From Leptolyngbya sp. 'hensonii' (lineage in GTDB: Bacteria; Cyanobacteriota; Cyanobacteriia; GCF-001939115): a DNA stretch of 64,000 nucleotides. The translations under genes and the position numbers were made by a program. This document shows, piece after piece, positions 1-64,000 of this stretch (position 1 is its first letter; every line of letters begins with the position of its first letter). The stretch spans positions 72,869-136,868 of the forward strand of contig NZ_MQTZ01000017.1 in the NCBI RefSeq assembly GCF_001939115.1. The letters run 5' to 3'. The notes under the pieces were generated by a model, which was given only the letters and a program-made list of their open reading frames with translations, was not told where the DNA came from and did no database searches.

Positions 1-122
1 TTTTGCGTTCTTTCTGGTCACAACAGAGGTGATCGCAGCCCGGGGACGTGGGGGAGGCTTGGCTCTCTGGGTCCGGAACTCATAAATCACTGAGGTGCGG
101 AAGACACTCAAAAGAGGGCAAT

Positions 123-1073
123 ATGGTAGTGGAAATTCCAAATCAGTTGACGGAGGCTGCTTCGATTGCGATGGCTGGGGCGATCGAGGTCCAACCGATC
201 CTGATGTCTCTCGCAGATACCCCGATCGGAACGGCTTATGTGCGGCAGGGTGAGGGGAATCCGCCTGTGGTCTTGATCCACGGCTTCGATAGTTCTCTGC
301 TGGAGTTCCGACGGCTCCTACCGCTGCTGGCTGCCCATACGGAAACCTGGGCGTTGGATTTGCTGGGGTTTGGGTTTACCCAACGATCGACCACCATTCC
401 TCCCAGTCCAGCTACGATTAAAACCCATCTGTATTGCTGCTGGAAGATGCTGATTCAACGACCCATGGTTCTGGTCGGAGCATCCATGGGGGGCGCTGCT
501 GCGATCGAGTTCACCCTGACCTATCCGGATTGTGTCAGCCATCTGATCCTGATCGATAGCGCTGGGATACAGGGTGGGGCCATCCCTGGTGGGCTGCTGA
601 TCCCACCCCTGGACAAACTGGCAACGGCGTTCTTACGCAATCCCAAGGTGCGGCAGCGGATCAGCATCAATGCTTACCATGACCCCAGTCTCGCTTCTTC
701 CGACGCCCTCTGCTGCACGTCCCTGCACCTGACTCAACCAGGCTGGAGTGAGGCTCTGATCGCCTTTACTAAAAGTGGTGGGTATGGATCTTTTCGGCAT
801 CAATTAGCCCAGATCCAACAACCAACCCTGATTCTGTGGGGCGATCGGGATCGGATTCTGGGCACTGCTGCCGCCGATCGCTTCCGGCAGGCTATCCCCA
901 ACAGCACCCTGATCTGGATTCCCCAGTGCGGTCATGTCCCCCATCTGGAAAAGCCAGAGGTGGTGGCCCATCATATTCTCGGTGCCCTTGACCTCAATCA
1001 GCCACAAGCTTGCCCAGCAGATGCAACAGGCGACGCTCATACCGGAAAATCAGAAACGCCAGAACCGGCATGA
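123..1073 (+). CDS. alpha/beta-fold hydrolase
   Basis: A 316-residue alpha/beta hydrolase of unknown substrate. Visible elements in order are the oxyanion-region strand VVLIHGFDSS, the nucleophile elbow GASMGG, the acid-containing strand LILWGDRDRI and the catalytic histidine in QCGHVPHLEKPE. The ATG at 123 is preferred over an upstream in-frame start at 48 because AGAGGG precedes it at ribosome-binding distance and the residues before it look non-coding. About 30 residues follow the last helix, and the final 80 bp of the gene are antisense to the end of the neighbouring M50-type gene. No membrane segment or signal peptide is seen. Esterase, haloperoxidase-like or lipid hydrolase roles are all possible. 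Confidence 0.85.
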   Translation: MVVEIPNQLTEAASIAMAGAIEVQPILMSLADTPIGTAYVRQGEGNPPVVLIHGFDSSLLEFRRLLPLLAAHTETWALDLLGFGFTQRSTTIPPSPATIKTHLYCCWKMLIQRPMVLVGASMGGAAAIEFTLTYPDCVSHLILIDSAGIQGGAIPGGLLIPPLDKLATAFLRNPKVRQRISINAYHDPSLASSDALCCTSLHLTQPGWSEALIAFTKSGGYGSFRHQLAQIQQPTLILWGDRDRILGTAAADRFRQAIPNSTLIWIPQCGHVPHLEKPEVVAHHILGALDLNQPQACPADATGDAHTGKSETPEPA

Positions 1074-2103
1074 CCAAGCAGGCAATCAGAAACTGGGTGA
1101 TCAGGGTAGATAGGGGACGGTTGAAATAATCGTTTGCCAGAATGACGAAATCATTGTCGATCACTCCCCCCTTACCCGCTTCATACCACTCTTGAAAATC
1201 CACATCCTGCAGCAGCTTCCAGGAAAACTGCAAATCGAACAAGAGGGTAAACCATCCCAGCAGGCTGTAAATAGTACGATCGCCGCCCAATCGGGAAAAG
1301 CGGCCACTGATGCCCAGATACAGGCACAACAGGATGGCGATCAACTCCATGCCATGGCCCATAAAAGTGGACAAAATCCAGTTCCAGTTGGTGCGCAAAC
1401 AATAGGTGTAGAAACCGGTCAGGATTGTCAGTAGGACCAGCATGGGCGGGTACAAGCGAAACAGGAAAAATAGCCCCCCGATCGCCAGATAAATCAGACC
1501 GACCAACCAGCCCACCTGATCGAAGGTGAGGGTAACACCCCCGCCAAAGGCCAGGTCTACCGAGGGAATGGAGGGGCGGCCAAATAACCAGTGGGTCAGG
1601 GCATGGCCCATCTCATGGGTCAGAATCAGAAATCCGGACAACAAAAACTTTAGCGGACTGATAAAAACCAGCAGGGCCAGCACCAGTCCTATGATCAAGG
1701 CCCCCCATCCCTCCCGATCAAGGGAACGGGGCGCAAGCCCATTGTCCCTGGGTTGAGTCCGTTCCCTTGGGGTCGATCGGACTGGAGCAGACGCCGATCT
1801 GGAGGGCAGATTGAGCCGAGATCCGGGTTCAAAGGTCTCTTCCCAGGTTATCTGACCCGTCTCCTCGTCCAGAGCCTGGACCTGAACCTGCTGAATGCAG
1901 GGTGAATGCAGTTTACCTAAGGCCCGATCGATGAGGGTGTTCGCAACGTTCGGAGGAGGCATCAAAGCCCCCTGGAGCTGGATCTCTAAACGGCCCTCCA
2001 GTAGGTTAACCTGAGTCGTCACCTGTTTATGAGCCAGCGCCTGATTGAGCAGATTCGCGATCGCGTCAGGGTCCCCTTTTTGAGCCCGTTGCACCAGTTC
2101 CAT
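994..2103 (-). CDS. M50-like membrane metalloprotease family protein
   Basis: A 369-residue membrane protein. Residues 1-120 form a soluble, partly Pro/Arg/Ser-rich region. From about residue 133 there are several hydrophobic segments. The first carries HEMGHALTHW (H163, E164, H167), the HExxH zinc motif of peptidase M50/site-2-protease-like proteins. Later segments form the remaining membrane bundle, and the protein ends in a basic tail. Family knowledge suggests an M50-type fold, but no NPDG-type second motif is obvious, so proteolytic activity is inferred. It converges on the hydrolase gene with an 80-bp antisense overlap. Confidence 0.75.
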   Translation of the reverse strand: MELVQRAQKGDPDAIANLLNQALAHKQVTTQVNLLEGRLEIQLQGALMPPPNVANTLIDRALGKLHSPCIQQVQVQALDEETGQITWEETFEPGSRLNLPSRSASAPVRSTPRERTQPRDNGLAPRSLDREGWGALIIGLVLALLVFISPLKFLLSGFLILTHEMGHALTHWLFGRPSIPSVDLAFGGGVTLTFDQVGWLVGLIYLAIGGLFFLFRLYPPMLVLLTILTGFYTYCLRTNWNWILSTFMGHGMELIAILLCLYLGISGRFSRLGGDRTIYSLLGWFTLLFDLQFSWKLLQDVDFQEWYEAGKGGVIDNDFVILANDYFNRPLSTLITQFLIACLVMPVLAFLIFRYERRLLHLLGKLVAD

Positions 2104-2242
2104 GATTGTTTATCCAAAAACTACCTGGCCGCTGATTGTTTCCATCTCTGCAGCCATGGAAAACGGTTGCAGGTCAGCCAACATCTTAGGGTCAAATTCA
2201 CGCTACCCTTAAATTTAGACTGTTGACCTGAAGCGAAACCCT

Positions 2243-2674
2243 ATGCGATTCCGAATCCCTACCCTTGTCCTGATCACCCTCCTCTGGATCATCAGTTGGG
2301 CGATCGCACCTGCTGCCCTGGCCCTAACCCAGATCCGCCTCTTCGACCTCTCCTATCACGAATGCACCGGGGATCTGGCTCAGGGAGCCGTCACTAGCGG
2401 CGGTAGCGCCATGCCTGCCAATTGCTTCATCGTCACCGGGAAGACGGAGAACAGCTCCGGAAAGACTGTAATCAACGCCGATATCTATGGCCGGATCTAT
2501 GATGCCAATGATGAACCGACGATGCAAAATCGAACCCGATTGGGCTCGATCGAGGAAGTTCCTCCCGGCATCAGTACCTTCGAACTCAGAATATCCGTTC
2601 CCGCTAACCAGCCGACGCCCCTGAAACTACAGCAGTTTAAGGCTTCTGGATTTACAGGCAAGGTTCGCCGCTAA
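2243..2674 (+). CDS. secreted hypothetical protein
   Basis: A 143-residue protein with a clear signal peptide: a basic start (MRFRIP), a hydrophobic core, then cleavage probably after APAALA near residue 27. The mature part is polar, contains two cysteines (in HECTGD and ANCFIV) and reads like a small beta-rich periplasmic domain. I recognise no catalytic motif. It converges with the YggT gene, sharing 4 bp at the stop codons. The function is unknown. Confidence 0.7.
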   Translation: MRFRIPTLVLITLLWIISWAIAPAALALTQIRLFDLSYHECTGDLAQGAVTSGGSAMPANCFIVTGKTENSSGKTVINADIYGRIYDANDEPTMQNRTRLGSIEEVPPGISTFELRISVPANQPTPLKLQQFKASGFTGKVRR

Positions 2675-2958
2675 CCAAGGCTTAATAAAGCTCTCAGAGG
2701 ACCATAGGGAGCAAGAACAGATTGTAAAAACTGCAGCAAAAAGATGGCCAAAATCGGGGAAATGTCGATAGCTCCCAGAGGAGGAATCAGGCGGCGGAAA
2801 ATATTCAGATAGGGGTCAGTCAGTTGACTTAACGCTGCAAACGGCTGGGAGTACCAATCAATATTGGGAAACCAGGTTAGCAGAATACGGATGATCAGTA
2901 AAGCCGTATAGATGTTAATGAACTGGACCAAAGTTGAGAGTAGCAAAGTCATTGGCAC
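2671..2958 (-). CDS. YggT family membrane protein
   Basis: A 95-residue protein with two hydrophobic segments at about residues 5-28 and 65-85. They flank the conserved YggT-type loop LLTWFPNIDW...PFAALSQLTDPYLNIFRRLIPP. The family occurs in bacteria and chloroplasts (the CCB3/Ycf19-like group) and has been linked to cytochrome b6f haem attachment and to cell-division or shape phenotypes. The precise role here is inference. The length is typical of a single-repeat YggT protein. Confidence 0.88.
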   Translation of the reverse strand: MPMTLLLSTLVQFINIYTALLIIRILLTWFPNIDWYSQPFAALSQLTDPYLNIFRRLIPPLGAIDISPILAIFLLQFLQSVLAPYGPLRALLSLG

Positions 2959-3054
2959 GTCCTTAATTGATGTCGCATCGATTCCCAGGATTAGTTAATT
3001 TAATCCGTGATCCTAAACATACTCTAACGAATTCAGGGCAGGGTTCAAGGGGGT

Positions 3055-3372
3055 TCAGGAATCTCTTGTCAGGGATTGTTCGCTATCCTCATCCTGACCA
3101 TGACCATTGATTGTTCCTAACTTTTGGCGCACATCGTCAATCGCATCATTCAGTTGGGCAATTTTATCCTCCAGCCCTCGCCGGGCTGCTTCAATATTTT
3201 TACCATCCGGAGATTTCAGAGGACGCTTTTTCTGCTTGAACTGAGCATCTTCCGCGAGAGATGGATCGCTATAGCGAGCTGACGTGACGACAGCTCCGAC
3301 AATGCCACCGATAATCCCGCCGACAATTGCGCCTGCAAAGAACCCGCCCGCAAAATTATCTCGATTGCTCAT
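3055..3372 (-). CDS. small glycine-zipper membrane protein
   Basis: A 105-residue protein. The N-terminus has a Gly-rich hydrophobic stretch (GGFFAGAIVGGIIGGIVGAVV, about residues 9-29) typical of a glycine-zipper or YtxH-like membrane anchor. It is followed by a Lys-rich linker and a heptad-like helix (about residues 60-92, EAARRGLEDKIAQLNDAIDD). This suggests a membrane-anchored coiled-coil protein. No enzymatic motif is seen, and the function is unknown. Confidence 0.7.
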   Translation of the reverse strand: MSNRDNFAGGFFAGAIVGGIIGGIVGAVVTSARYSDPSLAEDAQFKQKKRPLKSPDGKNIEAARRGLEDKIAQLNDAIDDVRQKLGTINGHGQDEDSEQSLTRDS

Positions 3373-3422
3373 AGTCGATCCCTTGTTGCCTGTTTCCAGC
3401 TTATCCTAACCGAGGGCAATCC

Positions 3423-4088
3423 TTACGTCCCAAAGGTGCGATCCCCCGCATCCCCCAAACCAGGAACAATAAAGCCATGCTGATTCAAGCTTTCATCGAT
3501 CGCAGCGGTATAGATGTTTAGGTTCGGATAGGCCATTCCCAGCTTTTGTAACGCTGGTGGGGCGGTAACGACTGCGATGATCCGGATCAGGGCCGGGTCC
3601 ACTCCTCGCTGGGTTAGCTCCGCCATGGTCGCCATGATAGTCCCCCCCGTCGCCAGCATCGGTTCACTGATCAGAACGCGCGTCTGGGGATCAAACTGCT
3701 CTGGCAACTTGTTCATGTAACAGGTTGCTTCCAGGGTTTCCTCATTCCGAGCAAAGCCAATGTGATAGATGGAAGCCAGAGGTAACAGAGTTTGAGCCCC
3801 CTCCAGAAGAGCAAGCCCAGCCCGTAGAATGGGAACCACAACAATGGGAATCTCTGGATCAATAAAAGTAGCCGAACAGGGAGCGAGAGGGGTTTCGATC
3901 GTCGTTTCGAGCGTGGGTAACCAGCGGCTCACCACTTCATCCCGCATCGCCTCATAGGTCAGCCAGCGGCCCAATTCCGTCATCGCTGTCCGAAAAAGGG
4001 AATTGGGTGTAGCCACGTTACGGGAAACAGCAAGCCAGTGACGAATCAGAGGGTGGGCAGGAACATTAACACGCAGTTGGGGAGCCAT
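3423..4088 (-). CDS. upp: uracil phosphoribosyltransferase
   Basis: A 221-residue enzyme that makes UMP from uracil and PRPP in cytosolic pyrimidine salvage. The PRPP-binding region is visible as RVLISEPMLATGGTIMA, and the C-terminal uracil-recognition region as GFIVPGLGDAGDRTFGT, the standard end of Upp proteins. The N-terminal segment (HPLIRHWLAVSRN...ELGRWLTYEAMRD) is also characteristic. Length and both motifs fit an intact enzyme. It is 50 bp from the preceding minus-strand gene and may form its own unit. Confidence 0.95.
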   Translation of the reverse strand: MAPQLRVNVPAHPLIRHWLAVSRNVATPNSLFRTAMTELGRWLTYEAMRDEVVSRWLPTLETTIETPLAPCSATFIDPEIPIVVVPILRAGLALLEGAQTLLPLASIYHIGFARNEETLEATCYMNKLPEQFDPQTRVLISEPMLATGGTIMATMAELTQRGVDPALIRIIAVVTAPPALQKLGMAYPNLNIYTAAIDESLNQHGFIVPGLGDAGDRTFGT

Positions 4089-4220
4089 GGATTAAAGGAC
4101 TGACATCAGGATGAGCGTGATCAATAATACCGCTTTACAGTCAAGCTGACTGCTGCAGACCTATTGGCCCACGATCGAGGCCATAGTACACCGCTGCAAG
4201 TCACCTTCACCCCATCCTGC

Positions 4221-5204
4221 CTAAATCTGACCCAGGGGCGGGAAACTGGGTAGACTCACCGCCGCCAGGGAACTGAGTTTTTTTTGGGATGATCTCGCTG
4301 GATAGACCACAGGGGAGGGCCAACCAGGATCGCCATTCCCTAAAGGAATTCCTCCTGGCTCCAGGGGAGTCGAGGGGAGCGGTTCATCATTTTCTTCCCT
4401 GGGCATTGACTGAAACAGGGCGTTAAACACGGAGTAATTGATCTCAGAAGGGAAAAGCGGCAATGGACTCAGCGGACTTTCCTGCTCTGGAGGAGGAAAA
4501 TCCGCCTCCACCACCTCCCCATCAGATTCTGCCGAGGATTGCAGTAAGGTTTCAGACGACTGTAGCAAGGTTTCCACCGCCTGATCCTGACTGAACGCCG
4601 TCTCATCAAATAACCAGGGCTGTACGGAACCGGCATCAGCCACCTGGGCTTCAGCAACAGCCGGGGAGTCTGGAGGGAATTTGGCAGGGCGGCTGTCTAA
4701 CTTCTCCAGACACCGTTCCAGGGCAGCCTTGAGTTGAAGAGTAAAGCGTTGCTGGCGATCGAGGCGTGACTTCAAATCATCACAGTTTTTTTCGGATTGC
4801 TCCAACAGATCACCCTGGGCTTGCTGCTGCTGACGCAACGTTGAACATTCTAGCTTCAGCGTGCTAACCTCTTCCTGGCTTTGATGCAAATGACCTGTAA
4901 TCGTTTCAATCAGATGCTGCTGGCGTTGGGCTATCTGGTGAGAGCTTTCCAGTTCAACCGTTAAGCGGGCAATATGCTCCTGGAAAACGGTCAGATTTTG
5001 AGTCTGCAGCCTGGATTGACAGTCATCCAGAGAAGCTTCTAACTGAGCAACCCGTTCCAGAAGAAAAGCGTTATGACGTTGCAGGTCCTGCATCAAATCA
5101 ACCAGCTCAGCCGCTTCTGACAGCGCAGATGACTGGAGCGCATCGTCGGTACTGGGGGAATTCAGATTGTGGTCATTGAGGGGGATATCAGCTTGGCTCA
5201 TCAC
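4221..5204 (-). CDS. coiled-coil hypothetical protein
   Basis: A 327-residue protein. Residues 25-175 are rich in Leu, Gln, Glu and Lys in heptad order (for example VAQLEASLDDCQSRLQTQN), predicting a long coiled coil. The C-terminal half is acidic and Pro/Ser-rich and looks disordered. No signal peptide or transmembrane helix is seen. The ATG pair at the start is followed at once by MSQADIPLND. I do not recognise the family; a structural or scaffolding role is possible but unproven. Confidence 0.65.
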   Translation of the reverse strand: MMSQADIPLNDHNLNSPSTDDALQSSALSEAAELVDLMQDLQRHNAFLLERVAQLEASLDDCQSRLQTQNLTVFQEHIARLTVELESSHQIAQRQQHLIETITGHLHQSQEEVSTLKLECSTLRQQQQAQGDLLEQSEKNCDDLKSRLDRQQRFTLQLKAALERCLEKLDSRPAKFPPDSPAVAEAQVADAGSVQPWLFDETAFSQDQAVETLLQSSETLLQSSAESDGEVVEADFPPPEQESPLSPLPLFPSEINYSVFNALFQSMPREENDEPLPSTPLEPGGIPLGNGDPGWPSPVVYPARSSQKKLSSLAAVSLPSFPPLGQI

Positions 5205-5921
5205 TCATCCACTCACTAAAGGATTTTGACTGCATACCTACAGATTGTTTCCATACCCCTGCAGGATACTAATGGCGATTTTCACGAATCCAACCTATGG
5301 AACCCAAACAGGCGTAAAAACTGTAGACCCCTGAGATAGGACCCATCTTTGCTGACACCAGGAACATCCGTAACCAGATCTTTCCGTTTATCCATCAGTG
5401 TCACATTCGCTCAACCGAATCATCTTCCCTCAGGAGTACGGAAGTTCCATATTCCCAGCGAGATGTCATCTCATCAACAGACTTGGATTACGACAGGCAA
5501 CCTGAATTAAGATAGACCACTCTAATCGGGCTTGTCGATCGTGTAATGGCTATGACCTGACGGCTACAAGGGGGTCTATGAAAACTGCCCTCAGGCAGTC
5601 CCACACCCTTAGAGCCAGCACTTAAACCCTACAATTTATATAACTTACCAGACTCCACCCTGTTTAGAGCCGATTTAAATTGGAGAATTGATAACACAAT
5701 CGGGGGATGGCTTAACCAGGAACACAGGCTAATCAATGGATTAAATTTGTATCATGAAATTCATGGTAGAAAAAAGTTATTGTCAAAAGTTAACCATCTC
5801 AACCTGTCCATTGTTGTTGGGAGAACAGGCTAGCCTGGAAGCCATGGAAATGAGAGGATGTCTGACAAGGCTCTGGCAGTTACCAGGGCAACTCTTGAGC
5901 AGTCCCAGCTAAAAAACAAAC
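5205..5921. other. long intergenic region without recognised gene
   Basis: About 717 bp between a coiled-coil gene and an ABC ATPase, both on the minus strand. It is AT-richer than its surroundings, especially at 5630-5800, and all frames are broken by stops. I see no tRNA, terminator hairpin or repeat. The left part must contain the promoter of the coiled-coil gene. Confidence 0.5.
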
Positions 5922-7208
5922 CTATAAGGCCTTTCCACTCTCTGCATCGAAAAGATGAATTTTATCAGGGCGCAGGGAGAGCCAGAGACGATCGCCCACC
6001 TGATAAGTCTGATCAGGCGACGTACGGACCTGAATCGACTGCTCCCCCAAGTCAATTGAGAGAAAGGTTTCACTGCCCAGCGCTTCCACCCGATCAACCT
6101 CTGCTTGCAACATGGGTAAGTAGTCCTTCCCATCAGTCGGAGAAAGTTCACTGACCATGAGATGCTCGGGCCGAATGCCCAGAGTCACCCGTCGACCTTC
6201 ATAAGATCGCAGCACGGCATCCCCACGATCGGGAAGAGATAACTGAAACAGAGGATGGCTGAGAAACAGAGGCCCCCCCACCTGAACCGGAATCAGATTC
6301 ATCGGAGGTGACCCAATAAACTCAGCGACAAAGCGATTGGCTGGCCGACTGTAGAGTTCATGGGGAGTGGCAATCTGTTGAATTTGCCCAGCATTCATCA
6401 CCGCAATCCGATCGCCCATGGTCATGGCCTCTGTCTGGTCATGGGTGACGTAGATGGTTGTGGTCTTCAACTGGCGCTGCAGTTTCACAATCTGGGCTCG
6501 GGTTTCAGTCCGCAATTTGGCATCCAGATTAGAGAGGGGTTCATCCATCAGAAAAACCTGTGGATTACGGGCGATCGCCCGTCCTAGAGCCACCCGCTGC
6601 TTTTGACCCCCAGACAACTGCTTCGGTAAACGCTCCAGCAGCACTTCAATTTGGAGCATCTGGGCGATCGTGCGCACCCGTTCATCCACCACCTGATCCT
6701 GCCTGGATCGATAGCGCCACCCCTTGGGCAAATTACGGGTGACTCCAGATAACAGATTCTGCAACAGTACAGTCGGAGCAGCACCAGTCTGCAATCCTTC
6801 CTGCTTCAGCTTAGTCCGACGCAAGCCAAAAGCCAGATTGTTATAGACCGTCATGTGAGGATACAAGGCATAGCTCTGAAACACCATGGCAATATCCCTA
6901 TCCTTCGGCGGTAGATCGTTGACCAGGCGATCGCCAACCCAGATATTCCCAGCCGTCAACTGTTCCAGACCAGCAATCAACCGGAGCAGGGTGCTTTTCC
7001 CGCAGCCAGAAGGCCCTACCAGAACCATGAATTCCCCATCTTCGATCGCCAGATTAATCCGCCGCAGCACAGCCCCACTACTAGGCTTTTGCTTCGTAGC
7101 TGACGTTCCACCCTCCAGATCGGAAGTTGCTGGCAATGGGAGATCTGTCCCCTCTCCTTTACGACTGGCAAAACTTTTGTAAACGTTTTCTAGGACAACC
7201 TGTGCCAC
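5922..7208 (-). CDS. sugar-type ABC transporter ATP-binding protein (MalK/UgpC group)
   Basis: A 428-residue ATPase subunit of a solute importer. It carries Walker A GPSGCGKST, Q-loop FQSYALYPHMTV, signature LSGGQKQRVALGRA, Walker B VFLMDEPLSNLD and the H-loop VTHDQTEAM. After about residue 300 comes a TOBE-type regulatory domain (VTLGIRPEHL...). Two insertions are unusual: about 25 residues after the first strand (Gly/Thr/Pro-rich) and about 40 residues between the Q-loop and signature. In cyanobacteria such proteins often energise glucosylglycerol, trehalose or other sugar uptake. No permease gene lies in the window, so the substrate is unknown. Confidence 0.9.
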   Translation of the reverse strand: MAQVVLENVYKSFASRKGEGTDLPLPATSDLEGGTSATKQKPSSGAVLRRINLAIEDGEFMVLVGPSGCGKSTLLRLIAGLEQLTAGNIWVGDRLVNDLPPKDRDIAMVFQSYALYPHMTVYNNLAFGLRRTKLKQEGLQTGAAPTVLLQNLLSGVTRNLPKGWRYRSRQDQVVDERVRTIAQMLQIEVLLERLPKQLSGGQKQRVALGRAIARNPQVFLMDEPLSNLDAKLRTETRAQIVKLQRQLKTTTIYVTHDQTEAMTMGDRIAVMNAGQIQQIATPHELYSRPANRFVAEFIGSPPMNLIPVQVGGPLFLSHPLFQLSLPDRGDAVLRSYEGRRVTLGIRPEHLMVSELSPTDGKDYLPMLQAEVDRVEALGSETFLSIDLGEQSIQVRTSPDQTYQVGDRLWLSLRPDKIHLFDAESGKAL

Positions 7209-7262
7209 GACAACCCTTAACCTGCAAACAACACCTCTAGATAGTATCCAATGAAATCCGGA

Positions 7263-8144
7263 TCAGGGTGCAGTACGGGGAAGCAAAGGCTGCGGAGTGC
7301 GGACCAGACTGGCCTGAATTCGCGGGGTTGCAATAAATCTCTTGGTATCCTTGAGCAACCGTTCTCCCCAGAGGTTTTCTTTCAGAAACTTTAAGTCTGC
7401 ATAGCGGCTGTCTAACTTCAAAGCAGCCTCCCCCAAGGCCAACCCCTGTTCCCGATCGCCCTTCGTATACAGAGCCACCGCCAGAGCCAGTTGAGGTTCT
7501 GCAGCCTTGGCATCCAGCGAGATGGCCGTCCGCCACTGGCGAATCGCAGCGTCAATCTCACCCTGCTCGTAATGAATCAGACCAATGTTATTAATCGCTG
7601 GCCAAAAGTTAGCATCCTGCTTGATTGCCTTCTCATACTGGGCAATCGCCTCCTGGAAGCGTTTCTGCATGTAATAGGCATTGCCCAGATCAAACAATGC
7701 TCCTGGGATATTGGGCTTCAATTTCAGCCCCGCCTGCAGGTAGTCTACAGCCTGGGTGTATTTGGCTTTCTGGAAGTAAGCAGAGCCCAGCGCAAAAAGC
7801 ACTGACGCACTTTTAGGGTCTAACAAACGTGCCTTTTGGAGCGCCGTAATCCCCTGATCCAGATCATTTTTCTGCAGATACAGGCTACCCAGCAAGGACC
7901 AGACCTTAGCACTTTGGGGAGCCAGTTGCACCGCCAGTTGCGCTCTGGGAAGGGCCAGTTCAATTTGATCAAACTGGGCCAGTTGAGCAGCTTCTTGAGC
8001 CAGAGCTAATCCCTGTTGCTCAAACTGTTCTGGATTCAGTTGGAGGGTATAGGGTAAGAGGGTCTGGGTCAGACCCCCCGGTTGGGCCAGACCCAGTGCC
8101 GTAAGGGATACCAGGAGAGAGACTGGAAGAAGACGCTTCAACAC
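7263..8144 (-). CDS. exported TPR-repeat protein
   Basis: A 293-residue protein with an N-terminal signal-like sequence (MLKRLLPVSLLVSLTALGLAQ) followed by about six tetratricopeptide repeats. Typical units include VWSLLGSLYLQKNDLDQGITALQKA and ALFDLGNAYYMQKRFQEAIAQYEKA. TPR arrays bind other proteins; this one probably acts in the periplasm or at a membrane. The last 25 residues leave the repeat pattern. No partner is suggested by the neighbours. Confidence 0.8.
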   Translation of the reverse strand: MLKRLLPVSLLVSLTALGLAQPGGLTQTLLPYTLQLNPEQFEQQGLALAQEAAQLAQFDQIELALPRAQLAVQLAPQSAKVWSLLGSLYLQKNDLDQGITALQKARLLDPKSASVLFALGSAYFQKAKYTQAVDYLQAGLKLKPNIPGALFDLGNAYYMQKRFQEAIAQYEKAIKQDANFWPAINNIGLIHYEQGEIDAAIRQWRTAISLDAKAAEPQLALAVALYTKGDREQGLALGEAALKLDSRYADLKFLKENLWGERLLKDTKRFIATPRIQASLVRTPQPLLPRTAP

Positions 8145-8294
8145 AACTAACTTGCTCTAAAGAACAATGGATTTTTCAGCTAGCTTAGCTTAGATCTTGT
8201 CCCTCTGGGGGAGACCGAAAAAATGGGTGCGATCTCTGAATCTGAGGATGGATATCAAGGCCCCTACCAAAGGCATTGATTGAGGCTGATGGTC

Positions 8295-8451
8295 GGCGTT
8301 GCTGAATAGAAGGATGATTTTCGTGCTTGAGCCTTATGCAGCCCTCACCCTAGCCCTCTCCCAAAGGAGAGGGAACAAGAGTTTTAGCTCCCTTCTCCTG
8401 CGGGAGAAGGGTTAGGGATGAGGGTAATTCATATTTGCATTCAGCAAAGCC
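8295..8451 (+). mobile_element. MITE-like element, copy 1 (157 bp)
   Basis: The ends are 13-bp inverted repeats with one mismatch (GGCGTTGCTGAAT and ATTCAGCAAAGCC). The element is immediately flanked by a 10-bp direct repeat GCTGATGGTC (8285-8294 and 8452-8461), which looks like a target-site duplication. It has no coding capacity. Internal hairpins include CCCTCTCC...GGAGAGGG and CCCTTCTCC...GGAGAAGGG. A copy differing at only a few positions lies inverted at 36358-36514. The termini resemble those of IS5/IS903-type elements from memory, so the element may be mobilised in trans by such a transposase. Confidence 0.8.
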
Positions 8452-8562
8452 GCTGATGGTCTTCTCTCTCTCGACAAAAAATGAAAGGAAAAGTTAATCA
8501 ATCCTTCCGGAATCCCTCTGTAGCGCAAGCTACAATTAAGGTAGGCACCCAGGACAATAACT

Positions 8563-8739
8563 GTGGATACCAAAATTTTCTATTCAACTAGCCCTAACCT
8601 GTTGGAGGGTGAGGCAGAGCATCCCAAAATTACGTGGCTCATCGCTTGGTTCCGCCACCAAGTTCATCTTATCTGGTCAAGTGGGATCAGTCTGTGGGCA
8701 TTACTCAAATTTCTGGACGAGGAAGAGCCGGGGCGCTAG
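8563..8739 (+). CDS. small hypothetical protein, 58 aa
   Basis: A GTG-started frame encoding 58 residues, with AGGA eight bases before the start. The product contains an amphipathic to hydrophobic stretch (TWLIAWFRHQVHLIWSS) and an acidic tail ending DEEEPGR. It lies 26 bp upstream of tgt on the same strand and could be translated from the same transcript. I do not recognise the family. The ribosome-binding site, the tight spacing and the protein-like composition support it, but conservation is untested. Confidence 0.5.
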   Translation: MDTKIFYSTSPNLLEGEAEHPKITWLIAWFRHQVHLIWSSGISLWALLKFLDEEEPGR

Positions 8740-8761
8740 TATGATGCTCCTCGTAGCCTGA

Positions 8762-9922
<1,161 letters not shown>

Positions 9923-9983
9923 CCGGGGGCATGTTAAGATACGTCTCAAAGCTTAAATCTGTGTCAGAGAGGTCAATTTATAC

Positions 9984-10121
9984 ATGGAAGCGGCACTGCT
10001 GTTAGCAAAACTCCCCGAAGCCTATTCGATTTTTGATCCTTTAGTGGATGTTTTACCTTTGATTCCCCTATTCTTCTTTTTGCTGGCCTTTGTCTGGCAG
10101 GCATCTGTTGGTTTTAAATAA
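9984..10121 (+). CDS. psbK: photosystem II protein K
   Basis: A 45-residue precursor of the small photosystem II subunit PsbK. The N-terminal part ([19 protein letters not shown]) is a leader that is removed. The mature single-span protein follows, with the hallmark [27 protein letters not shown]. In photosystem II it sits at the periphery of CP43. The length and sequence match the family well. It lies 61 bp after tgt and is closed by a strong terminator. Confidence 0.95.
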
Positions 10122-10148
10122 GCAAGTTCAAAATTCAGTGGAATAAGG

Positions 10149-10182
10149 TTGGGAGAGTAAGATTTTACTCTCCCAATTTTTT
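10149..10182 (+). terminator. Rho-independent terminator after psbK
   Basis: A perfect 12-bp stem TTGGGAGAGTAA / TTACTCTCCCAA with a 4-nt loop, followed by a run of T. It lies 27 bp after the psbK stop. Confidence 0.92.
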
Positions 10183-10306
10183 AGCCCACTCCCCCTTCCC
10201 TCTCCAAATCTCCATAGGAAGGTAGAGAATCCCGAAAAAAGCTAGACCCTGGTAGCCCTGGCGACTAACATCGCAGCCATCCTGGGAAGTTCGTGTCAGA
10301 TGACGC

Positions 10307-11905
10307 CTAGAAAAGTCCTCGCTTCCCAGCTGGCTTCACGGTTGCCCAGTTGGTTTTAGCCAGAGAGAGTTGTTCGTCCGTGACTTTAGCCCCTGTCAGG
10401 TTTGCACCACAGAGGTTAGCGCCCCGCAAATTGGCATTAGCCAAATAGGCATTGGTCAGGTCTGCCCCCCGCAAATCCGCCCCCTGGAGATTGGCATAGC
10501 TCATATAAGCCTTACCCAGATTAGCATCCCGAAGATTGGCCCCACTGAGACTGGCCTTACCAAAATCAGCACTGAACAGGTTAGCACCTTGAAGGTTCAC
10601 TTTATCCAGCTTGGCCTGGTTAAAGTTAGCGCCCGAGAGGTTGTAGCGTTGCAGACTGAGCTGGGTGAAATCATGTAGGGAAAAATCGCGCTTGCCCCGG
10701 TTATAGGCAATCTGGAGCCCATTGGCATCCAGCTTGGCTGGAACTTTGGGCCGATCGCCAGCAGAAGACCCTGTTTTGCCCTTCGTGCCACCCGTCTGAC
10801 CCGGTCGCCCCATCGTCCGGCCAGAGGTAAATTCAGAGGTAGGGCTGGCAGAGTCGGAGCGATTCTGGCGGGCTCGAATTCCCATGGCCACCCGCGCCAT
10901 AGAGGATGGTAGACCAGCCCCTCCACCAGTATCAGGACCTCCCCGACCATAGCCCTGGTTCCGATTTGTCGGCTGACTGGTCAACCCTTTAGCCAGACTA
11001 TCCATGTAAGGCTCCAGATCAAGAGCCCTCAGCATGTCAGCCGCAGACTGGTAGCGGTGCCTCACCGATACTTCCAGAGACTTTTTTAGGACCTCAATGA
11101 AGTGATCACTGACATGCACGTATTTCTGCCAGAGCAGTTCTCCTGTGGCCGGGTCATAGTCCATGTCCTTGGGAGCACGCCCAGACAACAGGTAAATACA
11201 GGTCACACCCAGAGCATAGATGTCACTGGCATAGACCGGACGCATGGCCATCTGCTCTGGCGGAGCATAGCCTGGTGTACCGATCGCATAAGCGGTTAGG
11301 GCAGTTTGCTCAGAGGCACTGGTTGCCGTCTGGCTAACCTGGTCTTTCACGGCCCCAAAGTCAATCATCACCAGCTTTGCATCCTGATTGCGGCGAATGA
11401 TGTTGGCTGGTTTAATATCCCGATGAATCACCTGCTGGCTATGAATGTATTGCAAAACTGGTAGAATTTCGCTCAGGAATTGCTTGACCCCAGCTTCCGT
11501 AAATGGCCCATTTGCCTTAACTTCTTGCTGCAAAGTGAAACCACTGATATATTCCTGAACCAGATAGAATTCCTGATTTTCCTCGAAATAGTCCAGCAGA
11601 CGAGGCACCTGGGGATGATTTCCGATTTTCCCCAATGTTTTTGCTTCCCTGCGAAATAAGTCCCGCGCCATCTGCATAACATTAGAGGCCGTCGAAGTGG
11701 GCCGCAGTTGCTTGATCACACAGCTTGGTGTGCCGGGAAGGGATTGATCCGTGGCTAAATAGGTTGAACCAAACCCACCCTGCCCCAAAGACTGGATCAC
11801 CTGATAGCGATCGCGCAAAAGGAGCTTAGAGCCACAGGCCTGACAAAACTCTGTGTTGGTTAAGTTTTCTGGATTAGGACAGGCTGGATTCAAGCAGTAG
11901 CTCAT
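10307..11905 (-). CDS. spkB: serine/threonine protein kinase with pentapeptide repeats (SpkB-like)
   Basis: A 532-residue Hanks-type kinase. The N-terminus has a four-cysteine, zinc-ribbon-like motif (C4, C9, C21, C24). The kinase domain (about residues 33-300) has the glycine loop GQGGFGSTY, catalytic HRDIKPANII and DFGAVKD. A disordered Gly/Ser/Pro linker follows. The C-terminus (about residues 425-515) is a pentapeptide-repeat helix (ANLFSADFGKASLSGANLRDA and similar). This Cys-kinase-pentapeptide architecture matches Synechocystis SpkB, a kinase linked to motility and oxidative stress; orthology is inferred from architecture. Confidence 0.85.
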   Translation of the reverse strand: MSYCLNPACPNPENLTNTEFCQACGSKLLLRDRYQVIQSLGQGGFGSTYLATDQSLPGTPSCVIKQLRPTSTASNVMQMARDLFRREAKTLGKIGNHPQVPRLLDYFEENQEFYLVQEYISGFTLQQEVKANGPFTEAGVKQFLSEILPVLQYIHSQQVIHRDIKPANIIRRNQDAKLVMIDFGAVKDQVSQTATSASEQTALTAYAIGTPGYAPPEQMAMRPVYASDIYALGVTCIYLLSGRAPKDMDYDPATGELLWQKYVHVSDHFIEVLKKSLEVSVRHRYQSAADMLRALDLEPYMDSLAKGLTSQPTNRNQGYGRGGPDTGGGAGLPSSMARVAMGIRARQNRSDSASPTSEFTSGRTMGRPGQTGGTKGKTGSSAGDRPKVPAKLDANGLQIAYNRGKRDFSLHDFTQLSLQRYNLSGANFNQAKLDKVNLQGANLFSADFGKASLSGANLRDANLGKAYMSYANLQGADLRGADLTNAYLANANLRGANLCGANLTGAKVTDEQLSLAKTNWATVKPAGKRGLF

Positions 11906-12429
11906 TCAGCTTCACTCGCGCTAACATCACTTAGGAAACACTACACGTTATTTTCCTGCAGTTTTTCTATTCACTTTTTCTGCTTCCATTATCCCCTGAG
12001 GTTTGATGAAAGTGGATAGGCAGTCATACAGAAGTACTCTTAAAGAATTGCTAAATTCGAATGATAAGGCAATTAAAAGAACCGCATTCATCGGTAAATT
12101 CACCGAACTTGAGCCTGTTTGCAAGCAAAGCCCTGGAAGAAGAAACTAGTTCTCCTCAACATCCGATCAAGATCAGGATGCAGGGAAAAATTTGAAAGAA
12201 ATGGGAAAATCAGATCATTACACTGCCTTAAAAGAGTCCATTGGGTTGAGAGAGACCTTACTTGAAGTGAGGGAGCTCAACTAACTTAAACCAGCAGATT
12301 ACTCTTTCATGTCATTAACAGGAACTTATCTCAGTAGCATAACCTTTACTCACGCAATATTCTAGCTGTGTTTCCCCATCTGAAGGGTAAAATAGTCAGG
12401 CTAAGATGATTTAAGAAGCGAGAGCCTCA
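11906..12429. other. divergent intergenic region, no gene recognised
   Basis: About 520 bp between the divergent SpkB-like and pheT genes. It is AT-rich and should hold both promoters. I see no RNA gene, terminator or clear regulatory repeat. A 44-codon frame at 12061 lacks a ribosome-binding site and is not called. Immediately before pheT, GAAGCGAGAG is a plausible ribosome-binding region. Confidence 0.5.
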
Positions 12430-14880
12430 ATGCGTATCTCCATAAACTGGCTGCGGGAATTAGTGGACATTAATGTGCCTCCCGAACAGTTAGCTGAAAC
12501 GTTAACCATGGCCGGATTTGAAGTGGAGGATATTGAAGATCGCCGTACCTGGGCTGATGGTGTTGTTATTGGAAAAATCTTGAGTTGTGACCCTCACCCC
12601 AACGCCGATAAGTTGCGAGTTTGCCAGGTAGATCTCGGGACCACAACACCAGCCAACATTGTCTGTGGCGCATCCAACGCTCGATCGGGGATCCAGGTTG
12701 CCGTGGCCACTCCAGGCACTTATCTGCCTCAGATCGACCTCAAAATTCGCCCCACTAAGCTCCGGGGAGTACCGTCCGAAGGCATGATTTGCTCACTGGC
12801 TGAACTGGGATTGGCCAAGGAGTCCGCTGGGATTCATATCTTTGACCAGGAGGATCTGTCCCTGGGTAGTGATGTCCGTCCCCTCCTGGGGTTAGACGAT
12901 GTCATCCTAGATGTTACCTCTACGGCCAATCGGGCTGATGCCCTCAGTATGGTCGGGATTGCTCGGGAAGTTGCGGCCCTCACAGGCGGAACCTTACGAC
13001 TGCCTGGCGGCCAGACAGACCAGATTCCAGGAGAACCACTCAACAACTCCGCTCTTCTCTCCTTGAAAGTCTCTGAACCTCAAGCCTGCCCCAGTTACAT
13101 CGGAACCGTCATTACTGGGGTCCAGACTGGGCCGTCCCCAGAGTGGCTGCAGCGACGGTTACAGGCAGCCGGTCTTAGACCCATTAACAACGTTGTGGAT
13201 ATTACCAACTACATCCTTCTGGAGTGGGGCCAACCGCTACATGCCTTTGATCGCGATCGCCTGGTAGGGTTGGCCGGGCAGGCTGACCTCACGATTGGGG
13301 TCCGGTTTGCCCAGGCGGGAGAATCCCTCAAAACCCTGGACGGACAGACCCGCACCCTGCAGACCCAGAACTTACTGATCACGGCAAATGATCACCCGAT
13401 TGCCCTGGCAGGGGTCATGGGGGGTGAAGAAACAGAAGTCCATGCAGGCAGCCAAAACCTGGTTCTGGAAGCAGCCATCTTTGAACCGATCGTGATTCGT
13501 CGATCAGCCCGAAGCCAGGCCCTGCGCACAGAAGCTTCTGCTCGGTATGAGCGCGGGGTCAACCAGGCAGAACTCTCGATTGCCTGTGGTCGGGCTTTAC
13601 AACTGATCACCGAATTAGCGGGTGGTACGATCGTGGCTCAGACTCGCTCCACAGCCCTAACAGACTCGACCCATTGGGTCCGCTCCATCGAACTGCGGCT
13701 GGACCGAATCAACCAAATTCTGGGCCCGATCGAGGTGGGTGACGATGTCGGTGACTTGCAGGCTAACGTGGTAGAACGGATTCTGACCACATTAGGATGC
13801 ACCATCACCCCCACTGAAACTGAACGAGTCTGGATGGTGACTGTTCCCCCCTATCGGTATCGGGATCTGGAGCGGGAAATTGACCTGATCGAAGAAGTGG
13901 CCAGGCTCTATGGATACAACAATTTTTGCGATACCTTACCCAATAAAACAGAGCCTGGCTATCTCTCGCTGGAACAGGAACTCACGCGCAAGCTCCGGGC
14001 CTGCCTGCGAGCAGAGGGCTTAACGGAGTTAATGCACTACTCCCTGGTAAAAACTGGAGGCAGCCGTCAAATTGCCCTCGCCAATCCCCTGTTCACCGAG
14101 TATTCGGCCCTCCGCACTCACCTGCTCCCGGATTTGATTGATGCCTTTCAATACAACCTGGAACAGGGCAATGGCCCCCTGAACGGATTTGAGATTGGTC
14201 GGGTCTTCTGGAGTGAAGAAGATGGCCTGAGTGAGGCCGATGCTGTGGCCGGAGTTTTGGGAGGAGACCCCAAACAGGGCAAATGGCCCCAAGGGGGTCG
14301 AGATCAACCCATGACCTGGTATGAGGCTAAAGGGGTTCTGGATGCTGTTTTTCAACGGCTCGGGCTCCCGATCGAATACCAGCCTGATCAACGAGATCCC
14401 CTGCTCCATCCTGGTCGCACCGCGTCCCTGTGGATTCGAGGCAACCACCTTGGCACCTTTGGCCAACTCCATCCCCAGGTCCGTCAGGAACGGGGATTGC
14501 CTGATGCCATTTATGCCTTTGAGTTAAATCAGGATGTGATCCTGGACTTTATGGATCAAGATGAGTACTTAACTCCCCTGTTCCGCGCCTATTCTACTTT
14601 TCCAGCCTCCGATCGAGACCTAGCCTTCTTCGCCGCCACCAAAATTTCTGTAGCGGAACTGATTCGGGTCATGACCAAAGCTGGGGGACAACTGCTGGAG
14701 TCGGTTGAGGTCTTTGATGAGTACCGGGGTGAGCATGTTCCCCCAGGGCAGCGGAGTCTGGCTTTCCGTTTAACCTACCGGGCCACCGATCGCACCCTGA
14801 CCGATGCTGAGATCGAGCCCTTACACCAGCAGGTTCGAGAGGCGTTAGTGGACAAATTTCGAGTGGAATTAAGAAGTTGA
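12430..14880 (+). CDS. pheT: phenylalanyl-tRNA synthetase beta subunit
   Basis: An 816-residue subunit of the heterotetrameric enzyme that charges tRNA-Phe. Domains in order are the start motif [14 protein letters not shown], the EMAP/tRNA-binding domain (about residues 40-150, with [13 protein letters not shown]), B3/B4 editing (about 210-390), B5 (about 420-500), the catalytic-like core ([19 protein letters not shown]...), and the C-terminal anticodon-binding FDX-ACB domain (about 720-816, [14 protein letters not shown]...). All are present without a break. The partner pheS is not in this window, so the two subunits are encoded apart. Confidence 0.96.
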
Positions 14881-14914
14881 TTGCCCCAGAATCGCCAATC
14901 CCACCACCATAATC

Positions 14915-14950
14915 GTTGTAGGAGACGCGATTCATCGCATCTCCTACAAC
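14915..14950. repeat. palindromic dispersed-type hairpin after pheT
   Basis: A 36-nt inverted repeat: GTTGTAGGAGACGCGA, a TTCA loop, then TCGCATCTCCTACAAC, with one mismatch. It resembles the GTAGAGACGCGA...-type dispersed repeats common in filamentous cyanobacteria. Lying between pheT and the YciI gene, it may act as a transcript 3' end, although no T-run follows. Confidence 0.75.
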
Positions 14951-14978
14951 AAAAACAACCAGGAGGACCTCCAAGATT

Positions 14979-15248
14979 ATGCCCAAATATGTGATGTGGG
15001 GCAGTTATTGCCAAGATGTATTGGAGAAACGAACCCCTTTCCGGCAGGCCCATCTGGATGGACTGGCAGCCCAAAAAGCGGAGGGGAAATTGATCACCGT
15101 TGGTCCCACCAAAGATGTCACCAAAGTCTTTGCCATCTACGAAGCCGAAGATGAAGCCACCGTGCGTCAACTGGTAGAGTCAGACCCCTACTGGCAGAAC
15201 GGAATCTGGACGGACTACGACGTGAAAGAGTGGATCCAGGTCCATTAA
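14979..15248 (+). CDS. YciI family protein
   Basis: An 89-residue protein of the YciI/YCII ferredoxin-like fold: an N-terminal strand MPKYVMWGSYC, then HLDGLAAQKAEGKLITVGP, and the conserved DPYWQNGIWTDYDVKEW end. Family members are small dimers with a His-Asp pair and no firmly established general reaction. AGGAGG about 17 bases before the ATG is a good but slightly distant ribosome-binding site. It is probably a separate cistron after the pheT hairpin. Confidence 0.85.
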   Translation: MPKYVMWGSYCQDVLEKRTPFRQAHLDGLAAQKAEGKLITVGPTKDVTKVFAIYEAEDEATVRQLVESDPYWQNGIWTDYDVKEWIQVH

Positions 15249-15286
15249 ACCAGAAACCTGCACTCGTTCCGGGTCCAGGCAGGTCG

Positions 15287-16030
15287 TCAGAATTTGACCT
15301 TGTAAAGCTGGAACAACTCTCCTGGCTGGGTAGCAACAATTTTTGCCCCAGCAGCAGCAATCGTTTTCTCCCAATCTTGGATCGTTTCCAGAAAGACCTC
15401 TGGCCCGAGATAGGTCTCCAGGATAGCCCAGTTCTCTGCCAGGGAAGTCTCTGGATTCAACACATCAAAAACAAAGAACCCCTCTGGCTTGAGTACTCGC
15501 TTGACCTGGGATAGGACCGCAGACCAGTAGGTCAACGAGTAGTAGCAACTGAAGCCCGTCCCGATCGCCAGATCAAAGTATGCCGGTTCATATTCCAGAT
15601 CATGGGCTGGAGCCAATTTCACCCCTTTGAACAATTTAGAATTGAGCTGGGGACCCCGAGCAACCAGGGTATCACGGGCAAAAGCACTGATCTCCTGACC
15701 GTAAAAAAACGCTTCCCAATCTCGCCAGGGGTAAATCAGAAAGCTGACCCCACAGCCGAGATCAAGACAGCGCTGGTTTTTCTTGGGTTGAGCCAACTGC
15801 CAGAAGGTGGAAGTCAGCTTGGCCTGGAGCAAGCCAGATTTCCATTCCTGAAAAATGGGCATAGCTTCAACTTCCGTTGGCAATTGGAAGGGCTCCCGCC
15901 GGTATTCCCGATCGAAACGGTCCCTCACCGCATTCAGTCGGGGCTGCCAGTCTTCCGCAGGGGGAAGTTGTAGATCGGAAGAATCATGGGAATAAGGCCC
16001 TTTTTTGTGAGCCGCGCGATCATCAGTCAA
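15287..16030 (-). CDS. class I SAM-dependent methyltransferase
   Basis: A 247-residue putative methyltransferase. Motif I appears as RCLDLGCGVSFL (about residues 87-98), an acidic post-I residue in FYGQEIS, and a later core strand as YEPAYFDLAIGTG, followed by VKRVLKPEGFFVFDVLN, all typical of a Rossmann-fold SAM binder. The first 70 residues are extra and charged. The substrate cannot be read from the sequence. The gene starts 2 bp from the stop of the 62-residue membrane protein, so the two are probably co-transcribed. Confidence 0.85.
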   Translation of the reverse strand: MTDDRAAHKKGPYSHDSSDLQLPPAEDWQPRLNAVRDRFDREYRREPFQLPTEVEAMPIFQEWKSGLLQAKLTSTFWQLAQPKKNQRCLDLGCGVSFLIYPWRDWEAFFYGQEISAFARDTLVARGPQLNSKLFKGVKLAPAHDLEYEPAYFDLAIGTGFSCYYSLTYWSAVLSQVKRVLKPEGFFVFDVLNPETSLAENWAILETYLGPEVFLETIQDWEKTIAAAGAKIVATQPGELFQLYKVKF

Positions 16031-16031
16031 T

Positions 16032-16220
16032 TTAACTACCTTTCAAAGCCTTACCGAGATGTTGCCGACCTGCTTTACTAACCAACCATATTGGCCAAGC
16101 CAGGGAAAACATGAGCCGATTTGGCAATGTCTGGGTCAAAAATGTCTTCCGAAATCCACTCCAGAACATCCAGGCCCCACCCAGGTAAATGCCCAGCAAG
16201 GCCCAACCTGCTAATCCCAT
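16032..16220 (-). CDS. small membrane protein, 62 aa
   Basis: A 62-residue protein with one clear hydrophobic helix (GLAGWALLGIYLGGAWMFWSGF) and a second weaker one (RLMFSLAWPIWLV), ending in a basic tail. It precedes the methyltransferase almost without a gap. The family is unknown to me. The operon placement and protein-like sequence support it. Confidence 0.65.
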   Translation of the reverse strand: MGLAGWALLGIYLGGAWMFWSGFRKTFLTQTLPNRLMFSLAWPIWLVSKAGRQHLGKALKGS

Positions 16221-16541
16221 CAGTTAACCTCCAGACAAAATGAATTGGGTCAGTTCAGGTACTATCAATTCAGAACTGCCTGATTCCAGTTTACTCAGTT
16301 CATCCGTCATCTTCCAATCGTCAGGTTTTTTCGAAGCAAGGATGTCGTCCGGGGGAAAGGGAGATCACCCTGCTTGACTGTCCCAAGGCAACAAAATGGA
16401 GAAAAATTCTGCTCATCCTGGGTGATCCTCCCGGTTGAGAGATAGCCTAAGTTTAAGAGGAAGAGCAGACTAGAGTCGGCGCAAGTCAGTATTTCCAACA
16501 GAGACCGGTAGTGATTATATCCAGAAGATGGGAGAAACCCT
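16221..16541. other. divergent promoter region
   Basis: About 320 bp between the divergent membrane-protein gene and the nucleotidyltransferase gene. It should carry both promoters. No repeat, RNA gene or operator is recognised. Confidence 0.45.
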
Positions 16542-19208
16542 ATGCGAGCAGTGCTGATGGCTGGTGGATCGGGAACCCGGCTCAGGCCCCTGACCTGTGA
16601 TTTGCCGAAACCAATGGTTCCTATTCTGAATCGACCCATTGCTGAGCACATCGTTAATCTCCTCAAGCGGCACGATATTACAGAGGTTATTGCAACCTTG
16701 CACTATCTCCCAGATGTCATGCGAGATTACTTCCAGGATGGTAGTAACTTCGGAATCCAGATGACTTATGCCGTGGAAGAGGATCAACCCCTGGGAACGG
16801 CTGGTTGCGTCAAGAACATTGCTGAGCTTCTGGATCAAACCTTTCTCGTCATCAGTGGAGACAGTATCACCGATTTTGACCTGACTGCAGCGATCCAGTT
16901 TCATCGCGAGAAACGATCGAAGGCCACCCTGATTCTGACCCGGGTACCCAATCCGATCGAGTTCGGGGTGGTGATCACCGATGAGAACTTGCAGATTCGC
17001 CGCTTTCTGGAAAAGCCTTCTACCAGCGAAATCTTCTCCGACACGGTGAACACCGGCACCTATATCTTGGAACCGGAGGTGTTGGACTATCTCCCAGCGC
17101 AACAGGAATCTGATTTCTCCAAAGACCTGTTTCCCCAACTCCTGGAACAGGGAGAGCCCATGTATGGCTATATTGCAGAGGGCTACTGGTGCGATGTTGG
17201 CCATCTGGACGTTTATCGAGAAGCCCAGTACGATGCCTTACTCCGCCGGGTCCAGTTGGAGTTTGCCTATCCGGAAGCCAGTCGCTGGGAAATTGATGGC
17301 AAAACCCTGACTTCTGCCCGAGCCGGAGCCATGGATCTGGAAAGAAGTCGTCCAGCCCTGACCCGATCGATGGACCCAGAAGGGGGCGAACGACTGGCCA
17401 CCGACATGCTCTTGATCGGGCAAAACACCTATATTGACCCTTCCGCCCGCCTGGAGGCTCCGGCCATGATTGGTCATAACTGTCGAATTGGTCCTCGGGT
17501 TCACATCAGCGCTGGAACCGTGATTGGGGACAACGTCACCGTCGGAGCCGATGCAGATTTGAAGCGTCCGATTATCTGGAATGGAGCAATCATTGGGGAT
17601 GAAGCCCGTCTGCGGGCCTGTGTGATTGGTCGGGGCACCCGTATCGATCGGCGCGCCCATGTTCTGGAGGGGGCGATCGTGGGTTCCCTCTCCATGGTGG
17701 GAGAAGAAGCCCAGATCAGCCCCAATGTGCGGGTCTGGCCCAGCAAGAAGGTTGAGCCCGGGGCCATCCTCAACATCAACCTGATCTGGGGCCATGCCGC
17801 CTATCGCAATTTGTTTGGGCAACGGGGGGTTTCTGGCCTAGCCAATGTTGATGTAACCCCAGAATTTGCCGTCAAGTTGGGAGCAGCCTATGGGTCCACC
17901 CTGCGATCGGGGGTGCAGGTCACAGTTTCCCGCGACCAGCGCAGTATCTCCCGCATGGTTTCCCGATCCCTGATCGCTGGACTCATGTCGGTGGGGGTCA
18001 ATATTCAAAACCTGGAAGCCACAGCCATTCCCGTCGCTCGCACAGTGATTCCCTCCCTGGGCAGTGCCGGGGGCATTCACGTCCGGGTCCATCCAGAGCG
18101 ATCGGATCATGTTCTGATTGAGTTTATGGACCATAAGGGGATTAACATTTCCAAAGCTCAGGAAAAGAAGATTGAAGGGGCTTTCTTCAAGGAAGACTTC
18201 CGCCGCGCCCAGATCCATGAAATCGGCAATGTCATCTATCCGGGACAGGTGATCGATGCCTACAGCACAGCTTTTGAAAAACATCTAAATGTCCGCAGCA
18301 TTCGCAATACCAACTCCAAAGTTGTGATTGACTATGTGTACGCCGTCTCTGGAGCCGTACTTCCCCAACTGCTGGCCAAATTTGGCTGCGATGCCGTGGT
18401 CCTGAATGCCAGTCTGGGGCTAACTGCGCCTTCTGCCACCGATCGTGAAGGCTTATTGAACCAGTTGGGCCATGTGGTCGAGGCCCTACGGGCCACCTTC
18501 GGGGTCCAGGTCTCTGCCAACGGGGAACAACTGATTCTGGTGGACGAGTCCGGGATTCCGATTCGGGGAGAAATGCTGACCGCCCTGATGGTGGAAACCA
18601 TCCTGACCAACCATCCCCGGAGCACCGTGGTCGTTCCAGTGCATGCTTCCAGTGCCGTGGAGCAGATCGCCCGTCGTCATGATGCCCGCGTGATTCGGAC
18701 AAAAGCCAATCCTACGGCACTGATGGAAGCGTCCTACACCAATCCCCATGTGGTCCTGGGAGGCAGTGGAGAAATGGGATTTATTTTTCCCCAACTTCAT
18801 CCCGGCTTTGATGCCATGTTCTGTATTGCCAAACTAATTGAAATGTTGACCCTGCAAGAACGCACCCTGGGCCAGATTCGATCGGATTTACCCAGAGTCG
18901 CCCATCGAACCTACACGATTCGTTGCCCCTGGACTGTGAAAGGCTCTCTGATGCGTTATCTGGTCGAGTCCCATCCGGCGGAAAATTTGGAACTGGTCGA
19001 TGGAGTCAAGATTTTCAACTATCAATCGGATAGCTGGGTGCTAGTGTTACCCGATGCCGGGGAACCCCTGGTACATATTTTCGCCAATAGTGAAGACCGG
19101 GGCTGGGTAGACGAAATCTTACGAGAGTATCGCACCCGAGTTCAGGAATTCGTAGACCAGGAACAGGGGGTCGAGGAATTCAAACCCGATCTGTACAGTG
19201 GCTTTTAA
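16542..19208 (+). CDS. nucleotidyltransferase fused to phosphomannomutase-like domain
   Basis: An 888-residue fusion. Residues 1-235 form a sugar-phosphate nucleotidyltransferase with [24 protein letters not shown] and EGYWCDVGH. Hexapeptide repeats of a left-handed beta-helix follow (about residues 280-375, for example [20 protein letters not shown]). The C-terminal ~500 residues align in layout with phosphohexomutases, but the phosphoserine TASHNP motif, the DGDxDR metal loop and the GExSGH sugar loop are not intact. It is usually annotated as mannose-1-phosphate guanylyltransferase. Activation of a sugar for cell-envelope glycans is plausible; the actual nucleotide and sugar are unproven. 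Confidence 0.88.
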
Positions 19209-19218
19209 GACCCAAACT

Positions 19219-20796
19219 ATGAATGCTGATACCACTCTGGCTCGTCAACTGGATTTGATGATCCGAGCCAAATATTCCCTGATTTATATTGTCTCTACCG
19301 AAGAAGACCCGGTAGAGAGCCTACTCCACCAGGTGGCAACCCTGGTCTCCGTTCCCCGCAGCCTGCTCCTCTGGGATGTGGTTCGAGGATGGCAGGACAA
19401 TGGCGCAGATAAGGGCTCTGTCATGGCAGCCCTGACCCGCATCAGTAAAGCGGATCCCCAGATTCCGGCCCTGTTTGTGTTACGCGATCTGCACCCCTAC
19501 CTGCACCTCCACTATCCTCAAGGAGACAAGCACTCGGCGATCGTGCGGGAACTGCGCAACCTGGCCCGGGACCTGAAACAGACGCGCAAAACCCTGATTC
19601 TGACCAGCCCGATTCTGGAACTCCCGGCAGAATTACGGGACGAAGTCACCGTCCTGGACTTTCAGTTACCCACCATCCCCGAGATCAATCAGCTGCTACA
19701 ACAGCTCATCGTCCCTGAAAAACTCAAGCTCAGTCCTCTGGGACGGGAGCAACTGGTGAAAGCCTGTCAGGGATTGAGTCGATCGCGGATTGAGCGGGTC
19801 TTAGGCAAGGCCCTGGCGGATAAACAACAGGTTGATGAGTCAGATATTGACAGTGTGCTGGAAGAAAAGCGCCAGGCGATCCGCCAGACTGAAATTCTGG
19901 AGTTTCTACGTGGACAGGAGTCGCTCAAACAGGTGGGAGGTTTAGAAAACCTAAAGCAGTGGGTGCAGATGCGGCGGGATGCTTTCACAGAAGAGGCTCG
20001 TCGCTATGGCATTCCCAACCCCAAAGGCGTCCTGCTGGTGGGGATCCAGGGCACCGGGAAATCCCTGTCTGCCAAAACGATCGCCCATGAATGGCATTTG
20101 CCCTTGCTGCGGCTAGACACAGGTCGCCTGTTCGGGGGCATCGTGGGGGAAAGTGAAAGCCGGGTGCGCCAGATGATCCAGGTCGCAGAAGCCATGGCCC
20201 CCTGCGTGTTATGGATCGATGAAATCGACAAGGGCTTTGGCAATATTGCCGGGGGCAGCGATGGGGACTCTGGCACCAGTCGGCGTGTCTTCGGCACCCT
20301 GATCACCTGGATGCAGGAGAAGACCAGCCCCGTTTTCATTGTGGCCACTGCCAACAATGTCCGGATTCTGCCTGCAGAACTGCTCCGGAAAGGCCGGTTC
20401 GACGAAATTTTCTTCCTCAACCTCCCCACGGCTGCAGAACGTCAAGAGATCTTCCGGGTGCATTTACAGCGCTGGCGACCTAACCGATTGCGAGACTTTG
20501 ATCTGCCTCTGCTGGCCGATCAGACAGAGGATTTCAGTGGCGCTGAAATTGAACAGGTGATTGTGGATGCCATGCATCGAGCCTTCTTCGATCGTAGTGT
20601 CACAGGACAACGACGAGATTTCACCAGCAACGACATTGTACGGGCGATCGAAGAGACGGTTCCACTGGCTGCGATTGCCCGTGACCAGATTTCGGGATTG
20701 AAGCGCTGGGCCGCTGAAGCTGGTGCTCGAACCGCTTCCAGCGACAAGGAATTGATCGAGGAACTGCGGAAATACGTCCACCGGTCAGAGAATTAA
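19219..20796 (+). CDS. ycf46: AAA ATPase, Ycf46 family
   Basis: A 525-residue AAA protein. The N-terminal ~230 residues are a degenerate ATPase-like module (IVSTEEDPVESLLHQV...). The second module has Walker A GIQGTGKS, Walker B VLWIDEIDKGF and a sensor region FIVATANN...RKGRFDEIFFLNLP. This matches the plastid/cyanobacterial Ycf46 family, implicated in photosynthesis under changing carbon supply. The ATG at 19219 is chosen over a GTG at 19198 because the latter lies inside the upstream gene. The 10-bp gap implies co-transcription with the fusion gene. Confidence 0.9.
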   Translation: MNADTTLARQLDLMIRAKYSLIYIVSTEEDPVESLLHQVATLVSVPRSLLLWDVVRGWQDNGADKGSVMAALTRISKADPQIPALFVLRDLHPYLHLHYPQGDKHSAIVRELRNLARDLKQTRKTLILTSPILELPAELRDEVTVLDFQLPTIPEINQLLQQLIVPEKLKLSPLGREQLVKACQGLSRSRIERVLGKALADKQQVDESDIDSVLEEKRQAIRQTEILEFLRGQESLKQVGGLENLKQWVQMRRDAFTEEARRYGIPNPKGVLLVGIQGTGKSLSAKTIAHEWHLPLLRLDTGRLFGGIVGESESRVRQMIQVAEAMAPCVLWIDEIDKGFGNIAGGSDGDSGTSRRVFGTLITWMQEKTSPVFIVATANNVRILPAELLRKGRFDEIFFLNLPTAAERQEIFRVHLQRWRPNRLRDFDLPLLADQTEDFSGAEIEQVIVDAMHRAFFDRSVTGQRRDFTSNDIVRAIEETVPLAAIARDQISGLKRWAAEAGARTASSDKELIEELRKYVHRSEN

Positions 20797-20958
20797 TGGC
20801 TCCAACTAGCCGGATCAGCCTTGAAGTTTATGAAGTTTATGAGGATGAATTTTGAATTTTGTCAGGCTTTGACCAGGACACAAGGTATTTTGACTTTTGA
20901 ACTACGTTAATCTAGAGGGTATGCCTGCCCACACGCAGTATCGGAAAAGCGAACCGTT

Positions 20959-21333
20959 ATGTCTCACTTCACCACCATTCAAGTCCATATCAAAGACGGT
21001 GAGATTTTATCCCAAGTTCTGGAAGAACTGGGATACGAGGTAGAACGGGATGCTGCCGTCCGGGGCTATCAGGGCGATCGCACCTACGCCGAGTTCGTCA
21101 TCCGCCAGGACAACGGCTATGACCTGGGGTTTCGCCTGAACGGGAACAACTATGAACTGGTCGCTGATTTTTGGGGCGTTGCCATGAATCAGAAAACCTT
21201 TGTGAATCAGGTCTCTCAGAAGTATGCTCACAAGATGTTGCTGAGTACAGTCCAGGATCAGGGGTTTACCGTCGAAGCGGAAGAAATACTACCGGATGGG
21301 ACCGTCAGGGTTTTAGTAGGGCGCTGGGCCTGA
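20959..21333 (+). CDS. ycf35: DUF1257 protein, Ycf35
   Basis: A 124-residue protein matching the conserved Ycf35/DUF1257 pattern: MSHFTTIQVHIKDGEIL, then the central ELGYEVERDAAVRGYQGD, and GYDLGFRLNGNNYELVADFWGV. It is found in cyanobacteria and some plastid genomes, and its function is unknown. The length is full. It follows ycf46 by 162 bp with no evident terminator. Confidence 0.9.
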   Translation: MSHFTTIQVHIKDGEILSQVLEELGYEVERDAAVRGYQGDRTYAEFVIRQDNGYDLGFRLNGNNYELVADFWGVAMNQKTFVNQVSQKYAHKMLLSTVQDQGFTVEAEEILPDGTVRVLVGRWA

Positions 21334-21406
21334 TTCTCCCGATCGGCAGGGCACCGTTACCCGCATTGACCAGAAGCAAGTGAACTGAGGTTAGGGGTCA
21401 CCGGCT

Positions 21407-24043
21407 GTGATGGATTGGCAGACAACGTCGGGCTTAACCAGTTGGGAGGGAAGATTCCTGGGAGCGAACCTCTCGGGATACGTTCTCTCTAAGACATTTC
21501 CGTTCCATCTTATTCTGGGGCAGGATTTACAAATCTTGCAGAGTGGCGATGCCATTCAGCAGCTATTTCCTGGGATTACGGTAGGGTCATCCCTGCAACA
21601 GCATTTCTATATCCGTTATCCTAATGGCCCAATCAACTATGGTGAGCTGAGTCAGCAATCCAGTACATCCATGGTTCTGGAGGCCAGCGACAACAGTTTA
21701 CAGCTCCAGGGGCAATTACTGTTTAGCGAAAATCGGGACATCCTCTTTTTCCTGGGCATTCCCCACATCCCCCATCTGGAAGCCCTGAAGATTTTGGGCG
21801 CAAACCTCTCAAACTGGAAAGTTCAGGATTCGGTTGCAGACTTTCTCTTCCTGCTGCAGGCCCGCACCGTCAGTCTCTCGGATGCCAGACGGTTGGCGGA
21901 AAAACTGACTGAACAGCGGGCGGAATTGCACCGGGCCTTGGCCCAATCCGAACTAACCACCGCTGTGCTAGAGCAGGCCACGGATGCGATCGAAATCATG
22001 GACCCGGAGTTGAAAATTCTCTACGTCAACTCAGCCTTTGAGAAGATCACGGGGTATAGCCGCTCTGAGGCGATCGGGAAAACCCCCGCCACCCTTTTCC
22101 GAGCAGGCCAGCCCGAGGAAGGCATTTATGCCGAAATCTCCCGTTCCCTTTCATCTGGTCAGGTCTGGCACGGCTCCTATATCGGCAGACGCAAAGATGG
22201 CTCTTTCTACCATCAGGAAGCCACCCTTTTCCCGGTACTGAACTACGAGAACGAAGTCACAAACTACGTCGCGATCAAACGGGATATCAGCGATCGCAAA
22301 CAGACCCAAACCAAGTTAGAACATTCCCTCTCCATCCTCAATGCAACTTTTGAAGCCACTGCTGACAGTATTCTGGTCACCGATATTCGGGGGAAGATCC
22401 TGCATTTCAACCAGAAGTTTGTCGATCTCTGGCAAATTCCTGCCTCGATCCTGAACCTGCGAGATAATCGCCAGTCCGTTCTGCATCATATTGCGGGTCA
22501 GCTCCGGGATCCCCAGAGCTTTTCCTCCAAAAAAATGCTGGAACTGTATGTCCGCCCCCACACGGAAAGTTACGACATCCTGGAACTGAAGGATGGCAGA
22601 GTTCTGGAGCTCTATTCCTCACCCCAGCGCCTGGATGATGTGGTGATTGGGTGGGTCTGGAGTTTCCGCGATGTGACGGAACGGCAACGAACAGAGGCCA
22701 GAATGCGCTATCAGGCACTCTACGACACGCTCACGGGATTGCCCAACCGGGTCTTATTTCACGATCGCCTCTCCGATGCCCTGGCCCAAGCTGGAGGCCG
22801 GGAGATTCAGGTTGCCGTTCTCTTCCTGGATCTGGATCGGTTTAAGCTGATCAACGATACTCTGGGTCATGCAGCCGGAGACCTTTTACTGCAGGAGTTT
22901 GCCCAACGTCTGAGATCCTGCCTGCGGGATAGTGATGTGCTGGCGCGCTGGGCTGGGGATGAATTTACCCTCTTAATTCCCCGTATTAATGGTGCAGAAG
23001 AAGCTGCCGCGATCGCCCAGCGCATTATGGAGACCTTGAAACCAGAGTTTAACCTGGATGGCCACCTGTTACGAGTCACCAGCAGCATTGGCATTGCCAT
23101 CTATCCCCAGGATGGGACCGATGCCGAAACCCTGCTCAAACACGCCGATGCCGCTCTGTATCAAACCAAAGAGGCGGGTCGAAATGGATACCACTTTTAT
23201 ACATCCACCACAAATTCTGCAGCCTCTGCCTGGTTGACCCTGGAAAACCACCTGAACCGAGCCCTGGAGCGGCAGGAGTTTGTTCTGCACTACCAGCCCC
23301 AGGTCAATCTTGTGACGGGAGAAATTATTCAGATGGAGGCCCTGTTGCGTTGGCAGAGTCCTGAGTTAGGGCTAGTCTCTCCGGATCAGTTTATTCCACT
23401 GGCTGAGGAAAGCGGGCTCATCCTGGCGATCGGTGAGTGGGTGCTCCGCACAGCCTGTCGGCAACAGCGCCTTTGGCAGGAGAGCAGTCTCCCATCTGTT
23501 GGTATTGGGATTAACCTCTCTGGCCACCAGTTCAAGCAGCCCAGGCTGGTGGAAAGCATCCACCAAATTTTGCAAGAGACAGGGATGGAACCTCGATACC
23601 TGGAACTGGAAATTACTGAAACCACGGTGATGAAGGATGTCGATCGCACCCACCTCACCCTGGAAGAACTGCACCAACTGGGCATCTCCATCGCTCTGGA
23701 TGACTTCGGTACGGGCTATTCATCCCTCAACTACCTTAAAAAGTTTCCGTTTCACACCCTGAAAATTGATCAATCGTTTATTGCAGAGGTAACCACAGAT
23801 ACCAATGATGAAGCGATCGTCACCGCTATCATTGCCCTGGGGCGGGTCTTAAAGCTGAAGCTGGTGGCGGAAGGCGTTGAGACTAGGGAACAGGCCCAGT
23901 TATTGCAGTCGCTGGGATGCGAGACCATGCAGGGCTATCTGTTCAGCCATCCCGTTCCGGCAGACCGGGCCACAGAATTGCTCCAGCACCGATCGTCGCC
24001 AGAACTGTTGCCCCCCATCTCGGGATCAACTGATTTGGGTTAA
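21407..24043 (+). CDS. HNOBA-PAS-PAS-GGDEF-EAL signalling protein
   Basis: An 878-residue cyclic-di-GMP protein. Residues ~20-190 match the haem-NO-binding-associated (HNOBA) domain (FPFHLILGQDLQILQSGDAI...VADFLFLLQARTVSLSDARRLAEKL). Two PAS domains follow (about 185-300 and 305-420), then a diguanylate cyclase domain with motif AGDEF (first Gly replaced by Ala), then an EAL phosphodiesterase domain with MEALLRW and DDFGTGYSS. HNOBA domains usually heterodimerise with or receive input from haem NO/O2-binding proteins. No such partner is encoded nearby. Whether it makes or degrades c-di-GMP cannot be decided from sequence, though the EAL residues look intact. Confidence 0.9.
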   Translation: MMDWQTTSGLTSWEGRFLGANLSGYVLSKTFPFHLILGQDLQILQSGDAIQQLFPGITVGSSLQQHFYIRYPNGPINYGELSQQSSTSMVLEASDNSLQLQGQLLFSENRDILFFLGIPHIPHLEALKILGANLSNWKVQDSVADFLFLLQARTVSLSDARRLAEKLTEQRAELHRALAQSELTTAVLEQATDAIEIMDPELKILYVNSAFEKITGYSRSEAIGKTPATLFRAGQPEEGIYAEISRSLSSGQVWHGSYIGRRKDGSFYHQEATLFPVLNYENEVTNYVAIKRDISDRKQTQTKLEHSLSILNATFEATADSILVTDIRGKILHFNQKFVDLWQIPASILNLRDNRQSVLHHIAGQLRDPQSFSSKKMLELYVRPHTESYDILELKDGRVLELYSSPQRLDDVVIGWVWSFRDVTERQRTEARMRYQALYDTLTGLPNRVLFHDRLSDALAQAGGREIQVAVLFLDLDRFKLINDTLGHAAGDLLLQEFAQRLRSCLRDSDVLARWAGDEFTLLIPRINGAEEAAAIAQRIMETLKPEFNLDGHLLRVTSSIGIAIYPQDGTDAETLLKHADAALYQTKEAGRNGYHFYTSTTNSAASAWLTLENHLNRALERQEFVLHYQPQVNLVTGEIIQMEALLRWQSPELGLVSPDQFIPLAEESGLILAIGEWVLRTACRQQRLWQESSLPSVGIGINLSGHQFKQPRLVESIHQILQETGMEPRYLELEITETTVMKDVDRTHLTLEELHQLGISIALDDFGTGYSSLNYLKKFPFHTLKIDQSFIAEVTTDTNDEAIVTAIIALGRVLKLKLVAEGVETREQAQLLQSLGCETMQGYLFSHPVPADRATELLQHRSSPELLPPISGSTDLG

Positions 24044-24080
24044 GCTAAACCCGGACTATTCACATGCAAATGCAAGGGCC

Positions 24081-25064
24081 ATGACACCTCCACGTGTTCT
24101 CTGTCTGGGAGAGATTCTCTTTGATTTCCTGGCCAATCAACCCGGCCTGCCCCCCGATCAGGTTCGGTCCTGGACACCTTATGCAGGAGGTGCGCCAGCG
24201 AATGTGGCCTTTGCCCTGACCAAATTGGGGACATCCGCTGGCTTTATCGGCTGTGTGGGCCAGGATCAATCCGGGGAGGAATTGATCCGATTGCTGGATG
24301 AGGCAGGCGTGGATCGGAGCGGCATCCAGCGGTATCCAGCTCCCACCCGCAAAGTCTCCGTCGTCCTTTCCGAGACAGGCGATCGCACCTTTGCCGGGTT
24401 TCGGGGCGGATACCAGGCCAGTGACTTCGCTGACGCTTACCTGCAGGCCGACCTCCTCCCCACCTCCCTGTTCGAAACGGCTGATTTCCTGGTCCTGGGC
24501 ACCTTAGAACTGGCCTATCCCGACAGTCGGGCCGCGATTGAGCGGGCGATCTCCCTGGCGGAACAACACTACGTCAAGATTCTGGTTGATATCAACTGGC
24601 GACCCATGTTCTGGCCCGACTTAGCCGTTGCCATCCCCCTGATTCAGATTCTGTTAAAACAGGTGGACTTTCTCAAGCTCTCCGTGGAAGAGGCCGAGTG
24701 GCTATTCGGGACCAGTGATCCGGGGGCGATCGGCCATCGGCTAGGCAATGTTGAAGGTGTTCTGGTAACTGCTGGTGCAGCCGGGTGCGCTTACTGCCTG
24801 AGCAACCATGAGGGCAGACTGTCTGCCTTTGAAGTGGATGTAGAAGACACCACTGGAGCTGGGGACGGCTTTGTTGCTGGCTTTGTGCATCAGCTCTGCA
24901 CCCGGGGCTGGCCAGCCCTGCAAGAGGCAGACCAAGTGAGAGATGTGGTTATCTATGCCAGTGCGGTCGGGGCTCTGACTGCCCTACGCCCAGGCGCGAT
25001 CGCCGCCCAGCCTACCGGAGCCGAGGTTGATGCGTTTTTATATTTGAATCACCTCAACTCATAA
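24081..25064 (+). CDS. PfkB-family carbohydrate kinase (fructokinase-like)
   Basis: A 327-residue sugar kinase. It has the N-terminal LCLGEILFDF, the substrate region GGAPANVAFALTKLG and the C-terminal ATP and catalytic signature DTTGAGDGFVAGF with the conserved Asp. Such enzymes phosphorylate fructose or related sugars with ATP in the cytosol. A longer upstream frame exists, but it overlaps the preceding gene in a shifted frame and is not protein-like, so the ATG at 24081 is used. It starts 37 bp after the signalling gene. Confidence 0.88.
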   Translation: MTPPRVLCLGEILFDFLANQPGLPPDQVRSWTPYAGGAPANVAFALTKLGTSAGFIGCVGQDQSGEELIRLLDEAGVDRSGIQRYPAPTRKVSVVLSETGDRTFAGFRGGYQASDFADAYLQADLLPTSLFETADFLVLGTLELAYPDSRAAIERAISLAEQHYVKILVDINWRPMFWPDLAVAIPLIQILLKQVDFLKLSVEEAEWLFGTSDPGAIGHRLGNVEGVLVTAGAAGCAYCLSNHEGRLSAFEVDVEDTTGAGDGFVAGFVHQLCTRGWPALQEADQVRDVVIYASAVGALTALRPGAIAAQPTGAEVDAFLYLNHLNS

Positions 25065-25170
25065 CCCCCTATCAGGCAGGGCGATCGCAGGCAAATCATG
25101 CCCGATCCGAGGGAAACCATGGAAAATAGGAGGATGAAGCAGTGGACCGATCGGTTTGCCGGTGATCTCA

Positions 25171-25734
25171 ATGGCACAAGCACTTTCCAACCCGCTCACC
25201 TTGCAAGAATTTCTGGAATTGCCAGAAACCAAACCAGCCAGTGAATACATCGACGGACGGGTGATTCAAAAACCCATGCCCAAGGGACGACATAGCCGTT
25301 TGCAAGGAAAACTCTGTGCCGCCATCAATCAAGTTGCAGAGGATCTGAAAATTGCCTATGCCTTCCCCGAATTGAGATGTAGTTTTGCAGGGCGATCGAT
25401 CGTTCCTGATATTGCAGTCTTTCGCTGGCATCGGATTCCCTTCACAGCCGCAGGGGACGTTCCCGACAACTTTGACCTTCCACCCGATTGGACCATTGAA
25501 ATCCTTTCCCCGGAACAGAAGCCCAATAAAGTGTTGGGAAATCTACTCCACTGTCTGGAACATGGGAGTAATCTGGGCTGGTTCATTGACCCGGATGATG
25601 TCAGTATTCTGGTGTTACAGCCTCAGCAACAGCCAGTTCTGTGTCAGGGCACTCAAGTCCTCCCAGTCTTGCCTGACTTGGCACTCCCCCTCACAGGAAC
25701 TCAAGTGTTCCACTGGCTCAAAATGGGACAATAA
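25171..25734 (+). CDS. Uma2 family (DUF820) putative endonuclease
   Basis: A 187-residue member of the Uma2/DUF820 family, greatly expanded in cyanobacteria and built on a PD-(D/E)XK-like nuclease fold. The start LTLQEFLELPETKPASEYIDG, the acidic strand SIVPDIAVF and the EILSPEQKPNKVLGNLLHCLEHG region fit. The ATG at 25171 gives the normal family N-terminus; an upstream TTG at 25156 is less likely. The biological role is undefined. A decayed relative lies directly downstream. Confidence 0.88.
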   Translation: MAQALSNPLTLQEFLELPETKPASEYIDGRVIQKPMPKGRHSRLQGKLCAAINQVAEDLKIAYAFPELRCSFAGRSIVPDIAVFRWHRIPFTAAGDVPDNFDLPPDWTIEILSPEQKPNKVLGNLLHCLEHGSNLGWFIDPDDVSILVLQPQQQPVLCQGTQVLPVLPDLALPLTGTQVFHWLKMGQ

Positions 25735-25803
25735 TTCGGAGGAATTTGTGACAATTTTTTGAAAGCCTTCGGCAGGAAGTCCCCAATCGTAAGGTCTCCG
25801 TCT

Positions 25804-25869
25804 AAACCCATCGCTTTAGAAGAATTTCCGCAGCTACCAGAAACCAAACCCCTGCCAGAATGTAACAAA
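25804..25869 (+). pseudogene. Uma2 gene remnant
   Basis: The frame reads KPIALEEFPQLPETKPLPEC. It closely parallels the N-terminal EFLELPETKPASEY of the intact Uma2 gene 600 bp upstream, then loses similarity and ends. There is no start codon or full domain. It is probably the residue of a deleted or shuffled family member. Confidence 0.6.
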
Positions 25870-25954
25870 TCCAAATTATGGATCTTTTGTACTATAATAA
25901 ACTACTAGCGCAGTCCAACCAAGGTATAGATTAACGAAATGCCTTAGGATAAAG

Positions 25955-26419
25955 ATGGCGATCGAAATTGAACGCAAATTTCTAGTAAATGGAGAAGCGT
26001 GGCGCAGTCTCGGCCAGGGCACGCCCTATCGCCAGGGCTATATTGCGACGGTCAATGGCACAACTGTGCGGGTGCGAATTGCCGGAACCCAGGGCTACAT
26101 TACCCTGAAGGGATTCAAGACTGTGCTGGCCCGATCTGAGTTCGAATATCCCATCCCCCTGGAGGACGCCGCCACCCTGCTGGAGCAGTTCTGCGATCGG
26201 CCCTTGATTGAGAAAGTACGCTATCGGATTCCGATCGGGGATCTGGTCTGGGAAGTGGATGAGTTCACCGGAGAAAACCAGGGTCTGATCGTGGCCGAGG
26301 TGGAACTGCAGGATGAACAGCAAGCCATTGAGCTGCCGGATTGGGTTGGCGCAGAAGTTTCCCACGACCCCCGCTACCTGAACGCCAACCTGGTCCGGCA
26401 CCCCTACAGCCGCTGGTGA
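25955..26419 (+). CDS. CYTH-domain phosphatase
   Basis: A 154-residue CYTH-fold protein. It begins with the signature MAIEIERKFLV (the ExExK motif) and retains the charged tunnel strands VRVRIAGTQGYITLKG, WEVDEFTGENQGLIVAEVEL and the RY/KVRYRIP segment. Family members hydrolyse inorganic tripolyphosphate or thiamine triphosphate. In cyanobacteria tripolyphosphatase activity is the best guess. It converges with the SOD gene, the stop codons being adjacent. Confidence 0.9.
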   Translation: MAIEIERKFLVNGEAWRSLGQGTPYRQGYIATVNGTTVRVRIAGTQGYITLKGFKTVLARSEFEYPIPLEDAATLLEQFCDRPLIEKVRYRIPIGDLVWEVDEFTGENQGLIVAEVELQDEQQAIELPDWVGAEVSHDPRYLNANLVRHPYSRW

Positions 26420-27139
26420 TCAGGTTGAGGCAAACCGCCGATCGACCACGGCCCAATTCACCACATTCCACCAGGCAGTCAGGTAATCGGCCCGCCGGTT
26501 CTGGTACTTGAGATAGTAGGCATGCTCCCAGACATCATTGCCCAGGATCGGCGTCAGTCCCTCGCTCAGAGGACTATCCTGGTTCGCCGTACTCATCACC
26601 TTGAGCTGTCCCTGGGCATCCTGGACCAACCAGGCCCAGCCACTGCCAAAGCACTTCATCCCGGCCTGATTAAATTGCTGCTTGAAACTATCGAAGCTGC
26701 CAAACTGTTTTTTAATCGCCTGACCCAGTTCCCCCTGAGGCTCCCCACCCCCATCCGGCCCCATACTTGACCAGAACAGAGTGTGATTGACGTGGCCCCC
26801 GCCATGATTGCGTACCGTGGTGCGAATTTCCTGGGGTACCGCCTGCAAATCTTTGAGCAGGTCTTCCGCACTCTTGCCCTTCAAGTCTGGAAAGCGGGCG
26901 ATCGCTCCATTCAGAGTCGCCACATAGGCTGCATGGTGCTTGTCATGATGAATCCGCATCGTGCGTTCATCAATATGAGGTTCCAAGGCATTGTAGGCGT
27001 AGGGCAACGGGGGCACCGTGAAGGGACCCTGGGGCAACTCCGCCGCCAGCGCTTCTAGCCCCAAAGACTCCATTCCCAGAAAGGTTCCGGCGGTTCCGGC
27101 TCCCAGCAACAACAGAACATGGCGGCGCTTGAGAGACAT
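26420..27139 (-). CDS. sodA: Mn-type superoxide dismutase, membrane-anchored or exported
   Basis: A 239-residue superoxide dismutase. Residues 1-33 ([22 protein letters not shown]...) form a signal peptide or N-terminal membrane anchor, placing the enzyme at the thylakoid lumen or periplasm. Metal ligands sit in [19 protein letters not shown] and [23 protein letters not shown] and [10 protein letters not shown] are the Mn-type rather than Fe-type signatures. It removes superoxide. Its 12-bp distance from truB upstream suggests co-transcription. Confidence 0.92.
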
Positions 27140-27150
27140 GATGCTTCTCC

Positions 27151-28059
27151 TCAGAGATTATTGTCAAATACGATGCGGGGAGCCAGCAGCTCAGTTTCGT
27201 CTACCTGAACCCATTGCCCGATCCCCAGAAAGCGATCGTCTCCATGGTAGACCCGAATCATGGCCTTTGACAGATCCATCCCTGGCGACCAGGGAATGGA
27301 CTGGCCCTGGCACCAGCGCTGGGCTGCGGGCACCGGCAGGTCGATCGCCGGGAGATGTCTCAGGGCAGCATCAGGAGGAAGGGGCTGCCAGATCTCCTGT
27401 GGCAATCGGATCTCCAGATCTTCCAGGGTGAGGCTATCAGCCAACTGGAAGCCACAACTCTCGGTTCGCTCCAATTTTGCCAAGGTTCCGCCCGTCTGTA
27501 AGACCTCCCCCAAATCGCGGGCGATCGCCCGAATATAGGTGCCCGGACCACAGGCGATCTCCAGATCGATCTCCGGGAAATCCCCCGATCGCCAGGCCAA
27601 AATCTCAATCCGCGATACTACTACAGATCGGACAGGCACCTCGATCGTCTCACCGGCTCGGGCCAGATTGTACAGTCGCTGCCCCTGCACCTGAATCGCA
27701 CTGTACATCGGTGGCACCTGCTGGATCTGACCGACAAATTGGGGCAGCGCAGCCTGTACCTGGGGCAGATCCAGATGGGGAACCGCATGAGCCGCGATCA
27801 CCTCCCCCTCCAGATCATCCGTGGTGGTTTGCAGGCCAAACCGCACCGTCGCCCGATAGGCTTTCCCATCCGGCAAAAACTGCAATAGGCGCGTAGCCCG
27901 ATCGAGGGCTATCGGCAATACCCCAGTTGCCGCCGGGTCCAGGGTACCCCCATGGCCCACTCGCTTCATTTTCAACAAGCGCCGCACCCGAGCTACACAG
28001 TCGTGAGACGTCAGGCCAGCCGGTTTGTTCAGATTTAAAAACCCACAAAAATTCGCCAT
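27151..28059 (-). CDS. truB: tRNA pseudouridine-55 synthase
   Basis: A 302-residue enzyme that makes pseudouridine at position 55 of the tRNA T-loop. The catalytic-Asp motif [18 protein letters not shown] is intact, and the N-terminal [17 protein letters not shown] and the later [16 protein letters not shown] are also standard. A C-terminal RNA-binding extension is present. The length is normal for a cyanobacterial TruB. The sod gene follows closely. Confidence 0.95.
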
Positions 28060-28086
28060 AGATTGTGCTGAGGAAAGCTCCGACGG

Positions 28087-29757
28087 TTATTGCACGGATC
28101 CGCCGATCGCCTGCTCTAGTTGAGCCGTGGTCAAAGATTGCACCAGATGAAGATCCAGAGGTCCCTGACTCAGAAAGTCTGCATAAGCAGCAGTCAGGTA
28201 AGCCCGGTATTCCGATCGACCCGCCACATAAGTCTGAAAAAAAGCAACCGTCAGGGCATTCATGTAGCGACGGGCAATTCGAGGATTAGGCCCAACCAGG
28301 GCATCAGGAATTGGGACAGGCCCACCCGCAGGTCCTGCTTCTGCAATCATGGAAAAGTGTGTCCCACCTTTGACAGCCGCCAGGTAGCGATGGGTGGTCG
28401 TCAACCAGGTGAAAGGAAAGAGTTGTTCGGGCAGTGCCGGGGTTACAGTATCCGCCAAACCCGTCACGACCATCACGGGCACTTGAATTTTGCTCAAGCT
28501 TTCTTTCCCCAGGACCGTGCCTGCCACCGGGTTAATCGCGATCGTCGCCTTAATGCGAGAATCATAGAGGATACGAGATGCATTCACCTGGGTAGCCAAA
28601 CACTGAAGCAAGAGAGACAGATTCAGAGAGTCCGCACCCGGTGGACAAGCTTGCTGGAGCCGGGAAAAGTTAATCCCAGGGCTAACCACCACCAGCGCCG
28701 TATAGCCTCCAAAGGATTGACCCACAATCCCAACCTGACGGGTGTTGAGGAGACCGCGATACTCAGAGACTCCCTGGCTGAGTTGCTCCAGTTCATCCAA
28801 CAAAAATCGGATATCCAGGGGCCGATCGATGAATTCTGAAGGCTCCACCACCTCACTGGCCCGACCACTGATCAGGGCACTCAACTGTCGGGCATTACTG
28901 CCCAAATGCTCCGGCACCGCCACCGCAAATCCGTAGGAAGCGAGTTGCTGAGCCAGATAAGCCAGGGTGCTCCGGTCTGAACCGACACCGTGGGAAATGA
29001 CGATCACCGGGTAGGGAGGTTGGGGGGCATCCTGGGAGCGTTGCCCCTGGGGCAGATAAATATCCGCCGGATAGGTCCGCTGCCGGGATAGATCATTGAG
29101 AACGATCGTGCGCTGCTTCCAGGTGTAGGGGCCGCGATTCCGCAAATCGGGTTGATCCTTAAAGGGAATCACCGGAATCGTCGTTGCTTCCGTAGCAGCC
29201 ACCCGAAAGATGGCAGCCTGGGCCTGATTGGTTTGCTGAATAAACTGCTGCAAAACACCCGCAATCTCCAGAGAGCGGGCTACATTAATTCGCAGTTCCC
29301 GGCTGGGAAATTTTTTCAGTACATTCAGCAGGGTCAGACCATCAGCATCCGCCGCTGATAGGATCAGGGCCGATCGGATAGCATAAAACCCAGACAGGCC
29401 GGAATCCACCTGGATCACCTGCCCCAGACGTTGGAGCAGGTTTTCTCCGATCGGGGTGTAGAGAAATTGAGAAATCGCCACCGGACTGAGGTCAATCCGG
29501 CTCAGGAGCACCGAACGAAACTGCTGCAACTGTCCAGGCTCAACATACTCGGCATAAGCAGCCAGATCATCTTTAATCACCCCAGTTCTGGCATAGGTCT
29601 CCAGGGAATTGATGGAGATGGATCGTTCCAGCACACTGTAAGAGACATGAATTCGCTCAGCAGCCATAGCAGGCAAGCTGCTCACCATTGCGCAGGCAAT
29701 CCCAAGCAGCAATGACCACGGCCCCCCAAGGGGGGATTGACGAATCCGCAATTTCAT
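28087..29757 (-). CDS. exported alpha/beta hydrolase with DUF1400 domain
   Basis: A 556-residue protein with a signal peptide (cleavage near SLPAMAAE, residue ~33). The DUF1400 region follows (about 34-160, with the ISINSLETYARTGVI element), then an alpha/beta hydrolase. The nucleophile is in GQSFGGYTAL, an oxyanion strand is PYPVIVISHGVGSD, and the catalytic His is probably in KGGTHFSMI. The closest functional families are platelet-activating-factor acetylhydrolase-like and dienelactone-hydrolase-like esterases. The substrate is unknown. The start overlaps the stop of the DUF3177 gene by 4 bp, implying translational coupling. Confidence 0.85.
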   Translation of the reverse strand: MKLRIRQSPLGGPWSLLLGIACAMVSSLPAMAAERIHVSYSVLERSISINSLETYARTGVIKDDLAAYAEYVEPGQLQQFRSVLLSRIDLSPVAISQFLYTPIGENLLQRLGQVIQVDSGLSGFYAIRSALILSAADADGLTLLNVLKKFPSRELRINVARSLEIAGVLQQFIQQTNQAQAAIFRVAATEATTIPVIPFKDQPDLRNRGPYTWKQRTIVLNDLSRQRTYPADIYLPQGQRSQDAPQPPYPVIVISHGVGSDRSTLAYLAQQLASYGFAVAVPEHLGSNARQLSALISGRASEVVEPSEFIDRPLDIRFLLDELEQLSQGVSEYRGLLNTRQVGIVGQSFGGYTALVVVSPGINFSRLQQACPPGADSLNLSLLLQCLATQVNASRILYDSRIKATIAINPVAGTVLGKESLSKIQVPVMVVTGLADTVTPALPEQLFPFTWLTTTHRYLAAVKGGTHFSMIAEAGPAGGPVPIPDALVGPNPRIARRYMNALTVAFFQTYVAGRSEYRAYLTAAYADFLSQGPLDLHLVQSLTTAQLEQAIGGSVQ

Positions 29758-30350
29758 CTTTCTGCCGCCATCCGTCCCTGTTTACCTAATCTAACCAGCA
29801 TGAAATAACTGAAGGCCACGACATACATAATCAGGAAAATAAACCCTACAAACCCGAGAAACTTAGGGTTGCTGTTGGCATGAAAGTATTCTCTAAACAG
29901 GAAGGGGGGGTGAAACCAGACCTGGCAGAAGCGATTGGCCAGAGCCTCTTTGGAGAAGGCACAATTCAGAAAGGGAATGGTAACCAGGGCTCCCAGGGTG
30001 GAATACACAGTGACAGCCCACCGCCATGCCATAAAGGCCAATTTTAAGGGGCTTTCCGATTGCTCATGCAACTCTTCATTCAGATCAATCCAGAACCAAA
30101 GTCCGATCGGAATTAGGATGCGCGCCAGGAAAGAAGATAAGAAGCTGACTGGAATCGCTCCAATCATCAGATAAACCGTAATTGCCAGTAAGCTAGAAAC
30201 ACGCCAATAAATCGCTAGCAGGCGCTGAATTGCTTCATTTTTCTGAACAAATGCCCAAACCAACAAAACCAGTGGGAGGATAACAGTAAGGAGCACCGCC
30301 AGCCGATAGTCCATCCAGACCAAAGGCTCGAACCAAAGCTTTCCTGGCAT
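29754..30350 (-). CDS. DUF3177 family membrane protein
   Basis: A 198-residue integral membrane protein with about four hydrophobic spans (for example AVLLTVILPLVLLVWAFV and FVGFIFLIMYVVAFSYFMLV). It matches my recollection of the cyanobacterial DUF3177 family, whose function is unknown. It is coupled to the hydrolase gene through a 4-bp overlap of the stop and start codons. Confidence 0.75.
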   Translation of the reverse strand: MPGKLWFEPLVWMDYRLAVLLTVILPLVLLVWAFVQKNEAIQRLLAIYWRVSSLLAITVYLMIGAIPVSFLSSFLARILIPIGLWFWIDLNEELHEQSESPLKLAFMAWRWAVTVYSTLGALVTIPFLNCAFSKEALANRFCQVWFHPPFLFREYFHANSNPKFLGFVGFIFLIMYVVAFSYFMLVRLGKQGRMAAER

Positions 30351-30411
30351 GATTTAATCCGTACAAAAAATAGCAATTCACCTCAATAGTATCAAGTTTC
30401 ATCGTAGTCGT

Positions 30412-30717
30412 ATGGATGCTCTCCTGATTCTGTGTTTTGCCCTGATTCCCCCTGTGCTCTCCCTCTGGATCATGCGTTGGGCTGAAGTGCAGGCCCAGCA
30501 AAGATTAAGGGCAGCTACAGATTTGGCCACTTTACAGGGGTTGCAACGGGTACGACAGGCTCAGGGCAATCACTACGGGATTGAAGGCCTAGGTTATCAG
30601 ATTGGGGATCTGACCTGCCAATTCAACGCCCGTTCCGCTTACATTCGCTGTGCGGTCAACCCCTATGGCCCCTGCCAGCAATGTCCCCATTACCAATCCA
30701 TTGAGTTTGCCGAGTGA
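30412..30717 (+). CDS. small membrane-anchored protein with Cys-rich end (DUF6464-like)
   Basis: A 101-residue protein. An N-terminal membrane segment (ALLILCFALIPPVLSLWIMRWA) leads into a helical stretch and a conserved-looking C-terminal domain with four cysteines (LTCQFN...IRCAVNPYGPCQQCPHY). The CxxC pair suggests metal or redox binding. I associate it tentatively with the cyanobacterial DUF6464 family. The function is unknown. It precedes aroE on the same strand. Confidence 0.7.
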   Translation: MDALLILCFALIPPVLSLWIMRWAEVQAQQRLRAATDLATLQGLQRVRQAQGNHYGIEGLGYQIGDLTCQFNARSAYIRCAVNPYGPCQQCPHYQSIEFAE

Positions 30718-30733
30718 GGAGCCCAAAACCATC

Positions 30734-31624
30734 GTGACTGTCCCCTCTGTTGCCCGATCGCCCATTCGAGGGACCACTCGTTTGCTGGGGGTCATCGGCG
30801 ATCCAATTCAGCACTCCCTCTCACCCGTCATGCATAATGCTGCGATCGCCGATCTGGGTGTGGATTATGTCTATCTGCCGTTTCACGTCAAACCATCTGA
30901 CCTGACCCCAGCGATCAAAGGATTCGAGGCGATCGGCGTCCAGGGATTCAGTATCACCCTGCCCCACAAACAAACCATTTTGCCCCTGCTAACCCGGATT
31001 TCAGAAACCGCTCAGGCGATCGGAGCCGTCAACACAGTCTGGTGGACCGATCAGGGCTGGAGTGGCACCAATACGGATGTGGAGGGCTTCATCGCACCTC
31101 TGAAATCAGAGCAGCGGGATTGGGCCAACCTAACCGCCGTCATCCTCGGCAATGGGGGGGCGGCCCGGGCCGTGGTGGCTGGCTGTGCCCTGTTGGGCTG
31201 CCAGCAGATCCGGGTGGTGGGACGGAATGCCCCCAAATTAAGTCAGTTCGTCGAGAGCTGGCAGCAATCCCCTTTCACCATGACCCTGACCGCCCACCCC
31301 TGGGCGGATCTGCCCACCCTGCTGCCCGAGGCTGGCCTGGTGGTCAACGCCACTCCGATCGGCATGGCCCCTCAGACAGCCCAGTCGCCTCTCAGTGCAG
31401 ACCTCATCGGGCACCTGACTGCCGGTGCGATCGCCTACGACCTGATCTATACCCCCCGCCCAACTCGCTTCCTGGAAGAGGCCCAGGCCCAGGGGGCAGC
31501 CCCGATCGATGGACTGGAAATGCTAGTGCAACAGGGGGCCGCCGCCCTTCAGATCTGGTTGCAGCAGCCTGCTCCCGCTGACATCATGCGAGCGGCCCTG
31601 CTGGACCATCTGGCCCACCGTTAA
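30734..31624 (+). CDS. aroE: shikimate dehydrogenase
   Basis: A 296-residue NADPH-dependent enzyme reducing 3-dehydroshikimate to shikimate in aromatic amino-acid synthesis. It has the substrate site GDPIQHSLSPVMHNAA, catalytic Lys in ITLPHKQ, the NTD region GTNTDVEGF and the nucleotide loop GNGGAARAV. The GTG at 30734 with GTGAGGAG upstream is the favoured start. Earlier in-frame starts at 30650 and 30665 would lie inside the preceding gene. It converges on msrB with a 3-bp gap. Confidence 0.94.
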   Translation: MTVPSVARSPIRGTTRLLGVIGDPIQHSLSPVMHNAAIADLGVDYVYLPFHVKPSDLTPAIKGFEAIGVQGFSITLPHKQTILPLLTRISETAQAIGAVNTVWWTDQGWSGTNTDVEGFIAPLKSEQRDWANLTAVILGNGGAARAVVAGCALLGCQQIRVVGRNAPKLSQFVESWQQSPFTMTLTAHPWADLPTLLPEAGLVVNATPIGMAPQTAQSPLSADLIGHLTAGAIAYDLIYTPRPTRFLEEAQAQGAAPIDGLEMLVQQGAAALQIWLQQPAPADIMRAALLDHLAHR

Positions 31625-31627
31625 CCT

Positions 31628-32041
31628 TTAAGAGGCCGCTGGCTCAAACTTCAGGGACACCCCATTCATACAGTACCGTTGCCCAGTCGGAGCCGGACCA
31701 TCTTCAAAGACATGGCCCAAGTGACCGCCGCAACGGCTGCAATGGACTTCTACACGGGTCATGAAAAAGGAACGATCGACGGTGGTCGCAATTGCCCCTT
31801 CGATCGGGCTGAAGAAACTGGGCCAGCCTGTACCACTGTTAAACTTAGCGTCTGAGGTAAATAGGGGCTGTTCACAGGCAGCGCAGTGGTAAACCCCTTC
31901 CCCGTATTGCTTATCCAGGGGACTGGTTCCAGCCCGCTCCGTTCCATGCTGGCGCAGAACCCGAAACTGCTCGGGGGTTAAAACCTGACGCCATTCTTCT
32001 TCGGTCTTATTGATTTCAAAATTGCGATCGAGGGTTGCCAT
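31628..32041 (-). CDS. msrB: peptide methionine-R-sulfoxide reductase
   Basis: A 137-residue repair enzyme that reduces methionine-R-sulfoxide in proteins. The two zinc CxxC pairs are in YHCAACEQPLF and HCSRCGGHLGHVF, the catalytic cysteine is in RYCMNGVSLKF, and WPSFF is the standard substrate loop. The start ATG at 32041 (MATLDRNFEI) is preferred; an upstream ATG at 32062 would add seven residues. All key residues are present. Confidence 0.94.
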   Translation of the reverse strand: MATLDRNFEINKTEEEWRQVLTPEQFRVLRQHGTERAGTSPLDKQYGEGVYHCAACEQPLFTSDAKFNSGTGWPSFFSPIEGAIATTVDRSFFMTRVEVHCSRCGGHLGHVFEDGPAPTGQRYCMNGVSLKFEPAAS

Positions 32042-32255
32042 AGGTGCTGGTCTCCATTTCATCTCAGAGAAGAATTGCTTCAGGCTAATGCTGAACGCAG
32101 GGATCGGGAAAACTCCGGGTTCCCTGACTATCCTTCTATTATTTTGAATAATTATGAGACTTGGCTGAGGTGTGGATAATACAACCCCAATCCAATCCTG
32201 GTCACGTCCCCCATTAATAGTAGGATTGAGTTAAAAATTCTAGAGACTACTAGTT

Positions 32256-32453
32256 ATGCAAGGCTTTTGGAGCAATGTTTCCCGTTACCCCCGTTACTTT
32301 ATCACCGTCGGCCTGGGGGTCTTTTTGAATGTGATTTCCCCCCTGATTCCCCTGCTCAAGCGTCCCAGCACAGCTATTGCCTTGATTGGCATCCTCATTT
32401 CAATGCTGGTTTTTGTCGCCTTCACATTGCGGGCGATGCTGGGCTTGACTTAA
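32256..32453 (+). CDS. ycf33: Ycf33/DUF751 family membrane protein
   Basis: A 65-residue protein with two hydrophobic helices separated by a basic turn (PLLKRPSTA). The start MQGFWSNVSRYPRYFITVGLG matches the DUF751/Ycf33 family of cyanobacteria and plastids. Its function is unknown; a thylakoid location is inferred. It precedes rbfA on the same strand by 111 bp. Confidence 0.85.
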   Translation: MQGFWSNVSRYPRYFITVGLGVFLNVISPLIPLLKRPSTAIALIGILISMLVFVAFTLRAMLGLT

Positions 32454-32564
32454 GTAGAATAGATGTTCGGCTGTCAGTCTTTTGAATTTCAGCCCACAAT
32501 CGATAGCGGGTTCGACCGACCGATTCAGCGGCGGCACAGCAATTAAAAAAGGCAAGTTAGAGTT

Positions 32565-32996
32565 ATGGCTACGAATCGTCGGGTGGCACGGGTGGCTGAA
32601 CTGATTAAGCGGGAAGTCAGCCAGATGCTGCTCTCAGAGATTAAGGACGATCGCGTCGGGGCCGGAATGGTCAGTGTCACCGATGTGGATGTTTCCGGAG
32701 ATCTGCAGCATGCCAAGATTTTTGTCAGCATTTATGGGACGGATGAGGCCAGGGCAGAAACCATGGCCGGGCTTAAATCAGCTACCGGCTTTGTCAGAAG
32801 TGAGCTGGGTCATCGCGTCCGGCTCCGACGCACCCCGGAAGTGATCTTTATGGAAGATCGATCGATTGAGCGGGGAACTCGGGTGCTCTCCCTATTAAAT
32901 CGCTTGAGCGAAGCCAGGCAAACCTCGGATTTAGGAACGGCGGAAGAGAGTACAAACCTGCTCCTAGACGACTTCTTGGATGAGGACACCGATTGA
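32565..32996 (+). CDS. rbfA: ribosome-binding factor A
   Basis: A 143-residue factor that assists late 30S ribosomal-subunit maturation and cold adaptation. The KH-like fold signature is clear: [17 protein letters not shown], then [23 protein letters not shown], and [16 protein letters not shown]. The length is typical. Its TGA overlaps the TTG start of the following glycoside hydrolase by 2 bp, indicating translational coupling. Confidence 0.95.
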
Positions 32997-34669
32997 CACC
33001 TTCTCCTCTGCAATCCCTGCTCCGGTTCCCCCCCTGGGAAACCCTGCCCCTTCGCCAGCAAGTCGCTCAGATGGTGGTCGTCCGAGCCTCCGGTTATTTG
33101 TTTGATCATCAGATTCGTTATCCAGCCTGGGAACCTCCTGCTGCTGTACTGCGATCCCTGATCCAGGATCTGGGGGTGGGCGGTGTGATCCTGTTAGGGG
33201 GCAGTGCTGGAGAACTTCACCTGCGTACCCAGCAATTGCAAGATTGGGCTCACCTGCCCCTGTTGATCGCAGCGGATGTGGAAGAAGGCGTGGGGCAACG
33301 GTTTGCCGGAGCCACCTGGTTTCCACCTCCCATGGCTCTGAACGCCATTTTTCAGCAGGATCAAGCTAAGGCTTTAGGCCATGCTGAGGCAATGGGAGCC
33401 ACGATCGCCCAGGAGTCTCTGGCGATCGGCCTCAACTGGGTGCTGGCTCCGGTGGTAGATGTTAACAATAACGCAGCTAATCCGGTGATTAACGTCCGGG
33501 CCTTCGGTGAAACACCGGAGGTAGTCAGTCACCTGACCGCAGCATTCCTGCGGGGAGCGCAACGCCATCCCGTTCTGACCACAGCCAAGCACTTTCCGGG
33601 GCATGGGGATACGGCTGTGGACTCCCACCTGGAACTGCCGATCGTGCCTCACCTGGAAGATCGCCTGCAGCAGATCGAACTCTCGCCCTTCCGGACCGCG
33701 ATCGGAGCTGGGGTGGATGCGGTCATGAGTGCCCACCTGCAAATTCCCGCCTGGGATCGCACCTACCCGGCCACCCTTTCCCCCCGAATTCTGACCCAGG
33801 AACTGCGCCAGAACTTGCAATTTGCCGGGCTGATTGTCACAGACGCTCTGGTGATGGGGGCGATCGCCAACCGCTATGGCACCGAGGAAGCGGCGGTGCT
33901 GGCGGTGGAAGCTGGAGCGGATATTCTACTGATGCCTGCCGACCCGGCTGCAGCGATTGAGGCAGTTTGTGCAGCGGTCACCAGCGGGAGAATTCCCCTG
34001 GAACGGATTCAGGCTTCCCTGGAACGCATCTGGTGGGCCAAGCAGAAGGTCTGTGCACCTGCGATCGTCTCCGAGGATACCCATCCCCATGCCTGGGAAA
34101 CCCTACCAGACGCTCCAAGGCAGGACTTTACAGCCCTGCTGTCCCAACCCCAGAGTCTGAAACTGGTCCAGACAATTCTGCAGGAGTCGATGACCTGCCA
34201 TGGTCAAGCGCCCTCTTTACCACCTGCAGCCAGTCGTAACCTGATTGTCGTGGATAATTTGCTGGACAGCGAGTTTCTGGGGCTGCAAACCCCAGCCATT
34301 ACCCTGCCCCAATCTCTGGGTTACTCGTTAGCGCTGATCGATCGCCAGACCGCAACCGGGGGTTCCGACCCCAGCGCTATCAACCAACCCACCCTTTTAC
34401 AGGTGTTTGTGCGGGGCAATCCCTTTCGGGGATCTGCCGGATTAACCCAGACGGTGCAGACCTGTTTCCAATCTCTGATCGAACGGGGGCAACTGCAGGC
34501 TCTGGTGGTTTATGGCAGTCCTTACATCCTGGAACAACTTCTCATCACCTTGCCCCCTGACATCCCTTACGTTTTCAGCTATGGCCAGATGGCGATCGCC
34601 CAGGCTGTTGCCCTGCAGCACCTCTTCCCCACAGAAAAAGCCACTTCACTCAACCAGGACTGTCCATAG
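32993..34669 (+). CDS. glycoside hydrolase family 3 (beta-N-acetylhexosaminidase/NagZ-like)
   Basis: A 558-residue GH3 enzyme. The TIM-barrel domain has [14 protein letters not shown], the hallmark loop of NagZ-type enzymes, and the nucleophile Asp in [12 protein letters not shown]. About 200 additional C-terminal residues are less conserved, larger than classic NagZ. Removal of N-acetylglucosamine from cell-wall fragments is likely. No signal peptide is seen. The TTG start inside the rbfA stop codon is accepted because the barrel begins soon after it. Confidence 0.88.
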
Positions 34670-34798
34670 CGAACATCCCAAATTAGCAGACAATCTGACA
34701 ATATAAAAAATAGCTCTACAGAATCCACCCCATCCCAGCATTAGGGTACTTCGTGAAGAGCAAGGCAAGGGGATTTACTGGATTTACTGGCTTCTCCC

Positions 34799-35536
34799 AT
34801 GGTTATTACACACAAAACCGTTGTCATGATTCAACCTTCAAAGCGGCAGGGCCAAATCTGGCAGGCTGCTTTGAACTCCCAGAAAGTTTCCGTGATCTGG
34901 GAGGCATCGGATGTGGATCTCTCCCAAATGTTAAGTCGGATTCAGGAGACCGGATTTAATCCCCCTGATCTATTGCTGATTGATGTCGGGGTTTTAAGCT
35001 GCAATCCCTATGCTTTCTGCCGCTGGTGCCGGGAACACCACCCCGATCAGAAAATCATTTTGACCAATGTTAGCCAGCGGGAGATTTCCCCGCCAGAACG
35101 GCAATGGGCCATGTACCAGGGGGCGCTGGATCTACTGCCCGGCTTCCAGAGAGAAACCCTCCTTACAGGGGTCACCTCAGCCCTGACCCGCGTTTTGACA
35201 GCCATGGATGGACAGCAGCTCAATCAGGAATCGCTGATTAACGTTCTGTTCTCCATTACCTCCCTGCAGCATTCCTCCAAACCTCGCAACACCCCTCCCC
35301 CCACAGAGAACAGTTCCACGGGTCAGGAGACACCTGTGCCCGCACCTCCCCGCAAAGTCATTCCCAATCAGTTGGTCCAATCCCCCGGCCAGAAGCCCTC
35401 GGCCCCCGATCGCATTGCTCCCGTCCCCTTAATCATGGAGGAAGCCTCAGCTAGTCCAGCCGCCGCTTTTCCCGAAGCCATCCCAGGAGACAAGGGGGAA
35501 GAAAACCGGCGCAGCTATCGGGGAGTCGTTTATTAA
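34799..35536 (+). CDS. receiver-like protein with disordered tail
   Basis: A 245-residue protein. Residues 5-130 resemble a CheY receiver (VVMIQPSKRQGQ..., then PPDLLLIDVGVL as the phospho-Asp strand, then QKIILTNVSQ). The acidic pocket is weak and no Lys switch is obvious, so phosphorylation is doubtful. The last ~80 residues are Pro/Ser-rich and probably disordered. No output domain is seen. It converges with the HEAT gene, sharing 4 bp. Confidence 0.65.
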   Translation: MVITHKTVVMIQPSKRQGQIWQAALNSQKVSVIWEASDVDLSQMLSRIQETGFNPPDLLLIDVGVLSCNPYAFCRWCREHHPDQKIILTNVSQREISPPERQWAMYQGALDLLPGFQRETLLTGVTSALTRVLTAMDGQQLNQESLINVLFSITSLQHSSKPRNTPPPTENSSTGQETPVPAPPRKVIPNQLVQSPGQKPSAPDRIAPVPLIMEEASASPAAAFPEAIPGDKGEENRRSYRGVVY

Positions 35537-36219
35537 TCCAGGGTGGATTCAGAGTTCTGAGCCAATCGCTGCAGGGCAAAGGTAGCTGCTTCGGCCACCT
35601 GAGGATGGCTATCTTTTTCCAGATATTTCAGGGCAGATAGAGTCTTGGGGCTGGGTAAATCCCCCAGGGCTTCCGCTAACCGTTGCCGCACCAGCCAATC
35701 TTCCGCCTGGGCAAAACGCAAAATCTGATCCACTGCGCCAACGGCTTTGATTTCACCCAGCGCCGAGATCGCAGCTTGCTGCACCACAACCTCTTCACTA
35801 TCCAGGGCTTTGACCAGCGCATCGTAGGCCCGGGGATCTTTCAGATTTCCCAGGGACACTGCCGCACTGAAGCGCACCAACCAATCGGTATCTTCGTAGA
35901 AAGCCCGTATCAGAGGTTCCAGAGCTCTCAGATCGCCCAGATAGCCCAGGGCTCCAGCCGCCCCAGCCCGAATTCCATAATCTGAGTCTGTTTCGAGGAA
36001 ACGCACCAGAATCGGAAAACATTCTTCCGTAGGCTTCAGTCCCAGGGCAAAAACGGCCATAGACCGAATTTGCAAGTTGTCATCATGCAACACTTTCTTA
36101 ATCAGCGGCACTGCCTCAACTGCCGGAACGTCCCGGAGTGCAGCCAGGGCCAGCATGCGATCGCGGGAGCTCTGGCTCTCTAGCTGAACAGCAATTTGCT
36201 CCAGACCGGGATGAGCCAT
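35533..36219 (-). CDS. HEAT-repeat protein (NblB/PBS-lyase-like)
   Basis: A 228-residue protein made almost entirely of 30-residue HEAT units, such as FPILVRFLETDSDYGIRAGAAGALGYLGD and YDALVKALDSEEVVVQQAAISALGE. The same repeat type forms bilin lyases CpcE/F and the phycobilisome-degradation protein NblB. Family membership is clear; the specific role is not. The ATG at 36219 (MAHPGLEQ) is used because the ten residues before it are non-HEAT. Confidence 0.8.
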   Translation of the reverse strand: MAHPGLEQIAVQLESQSSRDRMLALAALRDVPAVEAVPLIKKVLHDDNLQIRSMAVFALGLKPTEECFPILVRFLETDSDYGIRAGAAGALGYLGDLRALEPLIRAFYEDTDWLVRFSAAVSLGNLKDPRAYDALVKALDSEEVVVQQAAISALGEIKAVGAVDQILRFAQAEDWLVRQRLAEALGDLPSPKTLSALKYLEKDSHPQVAEAATFALQRLAQNSESTLD

Positions 36220-36743
36220 AATTTTATAAAACTTTACAACTTCTCTCATTTTAGCAGACCATTCCCGGAAGCGCCGCCTTTCAGATCAGGCCCCCCAAAG
36301 AAGCCCGGCAGAAACATTCAGGGACAAGACGGACACCGGGTCTCTCTTTCCCCTGGAGGCTTTGCTGAATGCAAATATGAATTACCCTCATCCCCAACCC
36401 TTCTCCCGCAGGAGAAGGGAGCTAAAACTCTTGTTCCCTCTCCTTTGGGAGAGGGCTAGGGTGAGAGCTGCATAAGGCTCAAGCACGAAAATCATCCTTC
36501 TATTCAGCAACGCCCCCCTGGAGACTAAAAATCCACAAGAAATACATAAAACCATCGTATTATGTAATATTTTTTCCTTTTTATCGGAACAGCGGCGACC
36601 AGCGCGTAACAATGTTCAGATTTATACAGAAAGGTCTGTCGTAAATATGGGATGCCTATCCCAGGAAGCAGCGTTGTATGCAATGTCTGTGGAGCCAGTA
36701 TCTGTGGGAATCACAATCTCAAATTGGTATTAGAGGAAAAGGA
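36220..36743. other. amt upstream region containing a MITE
   Basis: About 520 bp between the divergent HEAT and amt genes. It contains the second MITE copy (36358-36514) and an AT-rich stretch at 36530-36580. A GTA-N8-TAT sequence at 36557 only approximates an NtcA site and has no well-placed -10 hexamer, so it is not called. Confidence 0.5.
36358..36514 (-). mobile_element. MITE-like element, copy 2 (157 bp)
   Basis: The same 157-bp length as the copy at 8295, in reverse orientation, with only about four substitutions including one in each terminal repeat region. The terminal repeats are GGCTTTGCTGAAT / ATTCAGCAACGCC. An 8-bp direct repeat CCCCTGGA flanks it exactly (36350-36357 and 36515-36522). 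The near-identity of the two copies suggests recent movement. Confidence 0.8.
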
Positions 36744-38207
36744 ATGAGCCGACACTGGAAACGTCTCCTCGCGTTAGCGATCGGAACCCTGGTTTTAGCG
36801 GTGTTTGGAACATCGGTCGTCGAAGCAGCCGCTCCTCCCACGCTGGAATCTTTAAGTGCCCAGACCACCCAGCTCCAGCTTTCGATCGATACCACCTGGG
36901 TTTTAATTGCCGGTTTCCTGGTGTTTTTCATGCAGACTGGCTTTGCCCTCCTAGAGGCAGGGCTGGTCCGACAGAGTGCGGTGGTCAACACCTTGCTCGA
37001 AAACTTTATTGATGCAGCAGTCACGATCCTGGCCTGGTGGGCTGTTGGTTTTGCGATCGCCTTTGGCACCGACGCAGGGGGACTGGGCCTGATCGGTTCA
37101 GACAACTTTTTCCTGAGTGAGGCAATTACCTTCACTGCACCCTCCGGTCAATCCACCACCAATCAGTTCATCTTCAATAGCATTCCAACGACCTATGGCA
37201 TGGGCGCAGGGGGCTCCTCTGTCGGCATTAACACGCTGACGCTTTTCTTCTTCCAATTCGCTTTTGCTGCCACGGCCAGCACCATCACCACGGGGGCAAT
37301 GGCAGAACGGACGGATTTTCTGGGAGATTTAATTTACACCACCTTCATGGGAGCTTTCAGCTATCCCATCATTGTCCATTGGGTCTGGAATAACGGCGGT
37401 TGGCTGGCCAAAATGGGGTATCACGATTTTGCAGGCAGTTCCGTCGTCCATACAGTGGGAGGCGTGACGGCGATCGTGGGGGCTTACCTGCTAGGCCCGA
37501 GGGCCAATCGCGGTCCCTGGGGGCAGCCTCCCTTACCCTGTAACCTCTCCCTGGCCACCTTAGGAGCCATGATCCTGTGGTTTGGTTGGTATGGCTTTAA
37601 CCCTGGGTCTACCCTCTCGACAGGCAATACTGGCCTGATGGCTCTGGTCACCGTCAACACCACTCTGGCAGCCGGTGCAGGCGCAATTTCCACCCTGCTT
37701 TATGTCTATATCCGCACAGGTAAGTGGCACCTGTTTTGCACCCTGAATGGATCTCTGGCCGGTCTGGTCGCCATTACTGCCGGATGTGCCTTTGTTGCCC
37801 CCTGGGCTGCCGTCCTGATTGGCCTCACTGCTGGCATTCTAGTGATTGTGGTTGTAGACCTGATTGAATCAGCCAAGATCGATGACCCCGTGGGCGCTTT
37901 TGGTGTCCATGGCTCCTGTGGCATGATGGGTACCCTGGCGATCGGCTTCCTGGGCCAACCCCAACTTACCCTAAATCAGAAGGGCGGATTACTCCTGGGA
38001 GGCGGGTTGGACCTGCTCTTCACCCAATTGATTGGGTTACTCGCCATTATTCTGTTTACTGGGGCTTTCTCATTTATCCTGTTCGGCCTGTTGAAATCTC
38101 TGGGCCACCTGCGGGTTCACCCCAAGGCTGACAAGATCGGGATCGATGTTTTTGAGCACGGTGCAACTGCCTGGCCCGATGTCTATCCGATTAAAAAGTT
38201 GGAATAA
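36744..38207 (+). CDS. amt: ammonium transporter
   Basis: A 487-residue Amt/MEP/Rh channel. It has a signal-like first helix, then about eleven membrane spans. The conserved pore histidines occur in YHDFAGSSVVHTVGG and GAFGVHGSCGMMG, and the external site region in FLVFFMQTGFALLEAGLVR. It imports ammonium across the plasma membrane. The ATG at 36744 is preceded by AGGAAAAGGA, an excellent ribosome-binding site; an upstream start at 36678 is unlikely. A terminator-like hairpin follows about 125 bp downstream. Confidence 0.95.
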   Translation: MSRHWKRLLALAIGTLVLAVFGTSVVEAAAPPTLESLSAQTTQLQLSIDTTWVLIAGFLVFFMQTGFALLEAGLVRQSAVVNTLLENFIDAAVTILAWWAVGFAIAFGTDAGGLGLIGSDNFFLSEAITFTAPSGQSTTNQFIFNSIPTTYGMGAGGSSVGINTLTLFFFQFAFAATASTITTGAMAERTDFLGDLIYTTFMGAFSYPIIVHWVWNNGGWLAKMGYHDFAGSSVVHTVGGVTAIVGAYLLGPRANRGPWGQPPLPCNLSLATLGAMILWFGWYGFNPGSTLSTGNTGLMALVTVNTTLAAGAGAISTLLYVYIRTGKWHLFCTLNGSLAGLVAITAGCAFVAPWAAVLIGLTAGILVIVVVDLIESAKIDDPVGAFGVHGSCGMMGTLAIGFLGQPQLTLNQKGGLLLGGGLDLLFTQLIGLLAIILFTGAFSFILFGLLKSLGHLRVHPKADKIGIDVFEHGATAWPDVYPIKKLE

Positions 38208-38332
38208 TTCACACCCCTCTGGAGTAAGAGTCCAACCCCCATTCTCTGAAGCTGGGTGAGTTCAGGGCAAGGCTGCCTCTCACCCTCAGTCTGATAACCA
38301 GGACTCTCACCAAGCCCAATCCCTGATCCTCG

Positions 38333-38356
38333 GGCGTTGCCTGCAACGCCTTTTTT
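38333..38356 (+). terminator. Rho-independent terminator after amt
   Basis: Stem GGCGTTGC / GCAACGCC with a 2-nt centre, followed by six T. The stem sequence belongs to the GCGTTGC...GCAACGC dispersed-repeat type seen again at 42335. Confidence 0.85.
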
Positions 38357-38429
38357 GTGTTGGTATGGCTATGATCAAAATCAGAAGATTGATCATCGGG
38401 TATCCGTCCGTTCAAACCCCAGTCATGTT

Positions 38430-38954
38430 ATGAATCCAAACCCTGGAATTCAACCCACCTCCTCCCCCACCCCTATCAAACGGATCGGCAATAATCTTGT
38501 CACGGCTTACCTTTTGTGGGCCGTCTACTTTATCTTCCCCCTAGCCGGGGGGTTACATCGTCTCTACAATGGCCAGGTCTTTACTGGGCTTCTCTGGATG
38601 TTCACCGCAGGATTTTGCGGCCTGGGACAGATCCTGGACGTGTTTTTCATTCCGGGCATGGTCGAAGATTACAACATCAAGTTCAGAGCCAAACGGGGCT
38701 TGCTCCCTGATGGCACGCCCATGTCAGTTCCTGCGATCGATCGGCCTCTGACTCGGGATGAAAAAATGGTCAGCCTGGTCAAGGCCGCCTCCGTCCGTGC
38801 AGGCAAGCTAACCGTGACCCAGGCTGTGGTAGACACTGGTATGAGCTTCAGTGAAGCGGAAGGTCTTCTGATGGAGATGACCAAATCGGGCTATGTAGAA
38901 ATCACCAACGATGCTGTCACAGGGATCATCGTCTACGATTTCAAGGAACTCTAG
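38430..38954 (+). CDS. TM2-domain membrane protein
   Basis: A 174-residue protein. After a short Pro-rich start, residues ~25-80 form a TM2 domain: two membrane helices around the turn GGLHRLYNGQVFTGLLWMF. The C-terminal ~60 residues resemble a small winged-helix-like module (LTVTQAVVDTGMSFSEAEGLLMEMTKSGYVEITND). The function is unknown. The start ATG at 38430 gives a compact N-terminus. The 3' end overlaps the convergent DUF2996 gene by 4 bp. Confidence 0.82.
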   Translation: MNPNPGIQPTSSPTPIKRIGNNLVTAYLLWAVYFIFPLAGGLHRLYNGQVFTGLLWMFTAGFCGLGQILDVFFIPGMVEDYNIKFRAKRGLLPDGTPMSVPAIDRPLTRDEKMVSLVKAASVRAGKLTVTQAVVDTGMSFSEAEGLLMEMTKSGYVEITNDAVTGIIVYDFKEL

Positions 38955-39502
38955 TTCCGCACCAGCCACTTCTGGGCATTCAAGCGCTGCATGATCCCAA
39001 ACACCATCAAGTCCAGGGTCACTTTGCGCTCGTCAATCAGGAAAGACTCCAGGGTACTAGCCTTAGCCGCATTCTCGGTGTAGGAAAATGCCTTATGTCC
39101 CTGAATATCTTCTTTAAAAAAGTAAAGGTTGAACTGGCGTTTGCCAGCCTCCCAGGTGCCGACAATCTGCCAGCATTCTGGCTCCTGGGCAAACCCTGTC
39201 ACGGGAATCTTTTGTTTTGCCAAAGCCAGGCTGAGGTCAGCAATGCCCTGCTTTTCTAAGGCTGCTTTGAGGGCAGGCAGGTAATCCTGCTGGATAAACT
39301 CGGCAAATGGCTTGTCTTCTAGAGCCGGAGGCTTCTCCTTCTTAGCAGCGGCCTTTGGAGCGGCGGCTTTGTCAGCGCCAGTCTCTCCCTCCCCCTTGGC
39401 AGCAGTTCTGGGCGCAGGAGGCTTCTCGGCTGGCTTTTTATCGTCAGTCACAGCGTTTTCAGAAGCAGATGTGTTCTCAGGCGTTGTTGATTCTGCCGTC
39501 AC
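38951..39502 (-). CDS. DUF2996 family protein
   Basis: A 183-residue protein. The first ~80 residues are a low-complexity Ala/Lys/Pro/Glu linker, probably disordered. The globular domain (about 85-183) contains DLSLALAKQKIPVTGFAQEPECWQIVGTWEAGKRQFNLYFFKEDI, as in cyanobacterial DUF2996 proteins. No enzymatic motif is seen. The function is unknown. Confidence 0.8.
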   Translation of the reverse strand: MTAESTTPENTSASENAVTDDKKPAEKPPAPRTAAKGEGETGADKAAAPKAAAKKEKPPALEDKPFAEFIQQDYLPALKAALEKQGIADLSLALAKQKIPVTGFAQEPECWQIVGTWEAGKRQFNLYFFKEDIQGHKAFSYTENAAKASTLESFLIDERKVTLDLMVFGIMQRLNAQKWLVRN

Positions 39503-39608
39503 GGCGTCACCCCCACACTGGAAAGTTAGTAGTAATGTGCTCTCTAACAGATCCTAGTGCATACCGGCAAAAAGTAACGATTCAAACTTACGATTTCAGC
39601 CATAGGAA

Positions 39609-39632
39609 TAAAAAAGGCGCGGGTACCCGCGC
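39609..39632 (-). terminator. terminator of the thrC operon
   Basis: Read on the minus strand: a perfect GGCGCGGGTACCCGCGCC palindrome followed by TTTTTT. It lies 34 bp after the stop of the ThiS/MoaD-type gene. Confidence 0.9.
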
Positions 39633-39665
39633 CTCACCATGCATTCTCATCCGTCGCCATCCGGA

Positions 39666-39941
39666 TCAGCCCCCTGCGATCGCAGGGACGATACTCACTT
39701 CATCCCCGTCTTTCAATTCAGTATTGGGACCATCCAGAAAACGAATATCCTCGCTATTGACATAGAAATTGACAAATCGACGCAGTTCTCCCTGGTCATC
39801 ACAGAGACGCGCCTTGATACCCGGACAGCTTTGTTCCAGGGATTCCAGTAGCTCCGCGACATTTGCGCCGCTGCACTCGATCGTAGCCTGGTCGTTGGTC
39901 AGTTTTTGCAAAGGGGTAGGAATCAGAACTTTTACAGCCAT
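39666..39941 (-). CDS. ThiS/MoaD-type sulfur-carrier protein
   Basis: A 91-residue beta-grasp (ubiquitin-like) protein ending in the diagnostic Gly-Gly (VPAIAGG). The fold elements [12 protein letters not shown], the central helix [19 protein letters not shown] and [16 protein letters not shown] are clear. Such carriers are adenylated and thiocarboxylated at the terminal Gly. It lies 56 bp downstream of thrC on the same strand and shares its terminator. The acceptor pathway is unknown; sulfur transfer to a homoserine-derived amino acid is one possibility. Confidence 0.88.
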
Positions 39942-39997
39942 AGTTACAATCTTCTAACAAATGACAAAATGATGGGTGACAAAGGACAAGTAACAAC

Positions 39998-41317
39998 CTA
40001 AACGAGAACCTGCTGCCATTCCAGCCGATCTAATGTGCGGGAGCGTTCCAGAGCCCGCTCAAAACTCTCCAGTTTGGGTTCGATCGTCAGGGGCTCGTTG
40101 ATATAGCCCTGCACTGCTTCCTGAGTCTTGAGCCCATTCCCGGTGATGTAAACCACGGTGGTTTCATCAGGATTAATTTTACCGGCTTCCACCAGTTTCT
40201 TCAGGACGGCGATCGTGGTGCCACCGGCGGTCTCTGTGAAAATACCTTCGGTTTCAGCCAGGAGTTTGATGCCCTCGATAATTTCTGCATCATTCACCGA
40301 TTCGATCGCCCCACCCGTCTTACGAGCTACATCGATCGCGTAGATGCCATCTGCCGGGTTCCCAATGGCAATCGACTTGGCGATCGTGTTGGGTTTCACT
40401 GGCTTGATGAAATTGCGCTCTTCCCGGTAAGCCTGGGCGATGGGGGAACAGCCTTCAGCCTGAGCCCCGCTACAGCGGACGTTCTTATCCGCCACTAGGC
40501 CCACATCGACAAATTCGCGGAACCCCTTGTAGATCTTGGTAAAGAGAGAACCGGAAGCCAGCGGAGCCACAATATGATCCGGTAGTTGCCAGCCCAGTTG
40601 CTCAATCACCTCATAGCCCAATGTTTTGGAGCCTTCAGAGTAGTAAGGCCGGAGGTTGATGTTAACAAAGCCCCACCCGTGGGTATTAGCCACTTCCGAA
40701 CAGAGGCGATTGACCTGATCATAGTTCCCATGCACGGCCATCACTTTCGGCCCGTAAATGAGCGTCCCCAAAACCTTCCCAGCCTCCAGATCGGAGGGAA
40801 TGAACACGCAGCAATCCAACCCGGCATGGGCCGCGATCGCCGCTGTTGAGTTCGCCAGGTTCCCCGTGCTGGCACAGGAAACGGTGGTGAAACCCAGCTC
40901 CCTGGCCCTGGTCAGAGCTACAGATACCACCCGGTCTTTGAAGCTCAGGGTGGGCATGTTAACCGCATCATTCTTGATGTACAGCTTGGTTAATCCCAAC
41001 CGCCGAGCCAATCGATTGGCCTGCAACAGGGGCGTCATACCCGTGCCCACATCGATCGGGGTGTCCGTTGCCACGGGCAGGAAGGGTCGATAACGCCAGA
41101 TGGAGTTAGGACCGGCCTGAATGGTTTCACGAGTCACCGTGCGGCGCAGCGCATCGTAGTCATAGACCACTTCCAGAGGGCCAAAGCACATCTCGCACAC
41201 ATGGGTCGCCTTCAGTTCGTACTCAGTGCCGCATTCCTTACATTTGAGGGCTTTGAAAGTAGCGGTTGCCAGCAAGGAGCTGGCTGATAGAGTCTGGGGT
41301 TGAGTGGCCTGGGTCAT
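39998..41317 (-). CDS. thrC: threonine synthase
   Basis: A 439-residue PLP enzyme that converts O-phosphohomoserine to threonine. An N-terminal four-cysteine zinc ribbon (KCKECGTEYELKATHVCEMCFG) precedes the fold-type II core. The PLP lysine is in TLSFKDRVVS, and the phosphate loop in SCASTGNLANSTAA. The C-terminal ETAGGTTIAVLKKLVE is also typical. The downstream ThiS/MoaD-type gene is probably co-transcribed. Cysteate synthase-like activity cannot be excluded from sequence alone. Confidence 0.92.
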   Translation of the reverse strand: MTQATQPQTLSASSLLATATFKALKCKECGTEYELKATHVCEMCFGPLEVVYDYDALRRTVTRETIQAGPNSIWRYRPFLPVATDTPIDVGTGMTPLLQANRLARRLGLTKLYIKNDAVNMPTLSFKDRVVSVALTRARELGFTTVSCASTGNLANSTAAIAAHAGLDCCVFIPSDLEAGKVLGTLIYGPKVMAVHGNYDQVNRLCSEVANTHGWGFVNINLRPYYSEGSKTLGYEVIEQLGWQLPDHIVAPLASGSLFTKIYKGFREFVDVGLVADKNVRCSGAQAEGCSPIAQAYREERNFIKPVKPNTIAKSIAIGNPADGIYAIDVARKTGGAIESVNDAEIIEGIKLLAETEGIFTETAGGTTIAVLKKLVEAGKINPDETTVVYITGNGLKTQEAVQGYINEPLTIEPKLESFERALERSRTLDRLEWQQVLV

Positions 41318-41613
41318 GGTTAAGCTCTCTTTGCGCCGTGGCGGTACAGGTGAGGAAGTTCAGTGAGTTTTTGCTATTGGGGTCGATAGTATCACGGGCC
41401 TCAAGACACGTCAAATAATCCCGACATATTTTGTCGGCTTTAAGTTAAAGAAGCTGAGAAGTTTACAGAACAAGGCTTTTACGGCTATCCAGAAAATCAA
41501 ATTGCTGCTGACAAAAAAATTCACATCTGATCGCCCCCCCAGATCTGAGCTAATCTGAGTCTGGATTTATAATTTCAGATCCCACAGGTTTGATACGGAA
41601 GGGAGCAACCACG

Positions 41614-42342
41614 ATGGGGCAGATTCAACTCAGGCAGCGACTGACCGCAGGGACGATCCTCCTGGCTGGCCTCACCAGTTGTTCCAGTTTCCCCACCACA
41701 ATCAGCCCCAGCACGGAATCCCCTCCCCCGATCGCCTCTCCCATTGCCAGTGCCGCTACCACCCCTTCATCCCAAAACCCTGGCCTCACCCCACAGCAAA
41801 CAGCCAAACTGAAACCAAAGACAACCCAGACTGCAGCAACCAGGGTTTCCCTGCAGCAAACGTCTCAAACCCTGGCCAGTGGACTTTCACCCATTCCAGC
41901 AGATGTCTGCCGCAAAACCAGCTTTTACCGGGTGAAAACGGCTGCCGGTTCTCCCCTCCGCCTGGACGGCAACACAGCCAATCATCAGGTTGCCAACGGT
42001 ACCACTATCCTGCTCTTAAAGGGAGAACCAACCAGAGAGGCCAAAGTTTGGGTACAACTGGCCAATGGTGTGGAAGGAGGGCTACCCAGCCTTGCTCTGG
42101 AGCAAATCTCTTCTGGCTCTCAGTTCAAGGGCAAGATGAAGGTCAAAACCCTGGAAGGAGGAGCGGTCAATGTCCGGTCCCAACCTGTACCCTATGATGA
42201 TCCTGCGACCAGCCCGGTTGTTGGCACCCTACCCGCCGGTACAGAAGTTGCGATTCTGGGCAGCAAAGGAGACTGGTATTACGGAATAGCCTCCAACGGT
42301 CCTCGGGGTTACATCGCCCGTATTTTTTTAGTTTGCCCGTAG
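41614..42342 (+). CDS. lipoprotein with SH3-like domain
   Basis: A 242-residue lipoprotein. The ATG at 41614 has AAGGGAG upstream; an earlier in-frame start at 41590 lacks one. The signal ends in the lipobox LTSC (cysteine near residue 24). A long Thr/Pro/Gln-rich linker follows, then a bacterial SH3 domain (about 170-242, VKTLEGGAVNVRSQPVPYDDP...GDWYYGIASNGPRGYIARIFLVCP). SH3b domains often bind peptidoglycan. The stop codon lies inside a dispersed hairpin. Confidence 0.82.
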   Translation: MGQIQLRQRLTAGTILLAGLTSCSSFPTTISPSTESPPPIASPIASAATTPSSQNPGLTPQQTAKLKPKTTQTAATRVSLQQTSQTLASGLSPIPADVCRKTSFYRVKTAAGSPLRLDGNTANHQVANGTTILLLKGEPTREAKVWVQLANGVEGGLPSLALEQISSGSQFKGKMKVKTLEGGAVNVRSQPVPYDDPATSPVVGTLPAGTEVAILGSKGDWYYGIASNGPRGYIARIFLVCP

Positions 42343-42370
42343 AGGCGTTGCAGGCAATGTCTCTACGGGC
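42335..42370. repeat. palindromic repeat between convergent genes
   Basis: A 36-nt inverted repeat with arms GCCCGTAGAG and CTCTACGGGC around GCGTTGCAGGCAATGT. It belongs to the GTAGAGACGTTGC...-type cyanobacterial dispersed repeats. It spans the lipoprotein stop codon and the last codons of the MFS gene, so it could serve as a two-way terminator. Confidence 0.8.
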
Positions 42371-43601
42371 GAGGCAGGGCATAGACATCCCCAGTTTGTC
42401 CCAAGGCAAACCGCAGGGACCAGGATAGGTTCTTGCTGGATAGGGTCAGGAACATCAACAAACCAATCAGGGTCAGCCCTCCGGCCACACCAAAGATGTG
42501 GCGATACCCGATCGCAGCCGCTAGCACCCCCATACCGGGGCCAGCCAAGGCAATCCCCAGATCGAAACCGGCCAGACAGAGTCCAAACATGCGAGCCCGT
42601 TCATGGGGCCCGGAACGATCGGCCATCAGGGCCGCCACCATGGGAATCAGCATCCCTGCTCCCAAACCCTCCAGAAAACCCGCCAGCAGAAAATCCTGAG
42701 CACTATTAGCCCCCCAGACCAGTCCCATCGCTGCGGTATAGAGAATGAGGCTGATGGTGATGAAGAGTCCCCGACCATAGCGATCGGAGGCCTGACCTGC
42801 CAGAATCCGGATCATAAAGCTGGCGATCGCAGCGGCAGTATAAAACAGTCCCGGATTCAGAGTTGCTCCTGTTTCCTTAATAAAGAGGGGAATAAAGCTG
42901 CTGAGTGCTCCAAAGGCCAGACCCACCATCAGGAGAATCAGGGTTGGGATGCGAATCCGAGGCTCCCACAACAGGCTCCAAAATTGATCTGCTGCCACCC
43001 TTGGGTCGGCTCCCCCCCTCTCCTGAGAGGAAGATTCCTGAACTCTGGCAGCACAGAAGAGCCCAATGAATCCCAGACTGGCAGAGAGCAGAAACAGGGG
43101 GGTGTAGCCCAACCAGTCCTGGAGAAATCCACCCATAGCTGGTCCCAGAGCCATACCGATGGGATTAACCAGCGTCATGTAGCCGATCAATTCTCCCCGA
43201 GCCTGGGGTGGGGCAAGATCAACCACTAGGGCACTGTAGGCTGTAGTGAAGGCGGCAATACTGATGCCATGAAAAGCCCGAAGCAAAATCAGCAGCGGCA
43301 CAGACTGCACAACCCCATAACCCAGCGGTGCGATCGCCACAACGGCCATGCCAATCAGCAGGACCAGTTTGCGGCTGCGGCGATCGGCGAGTTTGCCCAA
43401 CTGTGCCCGAAAAAGGAGCAGGCCCACAGCAAAAGCACCCATGACCACCCCAATCTCCTGTCGAGATCCGCCCAGGGACTCCACATAAAGAGACAGCACG
43501 GGCAACAGGGAAGCCAGACTGGTCCAGAACAGGAAACCTGCTGAGAACAACGTCAGCAGGTCCCGTTTTACTCCTGGTTCAAGAGCATTGAGCGTTTTCA
43601 A
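42363..43601 (-). CDS. MFS transporter
   Basis: A 412-residue major-facilitator protein with about twelve membrane helices. The signature between helices 2 and 3, RAQLGKLADRRSRKLVLLIG, and the second-half equivalent GQASDRYGRGLF are present. Helix 5 motif LVNPIGMALGPAMGGFLQDWLG (motif-C-like) suggests a drug-type exporter. The substrate is unknown. The C-terminal end is formed within the palindromic repeat at 42335. Confidence 0.88.
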   Translation of the reverse strand: MKTLNALEPGVKRDLLTLFSAGFLFWTSLASLLPVLSLYVESLGGSRQEIGVVMGAFAVGLLLFRAQLGKLADRRSRKLVLLIGMAVVAIAPLGYGVVQSVPLLILLRAFHGISIAAFTTAYSALVVDLAPPQARGELIGYMTLVNPIGMALGPAMGGFLQDWLGYTPLFLLSASLGFIGLFCAARVQESSSQERGGADPRVAADQFWSLLWEPRIRIPTLILLMVGLAFGALSSFIPLFIKETGATLNPGLFYTAAAIASFMIRILAGQASDRYGRGLFITISLILYTAAMGLVWGANSAQDFLLAGFLEGLGAGMLIPMVAALMADRSGPHERARMFGLCLAGFDLGIALAGPGMGVLAAAIGYRHIFGVAGGLTLIGLLMFLTLSSKNLSWSLRFALGQTGDVYALPRP

Positions 43602-43850
43602 AACCAGGCTCCTTAAAACATAAAGAAATATTGCTGTAGCCTTTCTGTTGTAACGAATTTCACGAAAAACCAGATTCCTCCATCTGGGTCAATCCCCTTT
43701 CTTCCCTCGATTCATGAGTTCTAATCCATTTTTTTTAAGAAACTTTACATTTATTAAAAGATTTTGTTACAATAGTCACAGTTGGTCGCTACCAACCAGA
43801 AATAAAGCAGCCAACGTGATCTGCAGTAAATCTCTTCTCAAGGTACTTTT

Positions 43851-44810
43851 ATGCCATTTACGATTGACTCAGCCCGTGGGATTTTCCCTGACACCCTGTC
43901 AGCCGATACCGTACCCGCTACGATCGCCCGGTTTGTGCAGCTCAGTGCCGAAGATCAACTGGCTCTCATCTGGTTTGCCTACCTTGAAATGGGTAAAACC
44001 ATCACAATCGCAGCTCCTGGTGCTGCAAATATGGTGTTTGCCGAAGAAACGATGAACCAAATTCGACAAATGTCCTTCCGTGAACAATCTCAAGTCATGT
44101 GCGACCTGGCCAACCGGGCTGACACCCCCATTTGTCGGACCTATGCTACCTGGTCTGCCAACATTAAACTGGGTTTCTGGTATCAGCTCGGCCAATGGAT
44201 GGAGCAAGGAATCGTTGCCCCTATTCCCGAAGGATATCGTTTGTCTGCCAATGCCTCAGCCGTTTTACAGGCCATCCGTGATCTGGATGCGGGCCAGCAA
44301 ATCACCGTACTGCGGAATGCTGTCGTCGATATGGGCTTCGATACCAACAAACTGGGCAGCTACAGCCGGGTTGCTGAGCCTGTTGTGGTTCCTAAAGAAA
44401 TCGCAGAGCGGGCTAAAGTCACCATTGAGGGCGTGGATAATGCCACCGTTCTCAGCTACATGAACAACCTGAATGCGAACGACTTTGATGCCCTGATTGC
44501 CCTGTTCACTCCCGATGGAGCGTTGCAGCCCCCCTTCCAGCGACCGATCGTGGGCAAGGATGCGGTGTATCGATTCTTCCGGGAAGATTGCCAGAACCTG
44601 AGGCTCATTCCAGAGCGAGGCATCGTCGAACCGGCTGAAGATGGCTATACCCAGATCAAGGTGACAGGCAAGGTGCAAACCCCCTGGTTTGGAGCCGGTG
44701 TAGGGATGAACATGGCCTGGAGATTCTTGCTCAATCCTGAGAACAAGATCTACTTCGTCGCGATCGATCTACTGGCTTCTCCTAAGGAACTGCTCAACCT
44801 GGCCCGCTAA
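43851..44810 (+). CDS. ocp: orange carotenoid protein
   Basis: A 319-residue photoactive carotenoprotein that quenches phycobilisome excitation in strong blue light. The all-helical N-terminal domain (1-165) has carotenoid contacts Y44 and W110 and the interface R155. An NTF2-like C-terminal domain (~192-319) keeps Y203 and W290, equivalent to Y201 and W288 of Synechocystis, which bind the carotenoid keto group. The residue corresponding to E244 (salt-bridge partner of R155) is Asp246. Overall sequence is OCP1-like. frp lies downstream on the same strand. Confidence 0.97.
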   Translation: MPFTIDSARGIFPDTLSADTVPATIARFVQLSAEDQLALIWFAYLEMGKTITIAAPGAANMVFAEETMNQIRQMSFREQSQVMCDLANRADTPICRTYATWSANIKLGFWYQLGQWMEQGIVAPIPEGYRLSANASAVLQAIRDLDAGQQITVLRNAVVDMGFDTNKLGSYSRVAEPVVVPKEIAERAKVTIEGVDNATVLSYMNNLNANDFDALIALFTPDGALQPPFQRPIVGKDAVYRFFREDCQNLRLIPERGIVEPAEDGYTQIKVTGKVQTPWFGAGVGMNMAWRFLLNPENKIYFVAIDLLASPKELLNLAR

Positions 44811-44862
44811 CACCCTAGCCCAGTCCTACTCCAGTGGTCAGTTAGAACCCTGACCCGATCTC

Positions 44863-44893
44863 CTGTGGGGGTGGTGGGTTATCACCCCCGCAG
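44863..44893 (+). promoter_or_regulatory. hairpin between ocp and frp
   Basis: An 11-bp stem CTGTGGGGGTG / CACCCCCGCAG (including one G-U pair) with a 9-nt loop, 52 bp after the ocp stop. No T-run follows, so it is more likely an RNA-processing or attenuation element than a full terminator. It could set the ocp:frp mRNA ratio. Confidence 0.6.
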
Positions 44894-45033
44894 TGGGATT
44901 GTCCGTCTGGAGTCAGATCCCGTTTGTTGCTTCCAGAACTCTCCGTAGGGACTTTTATGCTGTTCCTGCTTTTAATTTGGGGTTTCTGGCAGGCAATTTC
45001 AGGATCAGCGGTAGGTGTGAGCCCTTGAGAATT

Positions 45034-45360
45034 ATGCAGGTAAACGACGTTCACTGGTCTGATGCGGAACAGAACATTGCCCAACAAGCCTTTCACAACG
45101 CATACGAACGAGAAACTCAGGCCCTGATCCAGGAGATCCAGGAGCATGCCAGTCGCGTCTCCACGTTGGAGGACATCTGGCAGTTGCACAATTTCCTGAG
45201 TGCCAGAAGGCATGAAATTGATGGCAAATACGACTACAGCTATCCCGCCCTCCTGTTCGTCTTCGCCACCTTGGTCAAACAGGGATGGCTTCATCTGGAC
45301 GAACTGACTGGCCTTGACAAAGGTAAGCTGGCCAAAATTGCCTCTCTTGCCCGGATGTAA
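45034..45360 (+). CDS. frp: fluorescence recovery protein
   Basis: A 108-residue helical dimer that binds the C-terminal domain of active OCP and speeds its return to the inactive orange form. The conserved core EDIWQLHNFLSARRHEIDGKYDY and the end LDELTGLDKGKLAKIASLARM identify it. W49, H52 and R59 correspond to Synechocystis W50, H53 and R60, whereas the D54 position is Asn53. The ATG at 45034 matches the family N-terminus; the longer frame from 44893 is rejected. It lies 223 bp after ocp. Confidence 0.95.
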   Translation: MQVNDVHWSDAEQNIAQQAFHNAYERETQALIQEIQEHASRVSTLEDIWQLHNFLSARRHEIDGKYDYSYPALLFVFATLVKQGWLHLDELTGLDKGKLAKIASLARM

Positions 45361-45496
45361 CCTTCCTCTCCCCCTACAAGGGGACAGGAAAGATTAGCCA
45401 GGGACCTATCCCGTTGTTTCTCACTGCCGATGCGCCCATTTGGCCTCTCCGCCACCCAGGTCAATCCAGCGCATCGGCCCCCTCATTTCATCGTCT

Positions 45497-46411
45497 CTAC
45501 CAATCTTCTGCTTCTAACTGCCGCTCAATCTGAGCGATCGCCAGTTTAGCCAGCATTTTCACCACCTCTAATTCATCGTTCAGGGCATTCTTGAGAGAAT
45601 CCAATGCTGCCCGATCGCCCATCTTTCCCAGAGAACTAACCGCCGCTTTTCTCACTTCCCCATCCGAATCTTGCAGCGCCAGAATCAGGTGGGGAACGGC
45701 TGGAGGATAATTGAGCTGGCCCAGGGCCGATGCTGCCTCTGTACGAATGGCAGCTTCCGGATCTGTCAGAGCAGCCACCAGAACATGGCAAGCCTGTTCA
45801 TCTGATTTTTCCTGAGCAACATGGGCGATCGCACTCACCACAGCACAGCGAACATCCACGGAATCTGAATTCAGCGCTTTGTATAGGTGCTCCGAGGCTT
45901 CTGCCCCAATAAAGGCCAGAGCCCAGGCAGCATGGCCTTTCGTGCTTTCAGGGTAGTCCGGTGAAGCCAGAATACCCAGCAGGGCAGGTACCGCTGCTTC
46001 CCCCGTGCGGGCCAATGCTCCAGCCGCCGACCCCTGCACAACTGTGTCTTCGTCATGCAAAAAAGCTTGCAGCAAGGTCGGAACTGCAACAGGATCGGCA
46101 ATGATCGTCAGAGTTTTTGCTGCAGCTCGCCGCACCACAGGATTCGGATCCTGAGACAGGGCTTCCAACAAGAAGGGAGTGGCGGGTTCCCCAATTTCTC
46201 CCAGGGTTTCTGCAAATCTGAGCCGGACCAATCCCCGGGCATCCCCCAGCCCCTCAAACACCATTCGCCTCAATAGTTGATCATCACTGGTGTCGAAGGT
46301 ATCCAGGGTGATTTGTTCGCTAACCATCTGAATCAAGGCATCCGTCTCACCTTGAGCCCGCATCATCGGATCATCACCAGCTTGAGTCGCAGAATTGAGT
46401 GAGTTACTCAT
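45497..46411 (-). CDS. HEAT-repeat protein of the bilin lyase E/F family
   Basis: A 304-residue HEAT protein with at least six repeats (for example TPFLLEALSQDPNPVVRRAAAKTLTIIAD and VPHLILALQDSDGEVRKAAVSSLGKMGD). The N-terminal ~60 residues carry a distinct leader ending in LLRRMVFEGLGDARGLVRLRFAETLGE. It is the last gene of the cpcB1-A1-E-F cluster, 9 bp after the 79-residue gene. A role as lyase, chaperone or stability factor for phycocyanin is inferred from family and location. The exact subfamily is not determined. Confidence 0.82.
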   Translation of the reverse strand: MSNSLNSATQAGDDPMMRAQGETDALIQMVSEQITLDTFDTSDDQLLRRMVFEGLGDARGLVRLRFAETLGEIGEPATPFLLEALSQDPNPVVRRAAAKTLTIIADPVAVPTLLQAFLHDEDTVVQGSAAGALARTGEAAVPALLGILASPDYPESTKGHAAWALAFIGAEASEHLYKALNSDSVDVRCAVVSAIAHVAQEKSDEQACHVLVAALTDPEAAIRTEAASALGQLNYPPAVPHLILALQDSDGEVRKAAVSSLGKMGDRAALDSLKNALNDELEVVKMLAKLAIAQIERQLEAEDW

Positions 46412-46420
46412 CTTCAGTTG

Positions 46421-46660
46421 TTAATTGGAGGACATCAGCGCAGCCTGCTGCCCACGAAGTGCCTGCAGGGTAGCATCAATTTTAGCCAGGTCGGGCTCCA
46501 GTTTAGCCAGGGCCACAGACTTCATGACCTTGGCCCGCTGCGCCATCGTTAAGGTATCGTTCACCAAGCGTTCCCGATACTGCTCCAGTTCTGCAATCAC
46601 TTCGGTCAATTCCTCCAGGGTTGTCTGGTCTGATGCCGTCGTTTCTGGTTTGTCAGCCAT
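46421..46660 (-). CDS. small helical protein in the cpc1 cluster, 79 aa
   Basis: A 79-residue protein predicted to be almost entirely alpha-helical, with heptad character (LEELTEVIAELEQYRERLVNDTLTMAQRAKVMKSVAL). It has no Cys and no membrane segment. It sits between cpcF and the HEAT gene, 9 bp before the latter, so a role in phycocyanin assembly is a reasonable guess. I do not recognise the family. Confidence 0.75.
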   Translation of the reverse strand: MADKPETTASDQTTLEELTEVIAELEQYRERLVNDTLTMAQRAKVMKSVALAKLEPDLAKIDATLQALRGQQAALMSSN

Positions 46661-46797
46661 ATCTTTTGTTTCCTAAACGTTCATGAATACATATTGCGGA
46701 ACCCTTTTTGGATCTTCTCAGATCCTGGAACGAACCGAGAACCCTTTTGCGGATTTTCAGTCGGGCCTCCATGCTGCAATCTTCAGCATGCGGCAGG

Positions 46798-47631
46798 CTA
46801 AGACTCGCCAGTCAGACCAGGTTGGGGCACGATCGTGGCAGCCAGTTCTCGGTAACGGCGCGGATCGCCCTCCGCCAGCACCAATCGTTCCTCACCCTTG
46901 CGATCGTAGAGATTCTGCAAAATCAGTTGCCAGTCCATCTCCGTCAGACTAGATGGCTGATCAGCCATCCCCTGGTACTGCTCCTGCACCATCCCAGCCT
47001 GAAGATGCCGCTGGGCCAGCCAGACCCGTCCACGCACCGCCCAACTACTATCGTTAGTTGCCATTTGCGTCAGTTGCGCCTGAATCTGCGATCGCCAGTC
47101 GGCATGGGTTTGAGAAATCGCCAGGGCCAGAGCCTGCAATCCAACCACAGCGGAGTAACGCACCACCCACTCTTCGTCCTGCTGGGCAACAAACAACAAG
47201 GCATCTAACGCCTCTCCCTGAGCAATTTCCAGTAAATCCTCTGGAAACCAGTGCCATTTCATGGTGCCCAGTCCCCGGGCTGCAGCCCGGCGCACACTCA
47301 GGGCAAAGTCGGCAGTTGCCGCTCCCAGCAAAGTCACTAGCCCTCTGGGGTCCCCAATACCAGCCAGGGCTCGAATCGCCCAGGCTCTGGCCGTGTAATT
47401 GTGCAGATCCAGCTGCTCCAGTAGGGCCGGAACCGCTGGTCCGCCAATCTGCACCAGCCCATCGACCGCTGCCACAGCGGCCCCCGGATTGTTGTAACTC
47501 AGGGCAGCAATCAGCGTGGGAATTGCGCCTTCCAGTCGAGCTGCAGAAAGGTTCTGCACAGCTTCCAGAAGCAGGCTGGAGGAATCTGCCACTTCTACAG
47601 CACGAACCAGGGATGCCAGTAAATCAGACAT
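46798..47631 (-). CDS. cpcF: phycocyanobilin lyase subunit CpcF
   Basis: A 277-residue HEAT protein that with CpcE attaches phycocyanobilin to Cys84 of the CpcA alpha subunit. Typical parts are MSDLLASLVRAVEVADS, GDPRGLVTLLGAATADFALSVRRAAARGLG and EEWVVRYSAVVGLQAL. A longer upstream frame is rejected because it is Cys-rich and overlaps cpcE; the ATG at 47631 gives the normal start. It follows cpcE by 91 bp. Confidence 0.9.
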   Translation of the reverse strand: MSDLLASLVRAVEVADSSSLLLEAVQNLSAARLEGAIPTLIAALSYNNPGAAVAAVDGLVQIGGPAVPALLEQLDLHNYTARAWAIRALAGIGDPRGLVTLLGAATADFALSVRRAAARGLGTMKWHWFPEDLLEIAQGEALDALLFVAQQDEEWVVRYSAVVGLQALALAISQTHADWRSQIQAQLTQMATNDSSWAVRGRVWLAQRHLQAGMVQEQYQGMADQPSSLTEMDWQLILQNLYDRKGEERLVLAEGDPRRYRELAATIVPQPGLTGES

Positions 47632-47722
47632 AAGTGAAGAGAAATAAGGAGAATTTTTAAAGGGAGAGAGCCAGCATTTTGTGCAGCATTGCTTTATTCT
47701 CCACTCTAATCGTGCTTCCTGC

Positions 47723-48571
47723 TCACAACAAGTCATCCATCAGAGCCATAACCTTAATTGCCCCGGCTGACAGATCTGGGGCTGTAGTCTGCTGCAGTTG
47801 TTTTTCCAGCAATCCCTTCAAAGAAATCAGCTTGAGACTGTTTTCCGCCAGGGTCTGGGCGATCGCCTCTGCGGCAGGCAGATATCCGATCGCCCCCAAG
47901 TCGGCCAGAATCGCCCGTCGCAATTGCAAATCATCATTCGAGAGTGCCTGGATCAGCCGATCGCCATATTGGCTGGCCATAGCCCTATCCACAGTTAACT
48001 GATACAAAGACCGGGCCGCTGCGTACTGGATGCGGGGAACCGGATGATCCAAAAAGAGATGAATCACAGGAATCGCATCCGTTGCCCCCAGAGTGCCCAG
48101 GGCTTCCAGAATGGCATCAAAAGGTTGAGCCAGATGGGGAGGTTCGGGGGCGGGCTGGGTTCCAGGCAGACGATCCTGCAGAAGCTCAATCAAAAGGGGA
48201 ATACAGGTCCGATCCCCTAGCATCTCCAGGGATTGGGCTACCGCTTCTCGCACATAGAAATCAGCACAGTGCAGCGCCTGCATCAGGGCTGGCACTGCCT
48301 GCAAATCACCCAACTTGCCCAGAGCCCGAGCCGCATTCCGCCGCAGGGGGTAGCCCCCCACTCCTGTGCGATCGGCCTCATCTTCCAGAGCCTGGATTAA
48401 CACCTGCACCGCTTCTGGTGCATCAACCCGAAAACGCCCCAGCCACCAGGCTGCATAGACTCGCAACCCCAGATCTTCTCCCTGCAGATTGGCGATCGCC
48501 TGGTCTACCGTTAATGGACTATCGTCTCGAATTTGAAGATCAGAATTTTCAATTCCAAATGGATCTTCCAT
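47723..48571 (-). CDS. cpcE: phycocyanobilin lyase subunit CpcE
   Basis: A 282-residue HEAT-repeat subunit of the heterodimeric CpcE/CpcF lyase specific for CpcA. The hallmark LTVDQAIANLQGEDLGLRVYAAWWLGRFR near the N-terminus is diagnostic. About five HEAT units follow, one with GTPFD-like linker residues (AQPFDAILEALGTLG). It lies downstream of cpcA1, separated by 189 bp that contain two inverted repeats. Confidence 0.93.
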   Translation of the reverse strand: MEDPFGIENSDLQIRDDSPLTVDQAIANLQGEDLGLRVYAAWWLGRFRVDAPEAVQVLIQALEDEADRTGVGGYPLRRNAARALGKLGDLQAVPALMQALHCADFYVREAVAQSLEMLGDRTCIPLLIELLQDRLPGTQPAPEPPHLAQPFDAILEALGTLGATDAIPVIHLFLDHPVPRIQYAAARSLYQLTVDRAMASQYGDRLIQALSNDDLQLRRAILADLGAIGYLPAAEAIAQTLAENSLKLISLKGLLEKQLQQTTAPDLSAGAIKVMALMDDLL

Positions 48572-48620
48572 ACTCTTGCAATCTCAGAGCTTGTAATCTC
48601 AGAGCCTTTAAATACTGAAA

Positions 48621-48654
48621 ACGCGATGGATCTCATTCAAGTTGCACATCGCGT
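48621..48654. repeat. inverted repeat before cpcE
   Basis: 8-bp arms ACGCGATG (48621-48628) and CATCGCGT (48647-48654) around an 18-nt loop in the cpcA1-cpcE gap. It may be an RNA-processing or stability hairpin. A lone TTGCACA half-site in the loop is not considered an L box. Confidence 0.5.
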
Positions 48655-48692
48655 CTCTATCTTCTATTTTTATGTTTATTGTTCCAACCAAT

Positions 48693-48748
48693 ACCCGGAA
48701 GGGTCAACAATCACTAACCCCAGTCAGCCATTGCAGATCCTTCCGGGT
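48693..48748 (-). promoter_or_regulatory. long-loop hairpin directly after cpcA1
   Basis: Perfect 10-bp arms ACCCGGAAGG (48693-48702) and CCTTCCGGGT (48739-48748). On the minus strand it starts 13 nt after the cpcA1 stop. No T-run follows the distal arm. Such 3' hairpins typically protect the abundant cpcBA mRNA and reduce read-through into lyase genes. Confidence 0.7.
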
Positions 48749-48760
48749 AAAAAACACGGA

Positions 48761-49249
48761 CTAGCTCAGGGCGTTGATGGCATAGTCGATGTAGGAGTTG
48801 GCTTCAACCGCAGGGTCGCCGCTCAAACCATGGTTAGCCTTGATATACTTCAGGGCTTCAACGTACCAGCTGGGAGACAGTTCGAAAGTCCGGTTGATTT
48901 CAGCCAGACCGCCCAGCAGGTAGTCATCCATGGGGCCGGTTCCACCGACAACCAGGCAGTAGGTGATCATGCGCAGGTAGTAACCGATGTCGCGCACACA
49001 CTTGTCTTTGCCCACTTGAGAAGAAGCATAGTTGGGGCCAGACATGCTGGTGGTGTAGGGGAACTTCTGGTAAACCGCATTAGCAGCACCGGAAGCCAGG
49101 CTGGACGCATTAGCCGTCAGGGACTTGGCAGCTTGCAGGCTAGCAGAAGCTTGGCGGAAACGACCGAAAGCAACTTGGATCTCGGTGGAGCTGAGGAAGC
49201 GGCCTTGAGAATCAGCAGCAGCAACTGCTTCAGTCAGAGGGGTTTTCAT
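48761..49249 (-). CDS. cpcA1: C-phycocyanin alpha subunit, copy 1
   Basis: A 162-residue subunit, the exact length of CpcA. The single phycocyanobilin is carried on Cys84 in [12 protein letters not shown]. The ends [21 protein letters not shown] and [15 protein letters not shown] are standard. Residues around the bilin site are those of phycocyanin rather than phycoerythrocyanin. A frame extension upstream to 49315 is rejected. It pairs with CpcB1, 107 bp upstream, and is followed by the CpcE/F lyase genes that modify it. Confidence 0.96.
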
Positions 49250-49356
49250 GGTCAAACTATCTCCAGTAATCTTGTTTTTGAAAGAGAGGGTGCAATAACG
49301 TCCCACACCTGCCAACAGGAAGGCGGGATGGTATTCGTCGCCAGACCAAACCAGGA

Positions 49357-49875
49357 CTAAGCAACAGCGGAAGCAGCTTTATCAAAGTAGCTGCCCACTT
49401 CAGCCATCAGGCTGGCGCAGTCACCTCTGGTAATCCCGTTGGGATCGTTAGCAATTGCAATTGCAGCATCCTTCATTTTCTTCACACCAGCTGCCACAGA
49501 AGCACCAGGGGTACCCAGAGCCAGGTAGGTTTCCCGCAGGCCATTCAGGCAACGATCGTCAAGAACGGAAGCATCACCTGCGAAGATCGCATAGGTGACA
49601 TAGCGCAGGATAATTTCCATGTCGCGCAGACAAGCTGCCATGCGACGGCTGGTGTAAGCATTGCCACCGGGAGCAATCAGTTGGGGCTGCTCAGCAAACA
49701 GAGCCCGAGCTGCATTCGCCACGATCGTGGACGAGTTGCCGGTGATGCGGTTTACAACATCCATGCGCTTACTGCCATCAGCAACAAGTGCGCTCAGAGC
49801 ATCCAGTTGAGCAGAACTTAGATATTCGCCCCGTGCGTCAGCCTGGGAGACCACCTTTGCAAATGCGTCGAACAT
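49357..49875 (-). CDS. cpcB1: C-phycocyanin beta subunit, copy 1
   Basis: A 172-residue subunit of the phycocyanin rod trimer, carrying phycocyanobilin on Cys82 ([13 protein letters not shown]) and Cys153 (RGDCASL). Asn72 methylation context and the [25 protein letters not shown] segment are typical. It is first gene of the cpc1 cluster. CCTAATTT-region upstream reads AGGAGATTGAG before the ATG on the coding strand, a strong ribosome-binding site. Confidence 0.96.
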
Positions 49876-50286
49876 AAACTCAATCTCCTAATTTATGGTT
49901 TAGACCACAATCGAATTTGGTTAAGCTTGGTGTAAGCTCGCTGAGGTAGCCCGGTGAAGGCACAACTAGCGAACATTAGCCTGTAAAATACTGCATCTAC
50001 TTTCAACAACTGAAAGCTTGCAAGTTTTTACTTCTTTCTTACTTCTTTATAAAGAAGAGTTAAAGGCTCGATTCATTCAGATGGGCAAAAACCTTCATCT
50101 GCGCTCCACAACCTTCAACATCTTTTTTATACTATGTCGTTGGATCAATTGTTTGTTACGAATTATCAAAACCTCGTTACAAGGCTGGCAATCAAAGTTC
50201 ACAAACGAATCCAGTCGGGCCACCCCTTTTCATAGCTTGAGGCCGCTCGGAGCCTCCCTGATCAGCCCCCAGAAACCCCTGGTGGA
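49876..50286. other. cpc1 upstream region
   Basis: About 410 bp between pebB and cpcB1, both minus strand. It is AT-rich, with a perfect 16-bp palindrome CTTCTTTATAAAGAAG at 50042-50057 whose TATAAA could be a -10 element of the cpcB1 promoter. No L box is seen here, in contrast to cpc2. Confidence 0.5.
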
Positions 50287-51060
50287 TCACCGATCGGCCA
50301 TTAGCCCCTCATGCTCCATCACCTCTGCCAACTTCCGTTCCAGATCGAATAGGAAGCCGTGGATATACTCTTCTGTCCACTCTGGACCATAAAAGCGATT
50401 GAACATCCCCCTGGCCGGATCTTTCTCAGCCCGGTAGCGAAGATAACGCAGTTGCGCCTGCTCAATCTCGGCTAAAGCCTGGGCATCTGTGACTGGCTCC
50501 ACCTGATCAACAAAATCCAGATAGGCCTGCAAATAAGCCTTGAATGCCGCAAAAACATCCGTTTCCACAACTGCAGTTTCCTGGGGCCGGGTCCAGAGAA
50601 ATGCAGGGGAGAAAAAAGGACGGGCTTCCTCGGGAAAATCTCCCCCCCAGGGCAGAGCTTTCTGGTAAGTCTCAAAGATGGGCCAGATCGGCTGCGTATA
50701 CTTGGCCTGGTAGGCCGCATCCTCCCGAAAGAGGGGTTGCATGTCCAGGGCAATCAGGTGTCCTCCCGGCAGCGTCACCAGATCGGCCCCAAAAAAGGGC
50801 AAGTCATAGTTCAGTTGGGGAAAAATCACAAAGTTCAGCACCTGCAGCGCCTGGCCACCTTGAACATGGGCAGCCCGAATCTGCCGCAGCTTGGGAGCCT
50901 GATAGGCATAGCTAGTCGTCAGAACCTCGTCTTGATTTTTGCCTTTCCCGACGATCGCAGACTTGGACTCAAACCCGATCGGAATCGGGTAAGGCTGCAG
51001 ATCCAGGCGTTCCTGCAAAACTACAATCGCGTGGTCTAAAAAAGGTTGATACAGGGTCAT
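50287..51060 (-). CDS. pebB: phycoerythrobilin:ferredoxin oxidoreductase
   Basis: A 257-residue ferredoxin-dependent bilin reductase that reduces 15,16-dihydrobiliverdin to phycoerythrobilin. The active-site strand [26 protein letters not shown] has the catalytic Asp and an Asn where PcyA has His88, as expected for PebB. The [17 protein letters not shown] end is characteristic. It follows pebA by 8 bp, and the two form the standard peb operon. Its presence implies that the organism makes phycoerythrin or a PEB-bearing protein. Confidence 0.93.
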
Positions 51061-51068
51061 TGATCAAT

Positions 51069-51797
51069 CTACTTCACTGCTGTAGCCAGAGGGATGGCAT
51101 CTTCAAATAAGAACCCATACAAAAAGCGCTCAGCCCACTCATGGCCAAAGTAGCTGCTGAACAGGCCCGATGCCGGATCCCGATCGGCACTGTACTGGTC
51201 ATAATCCTTTTGAGCTTTGACAATTCGCTGAATATCCTCTGGATCGCTCAGCGGTGTGGCATCCTCCAGCATCTGCCAGTAGAGATTCAAATAATCTTTG
51301 AACGCCTCAAACACTCGCGTCCTCACTGTTGCCGCATCTGTTTTGGCAAACAGCAGATATTTGGAAAAATACTGGTTCGCATCGTAGAACTTCATTTCCA
51401 GATCCTGGGATAGATCGGGATAGCGATCGTGCAGAGTTTTGAGCGGGTGAATATACTTTTCTAAATAAGCCTCATCTTGAAACAAAGGCTGAAAGTCCAT
51501 CACAATCAGGTTTTTGACCTGGCCAAAGGACAGAAAATCAACCCCCAACAAGGGCAAATCATAGTGATAGTTGGGATAAATAACACTGTTGAGAATTTGA
51601 GCGCTCGCATCCGCATCAATATAGGTATAGCGAATCTTGCGCAATTCTCGACACTGGTAACACCAGCTCCGAATTGTGGCAGGATTCCGCCCCCGCTCGC
51701 TCACCTGACACTCCAGTCCAGCCGGAATGGGGCGAGGTTGCAGAGCAAATTTTTGCCCCAGCGATCGCTCTAAATGCTGAATAAAGGGCTGATACAT
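51069..51797 (-). CDS. pebA: 15,16-dihydrobiliverdin:ferredoxin oxidoreductase
   Basis: A 242-residue enzyme performing the first step of phycoerythrobilin synthesis: biliverdin IX-alpha to 15,16-dihydrobiliverdin. The active-site strand LNSVIYPNYHYDLPLLGVDFLSF carries the family Asp and Asn. SSYFGHEWAERFLYGFLFEDA near the C-terminus is typical of PebA. It is transcribed ahead of pebB. Product transfer by metabolic channelling between PebA and PebB is known for the family. Confidence 0.93.
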   Translation of the reverse strand: MYQPFIQHLERSLGQKFALQPRPIPAGLECQVSERGRNPATIRSWCYQCRELRKIRYTYIDADASAQILNSVIYPNYHYDLPLLGVDFLSFGQVKNLIVMDFQPLFQDEAYLEKYIHPLKTLHDRYPDLSQDLEMKFYDANQYFSKYLLFAKTDAATVRTRVFEAFKDYLNLYWQMLEDATPLSDPEDIQRIVKAQKDYDQYSADRDPASGLFSSYFGHEWAERFLYGFLFEDAIPLATAVK

Positions 51798-52011
51798 AAA
51801 CGATTATACGAAAATGACTGGTTTTACTCGCCTGATCCATGACCATACGGTATGCCCTGATACAGTGTCTCAAAATTAAAAAACAAAGCAACAATCCTTA
51901 ACATTGCCAGAGGAGGGGCAGCCGCCAGGAGTAAGAAGCCAGAACTTTTTTCAGATCCTGACTGCTGGCGGCTGGCTCCTAGATTTTGATTCCTGGCGGC
52001 TGGGCCCTAAA

Positions 52012-52599
52012 TTACGAAGCAGCTCTGGACAGGTTATGCTGCACCATTTGAGCCAGCAGGTCCTCAGAAACGCAGCGGCGTTCAGAACAGTAGGTCATGA
52101 GATAAACGCCATTCATCATGCGAATCGTGCTGACCCGCACCCGAAAATCATTCGTGATGAACCAGCAACGTTCCTGTCCCTGGTTATTGTCGTATTCCGT
52201 GTCGATCGTCAGAATCCCGTCCTGACCAAACCAGTAGCGGCAGACCACAGGAATTTTTTCAACGTAGCCCTGGTTCCGCAGAAGTTTGCCCGATCGGCCC
52301 GTTTCATCATCCGGCACATCCACCAGCACCGCCGCATGCTCCGCATTCGGAGCCCCCGTCTCTTTATTTTCCTGCCACATGAAACTGGCACCGCCCTGTG
52401 CTGTTGCCGGGTCAACCCCCTGCTGTTCACAAATCAGGGCCACCCTTGGATCATCCTGAGCCACAACCTGCACGTAAAGATTGGACTCCCCCGACTCATC
52501 ACCTACTAAATCGAAGTGGTGCACCGTGCGTTGCGTAAACCAGATGCCTTCGCTTTTGCGAAAGAACGCCATCATTGTCATGGGTGGAACCAACAGCAT
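52012..52599 (-). CDS. CpcS/CpeS-type phycobiliprotein lyase
   Basis: A 195-residue beta-barrel lyase of the S/U type. FRKSEGIWFTQRTVHHF is the family signature, and the barrel strands RCWFITNDFRVRVSTIRMMNGVYLMTYCSERRC follow. These enzymes attach bilins to Cys82/84-equivalent cysteines. Because pebA-pebB lie 215 bp downstream, a CpeS-like role in phycoerythrobilin attachment is attractive, but CpcS-type specificity is equally possible by sequence. The true start may be Met7, 9 or 10. Confidence 0.87.
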   Translation of the reverse strand: MLLVPPMTMMAFFRKSEGIWFTQRTVHHFDLVGDESGESNLYVQVVAQDDPRVALICEQQGVDPATAQGGASFMWQENKETGAPNAEHAAVLVDVPDDETGRSGKLLRNQGYVEKIPVVCRYWFGQDGILTIDTEYDNNQGQERCWFITNDFRVRVSTIRMMNGVYLMTYCSERRCVSEDLLAQMVQHNLSRAAS

Positions 52600-52682
52600 A
52601 CCTTTCCCTCAAAAAATAGGGGCATGGTCATGCCATACCCCTTATCGATTGTAAATGGGAGAATCCCCCTGAGAAAACAACT

Positions 52683-53411
52683 TTAACGGAGTGCTTGCCG
52701 GAGCTCTGCCCGCTGCGTGGGTGATAAAGACGCGATCACCTCTCTGGCCTTGATCGAGCTACTTCCCCGTAAGAGTTCCAGCAAGGCTTCTGTCGAAAGG
52801 CTCAAAAGTTGATTGGATGAAGCCGCCCTCTCCATCTCATCTACCTCAGGATGACGACAGACACCACCAGAGCAATTCAGGCCCAACTGCCTCCAGTACA
52901 TCGTCGGCACTGCCCAACCCCGTTGCCCAACATGTTCATCATTCAACAGGCGAGACTGCACAAACGCATTGGGAGACTCATAGCAGGCTTTTTCTCGGGG
53001 ATAGGGTACGGTAAAACATCCGAAGGCTTTGCGATATTCTTCAGAGTCCAGAATGGTGGTGATCAAACTATGCACCCCTTTCTTGGCCAAGACATCGCTG
53101 TAAAATCTCATCTCTTCATGGTTGAGAACGGCCCGTCCCATAAAATGCTTGAAGCAAATATCCAGAAACTTAACGTTGGAAGAGGGATAGTAGAAGGCAT
53201 CCAAATAGATGTCTGAGCAACCAAACTCTTTCAGGAAGCGACGCACACCAATTTTATCTTTGAGAAAATCTTTTTCAAGCTGCGCCATCATCTGGCGCTC
53301 AGACTCATAGGGTTGTCGCTCCAGCACCTGGCGATAGATTTGGGTCAGCGCAAACTGACGCTCTTCCTGGGAGGAACGACGATTGACTGTAACGGGGGTA
53401 AGGTTGTTCAT
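52683..53411 (-). CDS. divergent single-domain phycobilisome linker protein
   Basis: A 242-residue protein with one PBS-linker domain (about residues 15-150, FALTQIYRQVLERQPYESERQ... and VKFLDICFKHFMGRAVLNHEEM). The remainder is unlike rod (CpcC), rod-core (CpcG) or CpcD-type ends: a Cys-containing segment WRQLGLNCSGGVCRHPEVDE and a helical tail. The repeat looks closer to ApcE-type REP domains (FGCFTVPYPRE). It lies 83 bp upstream of the S-type lyase on the same strand. It is likely to act in phycobilisome assembly; the precise position is unknown. Confidence 0.75.
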   Translation of the reverse strand: MNNLTPVTVNRRSSQEERQFALTQIYRQVLERQPYESERQMMAQLEKDFLKDKIGVRRFLKEFGCSDIYLDAFYYPSSNVKFLDICFKHFMGRAVLNHEEMRFYSDVLAKKGVHSLITTILDSEEYRKAFGCFTVPYPREKACYESPNAFVQSRLLNDEHVGQRGWAVPTMYWRQLGLNCSGGVCRHPEVDEMERAASSNQLLSLSTEALLELLRGSSSIKAREVIASLSPTQRAELRQALR

Positions 53412-53732
53412 AAAGACTTCTCCGAGTATTGAAATTGGCCCTATCTGAGATCAACCGGGGGAAGGCTGAAGATAGCCCCAGAACAGAAAAGGCCCACATG
53501 GACAGGGGGCATGTAACACCTGAGACAAGCGAAAACAGGGATTTCAAAGTATGGTTCTGAGGGGGTTGGGAGAAACGCCAAAATCCTGCAGCACCAGCCT
53601 GTGAACATCCGGGGAGACATCCAGTTAACGTCATGTCCTCCTATCGGTCAGAGTGCCCTGGAGGCTACAGAAATTCAGAGTCCGATGTATTTCTTAACAG
53701 AGGTTCCAGGAGTCACTTTCAGAGGCGGTACA
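53412..53732. other. divergent region between linker and pentapeptide genes
   Basis: About 320 bp. It should contain both promoters. No L box, repeat or RNA gene is seen. Longer in-frame starts for the pentapeptide gene exist here (53601, 53684-53686) but lack ribosome-binding sites. Confidence 0.45.
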
Positions 53733-54572
53733 ATGACCCTGAACCGATATTCATCCTTTCAAACCATGACAGTCCGGGCGATACCGCGTACCCCTCAAGA
53801 GGTTTTAGCCCTGCTGCAAGCAGGACTCCCTCTGCCCCCAGCCGACTTCTATCGATTTAACTTCAGCCATGCCGATCTGCCAGGGGCTGATCTGAGGCAG
53901 GCCAAATTGATTGGGGCCAACTTCAATGGGGCAAATTTGACTCAGGCCGATCTCAGGGGCACTGACCTCAGGGGCGCTGACTTCAGGGGAACGATGCTCA
54001 AGGGAGCTAACTTACAGGGTGCCTGTCTATACCGGGCTGACCTGAGCGGGGCCGACCTGAGGGAAGCTAATTTAGCAGATATCAAGCTGAAAGTAGCCCG
54101 ATATGATGGCCAGACCCTGTTTCCAGAAGGGTTTCCTTACAAGAGCTGTGGCGCGATCGGGCCAGGAGCCAACCTCAATGGGGCTCCTTTGAACACGGCC
54201 AACTTGCGCGAGATTGACCTGCGGGGAGCTAGTTTATTGGGGGCTTATCTCACAGGGGCCGATCTGACCGGGGGCAATTTACAGGGCGCAAGGTTAAGCA
54301 GTGCTGACCTTCGAAAAGCTTTTCTCACAGGAGCCTCTCTCCGTCAGGTTCGCCTGAATGGGGCCAATTTGACCGGCACCGACTTGCGGGCTGCAGATTT
54401 GACGGATGTGGAATTTGAAACACTGGAAAGCATTGCTGGAGCTGATTTTACTGCGGCTCAGGGTCTGAATGAGGGGTTGCGATCGCGCCTACTCAGCTAT
54501 CCTGCCCAGGAGTTAGACACCTGGAATTCCTTTACTCGCCGCACCACTCGAACCAGCCTGGAAATTCTATGA
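53733..54572 (+). CDS. pentapeptide-repeat protein
   Basis: A 279-residue protein with two blocks of pentapeptide A(D/N)LXX repeats (about residues 45-120 and 150-245, for example ANFNGANLTQADLRGTDLRGADF), forming a right-handed quadrilateral beta-helix. The N-terminal ~40 residues include IPRTPQEVLALLQAGLPLP, a helical start seen in several cyanobacterial pentapeptide proteins. The ATG at 53733 is preceded by AGAGGCGG. The function is unknown; the setting among phycobilisome genes may be coincidence. Confidence 0.8.
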   Translation: MTLNRYSSFQTMTVRAIPRTPQEVLALLQAGLPLPPADFYRFNFSHADLPGADLRQAKLIGANFNGANLTQADLRGTDLRGADFRGTMLKGANLQGACLYRADLSGADLREANLADIKLKVARYDGQTLFPEGFPYKSCGAIGPGANLNGAPLNTANLREIDLRGASLLGAYLTGADLTGGNLQGARLSSADLRKAFLTGASLRQVRLNGANLTGTDLRAADLTDVEFETLESIAGADFTAAQGLNEGLRSRLLSYPAQELDTWNSFTRRTTRTSLEIL

Positions 54573-54626
54573 TTCCCTGGGGGCGCACCTGCCTGCGCCC
54601 CAATCGATCCTGAATCAGCAAACAAT

Positions 54627-54833
54627 CTAGGACTTAACCGCCGTCCAGTCCTTCTTGAGCAGGGCCAGGAAGGTGGTAATGCCTTTGGAAAATCCGGGAG
54701 GATCGGGCAGAAAATACTGGGGAAACTCTTCATAAGGCCGCCATGGTTCTGCTGCACTATGGCGCAGATGTAAGGCCCGCTCGTTATCTTCCAGTTTCCA
54801 GAGCATCTGCCCTGCGGTGGGTATCTCAGCCAT
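54627..54833 (-). CDS. small hypothetical protein, 68 aa
   Basis: A 68-residue polar protein, MAEIPTAGQMLWKLEDNERALHLRHSAAEPW... with a WRPYEEFPQYFLPDPPGFSKGITTFLAL core. GGAG lies 8 nt before the ATG at 54833, which is why this start is used rather than 55085. No motif is recognised. The aromatic/Pro-rich middle looks conserved-protein-like. Confidence 0.6.
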   Translation of the reverse strand: MAEIPTAGQMLWKLEDNERALHLRHSAAEPWRPYEEFPQYFLPDPPGFSKGITTFLALLKKDWTAVKS

Positions 54834-55050
54834 CGGCTTTACTCCATATCTTTTGAACAACATCAACCCAGGAAGGGTGCTATCAACCAGGTTGACCTCC
54901 CAGAATTTTGACACTTTAACTGTTAAATTCTGTAAATATTGATACGAGTAGACTGGACATTTGTGCCAACTTACCCTATCCGTCAACCGATTAGCCATAG
55001 AGTTCCCACTTGGGGGAGAAGTTCCCCAGGGAACACCTGAACCATCGACA

Positions 55051-55710
55051 TCATCGCAACAAATCTTCCATCGCCGCCCCCACAACTCGATGATCCGGAT
55101 CCTGCCTCAATTGGGCCAGGGCTTCCCGGGCGACTGGATCGTCAAAGTGCTTCAGGGCATAGGCTACACGAATCCGAATGTACTCTCCCTCTGCCTGCTG
55201 CAGGGAGAGTAAATGGGCCAGGGCCATCTTCTGCTGACGGGACCCGGCTAAGGCACCCAGCGCATCCACCGCCGCCTCCTGTACCGCTGCATCCTCTGCT
55301 GCCAGGGCCTCAACACAGACTTCCAGTAACTCTTCGGGGCAGTCCAGTTCCACCAGAGCCGCCAGAATACTGCGGCGTACCAGCCAGTGATCATCCATGC
55401 AAAAGGTCTGCACCAGATGAGAGGCCGAGAGACGGCCAAACAGAGACAGGGAATTTGCAGCTTCCGCCCGGACATTGGGGGTATTGTCAAATTTCATAAT
55501 TTGCAACAGCGCCGCAAAAGATTCAGAGGTTTGCTGTTTCCCTAACTCCCTAGCAACAAACGATCGCACCAAAAACTCCGGATCCTGAAGGTGCTGGAGG
55601 AGGAAGGGAATCGCAACTTCTGGAGAATACTCTCGCAGAGCAGAAATTGCTTTCAAACGGTATTGAAAATCTGGATTTTTGAGATCGGTTTCAATCTGAT
55701 GCAGATCCAT
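55051..55710 (-). CDS. HEAT-repeat protein (NblB-like)
   Basis: A 219-residue HEAT protein (ISALREYSPEVAIPFLLQHLQDPEFLVRSFVARELGK, then VRAEAANSLSLFGR..., then RVAYALKHFDDPVAREALAQL). Compared with CpcE/F it is shorter and lacks their signatures. NblB-type proteins help detach bilin during phycobilisome breakdown, and this is the closest match from memory. The ATG at 55710 (MDLHQIETDLKNPDFQYRLKA) is chosen because the ~25 residues encoded upstream are not HEAT-like. Confidence 0.8.
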   Translation of the reverse strand: MDLHQIETDLKNPDFQYRLKAISALREYSPEVAIPFLLQHLQDPEFLVRSFVARELGKQQTSESFAALLQIMKFDNTPNVRAEAANSLSLFGRLSASHLVQTFCMDDHWLVRRSILAALVELDCPEELLEVCVEALAAEDAAVQEAAVDALGALAGSRQQKMALAHLLSLQQAEGEYIRIRVAYALKHFDDPVAREALAQLRQDPDHRVVGAAMEDLLR

Positions 55711-55887
55711 GAACACAAACCTAAGCGATATCCTCCACTGTAATCCGAAGATTGATCCCCGATCGCATGGCCCCCGGTAGGACAATCAAGGTTCCTAGGT
55801 CAGGACAACCTGCAGGACTGCAGAATAGCTTCCCGAAACATGGGAAAATGCAGGAGATTAGGACAGTCTAATTCTGGATGTTTCACG

Positions 55888-56469
55888 ATGACGAAACCAC
55901 CCTTGAGTGAAAAAGTACGGGAGCTGATTCAGAAAGCGCGAATTGTCAGCTTTACCACCTGGCACAACCTCTATCCAGCGTCGCTGCTGGCCCAATTCCA
56001 GGCCGCTGATGATGAAGGACGCTATCTCACCGATGCAGAGTTGGAGCAAATTGAGCTTCTGTCTCCGCATCCATCGGGATCGATCGGGGTGGCCCAGCAT
56101 CTGCGCGATCAGGTGCGGGAGATCGTCGATGAAGCCCGATCTCAGGTGCTGGTCACTTTCCCCACCATTACAGAACCAGGGGGTGGCCTGTATCCCCCCG
56201 AACGGGCAGAAGCCTGCTGGCGTGACTTCTGGCATTTCCTGCGCTGCATCACCTACGGCATTGCAGGTAGTCGCACGGATTACACCAGCCAGGAAGGGTT
56301 GAATTACATGCAGTTGCTCTATCAAGAATTACAGGTGCCGTTAGATGCCATGGTGGTGGGTCTGGAAGGGATCAAAACTGCCAGCTTGAAGCGGGTAGAA
56401 GCAGAGCAGCAAGCCGCACTAGCCCCCTATTTTGATCACCTGATTGAGCAGTTAAAGCAATTTCGTTAA
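55888..56469 (+). CDS. unassigned phycobiliprotein-fold protein
   Basis: A 193-residue protein with a phycobilisome-protein (PF00502-like) globin fold. FQAADDEGRYLTDAELEQIELL matches helix Y/A of phycobiliproteins, and EACWRDFWHFLRCITYGIAG matches the CLRDMEIxLRYVTYA helix with the bilin-type cysteine in place. It is clearly not ApcA, B, D or F, nor CpcA/B: there are insertions (ITEPGGGLYPPE), a C-terminal tail and a second Cys in the helix. Whether it binds bilin is unknown. It is convergent with the cpc2 operon. Confidence 0.8.
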   Translation: MTKPPLSEKVRELIQKARIVSFTTWHNLYPASLLAQFQAADDEGRYLTDAELEQIELLSPHPSGSIGVAQHLRDQVREIVDEARSQVLVTFPTITEPGGGLYPPERAEACWRDFWHFLRCITYGIAGSRTDYTSQEGLNYMQLLYQELQVPLDAMVVGLEGIKTASLKRVEAEQQAALAPYFDHLIEQLKQFR

Positions 56470-56526
56470 ACCGGTCAGAGAAACTTTAGCCATCCCGCCC
56501 AATTAAACGCTCCTGAGAATTTCCAC

Positions 56527-56560
56527 AAAAAAGTGTAGAGAAGTCAGACTTCCCTACACT
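56527..56560 (-). terminator. terminator of the cpc2 operon
   Basis: Read on the minus strand: stem AGTGTAG-G-GAAGTC / GACTTC-T-CTACACT (one mismatch) followed by six T. It lies 43 bp after the cpcD stop and closes the cpcB2 operon. Confidence 0.85.
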
Positions 56561-56602
56561 CGTAAACGGTGTTCTCAACTATACCTGTAGCTAATTCCCT
56601 GC

Positions 56603-56869
56603 TTAGCCTTCTCCCTCAGGAGCTGGAGCTGCTGGAACTGCTTGCAGAGGACGAATACCCACGATCGTGCCTCCCAGGCGGGAGATGCGTTGCATCTCCT
56701 CATTCATGCGACTGAAAGGAACTTGAATCAAGGTTGTGCTGCTATGGCGCACGGGATAACCATTGTTATCCGTTTGATCATTTTGCCGGAGACCAGTCAC
56801 TTCATAGACGAAAGTGCGGTTTTCCGAGGATGAACCGGAAGCTCTTACCAATACAGAAGGTCCCAACAT
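56603..56869 (-). CDS. cpcD: rod-capping linker CpcD
   Basis: An 88-residue small linker that caps the core-distal end of phycocyanin rods. The CpcD-type fold is visible from FVYEVTGL to STTLIQVPFSRMNEEMQRISRLGGTIVGIRPL. It ends in a short Ala/Pro/Glu tail. Its length and place as last gene of the cpcB2 operon match cpcD2 of Fremyella-type inducible operons. The gap to the preceding linker gene is 108 bp. Confidence 0.93.
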   Translation of the reverse strand: MLGPSVLVRASGSSSENRTFVYEVTGLRQNDQTDNNGYPVRHSSTTLIQVPFSRMNEEMQRISRLGGTIVGIRPLQAVPAAPAPEGEG

Positions 56870-56977
56870 AACCGTTCAATCTCCTATCGTGATTTTCAAA
56901 AGGGGTCAATCTCTCTACATCTGAAATCCTGGGGCGGAGGCAATATAGCCATCACCCCCATCACTATGGCCCTGGCT

Positions 56978-57844
56978 CTATTGAGCCAGCGTAACGCTCG
57001 CAACCTTTCCACCCAGCTTGTTGATTTGTTGCAGGGTATTCGAGAGCTGCTCGTAAGGAACAATAAATTCCTTATTGCTGCGACGGATTTTCGGATATCC
57101 GGGCAGACTAGTGCCTGCGACTTCAATTCGGTACAACCGATCGGTGGATCCGATGGAGGATCGACCAAAAGTTCGATTGGGCGTTGTTCCTTGCTTGGCG
57201 GGCAGATAGGCAAATCCCTCGCTGCCCCCTGAAGGGGCAATCACCGCAGAGACTGTATTTTTAGCCAGTTCACCGGCCAGACGGGAACCAGAGCCTAACT
57301 GGGACCGATCGCTGTTGGCATAGCCCCGGTAGAGCCGGAACATGCGGGTAAACCCGGCCAGCTTCTGGCTGGTTTGGGTAGAAAATCCCCGGTAGTAGGG
57401 CACGATCGTATCTCCGAAGTTAGCCTCGTACTCATCCGAGTCGATATAGGAATCGATATCAGCATCAAAGCCTGCATTCTGATATCGATCCAAGTGCTCA
57501 ATCACCTCAGCTTCGTCGTAAGGAGCACGTCCCAGCAGGTGTTTGAAGTTCAATTCAATCACCCGGGTTTGAAAATTGGGATACAGAAACTTGGTTTTAT
57601 ACAGATCCGTTTTAGCCAGAGCCCGAACAAAATCCCTGACTGTTAATTGACCATTGGCCAGCAGGGACTCCAGGGCTGTCAGCCGTTCCGATTGCATCAG
57701 GTAATCATTCCCCAACACCTGACGGTAAATTGCCTGGACCACAGTCTTAGCATCTTCCGGTGTCCAGTTAGGACGCAACTCCAGAGGATAAGTTTCGCTA
57801 AAGGCTGCCGTCCCCAAACGGGATGCCGCAGTTGTAATGGCCAC
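56978..57844 (-). CDS. cpcI: phycocyanin rod linker (second, CpcI/CpcC-type)
   Basis: A 288-residue rod linker: a PBS-linker domain (about residues 30-175, [21 protein letters not shown]... and [23 protein letters not shown]) joined by a Ser/Gly-rich spacer to a C-terminal CpcD-like domain (RLYRIEVAG...[23 protein letters not shown]). It connects phycocyanin hexamers in the rod. Assigned as CpcI rather than CpcC by operon position only. It is closely related to the preceding linker gene, 61 bp away. Confidence 0.9.
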
Positions 57845-57905
57845 GCATGCTCTCCTTATACATTTTGATCGAGTTGATCTAGCAACAGGGGGTCAACCTC
57901 CAGGG

Positions 57906-58724
57906 TCAGGCCGGAGAAATACTAATCACCCGACTACCCCGCTGATTCAGACGTTGGAGTGTGGGCGTGAGTTGTTCGTAGGTGACGAGATACTCACCCG
58001 GACTACGCCGAATTTGGGGAGTCCGATTGCTGCCAACCTGCTGCACCCGCACCCGATAGAGCTGACCTCGATCGCCACCCGCTGTCCCGGCCAGTCCCCG
58101 GCCAAAATGGGGCGTTTGCACCGGATTAGCGAGATTCCGAGCCAAATCTTGGGTTAGCCAGGCCGTTTTGTTTTTGCCCTGAGATCGATCGCTATTGGCA
58201 TAGCCTCGATAGAGTTGAAACATTCGGTTAAAGCCAACTGTTTTTTGCCCTCGTTGTGTTTCAAACCCCCGATAATAGGGAACGATCGCGTCTCCAAAAT
58301 TTTCTTGATATTCAAATGAATCAATATAGGAATTGATCTCGGCTTCATACCCTGCCTGGGTGTAGAGATCAACATGGTAAGAAATTTCTGACTCATCGTA
58401 AGGGGCACGACCGAGCAGATGTTTAAAGTTCAACTCAATAAAGCGAACTTGCGGGGTTGAATAAAAAAACTTACAACGATAAAGCTCAGATTGAGCCAGG
58501 GCTCGCACAAAATCTTGAACACTAATATTTCCCTGACGCAGTAGGGATTCCGCATTGGTCAGGCGCTCATTTTGCATCAGGTGCTCGTTGCCAAATACTT
58601 GCCGATAGGCAGTATAAATGACGGCTTGAATATCCTCTTCCATCCAGTTTGGCCGTAGTTCAATGGGAGAAGCCCCTGCAAAAGGCTCAAATCCTAGCTG
58701 TCTGGCTGCCGTAGAACTGGTCAT
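57906..58724 (-). CDS. cpcH: phycocyanin rod linker (first, CpcH/CpcC-type)
   Basis: A 272-residue rod linker with the same layout as its neighbour: a PBS-linker domain ([26 protein letters not shown]...), a spacer and a CpcD-like domain ending [29 protein letters not shown]. The ATG at 58724 ([11 protein letters not shown]) has GGGAGA upstream; a longer frame to 58799 is rejected. The tandem of two linkers after cpcA2 matches the cpcB2A2H2I2D2 order of Fremyella. CpcC would be an equally valid name. Confidence 0.9.
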
Positions 58725-58758
58725 GACCCAATCTCCCGAATTGCAATGAGTAAAACAA

Positions 58759-58824
58759 TGCCCAGAACCCCAGAAAACCATCCATGCCATAACTAGCATT
58801 CACAGTCTTCCGTTGTTCTGGGCA
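58759..58824 (-). promoter_or_regulatory. long-loop inverted repeat after cpcA2
   Basis: Perfect 10-bp arms TGCCCAGAAC (58759-58768) and GTTCTGGGCA (58815-58824), starting about 11 nt after the cpcA2 stop on the coding strand. No T-run follows. Position and design mirror the repeat after cpcA1 although the sequence differs. It probably stabilises the cpcBA transcript and lowers linker expression. Confidence 0.65.
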
Positions 58825-58835
58825 CAAGCAAACCC

Positions 58836-59324
58836 TTAGCTCAGGGCGTTGATCGCATAGTCAATGTAGGAATTAGCTTCTACAGCGGGGTCGCCGCTCA
58901 GACCATGATTGGCTTTGATGTGCTTGAGAGCTTCAACATACCAGCTGGGAGCCAGGTCGAAGGTCTTGTTGATTTCAGCCAGACCACCGATCAGGTAGTC
59001 ATCCAGAGGACCGGTACCGCCTGCAACCAGACAGTAGGTGATGATGCGGATGTAGTAGCCGATGTCCCGTACACACTTGGCTTTACCAGCGGGGGTAGAA
59101 GCGAAGTTATTGCCCTGCATTTGGGTGGTGTAGGGGAACTTCTGATACACTGCGTTAGCGGCAGCATCAGCCAGACCTGCGGCCTTAGAGCTCAGAGCTT
59201 TCGCTGCATCCAGGCTGGCAGTTGCCTGACGGTAGCGACCAAATGCGACCTGCATCTCAGTGGAGCTGAGAAAGCGTCCTTGAGAATCTGCTGCAGCGAC
59301 TGCTTCTGTTAAAGGTGTTTTCAT
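58836..59324 (-). CDS. cpcA2: C-phycocyanin alpha subunit, copy 2 (probably inducible)
   Basis: A 162-residue CpcA with the bilin cysteine in [15 protein letters not shown]. It differs from CpcA1 at scattered positions in helices A-E (for example [27 protein letters not shown]) but is identical over the last ~25 residues. It belongs to the second operon, which has no lyase genes of its own, so CpcE/F from cpc1 must serve both. The 147-bp gap to cpcB2 holds tandem repeats. Confidence 0.96.
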
Positions 59325-59370
59325 GCTGAATTCCTCTTCAATGAGTTTGCAAGTTGACGTTAAAAGATGA

Positions 59371-59464
59371 TTGCCATCTGCTATCTGTCATTTGCCATCT
59401 GCTATTTGTCATTGGGCTCGTTAAACACCCGTGACGCATAACCCATGACCCATGACCCATGACT
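59371..59464. repeat. tandem repeats in the cpcB2-cpcA2 gap
   Basis: Two 20-bp copies TTGCCATCTGCTATCTGTCA (59371) and TTGCCATCTGCTATTTGTCA (59392) are followed at 59444 by three copies of a 7-bp CATGACC unit. Short direct repeats of this kind are common in filamentous cyanobacterial intergenic DNA. Here they lie inside a highly expressed transcript. Confidence 0.7.
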
Positions 59465-59471
59465 AAATGAC

Positions 59472-59990
59472 TTAACCGACTGCTGCAGCAGCACGATCGA
59501 AGTAGCTGCCTAATTCAGCCATCAGGGAGCTACAATCGCCACGGGTAACACCATTGGGGTCATTAGCGATTGCAATGGCAGCTTCTTTCATCTTGGCTAC
59601 GCCAGCTGCAACGGAAGCACCGGGAACACCCAGAGCCAGGTAGGTCTCACGCAGACCATTCAGGCAACGATCTTCCAGAACGGAAGCATCACCCGTGAAA
59701 GCTGCATAGGTCACGTAGCGCAGGACGATTTCCATGTCCCGCAGACAGGCAGCCATGCGACGGTTGGTATAGGCATTACCACCGGGAGCAATCAGCTGGG
59801 GCTGCTCAGCAAACAGAGCCCGAGCTGCATTCGCCACGATCGTGGAGGAGTTACCGGTGATGCGGTTGACCACATCCATCCGCTTGGGACCTTCGGCAAC
59901 CAGTTTCTTCAGCGCGTCGATTTGAGCATCACTGATGTAATCGCCCCGGGTATCTGCCTGAGACACAACTCTTGTAAACGCATCTAACAT
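59472..59990 (-). CDS. cpcB2: C-phycocyanin beta subunit, copy 2 (probably inducible)
   Basis: A 172-residue CpcB with both bilin cysteines (Cys82 in [13 protein letters not shown], Cys153 in RGDCSSL). It is highly similar to CpcB1, with differences such as [18 protein letters not shown] and YAAFTGDAS. It heads the cpc2 operon. On the coding strand TTAGGAGATG precedes the ATG, an excellent ribosome-binding site. An exact L box lies about 360 bp upstream, indicating RcaC-controlled, red-light-induced expression in the Fremyella model. Confidence 0.96.
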
Positions 59991-60096
59991 GCAAACATCT
60001 CCTAATCATTTTGTTGATGTTAAGTGAGATTGGCTGAAAACCAGCTCTTAATGCAGATATAAGCCGCTGCCAGCACTCCACAGCCAAACGACACCC

Positions 60097-60113
60097 TGCA
60101 AGGTCACCTTGCA
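60097..60113. promoter_or_regulatory. palindrome in the cpcB2 leader
   Basis: A 17-bp perfect dyad TGCAAGGT-C-ACCTTGCA about 110 bp upstream of the cpcB2 start. It may be a protein-binding site or RNA hairpin in the leader. The factor is unknown. Confidence 0.5.
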
Positions 60114-60347
60114 AGACGCAGAGAAGAATAAGGAGAGCTCAGCCTTTGTACTGTCGTTCAACTCAGAACACCAGCAGTACGACTCAGCAAGTGCTGTAAA
60201 TATCAACAAGAAAAACTTCCCAAAGACTCACAGACTGAGGTAAAGGAAATACCGTACAATGAACTTTGAGGAACCTGAACCCCGACCCCTGAGGGTCAAA
60301 GGGTTCAGCGGCTTTCAAACCAGTACCCTTGATTAAAGCAATCTGCT

Positions 60348-60365
60348 TGTGCAATTTTTGTGCAA
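60348..60365 (-). promoter_or_regulatory. L box upstream of cpcB2
   Basis: The minus strand reads TTGCACA-AAAA-TTGCACA, an exact match to the L-box consensus TTGCACA-N4-TTGCACA bound by RcaC in Fremyella diplosiphon. It lies upstream of, and co-oriented with, cpcB2. Confidence 0.85.
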
Positions 60366-60461
60366 TTTCGGGAGTGTTCTGCGAGAATTGATTAAAAAAT
60401 ATTAAGAGCTTTTTAGACTGTTGCCTAAGGCAGCAATTGCAAATTTAAATCACCGAAAATT

Positions 60462-60504
60462 ATGCCGGGAAATCGTTCTATATAGCGAACAATTATCCCG
60501 GCAT
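60462..60504 (-). terminator. terminator-like hairpin after pcyA
   Basis: Arms ATGCCGGGA (60462-60470) and TCCCGGCAT (60496-60504), with further pairing of CGTTC/GAACG-type sequence inside. On the minus strand an AT-rich TAATTTTC tract follows. It lies about 180 bp after pcyA and would insulate cpcB2 from pcyA read-through. Confidence 0.7.
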
Positions 60505-60682
60505 TTGTTTGTTTAAAATTTCTTACAAGCCTTTCCTAACTCTAAAGACAGGCATCCCAGTAAAATTTTGGCAGGCCGTTCTAGAGATATTTGATATATA
60601 GCTTTGCTCAGAAAGCTCAGGACAATTCCAACGGGTCAATGGCCGAGCCTAGGGACTGCTTTTGAGGGCGTGCCCCTATTTT

Positions 60683-61426
60683 TTAGGCGACATAGTCAAA
60701 CAGCATGGTGTTCATATAACGATCGGTCCATTCCTCTCCAAAGGATTTCTCCAGGACACGCCGAGTTTTATCGTTTTGCTGCTGCTTCGTACAGTAGTAT
60801 CGCTGCCCGGCCAACACCGTGGCCACATCGCGGCTAGAGGTCAAAGGTGTCGTTTGGCTGGCAATCTGACAGTGAATGGTCAGGAAGGACCGCACCCGAT
60901 CGAGAAACTCCTCCTCTTCTGGAGTTCCAACAGGCCGAACAAACAAACAAAATTCGGAAAAGATATCCCCCCATTCCGGTAATGCCCGGGGTTGGGAAAA
61001 CTGCGGCGAGGGTAGAGCCGACAGAGCCGCCCGATAGGCACTGGGCAAAATTCGATCGGCACTGACGGGGGAAAGATCCGCGATCGCAGCACTAATGGCA
61101 CCCCCACGGCCTCCTACCAGATCAGCCCCAAAAATCGGCAGGGCATATTCAGGATTCGGAAACATCACACAGTGCAAAATATCCAGATGATTACCAACCT
61201 GGGCCAGTTCCAGATGCAACTTACGAAACTGAGGCGCTTGATAGCAACGGTTTTCGATCACCAGGCGTTCCCCTTCCAGGCAGCCCTCAATGTAGCCCAG
61301 ATCTTCCGGAACCCGGTAAGGAGACACCGTCAGTTGGCTCAGCCAGATTTCTTCAATACAATCTGCCAACTTGCGAATCAGAGCATGCTGCTGGTTTCGT
61401 AATGATGTTTGCACAGGCTTCAACAT
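60683..61426 (-). CDS. pcyA: phycocyanobilin:ferredoxin oxidoreductase
   Basis: A 247-residue bilin reductase that performs the four-electron reduction of biliverdin IX-alpha to phycocyanobilin, the chromophore of phycocyanin and allophycocyanin. E73, H85 and D102 correspond to the essential E76, H88 and D105 of Synechocystis PcyA (in HLELAQ, ILHCVMFP and FGADLV). IENRCYQAPQFRKLHLEL is diagnostic. An L-box-like site upstream suggests that it is induced together with cpc2. Confidence 0.95.
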   Translation of the reverse strand: MLKPVQTSLRNQQHALIRKLADCIEEIWLSQLTVSPYRVPEDLGYIEGCLEGERLVIENRCYQAPQFRKLHLELAQVGNHLDILHCVMFPNPEYALPIFGADLVGGRGGAISAAIADLSPVSADRILPSAYRAALSALPSPQFSQPRALPEWGDIFSEFCLFVRPVGTPEEEEFLDRVRSFLTIHCQIASQTTPLTSSRDVATVLAGQRYYCTKQQQNDKTRRVLEKSFGEEWTDRYMNTMLFDYVA

Positions 61427-61566
61427 ATCGATCTATATGAGGATAGGATTTATATCAATTTGCAGAATCTTGGCTACAACGCTCTCGGCCTAAGGCTACC
61501 AGGCAGAAACTTAACGATATAACCTGAATCAAAGCAATGGGTATTTACCTACACTGGCCTATAGCC

Positions 61567-61584
61567 CGTGCAAAATGTGTGCAA
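61567..61584 (-). promoter_or_regulatory. L-box-like site upstream of pcyA
   Basis: The minus strand reads TTGCACA-CATT-TTGCACG, one mismatch from the L-box consensus, oriented as at cpcB2 and 141 bp upstream of the pcyA start. A possible -10 hexamer TATATC lies about 46 bp further downstream (61516-61521). Confidence 0.75.
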
Positions 61585-61657
61585 AGATCTGCCAGCATGG
61601 CCTGCGTCTCTCATCAGGCCTCTGAGCCGCACCAGGTCGCCATCCCAGACCAGAGTC

Positions 61658-63580
61658 CTAACTGGCCCAGGCTTTTACCCGCTGGAGACGATTCAGAATC
61701 CGATTCGCCAGATCAATCCCCATCACCGGTTTGCACAGGTAATCATCCGCACCCACCGTGAATGCCTGATTTTGACTCTTTACATCCGTTAACACGCTCA
61801 GAAATAAAACAGGCAGCCGTTGCCAGCGCGGATCGCTGCGCAGAATCTGACAGAGTTCAAAGCCATTAATCTGCGGCATATTGACATCCAGGACGATCGC
61901 ATCCGGTGTCACAGCCTGCAGCACCGTCCAGAACTCCTGTGGGTCTGCCAGGGTTGTCACTTTAAAGCCCCAGGGTTTGAGCAGGGTGGGTAAGGTGCGC
62001 AACCAGGCCCGATCGTCATCCACAATCATCACTGTACTGGGCAGATGAGATCCTGATAACATCTGCACTACTGCAGCAATCACCTGTTCTGGAATCGCAG
62101 AGGGTTCTAAAAACAGTTTGCCCCCCCGACGGAGAATCTCCAGACGACCCTGCAGGTCACCCTGGTCCGTCACCACCAGAATCGGCAACGTCGGATAGCG
62201 CCGTGCAAATTCCGACAAGAGGAGCAGGGAGTCCAGGGAAGGGAGCCTGGGCTCAGACCCTGACTCCGCTTGGGAAGCTCCTGAGGGCAAGCGGAAGAGC
62301 AGCGCATCCGGAGGAGTCTCTGAGGTCAACCAACCTTCTGCCACATCCAGGGTTGGTGAAATCGCAGTGCGAATCCCCCGACTTTCCGCCACCTTCACCA
62401 GCGATTGGGTAAACCCGGCCTCTCCACCCAGAATCAGCAGCAGGGGTGCATGTCCCGTGGGCAGTTGAGAGGGCTCCACCAAGGTCACACTCTGAATCTC
62501 GTCCTGCAGGGCCGTTACCAGAACGTCCAGGAGCGGCGCATGCTTTGGAAGCAAGGGCTGGCGACCTGCCAGCCAGTGCTCCACCTGACGAGCCAAGTGC
62601 ATGGCCTTCATTTGCCCAAAAATGCCCAGCGTTCCAGCCAACTTATGGGCCATTTGTTGCCCCTGAGCCTGCTGTTGAGCATCCAGACGATCGGACTGTA
62701 ACGCCTCAACAATGGCCGAGAGCAGAGCCAATTGTTCCAGACTCTTGGGTTTCGTGGTCATCCAGGTTTCGTTGAGAAAAGCCAGGTATTGCTGTTGAGC
62801 ATCGGCTGATCGGGGATTCAGTCGCCCTGATCCAGCATCGTGCAGCGGTTCTGGTACTCCAGCAGGCACATCCTGAACCACCGACAGGGCTGTTCCAGCC
62901 TCTAGGGCAGGTGCTTTCAGGTAGTATCCCCGACCATGCATCGTGGCAATGAAATCCTGGGGAGCCCCAGCCATCAGCAATTTTTGACGGACCCGTCGGA
63001 TATGGGAGCGAACCGTCGCCTCGGAGGGAAATTCTTCCGAAGACCAGAGACGGTCCAGAATTTCCTCCGTACTGAAGACATGGTGACTGTCCTGCAGCAG
63101 CAATTCCAGCAGCTCATATTCTTTAGTTGTCAGACTTAAGAGTTGTCCGTTATAGGTCACCTCACAGGTGCTGGGATTGAGCAGCAACTCCCCCCAGGTT
63201 AATAACGGAAAGGGATTAGAACTTCCCCGCCGCAGCAAAGCCCGAATTCGGGCAACCAGTTCAGCCTGGTCAAATGGCTTCACCACATAGTCATCGGCTC
63301 CAGCATCCAATCCCTGCACTTTAGCCGTGCTACTTTCCTCAGCTGTTAGCAACAAAATTGGCGTCGCATAGCCTTCAGAACGAAATCGCTGACATAAACT
63401 AATGCCATCCAGTTTGGGCAGCATAATATCCAGCACAATCAGGTCATACTCAAACGTGGAACCATAGGTCCAGCCCATCTCCCCATCCTGAACCACATCC
63501 AGCACATAATGATGGGAAGCCAGACTCCGGGTCAGGACTGCAATACAGGACTCATCATCTTCCACTAGCAAGATTTTCAT
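61658..63580 (-). CDS. rcaC: complex response regulator, RcaC homologue
   Basis: A 640-residue four-module regulator. Receiver 1 is at residues 1-118 with phospho-Asp51. An OmpR/PhoB-type winged helix (about 125-222) ends in the wing MHGRGYYLKAP. An HPt domain (about 265-365) has His312 in AHKLAGTLG, and receiver 2 (about 516-635) has Asp565. Residues ~378-510 look like a further receiver lacking the phospho-Asp. Fremyella RcaC (651 aa) has the same order with D51, H316 and D576. It is predicted to bind L boxes at cpc2 and pcyA. The ATG at 63580 lies 8 bp after the rcaF stop. Confidence 0.85.
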   Translation of the reverse strand: MKILLVEDDESCIAVLTRSLASHHYVLDVVQDGEMGWTYGSTFEYDLIVLDIMLPKLDGISLCQRFRSEGYATPILLLTAEESSTAKVQGLDAGADDYVVKPFDQAELVARIRALLRRGSSNPFPLLTWGELLLNPSTCEVTYNGQLLSLTTKEYELLELLLQDSHHVFSTEEILDRLWSSEEFPSEATVRSHIRRVRQKLLMAGAPQDFIATMHGRGYYLKAPALEAGTALSVVQDVPAGVPEPLHDAGSGRLNPRSADAQQQYLAFLNETWMTTKPKSLEQLALLSAIVEALQSDRLDAQQQAQGQQMAHKLAGTLGIFGQMKAMHLARQVEHWLAGRQPLLPKHAPLLDVLVTALQDEIQSVTLVEPSQLPTGHAPLLLILGGEAGFTQSLVKVAESRGIRTAISPTLDVAEGWLTSETPPDALLFRLPSGASQAESGSEPRLPSLDSLLLLSEFARRYPTLPILVVTDQGDLQGRLEILRRGGKLFLEPSAIPEQVIAAVVQMLSGSHLPSTVMIVDDDRAWLRTLPTLLKPWGFKVTTLADPQEFWTVLQAVTPDAIVLDVNMPQINGFELCQILRSDPRWQRLPVLFLSVLTDVKSQNQAFTVGADDYLCKPVMGIDLANRILNRLQRVKAWAS

Positions 63581-63588
63581 ACAGACCA

Positions 63589-63966
63589 CTACCAATCCAG
63601 AATCCGGGTAATTTGTTCCGGCAAATCCAGAGAGTTAAAGGGCTTTGTAATCACCCCACTCACCCCCAAATCATTAAACTGACGTTTTTCTGCTGTCTGG
63701 GCTTTAGCCGTCAACAGGATGACCGGAATTTTTTCAGTCTCTGGATGAGCCTGCAGCGCCTTAAAGGTGGCAATTCCATCCATATCTGGCATCATCACAT
63801 CCAACAGAATCACATCTGGCTGTTCTATTTGAGCCGTTTGAATCCCAACTGGCCCGGAACTGGCCGTCAGCACATCCCAGCCCGTCACCATGCGAATACC
63901 AAATTGCACCACAGTTTGAATGGTTTCTTCGTCATCAATGATCAAAACACGTCTATTATTGGTCAT
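63589..63966 (-). CDS. rcaF: single-domain response regulator, RcaF homologue
   Basis: A 125-residue CheY-like receiver with acidic pocket DD (residues 11-12), phospho-Asp56 in VILLDVMMPDMDG and the Lys switch in ITKPFNSLD. RcaF of Fremyella is a similarly sized phosphate shuttle between kinase RcaE and RcaC. GGAGGGAGG precedes the ATG at 63966, which is favoured over the ATG at 63987. rcaC follows by 8 bp. Many cyanobacterial CheY proteins look alike, so the name rests mainly on adjacency to rcaC. Confidence 0.75.
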   Translation of the reverse strand: MTNNRRVLIIDDEETIQTVVQFGIRMVTGWDVLTASSGPVGIQTAQIEQPDVILLDVMMPDMDGIATFKALQAHPETEKIPVILLTAKAQTAEKRQFNDLGVSGVITKPFNSLDLPEQITRILDW

Positions 63967-64000
63967 CGGATGGTGACCTCCCTCCATCCCGTCAAAGCTA
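63963..64000 (-). CDS. partial frame, possible C-terminus of the upstream gene
   Basis: On the minus strand an open frame enters from the window edge, reads ...ALTGWREVTIR and stops with a TGA that overlaps the rcaF ATG (ATGA). This is the usual pattern of a coupled upstream gene, where a kinase such as RcaE would be expected. Eleven codons are too few to identify it. Confidence 0.35.
   Translation of the reverse strand, partial: ALTGWREVTIR

Follow-up and report, generated by a model that had tools for sequence, protein, structure and literature searches.

The stretch of Leptolyngbya sp. 'hensonii' DNA considered here, hereafter the window (64,000 nucleotides, numbered from its first letter), carries rcaF, rcaC, pcyA and cpcB2A2 contiguously on its minus strand, with three linker genes after cpcA2, as listed below together with a candidate rcaE found just beyond the window's end (G000 denotes this genome, C17 and the like its contigs).

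G000:C17:136870-139173, just past the window and next to rcaF: rcaE candidate, with PAS-GAF-PAS-HisKA-HATPase domains
63589-63987, minus strand: rcaF, a single receiver domain (PF00072 only)
61658-63580, minus strand: rcaC, response regulator with REC, OmpR-type wHTH, HPt and REC domains in that order (Pfam)
60683-61426, minus strand: pcyA, phycocyanobilin:ferredoxin oxidoreductase (NF002760, 346 bits, cut-off 206)
59472-59990, minus strand: cpcB2, C-phycocyanin beta subunit (TIGR01339, 322 bits, cut-off 279)
58836-59324, minus strand: cpcA2, C-phycocyanin alpha subunit (TIGR01338, 294.5 bits, cut-off 269)
57906-58799, minus strand: rod linker, cpcH2-like (PF00427 and CpcD domains; the true start is probably internal)
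56978-57844, minus strand: rod linker, cpcI2-like (PF00427 and CpcD domains)
56603-56869, minus strand: rod-capping linker, cpcD2-like (PF01383)

The rcaC reading frame opens at 63595, with the likely ATG at 63580; its product shares as much as 70% identity with full-length orthologs and retains D51, H312 and D565, the three residues predicted to serve the phosphorelay. We take the protochromic residues of RcaE to be E217, L249 and K261. Residues equivalent to this triad are conserved in the RcaE candidate, whose GAF domain can be aligned over its whole length with that of the solved RcaE (8k9o, 7ckv) and keeps the chromophore cysteine. In relatives, too, rcaF adjoins rcaE and rcaC. Three of the features by which type III systems are recognised are present, namely an RcaE with a green/red GAF and a histidine kinase, a single-domain RcaF between RcaE and RcaC, and phycoerythrin together with a second phycocyanin operon; the pigment genes of the genome comprise cpeBA on contig C28, pebA and pebB in the window, and three cpcBA pairs. 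Two further genes nearby deserve mention. Beside the cpc2 operon, at 55840-56469 on the plus strand, lies an orphan gene for a 209-aa phycobilisome-domain protein with some 50 extra N-terminal residues, whose best, albeit weak, match is allophycocyanin alpha. A DUF2656 gene sits between rcaE and cpeC both here (L035:4434-4925) and in relatives (L080, L083, L087, L097), a position that suggests a link to phycobilisomes.

Upstream of cpcB2, on the same strand and 357 nt away, lies TTGCACAAAAATTGCACA, i.e. two TTGCACA half-sites on either side of AAAA, with no mismatch to TTGCACA-N4-TTGCACA (14 fixed bases and a 4-bp spacer, the L box consensus as quoted in an earlier note on this DNA). The elements that we recognise around it are as follows.

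60348-60365, minus strand: L box of cpcB2, an exact match; about 40 related cpc promoters share the site, its orientation and the -10 spacing
60332-60340, minus strand: extended -10-like element TGC-TTTAAT, its hexamer TTTAAT at 60332-60337, 10 nt after the L box
60323-60326, minus strand: predicted transcription start region of cpcB2, placed from the -10 position; leader of about 333 nt
60261-60329, minus strand: conserved leader element, a match to our leader model R1 (57.5 bits; this sequence is among the 32 from which the model was built)
60275-60308, minus strand: leader hairpin CTGAACCC...GGGTTCAG (MFE of -23.1 kcal/mol for the 51-nt segment)

The earlier note had the sequence, coordinates and strand of this exact match right, and its judgement that a chance occurrence is very unlikely is borne out by the counts: the site is the only exact L box in the 64-kb window, where base composition predicts 0.0004, and the 5.94-Mb genome holds three against 0.038 expected. 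One-mismatch boxes are expected by chance about 1.6 times in the genome (42 x 0.038). At three mismatches the window contains 8 matches against 6.2 expected, which is chance level, so that only sites with no or one mismatch are meaningful; a three-mismatch match at 49857, near cpcB1, was discounted as being at that level. That cpcB1 (49357-49875) has no L box, as the same note maintained, agrees with the window scan, which found none nearby at up to two mismatches. One-mismatch sites at C2:94966, C5:19846 and C40:1036, none of them with a -10 at offset 10, were taken as chance.

The surroundings of the box are as constant as the box itself. All 43 cpc L boxes compared have one orientation, that of the gene, as do all 38 cpcB2 sites; TTTAAT or a close variant stands exactly 10 nt past the second half-site in 42, and the hexamer is preceded by a TGn motif whose G is likewise kept in 42 of the 43. 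The loci behind these figures were partly picked for having an L box; independence of that choice holds solely for orientation, -10 spacing, target genes and co-occurrence with RcaC. Opposite-orientation L boxes come without a -10 hexamer at offset 10, and the full promoter pattern is found in this genome, with no mismatch, at cpcB2 and cpcB3 only. PhoB-activated promoters of Escherichia coli (the pho box) are built of direct repeats, 7 bp long and recurring every 11 bp, and of a -10 element some 10 bp further on, the repeats replacing the -35 element. Because the L box promoter has this very geometry, we propose that RcaC replaces the -35 contact.

Is cpcB2 then the only gene of the region with such a site, as the earlier note supposed in naming one intergenic region where an RcaC site is predicted? 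This part of its account does not hold, since pcyA, too, has a conserved L box, which had been missed; with a further box before cpcB3 on contig C47, the notion of a unique cpcB2 site was rejected.

61567-61584, minus strand: TTGCACACATTTTGCACG, the pcyA L box, with one mismatch and 141 nt ahead of the gene
61551-61556, minus strand: pcyA -10-like CAGTGT, spaced 10 nt from the L box as at cpcB2

The final-G variant of this box recurs before pcyA in two relatives (L085 and L115), and 16 other loci likewise have an L box before pcyA, without exception in this orientation. At the pcyA sites the hexamer 10 nt past the box follows CANNNT, its C, A and last T being the same in all 17, and CAGTGT is a poor match to TATAAT.

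The box was then considered across 390 cyanobacterial genomes of the class, 26 of which count as RcaC-positive by virtue of a full-length RcaC that shares 51% identity or more with the present one. Exact L boxes are present in 61 of the 390, namely in 23 of the 26 genomes with a close full-length RcaC versus 38 of the 364 others, some of these 38 holding an RcaC that lacks the middle region and is therefore not counted among the 26; in the three RcaC-positive exceptions the promoter is built alike, around a box with one mismatch. For such shortened RcaC proteins (L209, L210, L225, L226, L227 and L233) the alignment is confined to residues 1-383 and 512-645, the middle part from HPt to the final receiver being absent, and L boxes still lie beside their genes. 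The fetched loci contain 84 non-redundant exact sites, 36 of them before cpcB2, nine before pcyA, five before cpcB3 and one before a cpcG-like gene. The remaining 33 have no phycobilisome gene from the query set beside them; they look mostly like chance occurrences, with a few cpc2-type promoters whose cpcB2 is absent from the draft. Every cpcB2, cpcB3 and pcyA site is oriented with its gene and the four cpeC sites (one mismatch each) are all opposite. Taken together with the adjoining rcaE-rcaF-rcaC genes, the orientation, spacing and -10 conserved in some 40 cpc promoters and the co-occurrence with RcaC uphold the reading of the site, already made in the earlier note, as the predicted RcaC L box of cpcB2. 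The cpcB2 site is, as far as sequence comparison can tell, a real and evolutionarily conserved switch sequence.

A few loci depart from the common pattern. In several draft genomes (L084/L198, L215 and L231) cpcH2 comes directly after the L-box promoter and cpcB2A2 is missing between them, a gap that probably reflects assembly collapse of repeated cpcBA copies. One family of small-genome cyanobacteria (L216-L220), in which no close RcaC was detected, has exact L-box sequences that adjoin none of the phycobilisome genes searched; their flanks are nearly identical in two genomes (G131 and G186), and they possibly belong to another element. Finally, in G121 (L204:2850-3269 on G121:C339) a cpc2-type promoter with a one-mismatch L box, TTGCTTTAAT and the full leader hairpin (51.2 bits) stands before cpeBA instead of cpcBA, directly after pcyA. 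Either the assembly is wrong here or promoters have been swapped, in which case phycoerythrin would come under red induction.

The conserved sequence extends beyond the promoter into the leader, where the hairpin begins about 20 nt past the predicted start. Leaders fold more stably than a downstream control segment (mean z of -1.90 versus -0.18; for the shortest leaders the control extends into the coding region). In a sequence-only alignment of 32 leaders all eight pairs of the outer stem show compensatory changes, and both-side changes number 25 cells versus 8.7 in shuffles, slid controls also giving lower counts. The outer-stem columns were picked by a pairing scan, which biases the percentage paired and makes the compensatory counts and shuffles the better evidence, the covariation counts themselves including a contribution from relatedness of the sequences. 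RNAalifold returned no pairs on the plain leader alignment, perhaps owing to the varying loop length, and a search of the leader against Rfam gave no relevant family and one sub-threshold match. Built without the L box, the leader model matches in 32 of the 390 genomes and has just two significant matches in this one, following the cpcB2 L box (57.5 bits) and the cpcB3 L box (38.9 bits); both leaders are in the training set, so that the informative part is the absence of further matches in the genome. The strongest independent test of the association between box and leader comes from five matches outside the training set, at positions for which the search had given no exact L box. Each of the five has an L box with a single mismatch and, spaced as expected, TTTAA(T); three of them fall in the RcaC-positive genomes without an exact box (G144, G087 and G072). 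A function of the leader hairpin is likely.

The reach of the predicted regulon can be followed further within this genome. The third phycocyanin operon has an exact L box at C47:42526-42543, outside the window, and cpcB3A3 with linkers and an L-box promoter recurs in G196, G243 (where the -10 hexamer is missing), G269 and G275. A divergent cpcG-like gene accompanies it in this genome and in the others except G269, where the contig breaks off; in G144 and G076, too, cpcB3A3 has an L-box promoter, its box with one mismatch. Since the leader hairpin of this genome is found only behind the cpcB2 and cpcB3 L boxes, cpc3 is assigned to the predicted RcaC regulon, in at least seven genomes. On contig C28, twin boxes 48 bp apart, one exact and one with a single mismatch (C28:48020-48085; L031:10021-10086), precede a cpcG-like gene by 150-198 bp in opposite orientation, on the strength of which red repression of that gene is predicted. 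The next gene upstream of the latter (L031:10328-11086) encodes a cpcL-like linker whose C-terminus carries a hydrophobic helix. Between cpeS and cpeBA, at C28:50911, lies a candidate L box with one mismatch, a few bases after a small ORF of 56 aa (L031:12737-12929) that is presumably NblA-like. No convincing L box was found at up to three mismatches upstream of cpeC (on C17) or of pebA, the candidate opposite-orientation sites being those on C28 before the cpcG-like gene and cpeS; because cpeC and pebAB have no such box, the system is filed as an RcaC red-activation branch and not as full canonical type III, and the full role of RcaC may differ from that in Fremyella diplosiphon.

The green side may instead be covered by another cluster (L250:4467-10574; G000:C17:176466-182573), in which a CcaS-like kinase of 923 aa (GAF, PAS repeats, kinase) adjoins cpeC2, cpeD2, a CpcG/CpcL-type linker and an ORF that we assume, from sequence resemblance, to be cpeR-like. 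A G-box-like repeat, CTTTCCGATTTTTTTCCGGTTT, lies upstream, and no L box occurs in the cluster at up to two mismatches. A division of labour in which RcaC governs red-side phycocyanin and CcaS/CcaR the green-side phycoerythrin linkers is plausible. Coexistence of RcaE and CcaS has been reported in three Calothrix strains (PMC9415938).

How would such a promoter operate? RcaC is known to bind L boxes and to activate cpc2 and pcyA in red light, boxes of the same orientation activating and opposite ones repressing (PMC8256508, summarising Li et al. 2008); the sites found here agree with that rule in that those of cpcB2, cpcB3 and pcyA share the orientation of their genes and the four cpeC sites are opposite. 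From the sequence and these precedents we infer RcaC binding, the phosphorelay, red induction, the start site and any role of the hairpin. In red light, RcaE would act as a kinase and pass phosphate via RcaF to RcaC, which, being of the OmpR/PhoB type, would occupy both TTGCACA half-sites as a dimer arranged head to tail, taking the place of a -35 element, and bring RNA polymerase to the extended -10 (TGC-TTTAAT) that follows at exactly 10 nt. Transcription would start near 60324 and produce a leader of about 333 nt, the 5' part of which would fold into the conserved hairpin. From the box at 61567-61584 RcaC would also activate pcyA, supplying phycocyanobilin for the extra phycocyanin, and from contig C47 the third phycocyanin operon. 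That the 18-bp site is the operator-promoter element of a red-light-induced cpcB2A2(H2I2D2) operon activated by RcaE-RcaF-RcaC is, in our estimation, highly probable; very probably, the sensor and the regulator use it to switch on extra blue light-harvesting pigments in red light. A wider proposal falls just short of being probable: that L-box cpc promoters carry a second regulatory layer, in the form of the covarying hairpin in the first ~70 nt acting on the mRNA (through stability, translation or attenuation), and that the RcaC regulon reaches cpc3 and, via the opposite-orientation twin boxes, the rod-core linker, the green branch having been passed to CcaS/CcaR.

Other readings of the cpcB2 site find some footing in the same data. 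An OmpR-family regulator other than RcaC, such as an RcaC paralogue or CcaR, might bind it in vivo, and the genome does encode RcaC-like proteins on further contigs (47% identity at C59) as well as the CcaS-like kinase cluster. L boxes, however, co-occur with close RcaC orthologs, often adjoining the boxes; in the CcaS-like cluster a G-box-like repeat of its own is present and, at up to two mismatches, no L box; and the CcaR G-box CTTTCCGATTTCTTTACGATTT (PMC8256508) is a different sequence, all of which renders another regulator very unlikely. It is, if anything, slightly harder to believe that the L box is real but silent at cpcB2, or a repressor site, with phycocyanin regulated otherwise. 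Opposite-orientation boxes farther from the start can repress (PMC8256508), and the four cpeC sites in relatives are indeed opposite and without a -10, but the same orientation at 43 of 43 cpc sites, 42 of them with a -10-like hexamer at the fixed 10-nt offset, is the geometry expected of activation. Mere chance would have to be considered whenever a known motif is looked for in a long sequence; but the expectation for the window is tiny, and the conservation of promoter and leader around the site in about 40 promoters already refutes this reading, the least credible of all. The preferred reading, activation by RcaC in red light, in turn gives a description with predictive value for promoters activated by RcaC, namely the box followed after 10 nt by an extended -10 and then by the leader hairpin. 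This description singles out RcaC targets genome-wide, cpcB3 among them, and parts putative activating from repressing sites.

The system that comes closest is the type III L box of cpc2 and pcyA in Fremyella diplosiphon and Synechococcus PCC 7335 (PMC8256508), which has the same 14 bases, 4-bp spacer, targets and orientation, with RcaE, RcaF and RcaC alongside. In contrast to it, the present genome has no cpeC box and has extra boxes before cpcB3 and, as an opposite-orientation pair, before the C28 cpcG-like gene, and activity here is predicted from sequence. That pair resembles the cpeC L box, which mediates red repression of a phycoerythrin linker operon, in its orientation and in having no -10 at offset 10, but precedes a cpcG-like linker gene rather than cpeC, whereas four relatives do have the cpeC box. 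The PhoB class shares repeat length, period and -10 distance and differs in half-site sequence and regulator, so that the likeness is one of mechanism and not of membership. Systems with CcaS/CcaR and the G-box (types I, II and VII) have their counterpart in the CcaS-like kinase cluster of the same genome, the DNA element being different and none of its type seen at cpcB2. Most worth pursuing are the hairpin conserved in the leader, the promoter of cpc3 and the putative rewiring of the green side; a literature search, with subscription papers mostly outside it, found no report of a leader hairpin or of an L box before cpc3, and the novelty of both is unproven. The L box switch itself is of a known kind, here with an unusually complete promoter, a leader hairpin absent from Rfam and sister sites elsewhere in the genome. 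With it, Leptolyngbya sp. 'hensonii', the sole genome of its order in the comparison, joins the species predicted to acclimate to light colour, and both its hairpin and its mixed RcaE and CcaS-like wiring are directly testable.
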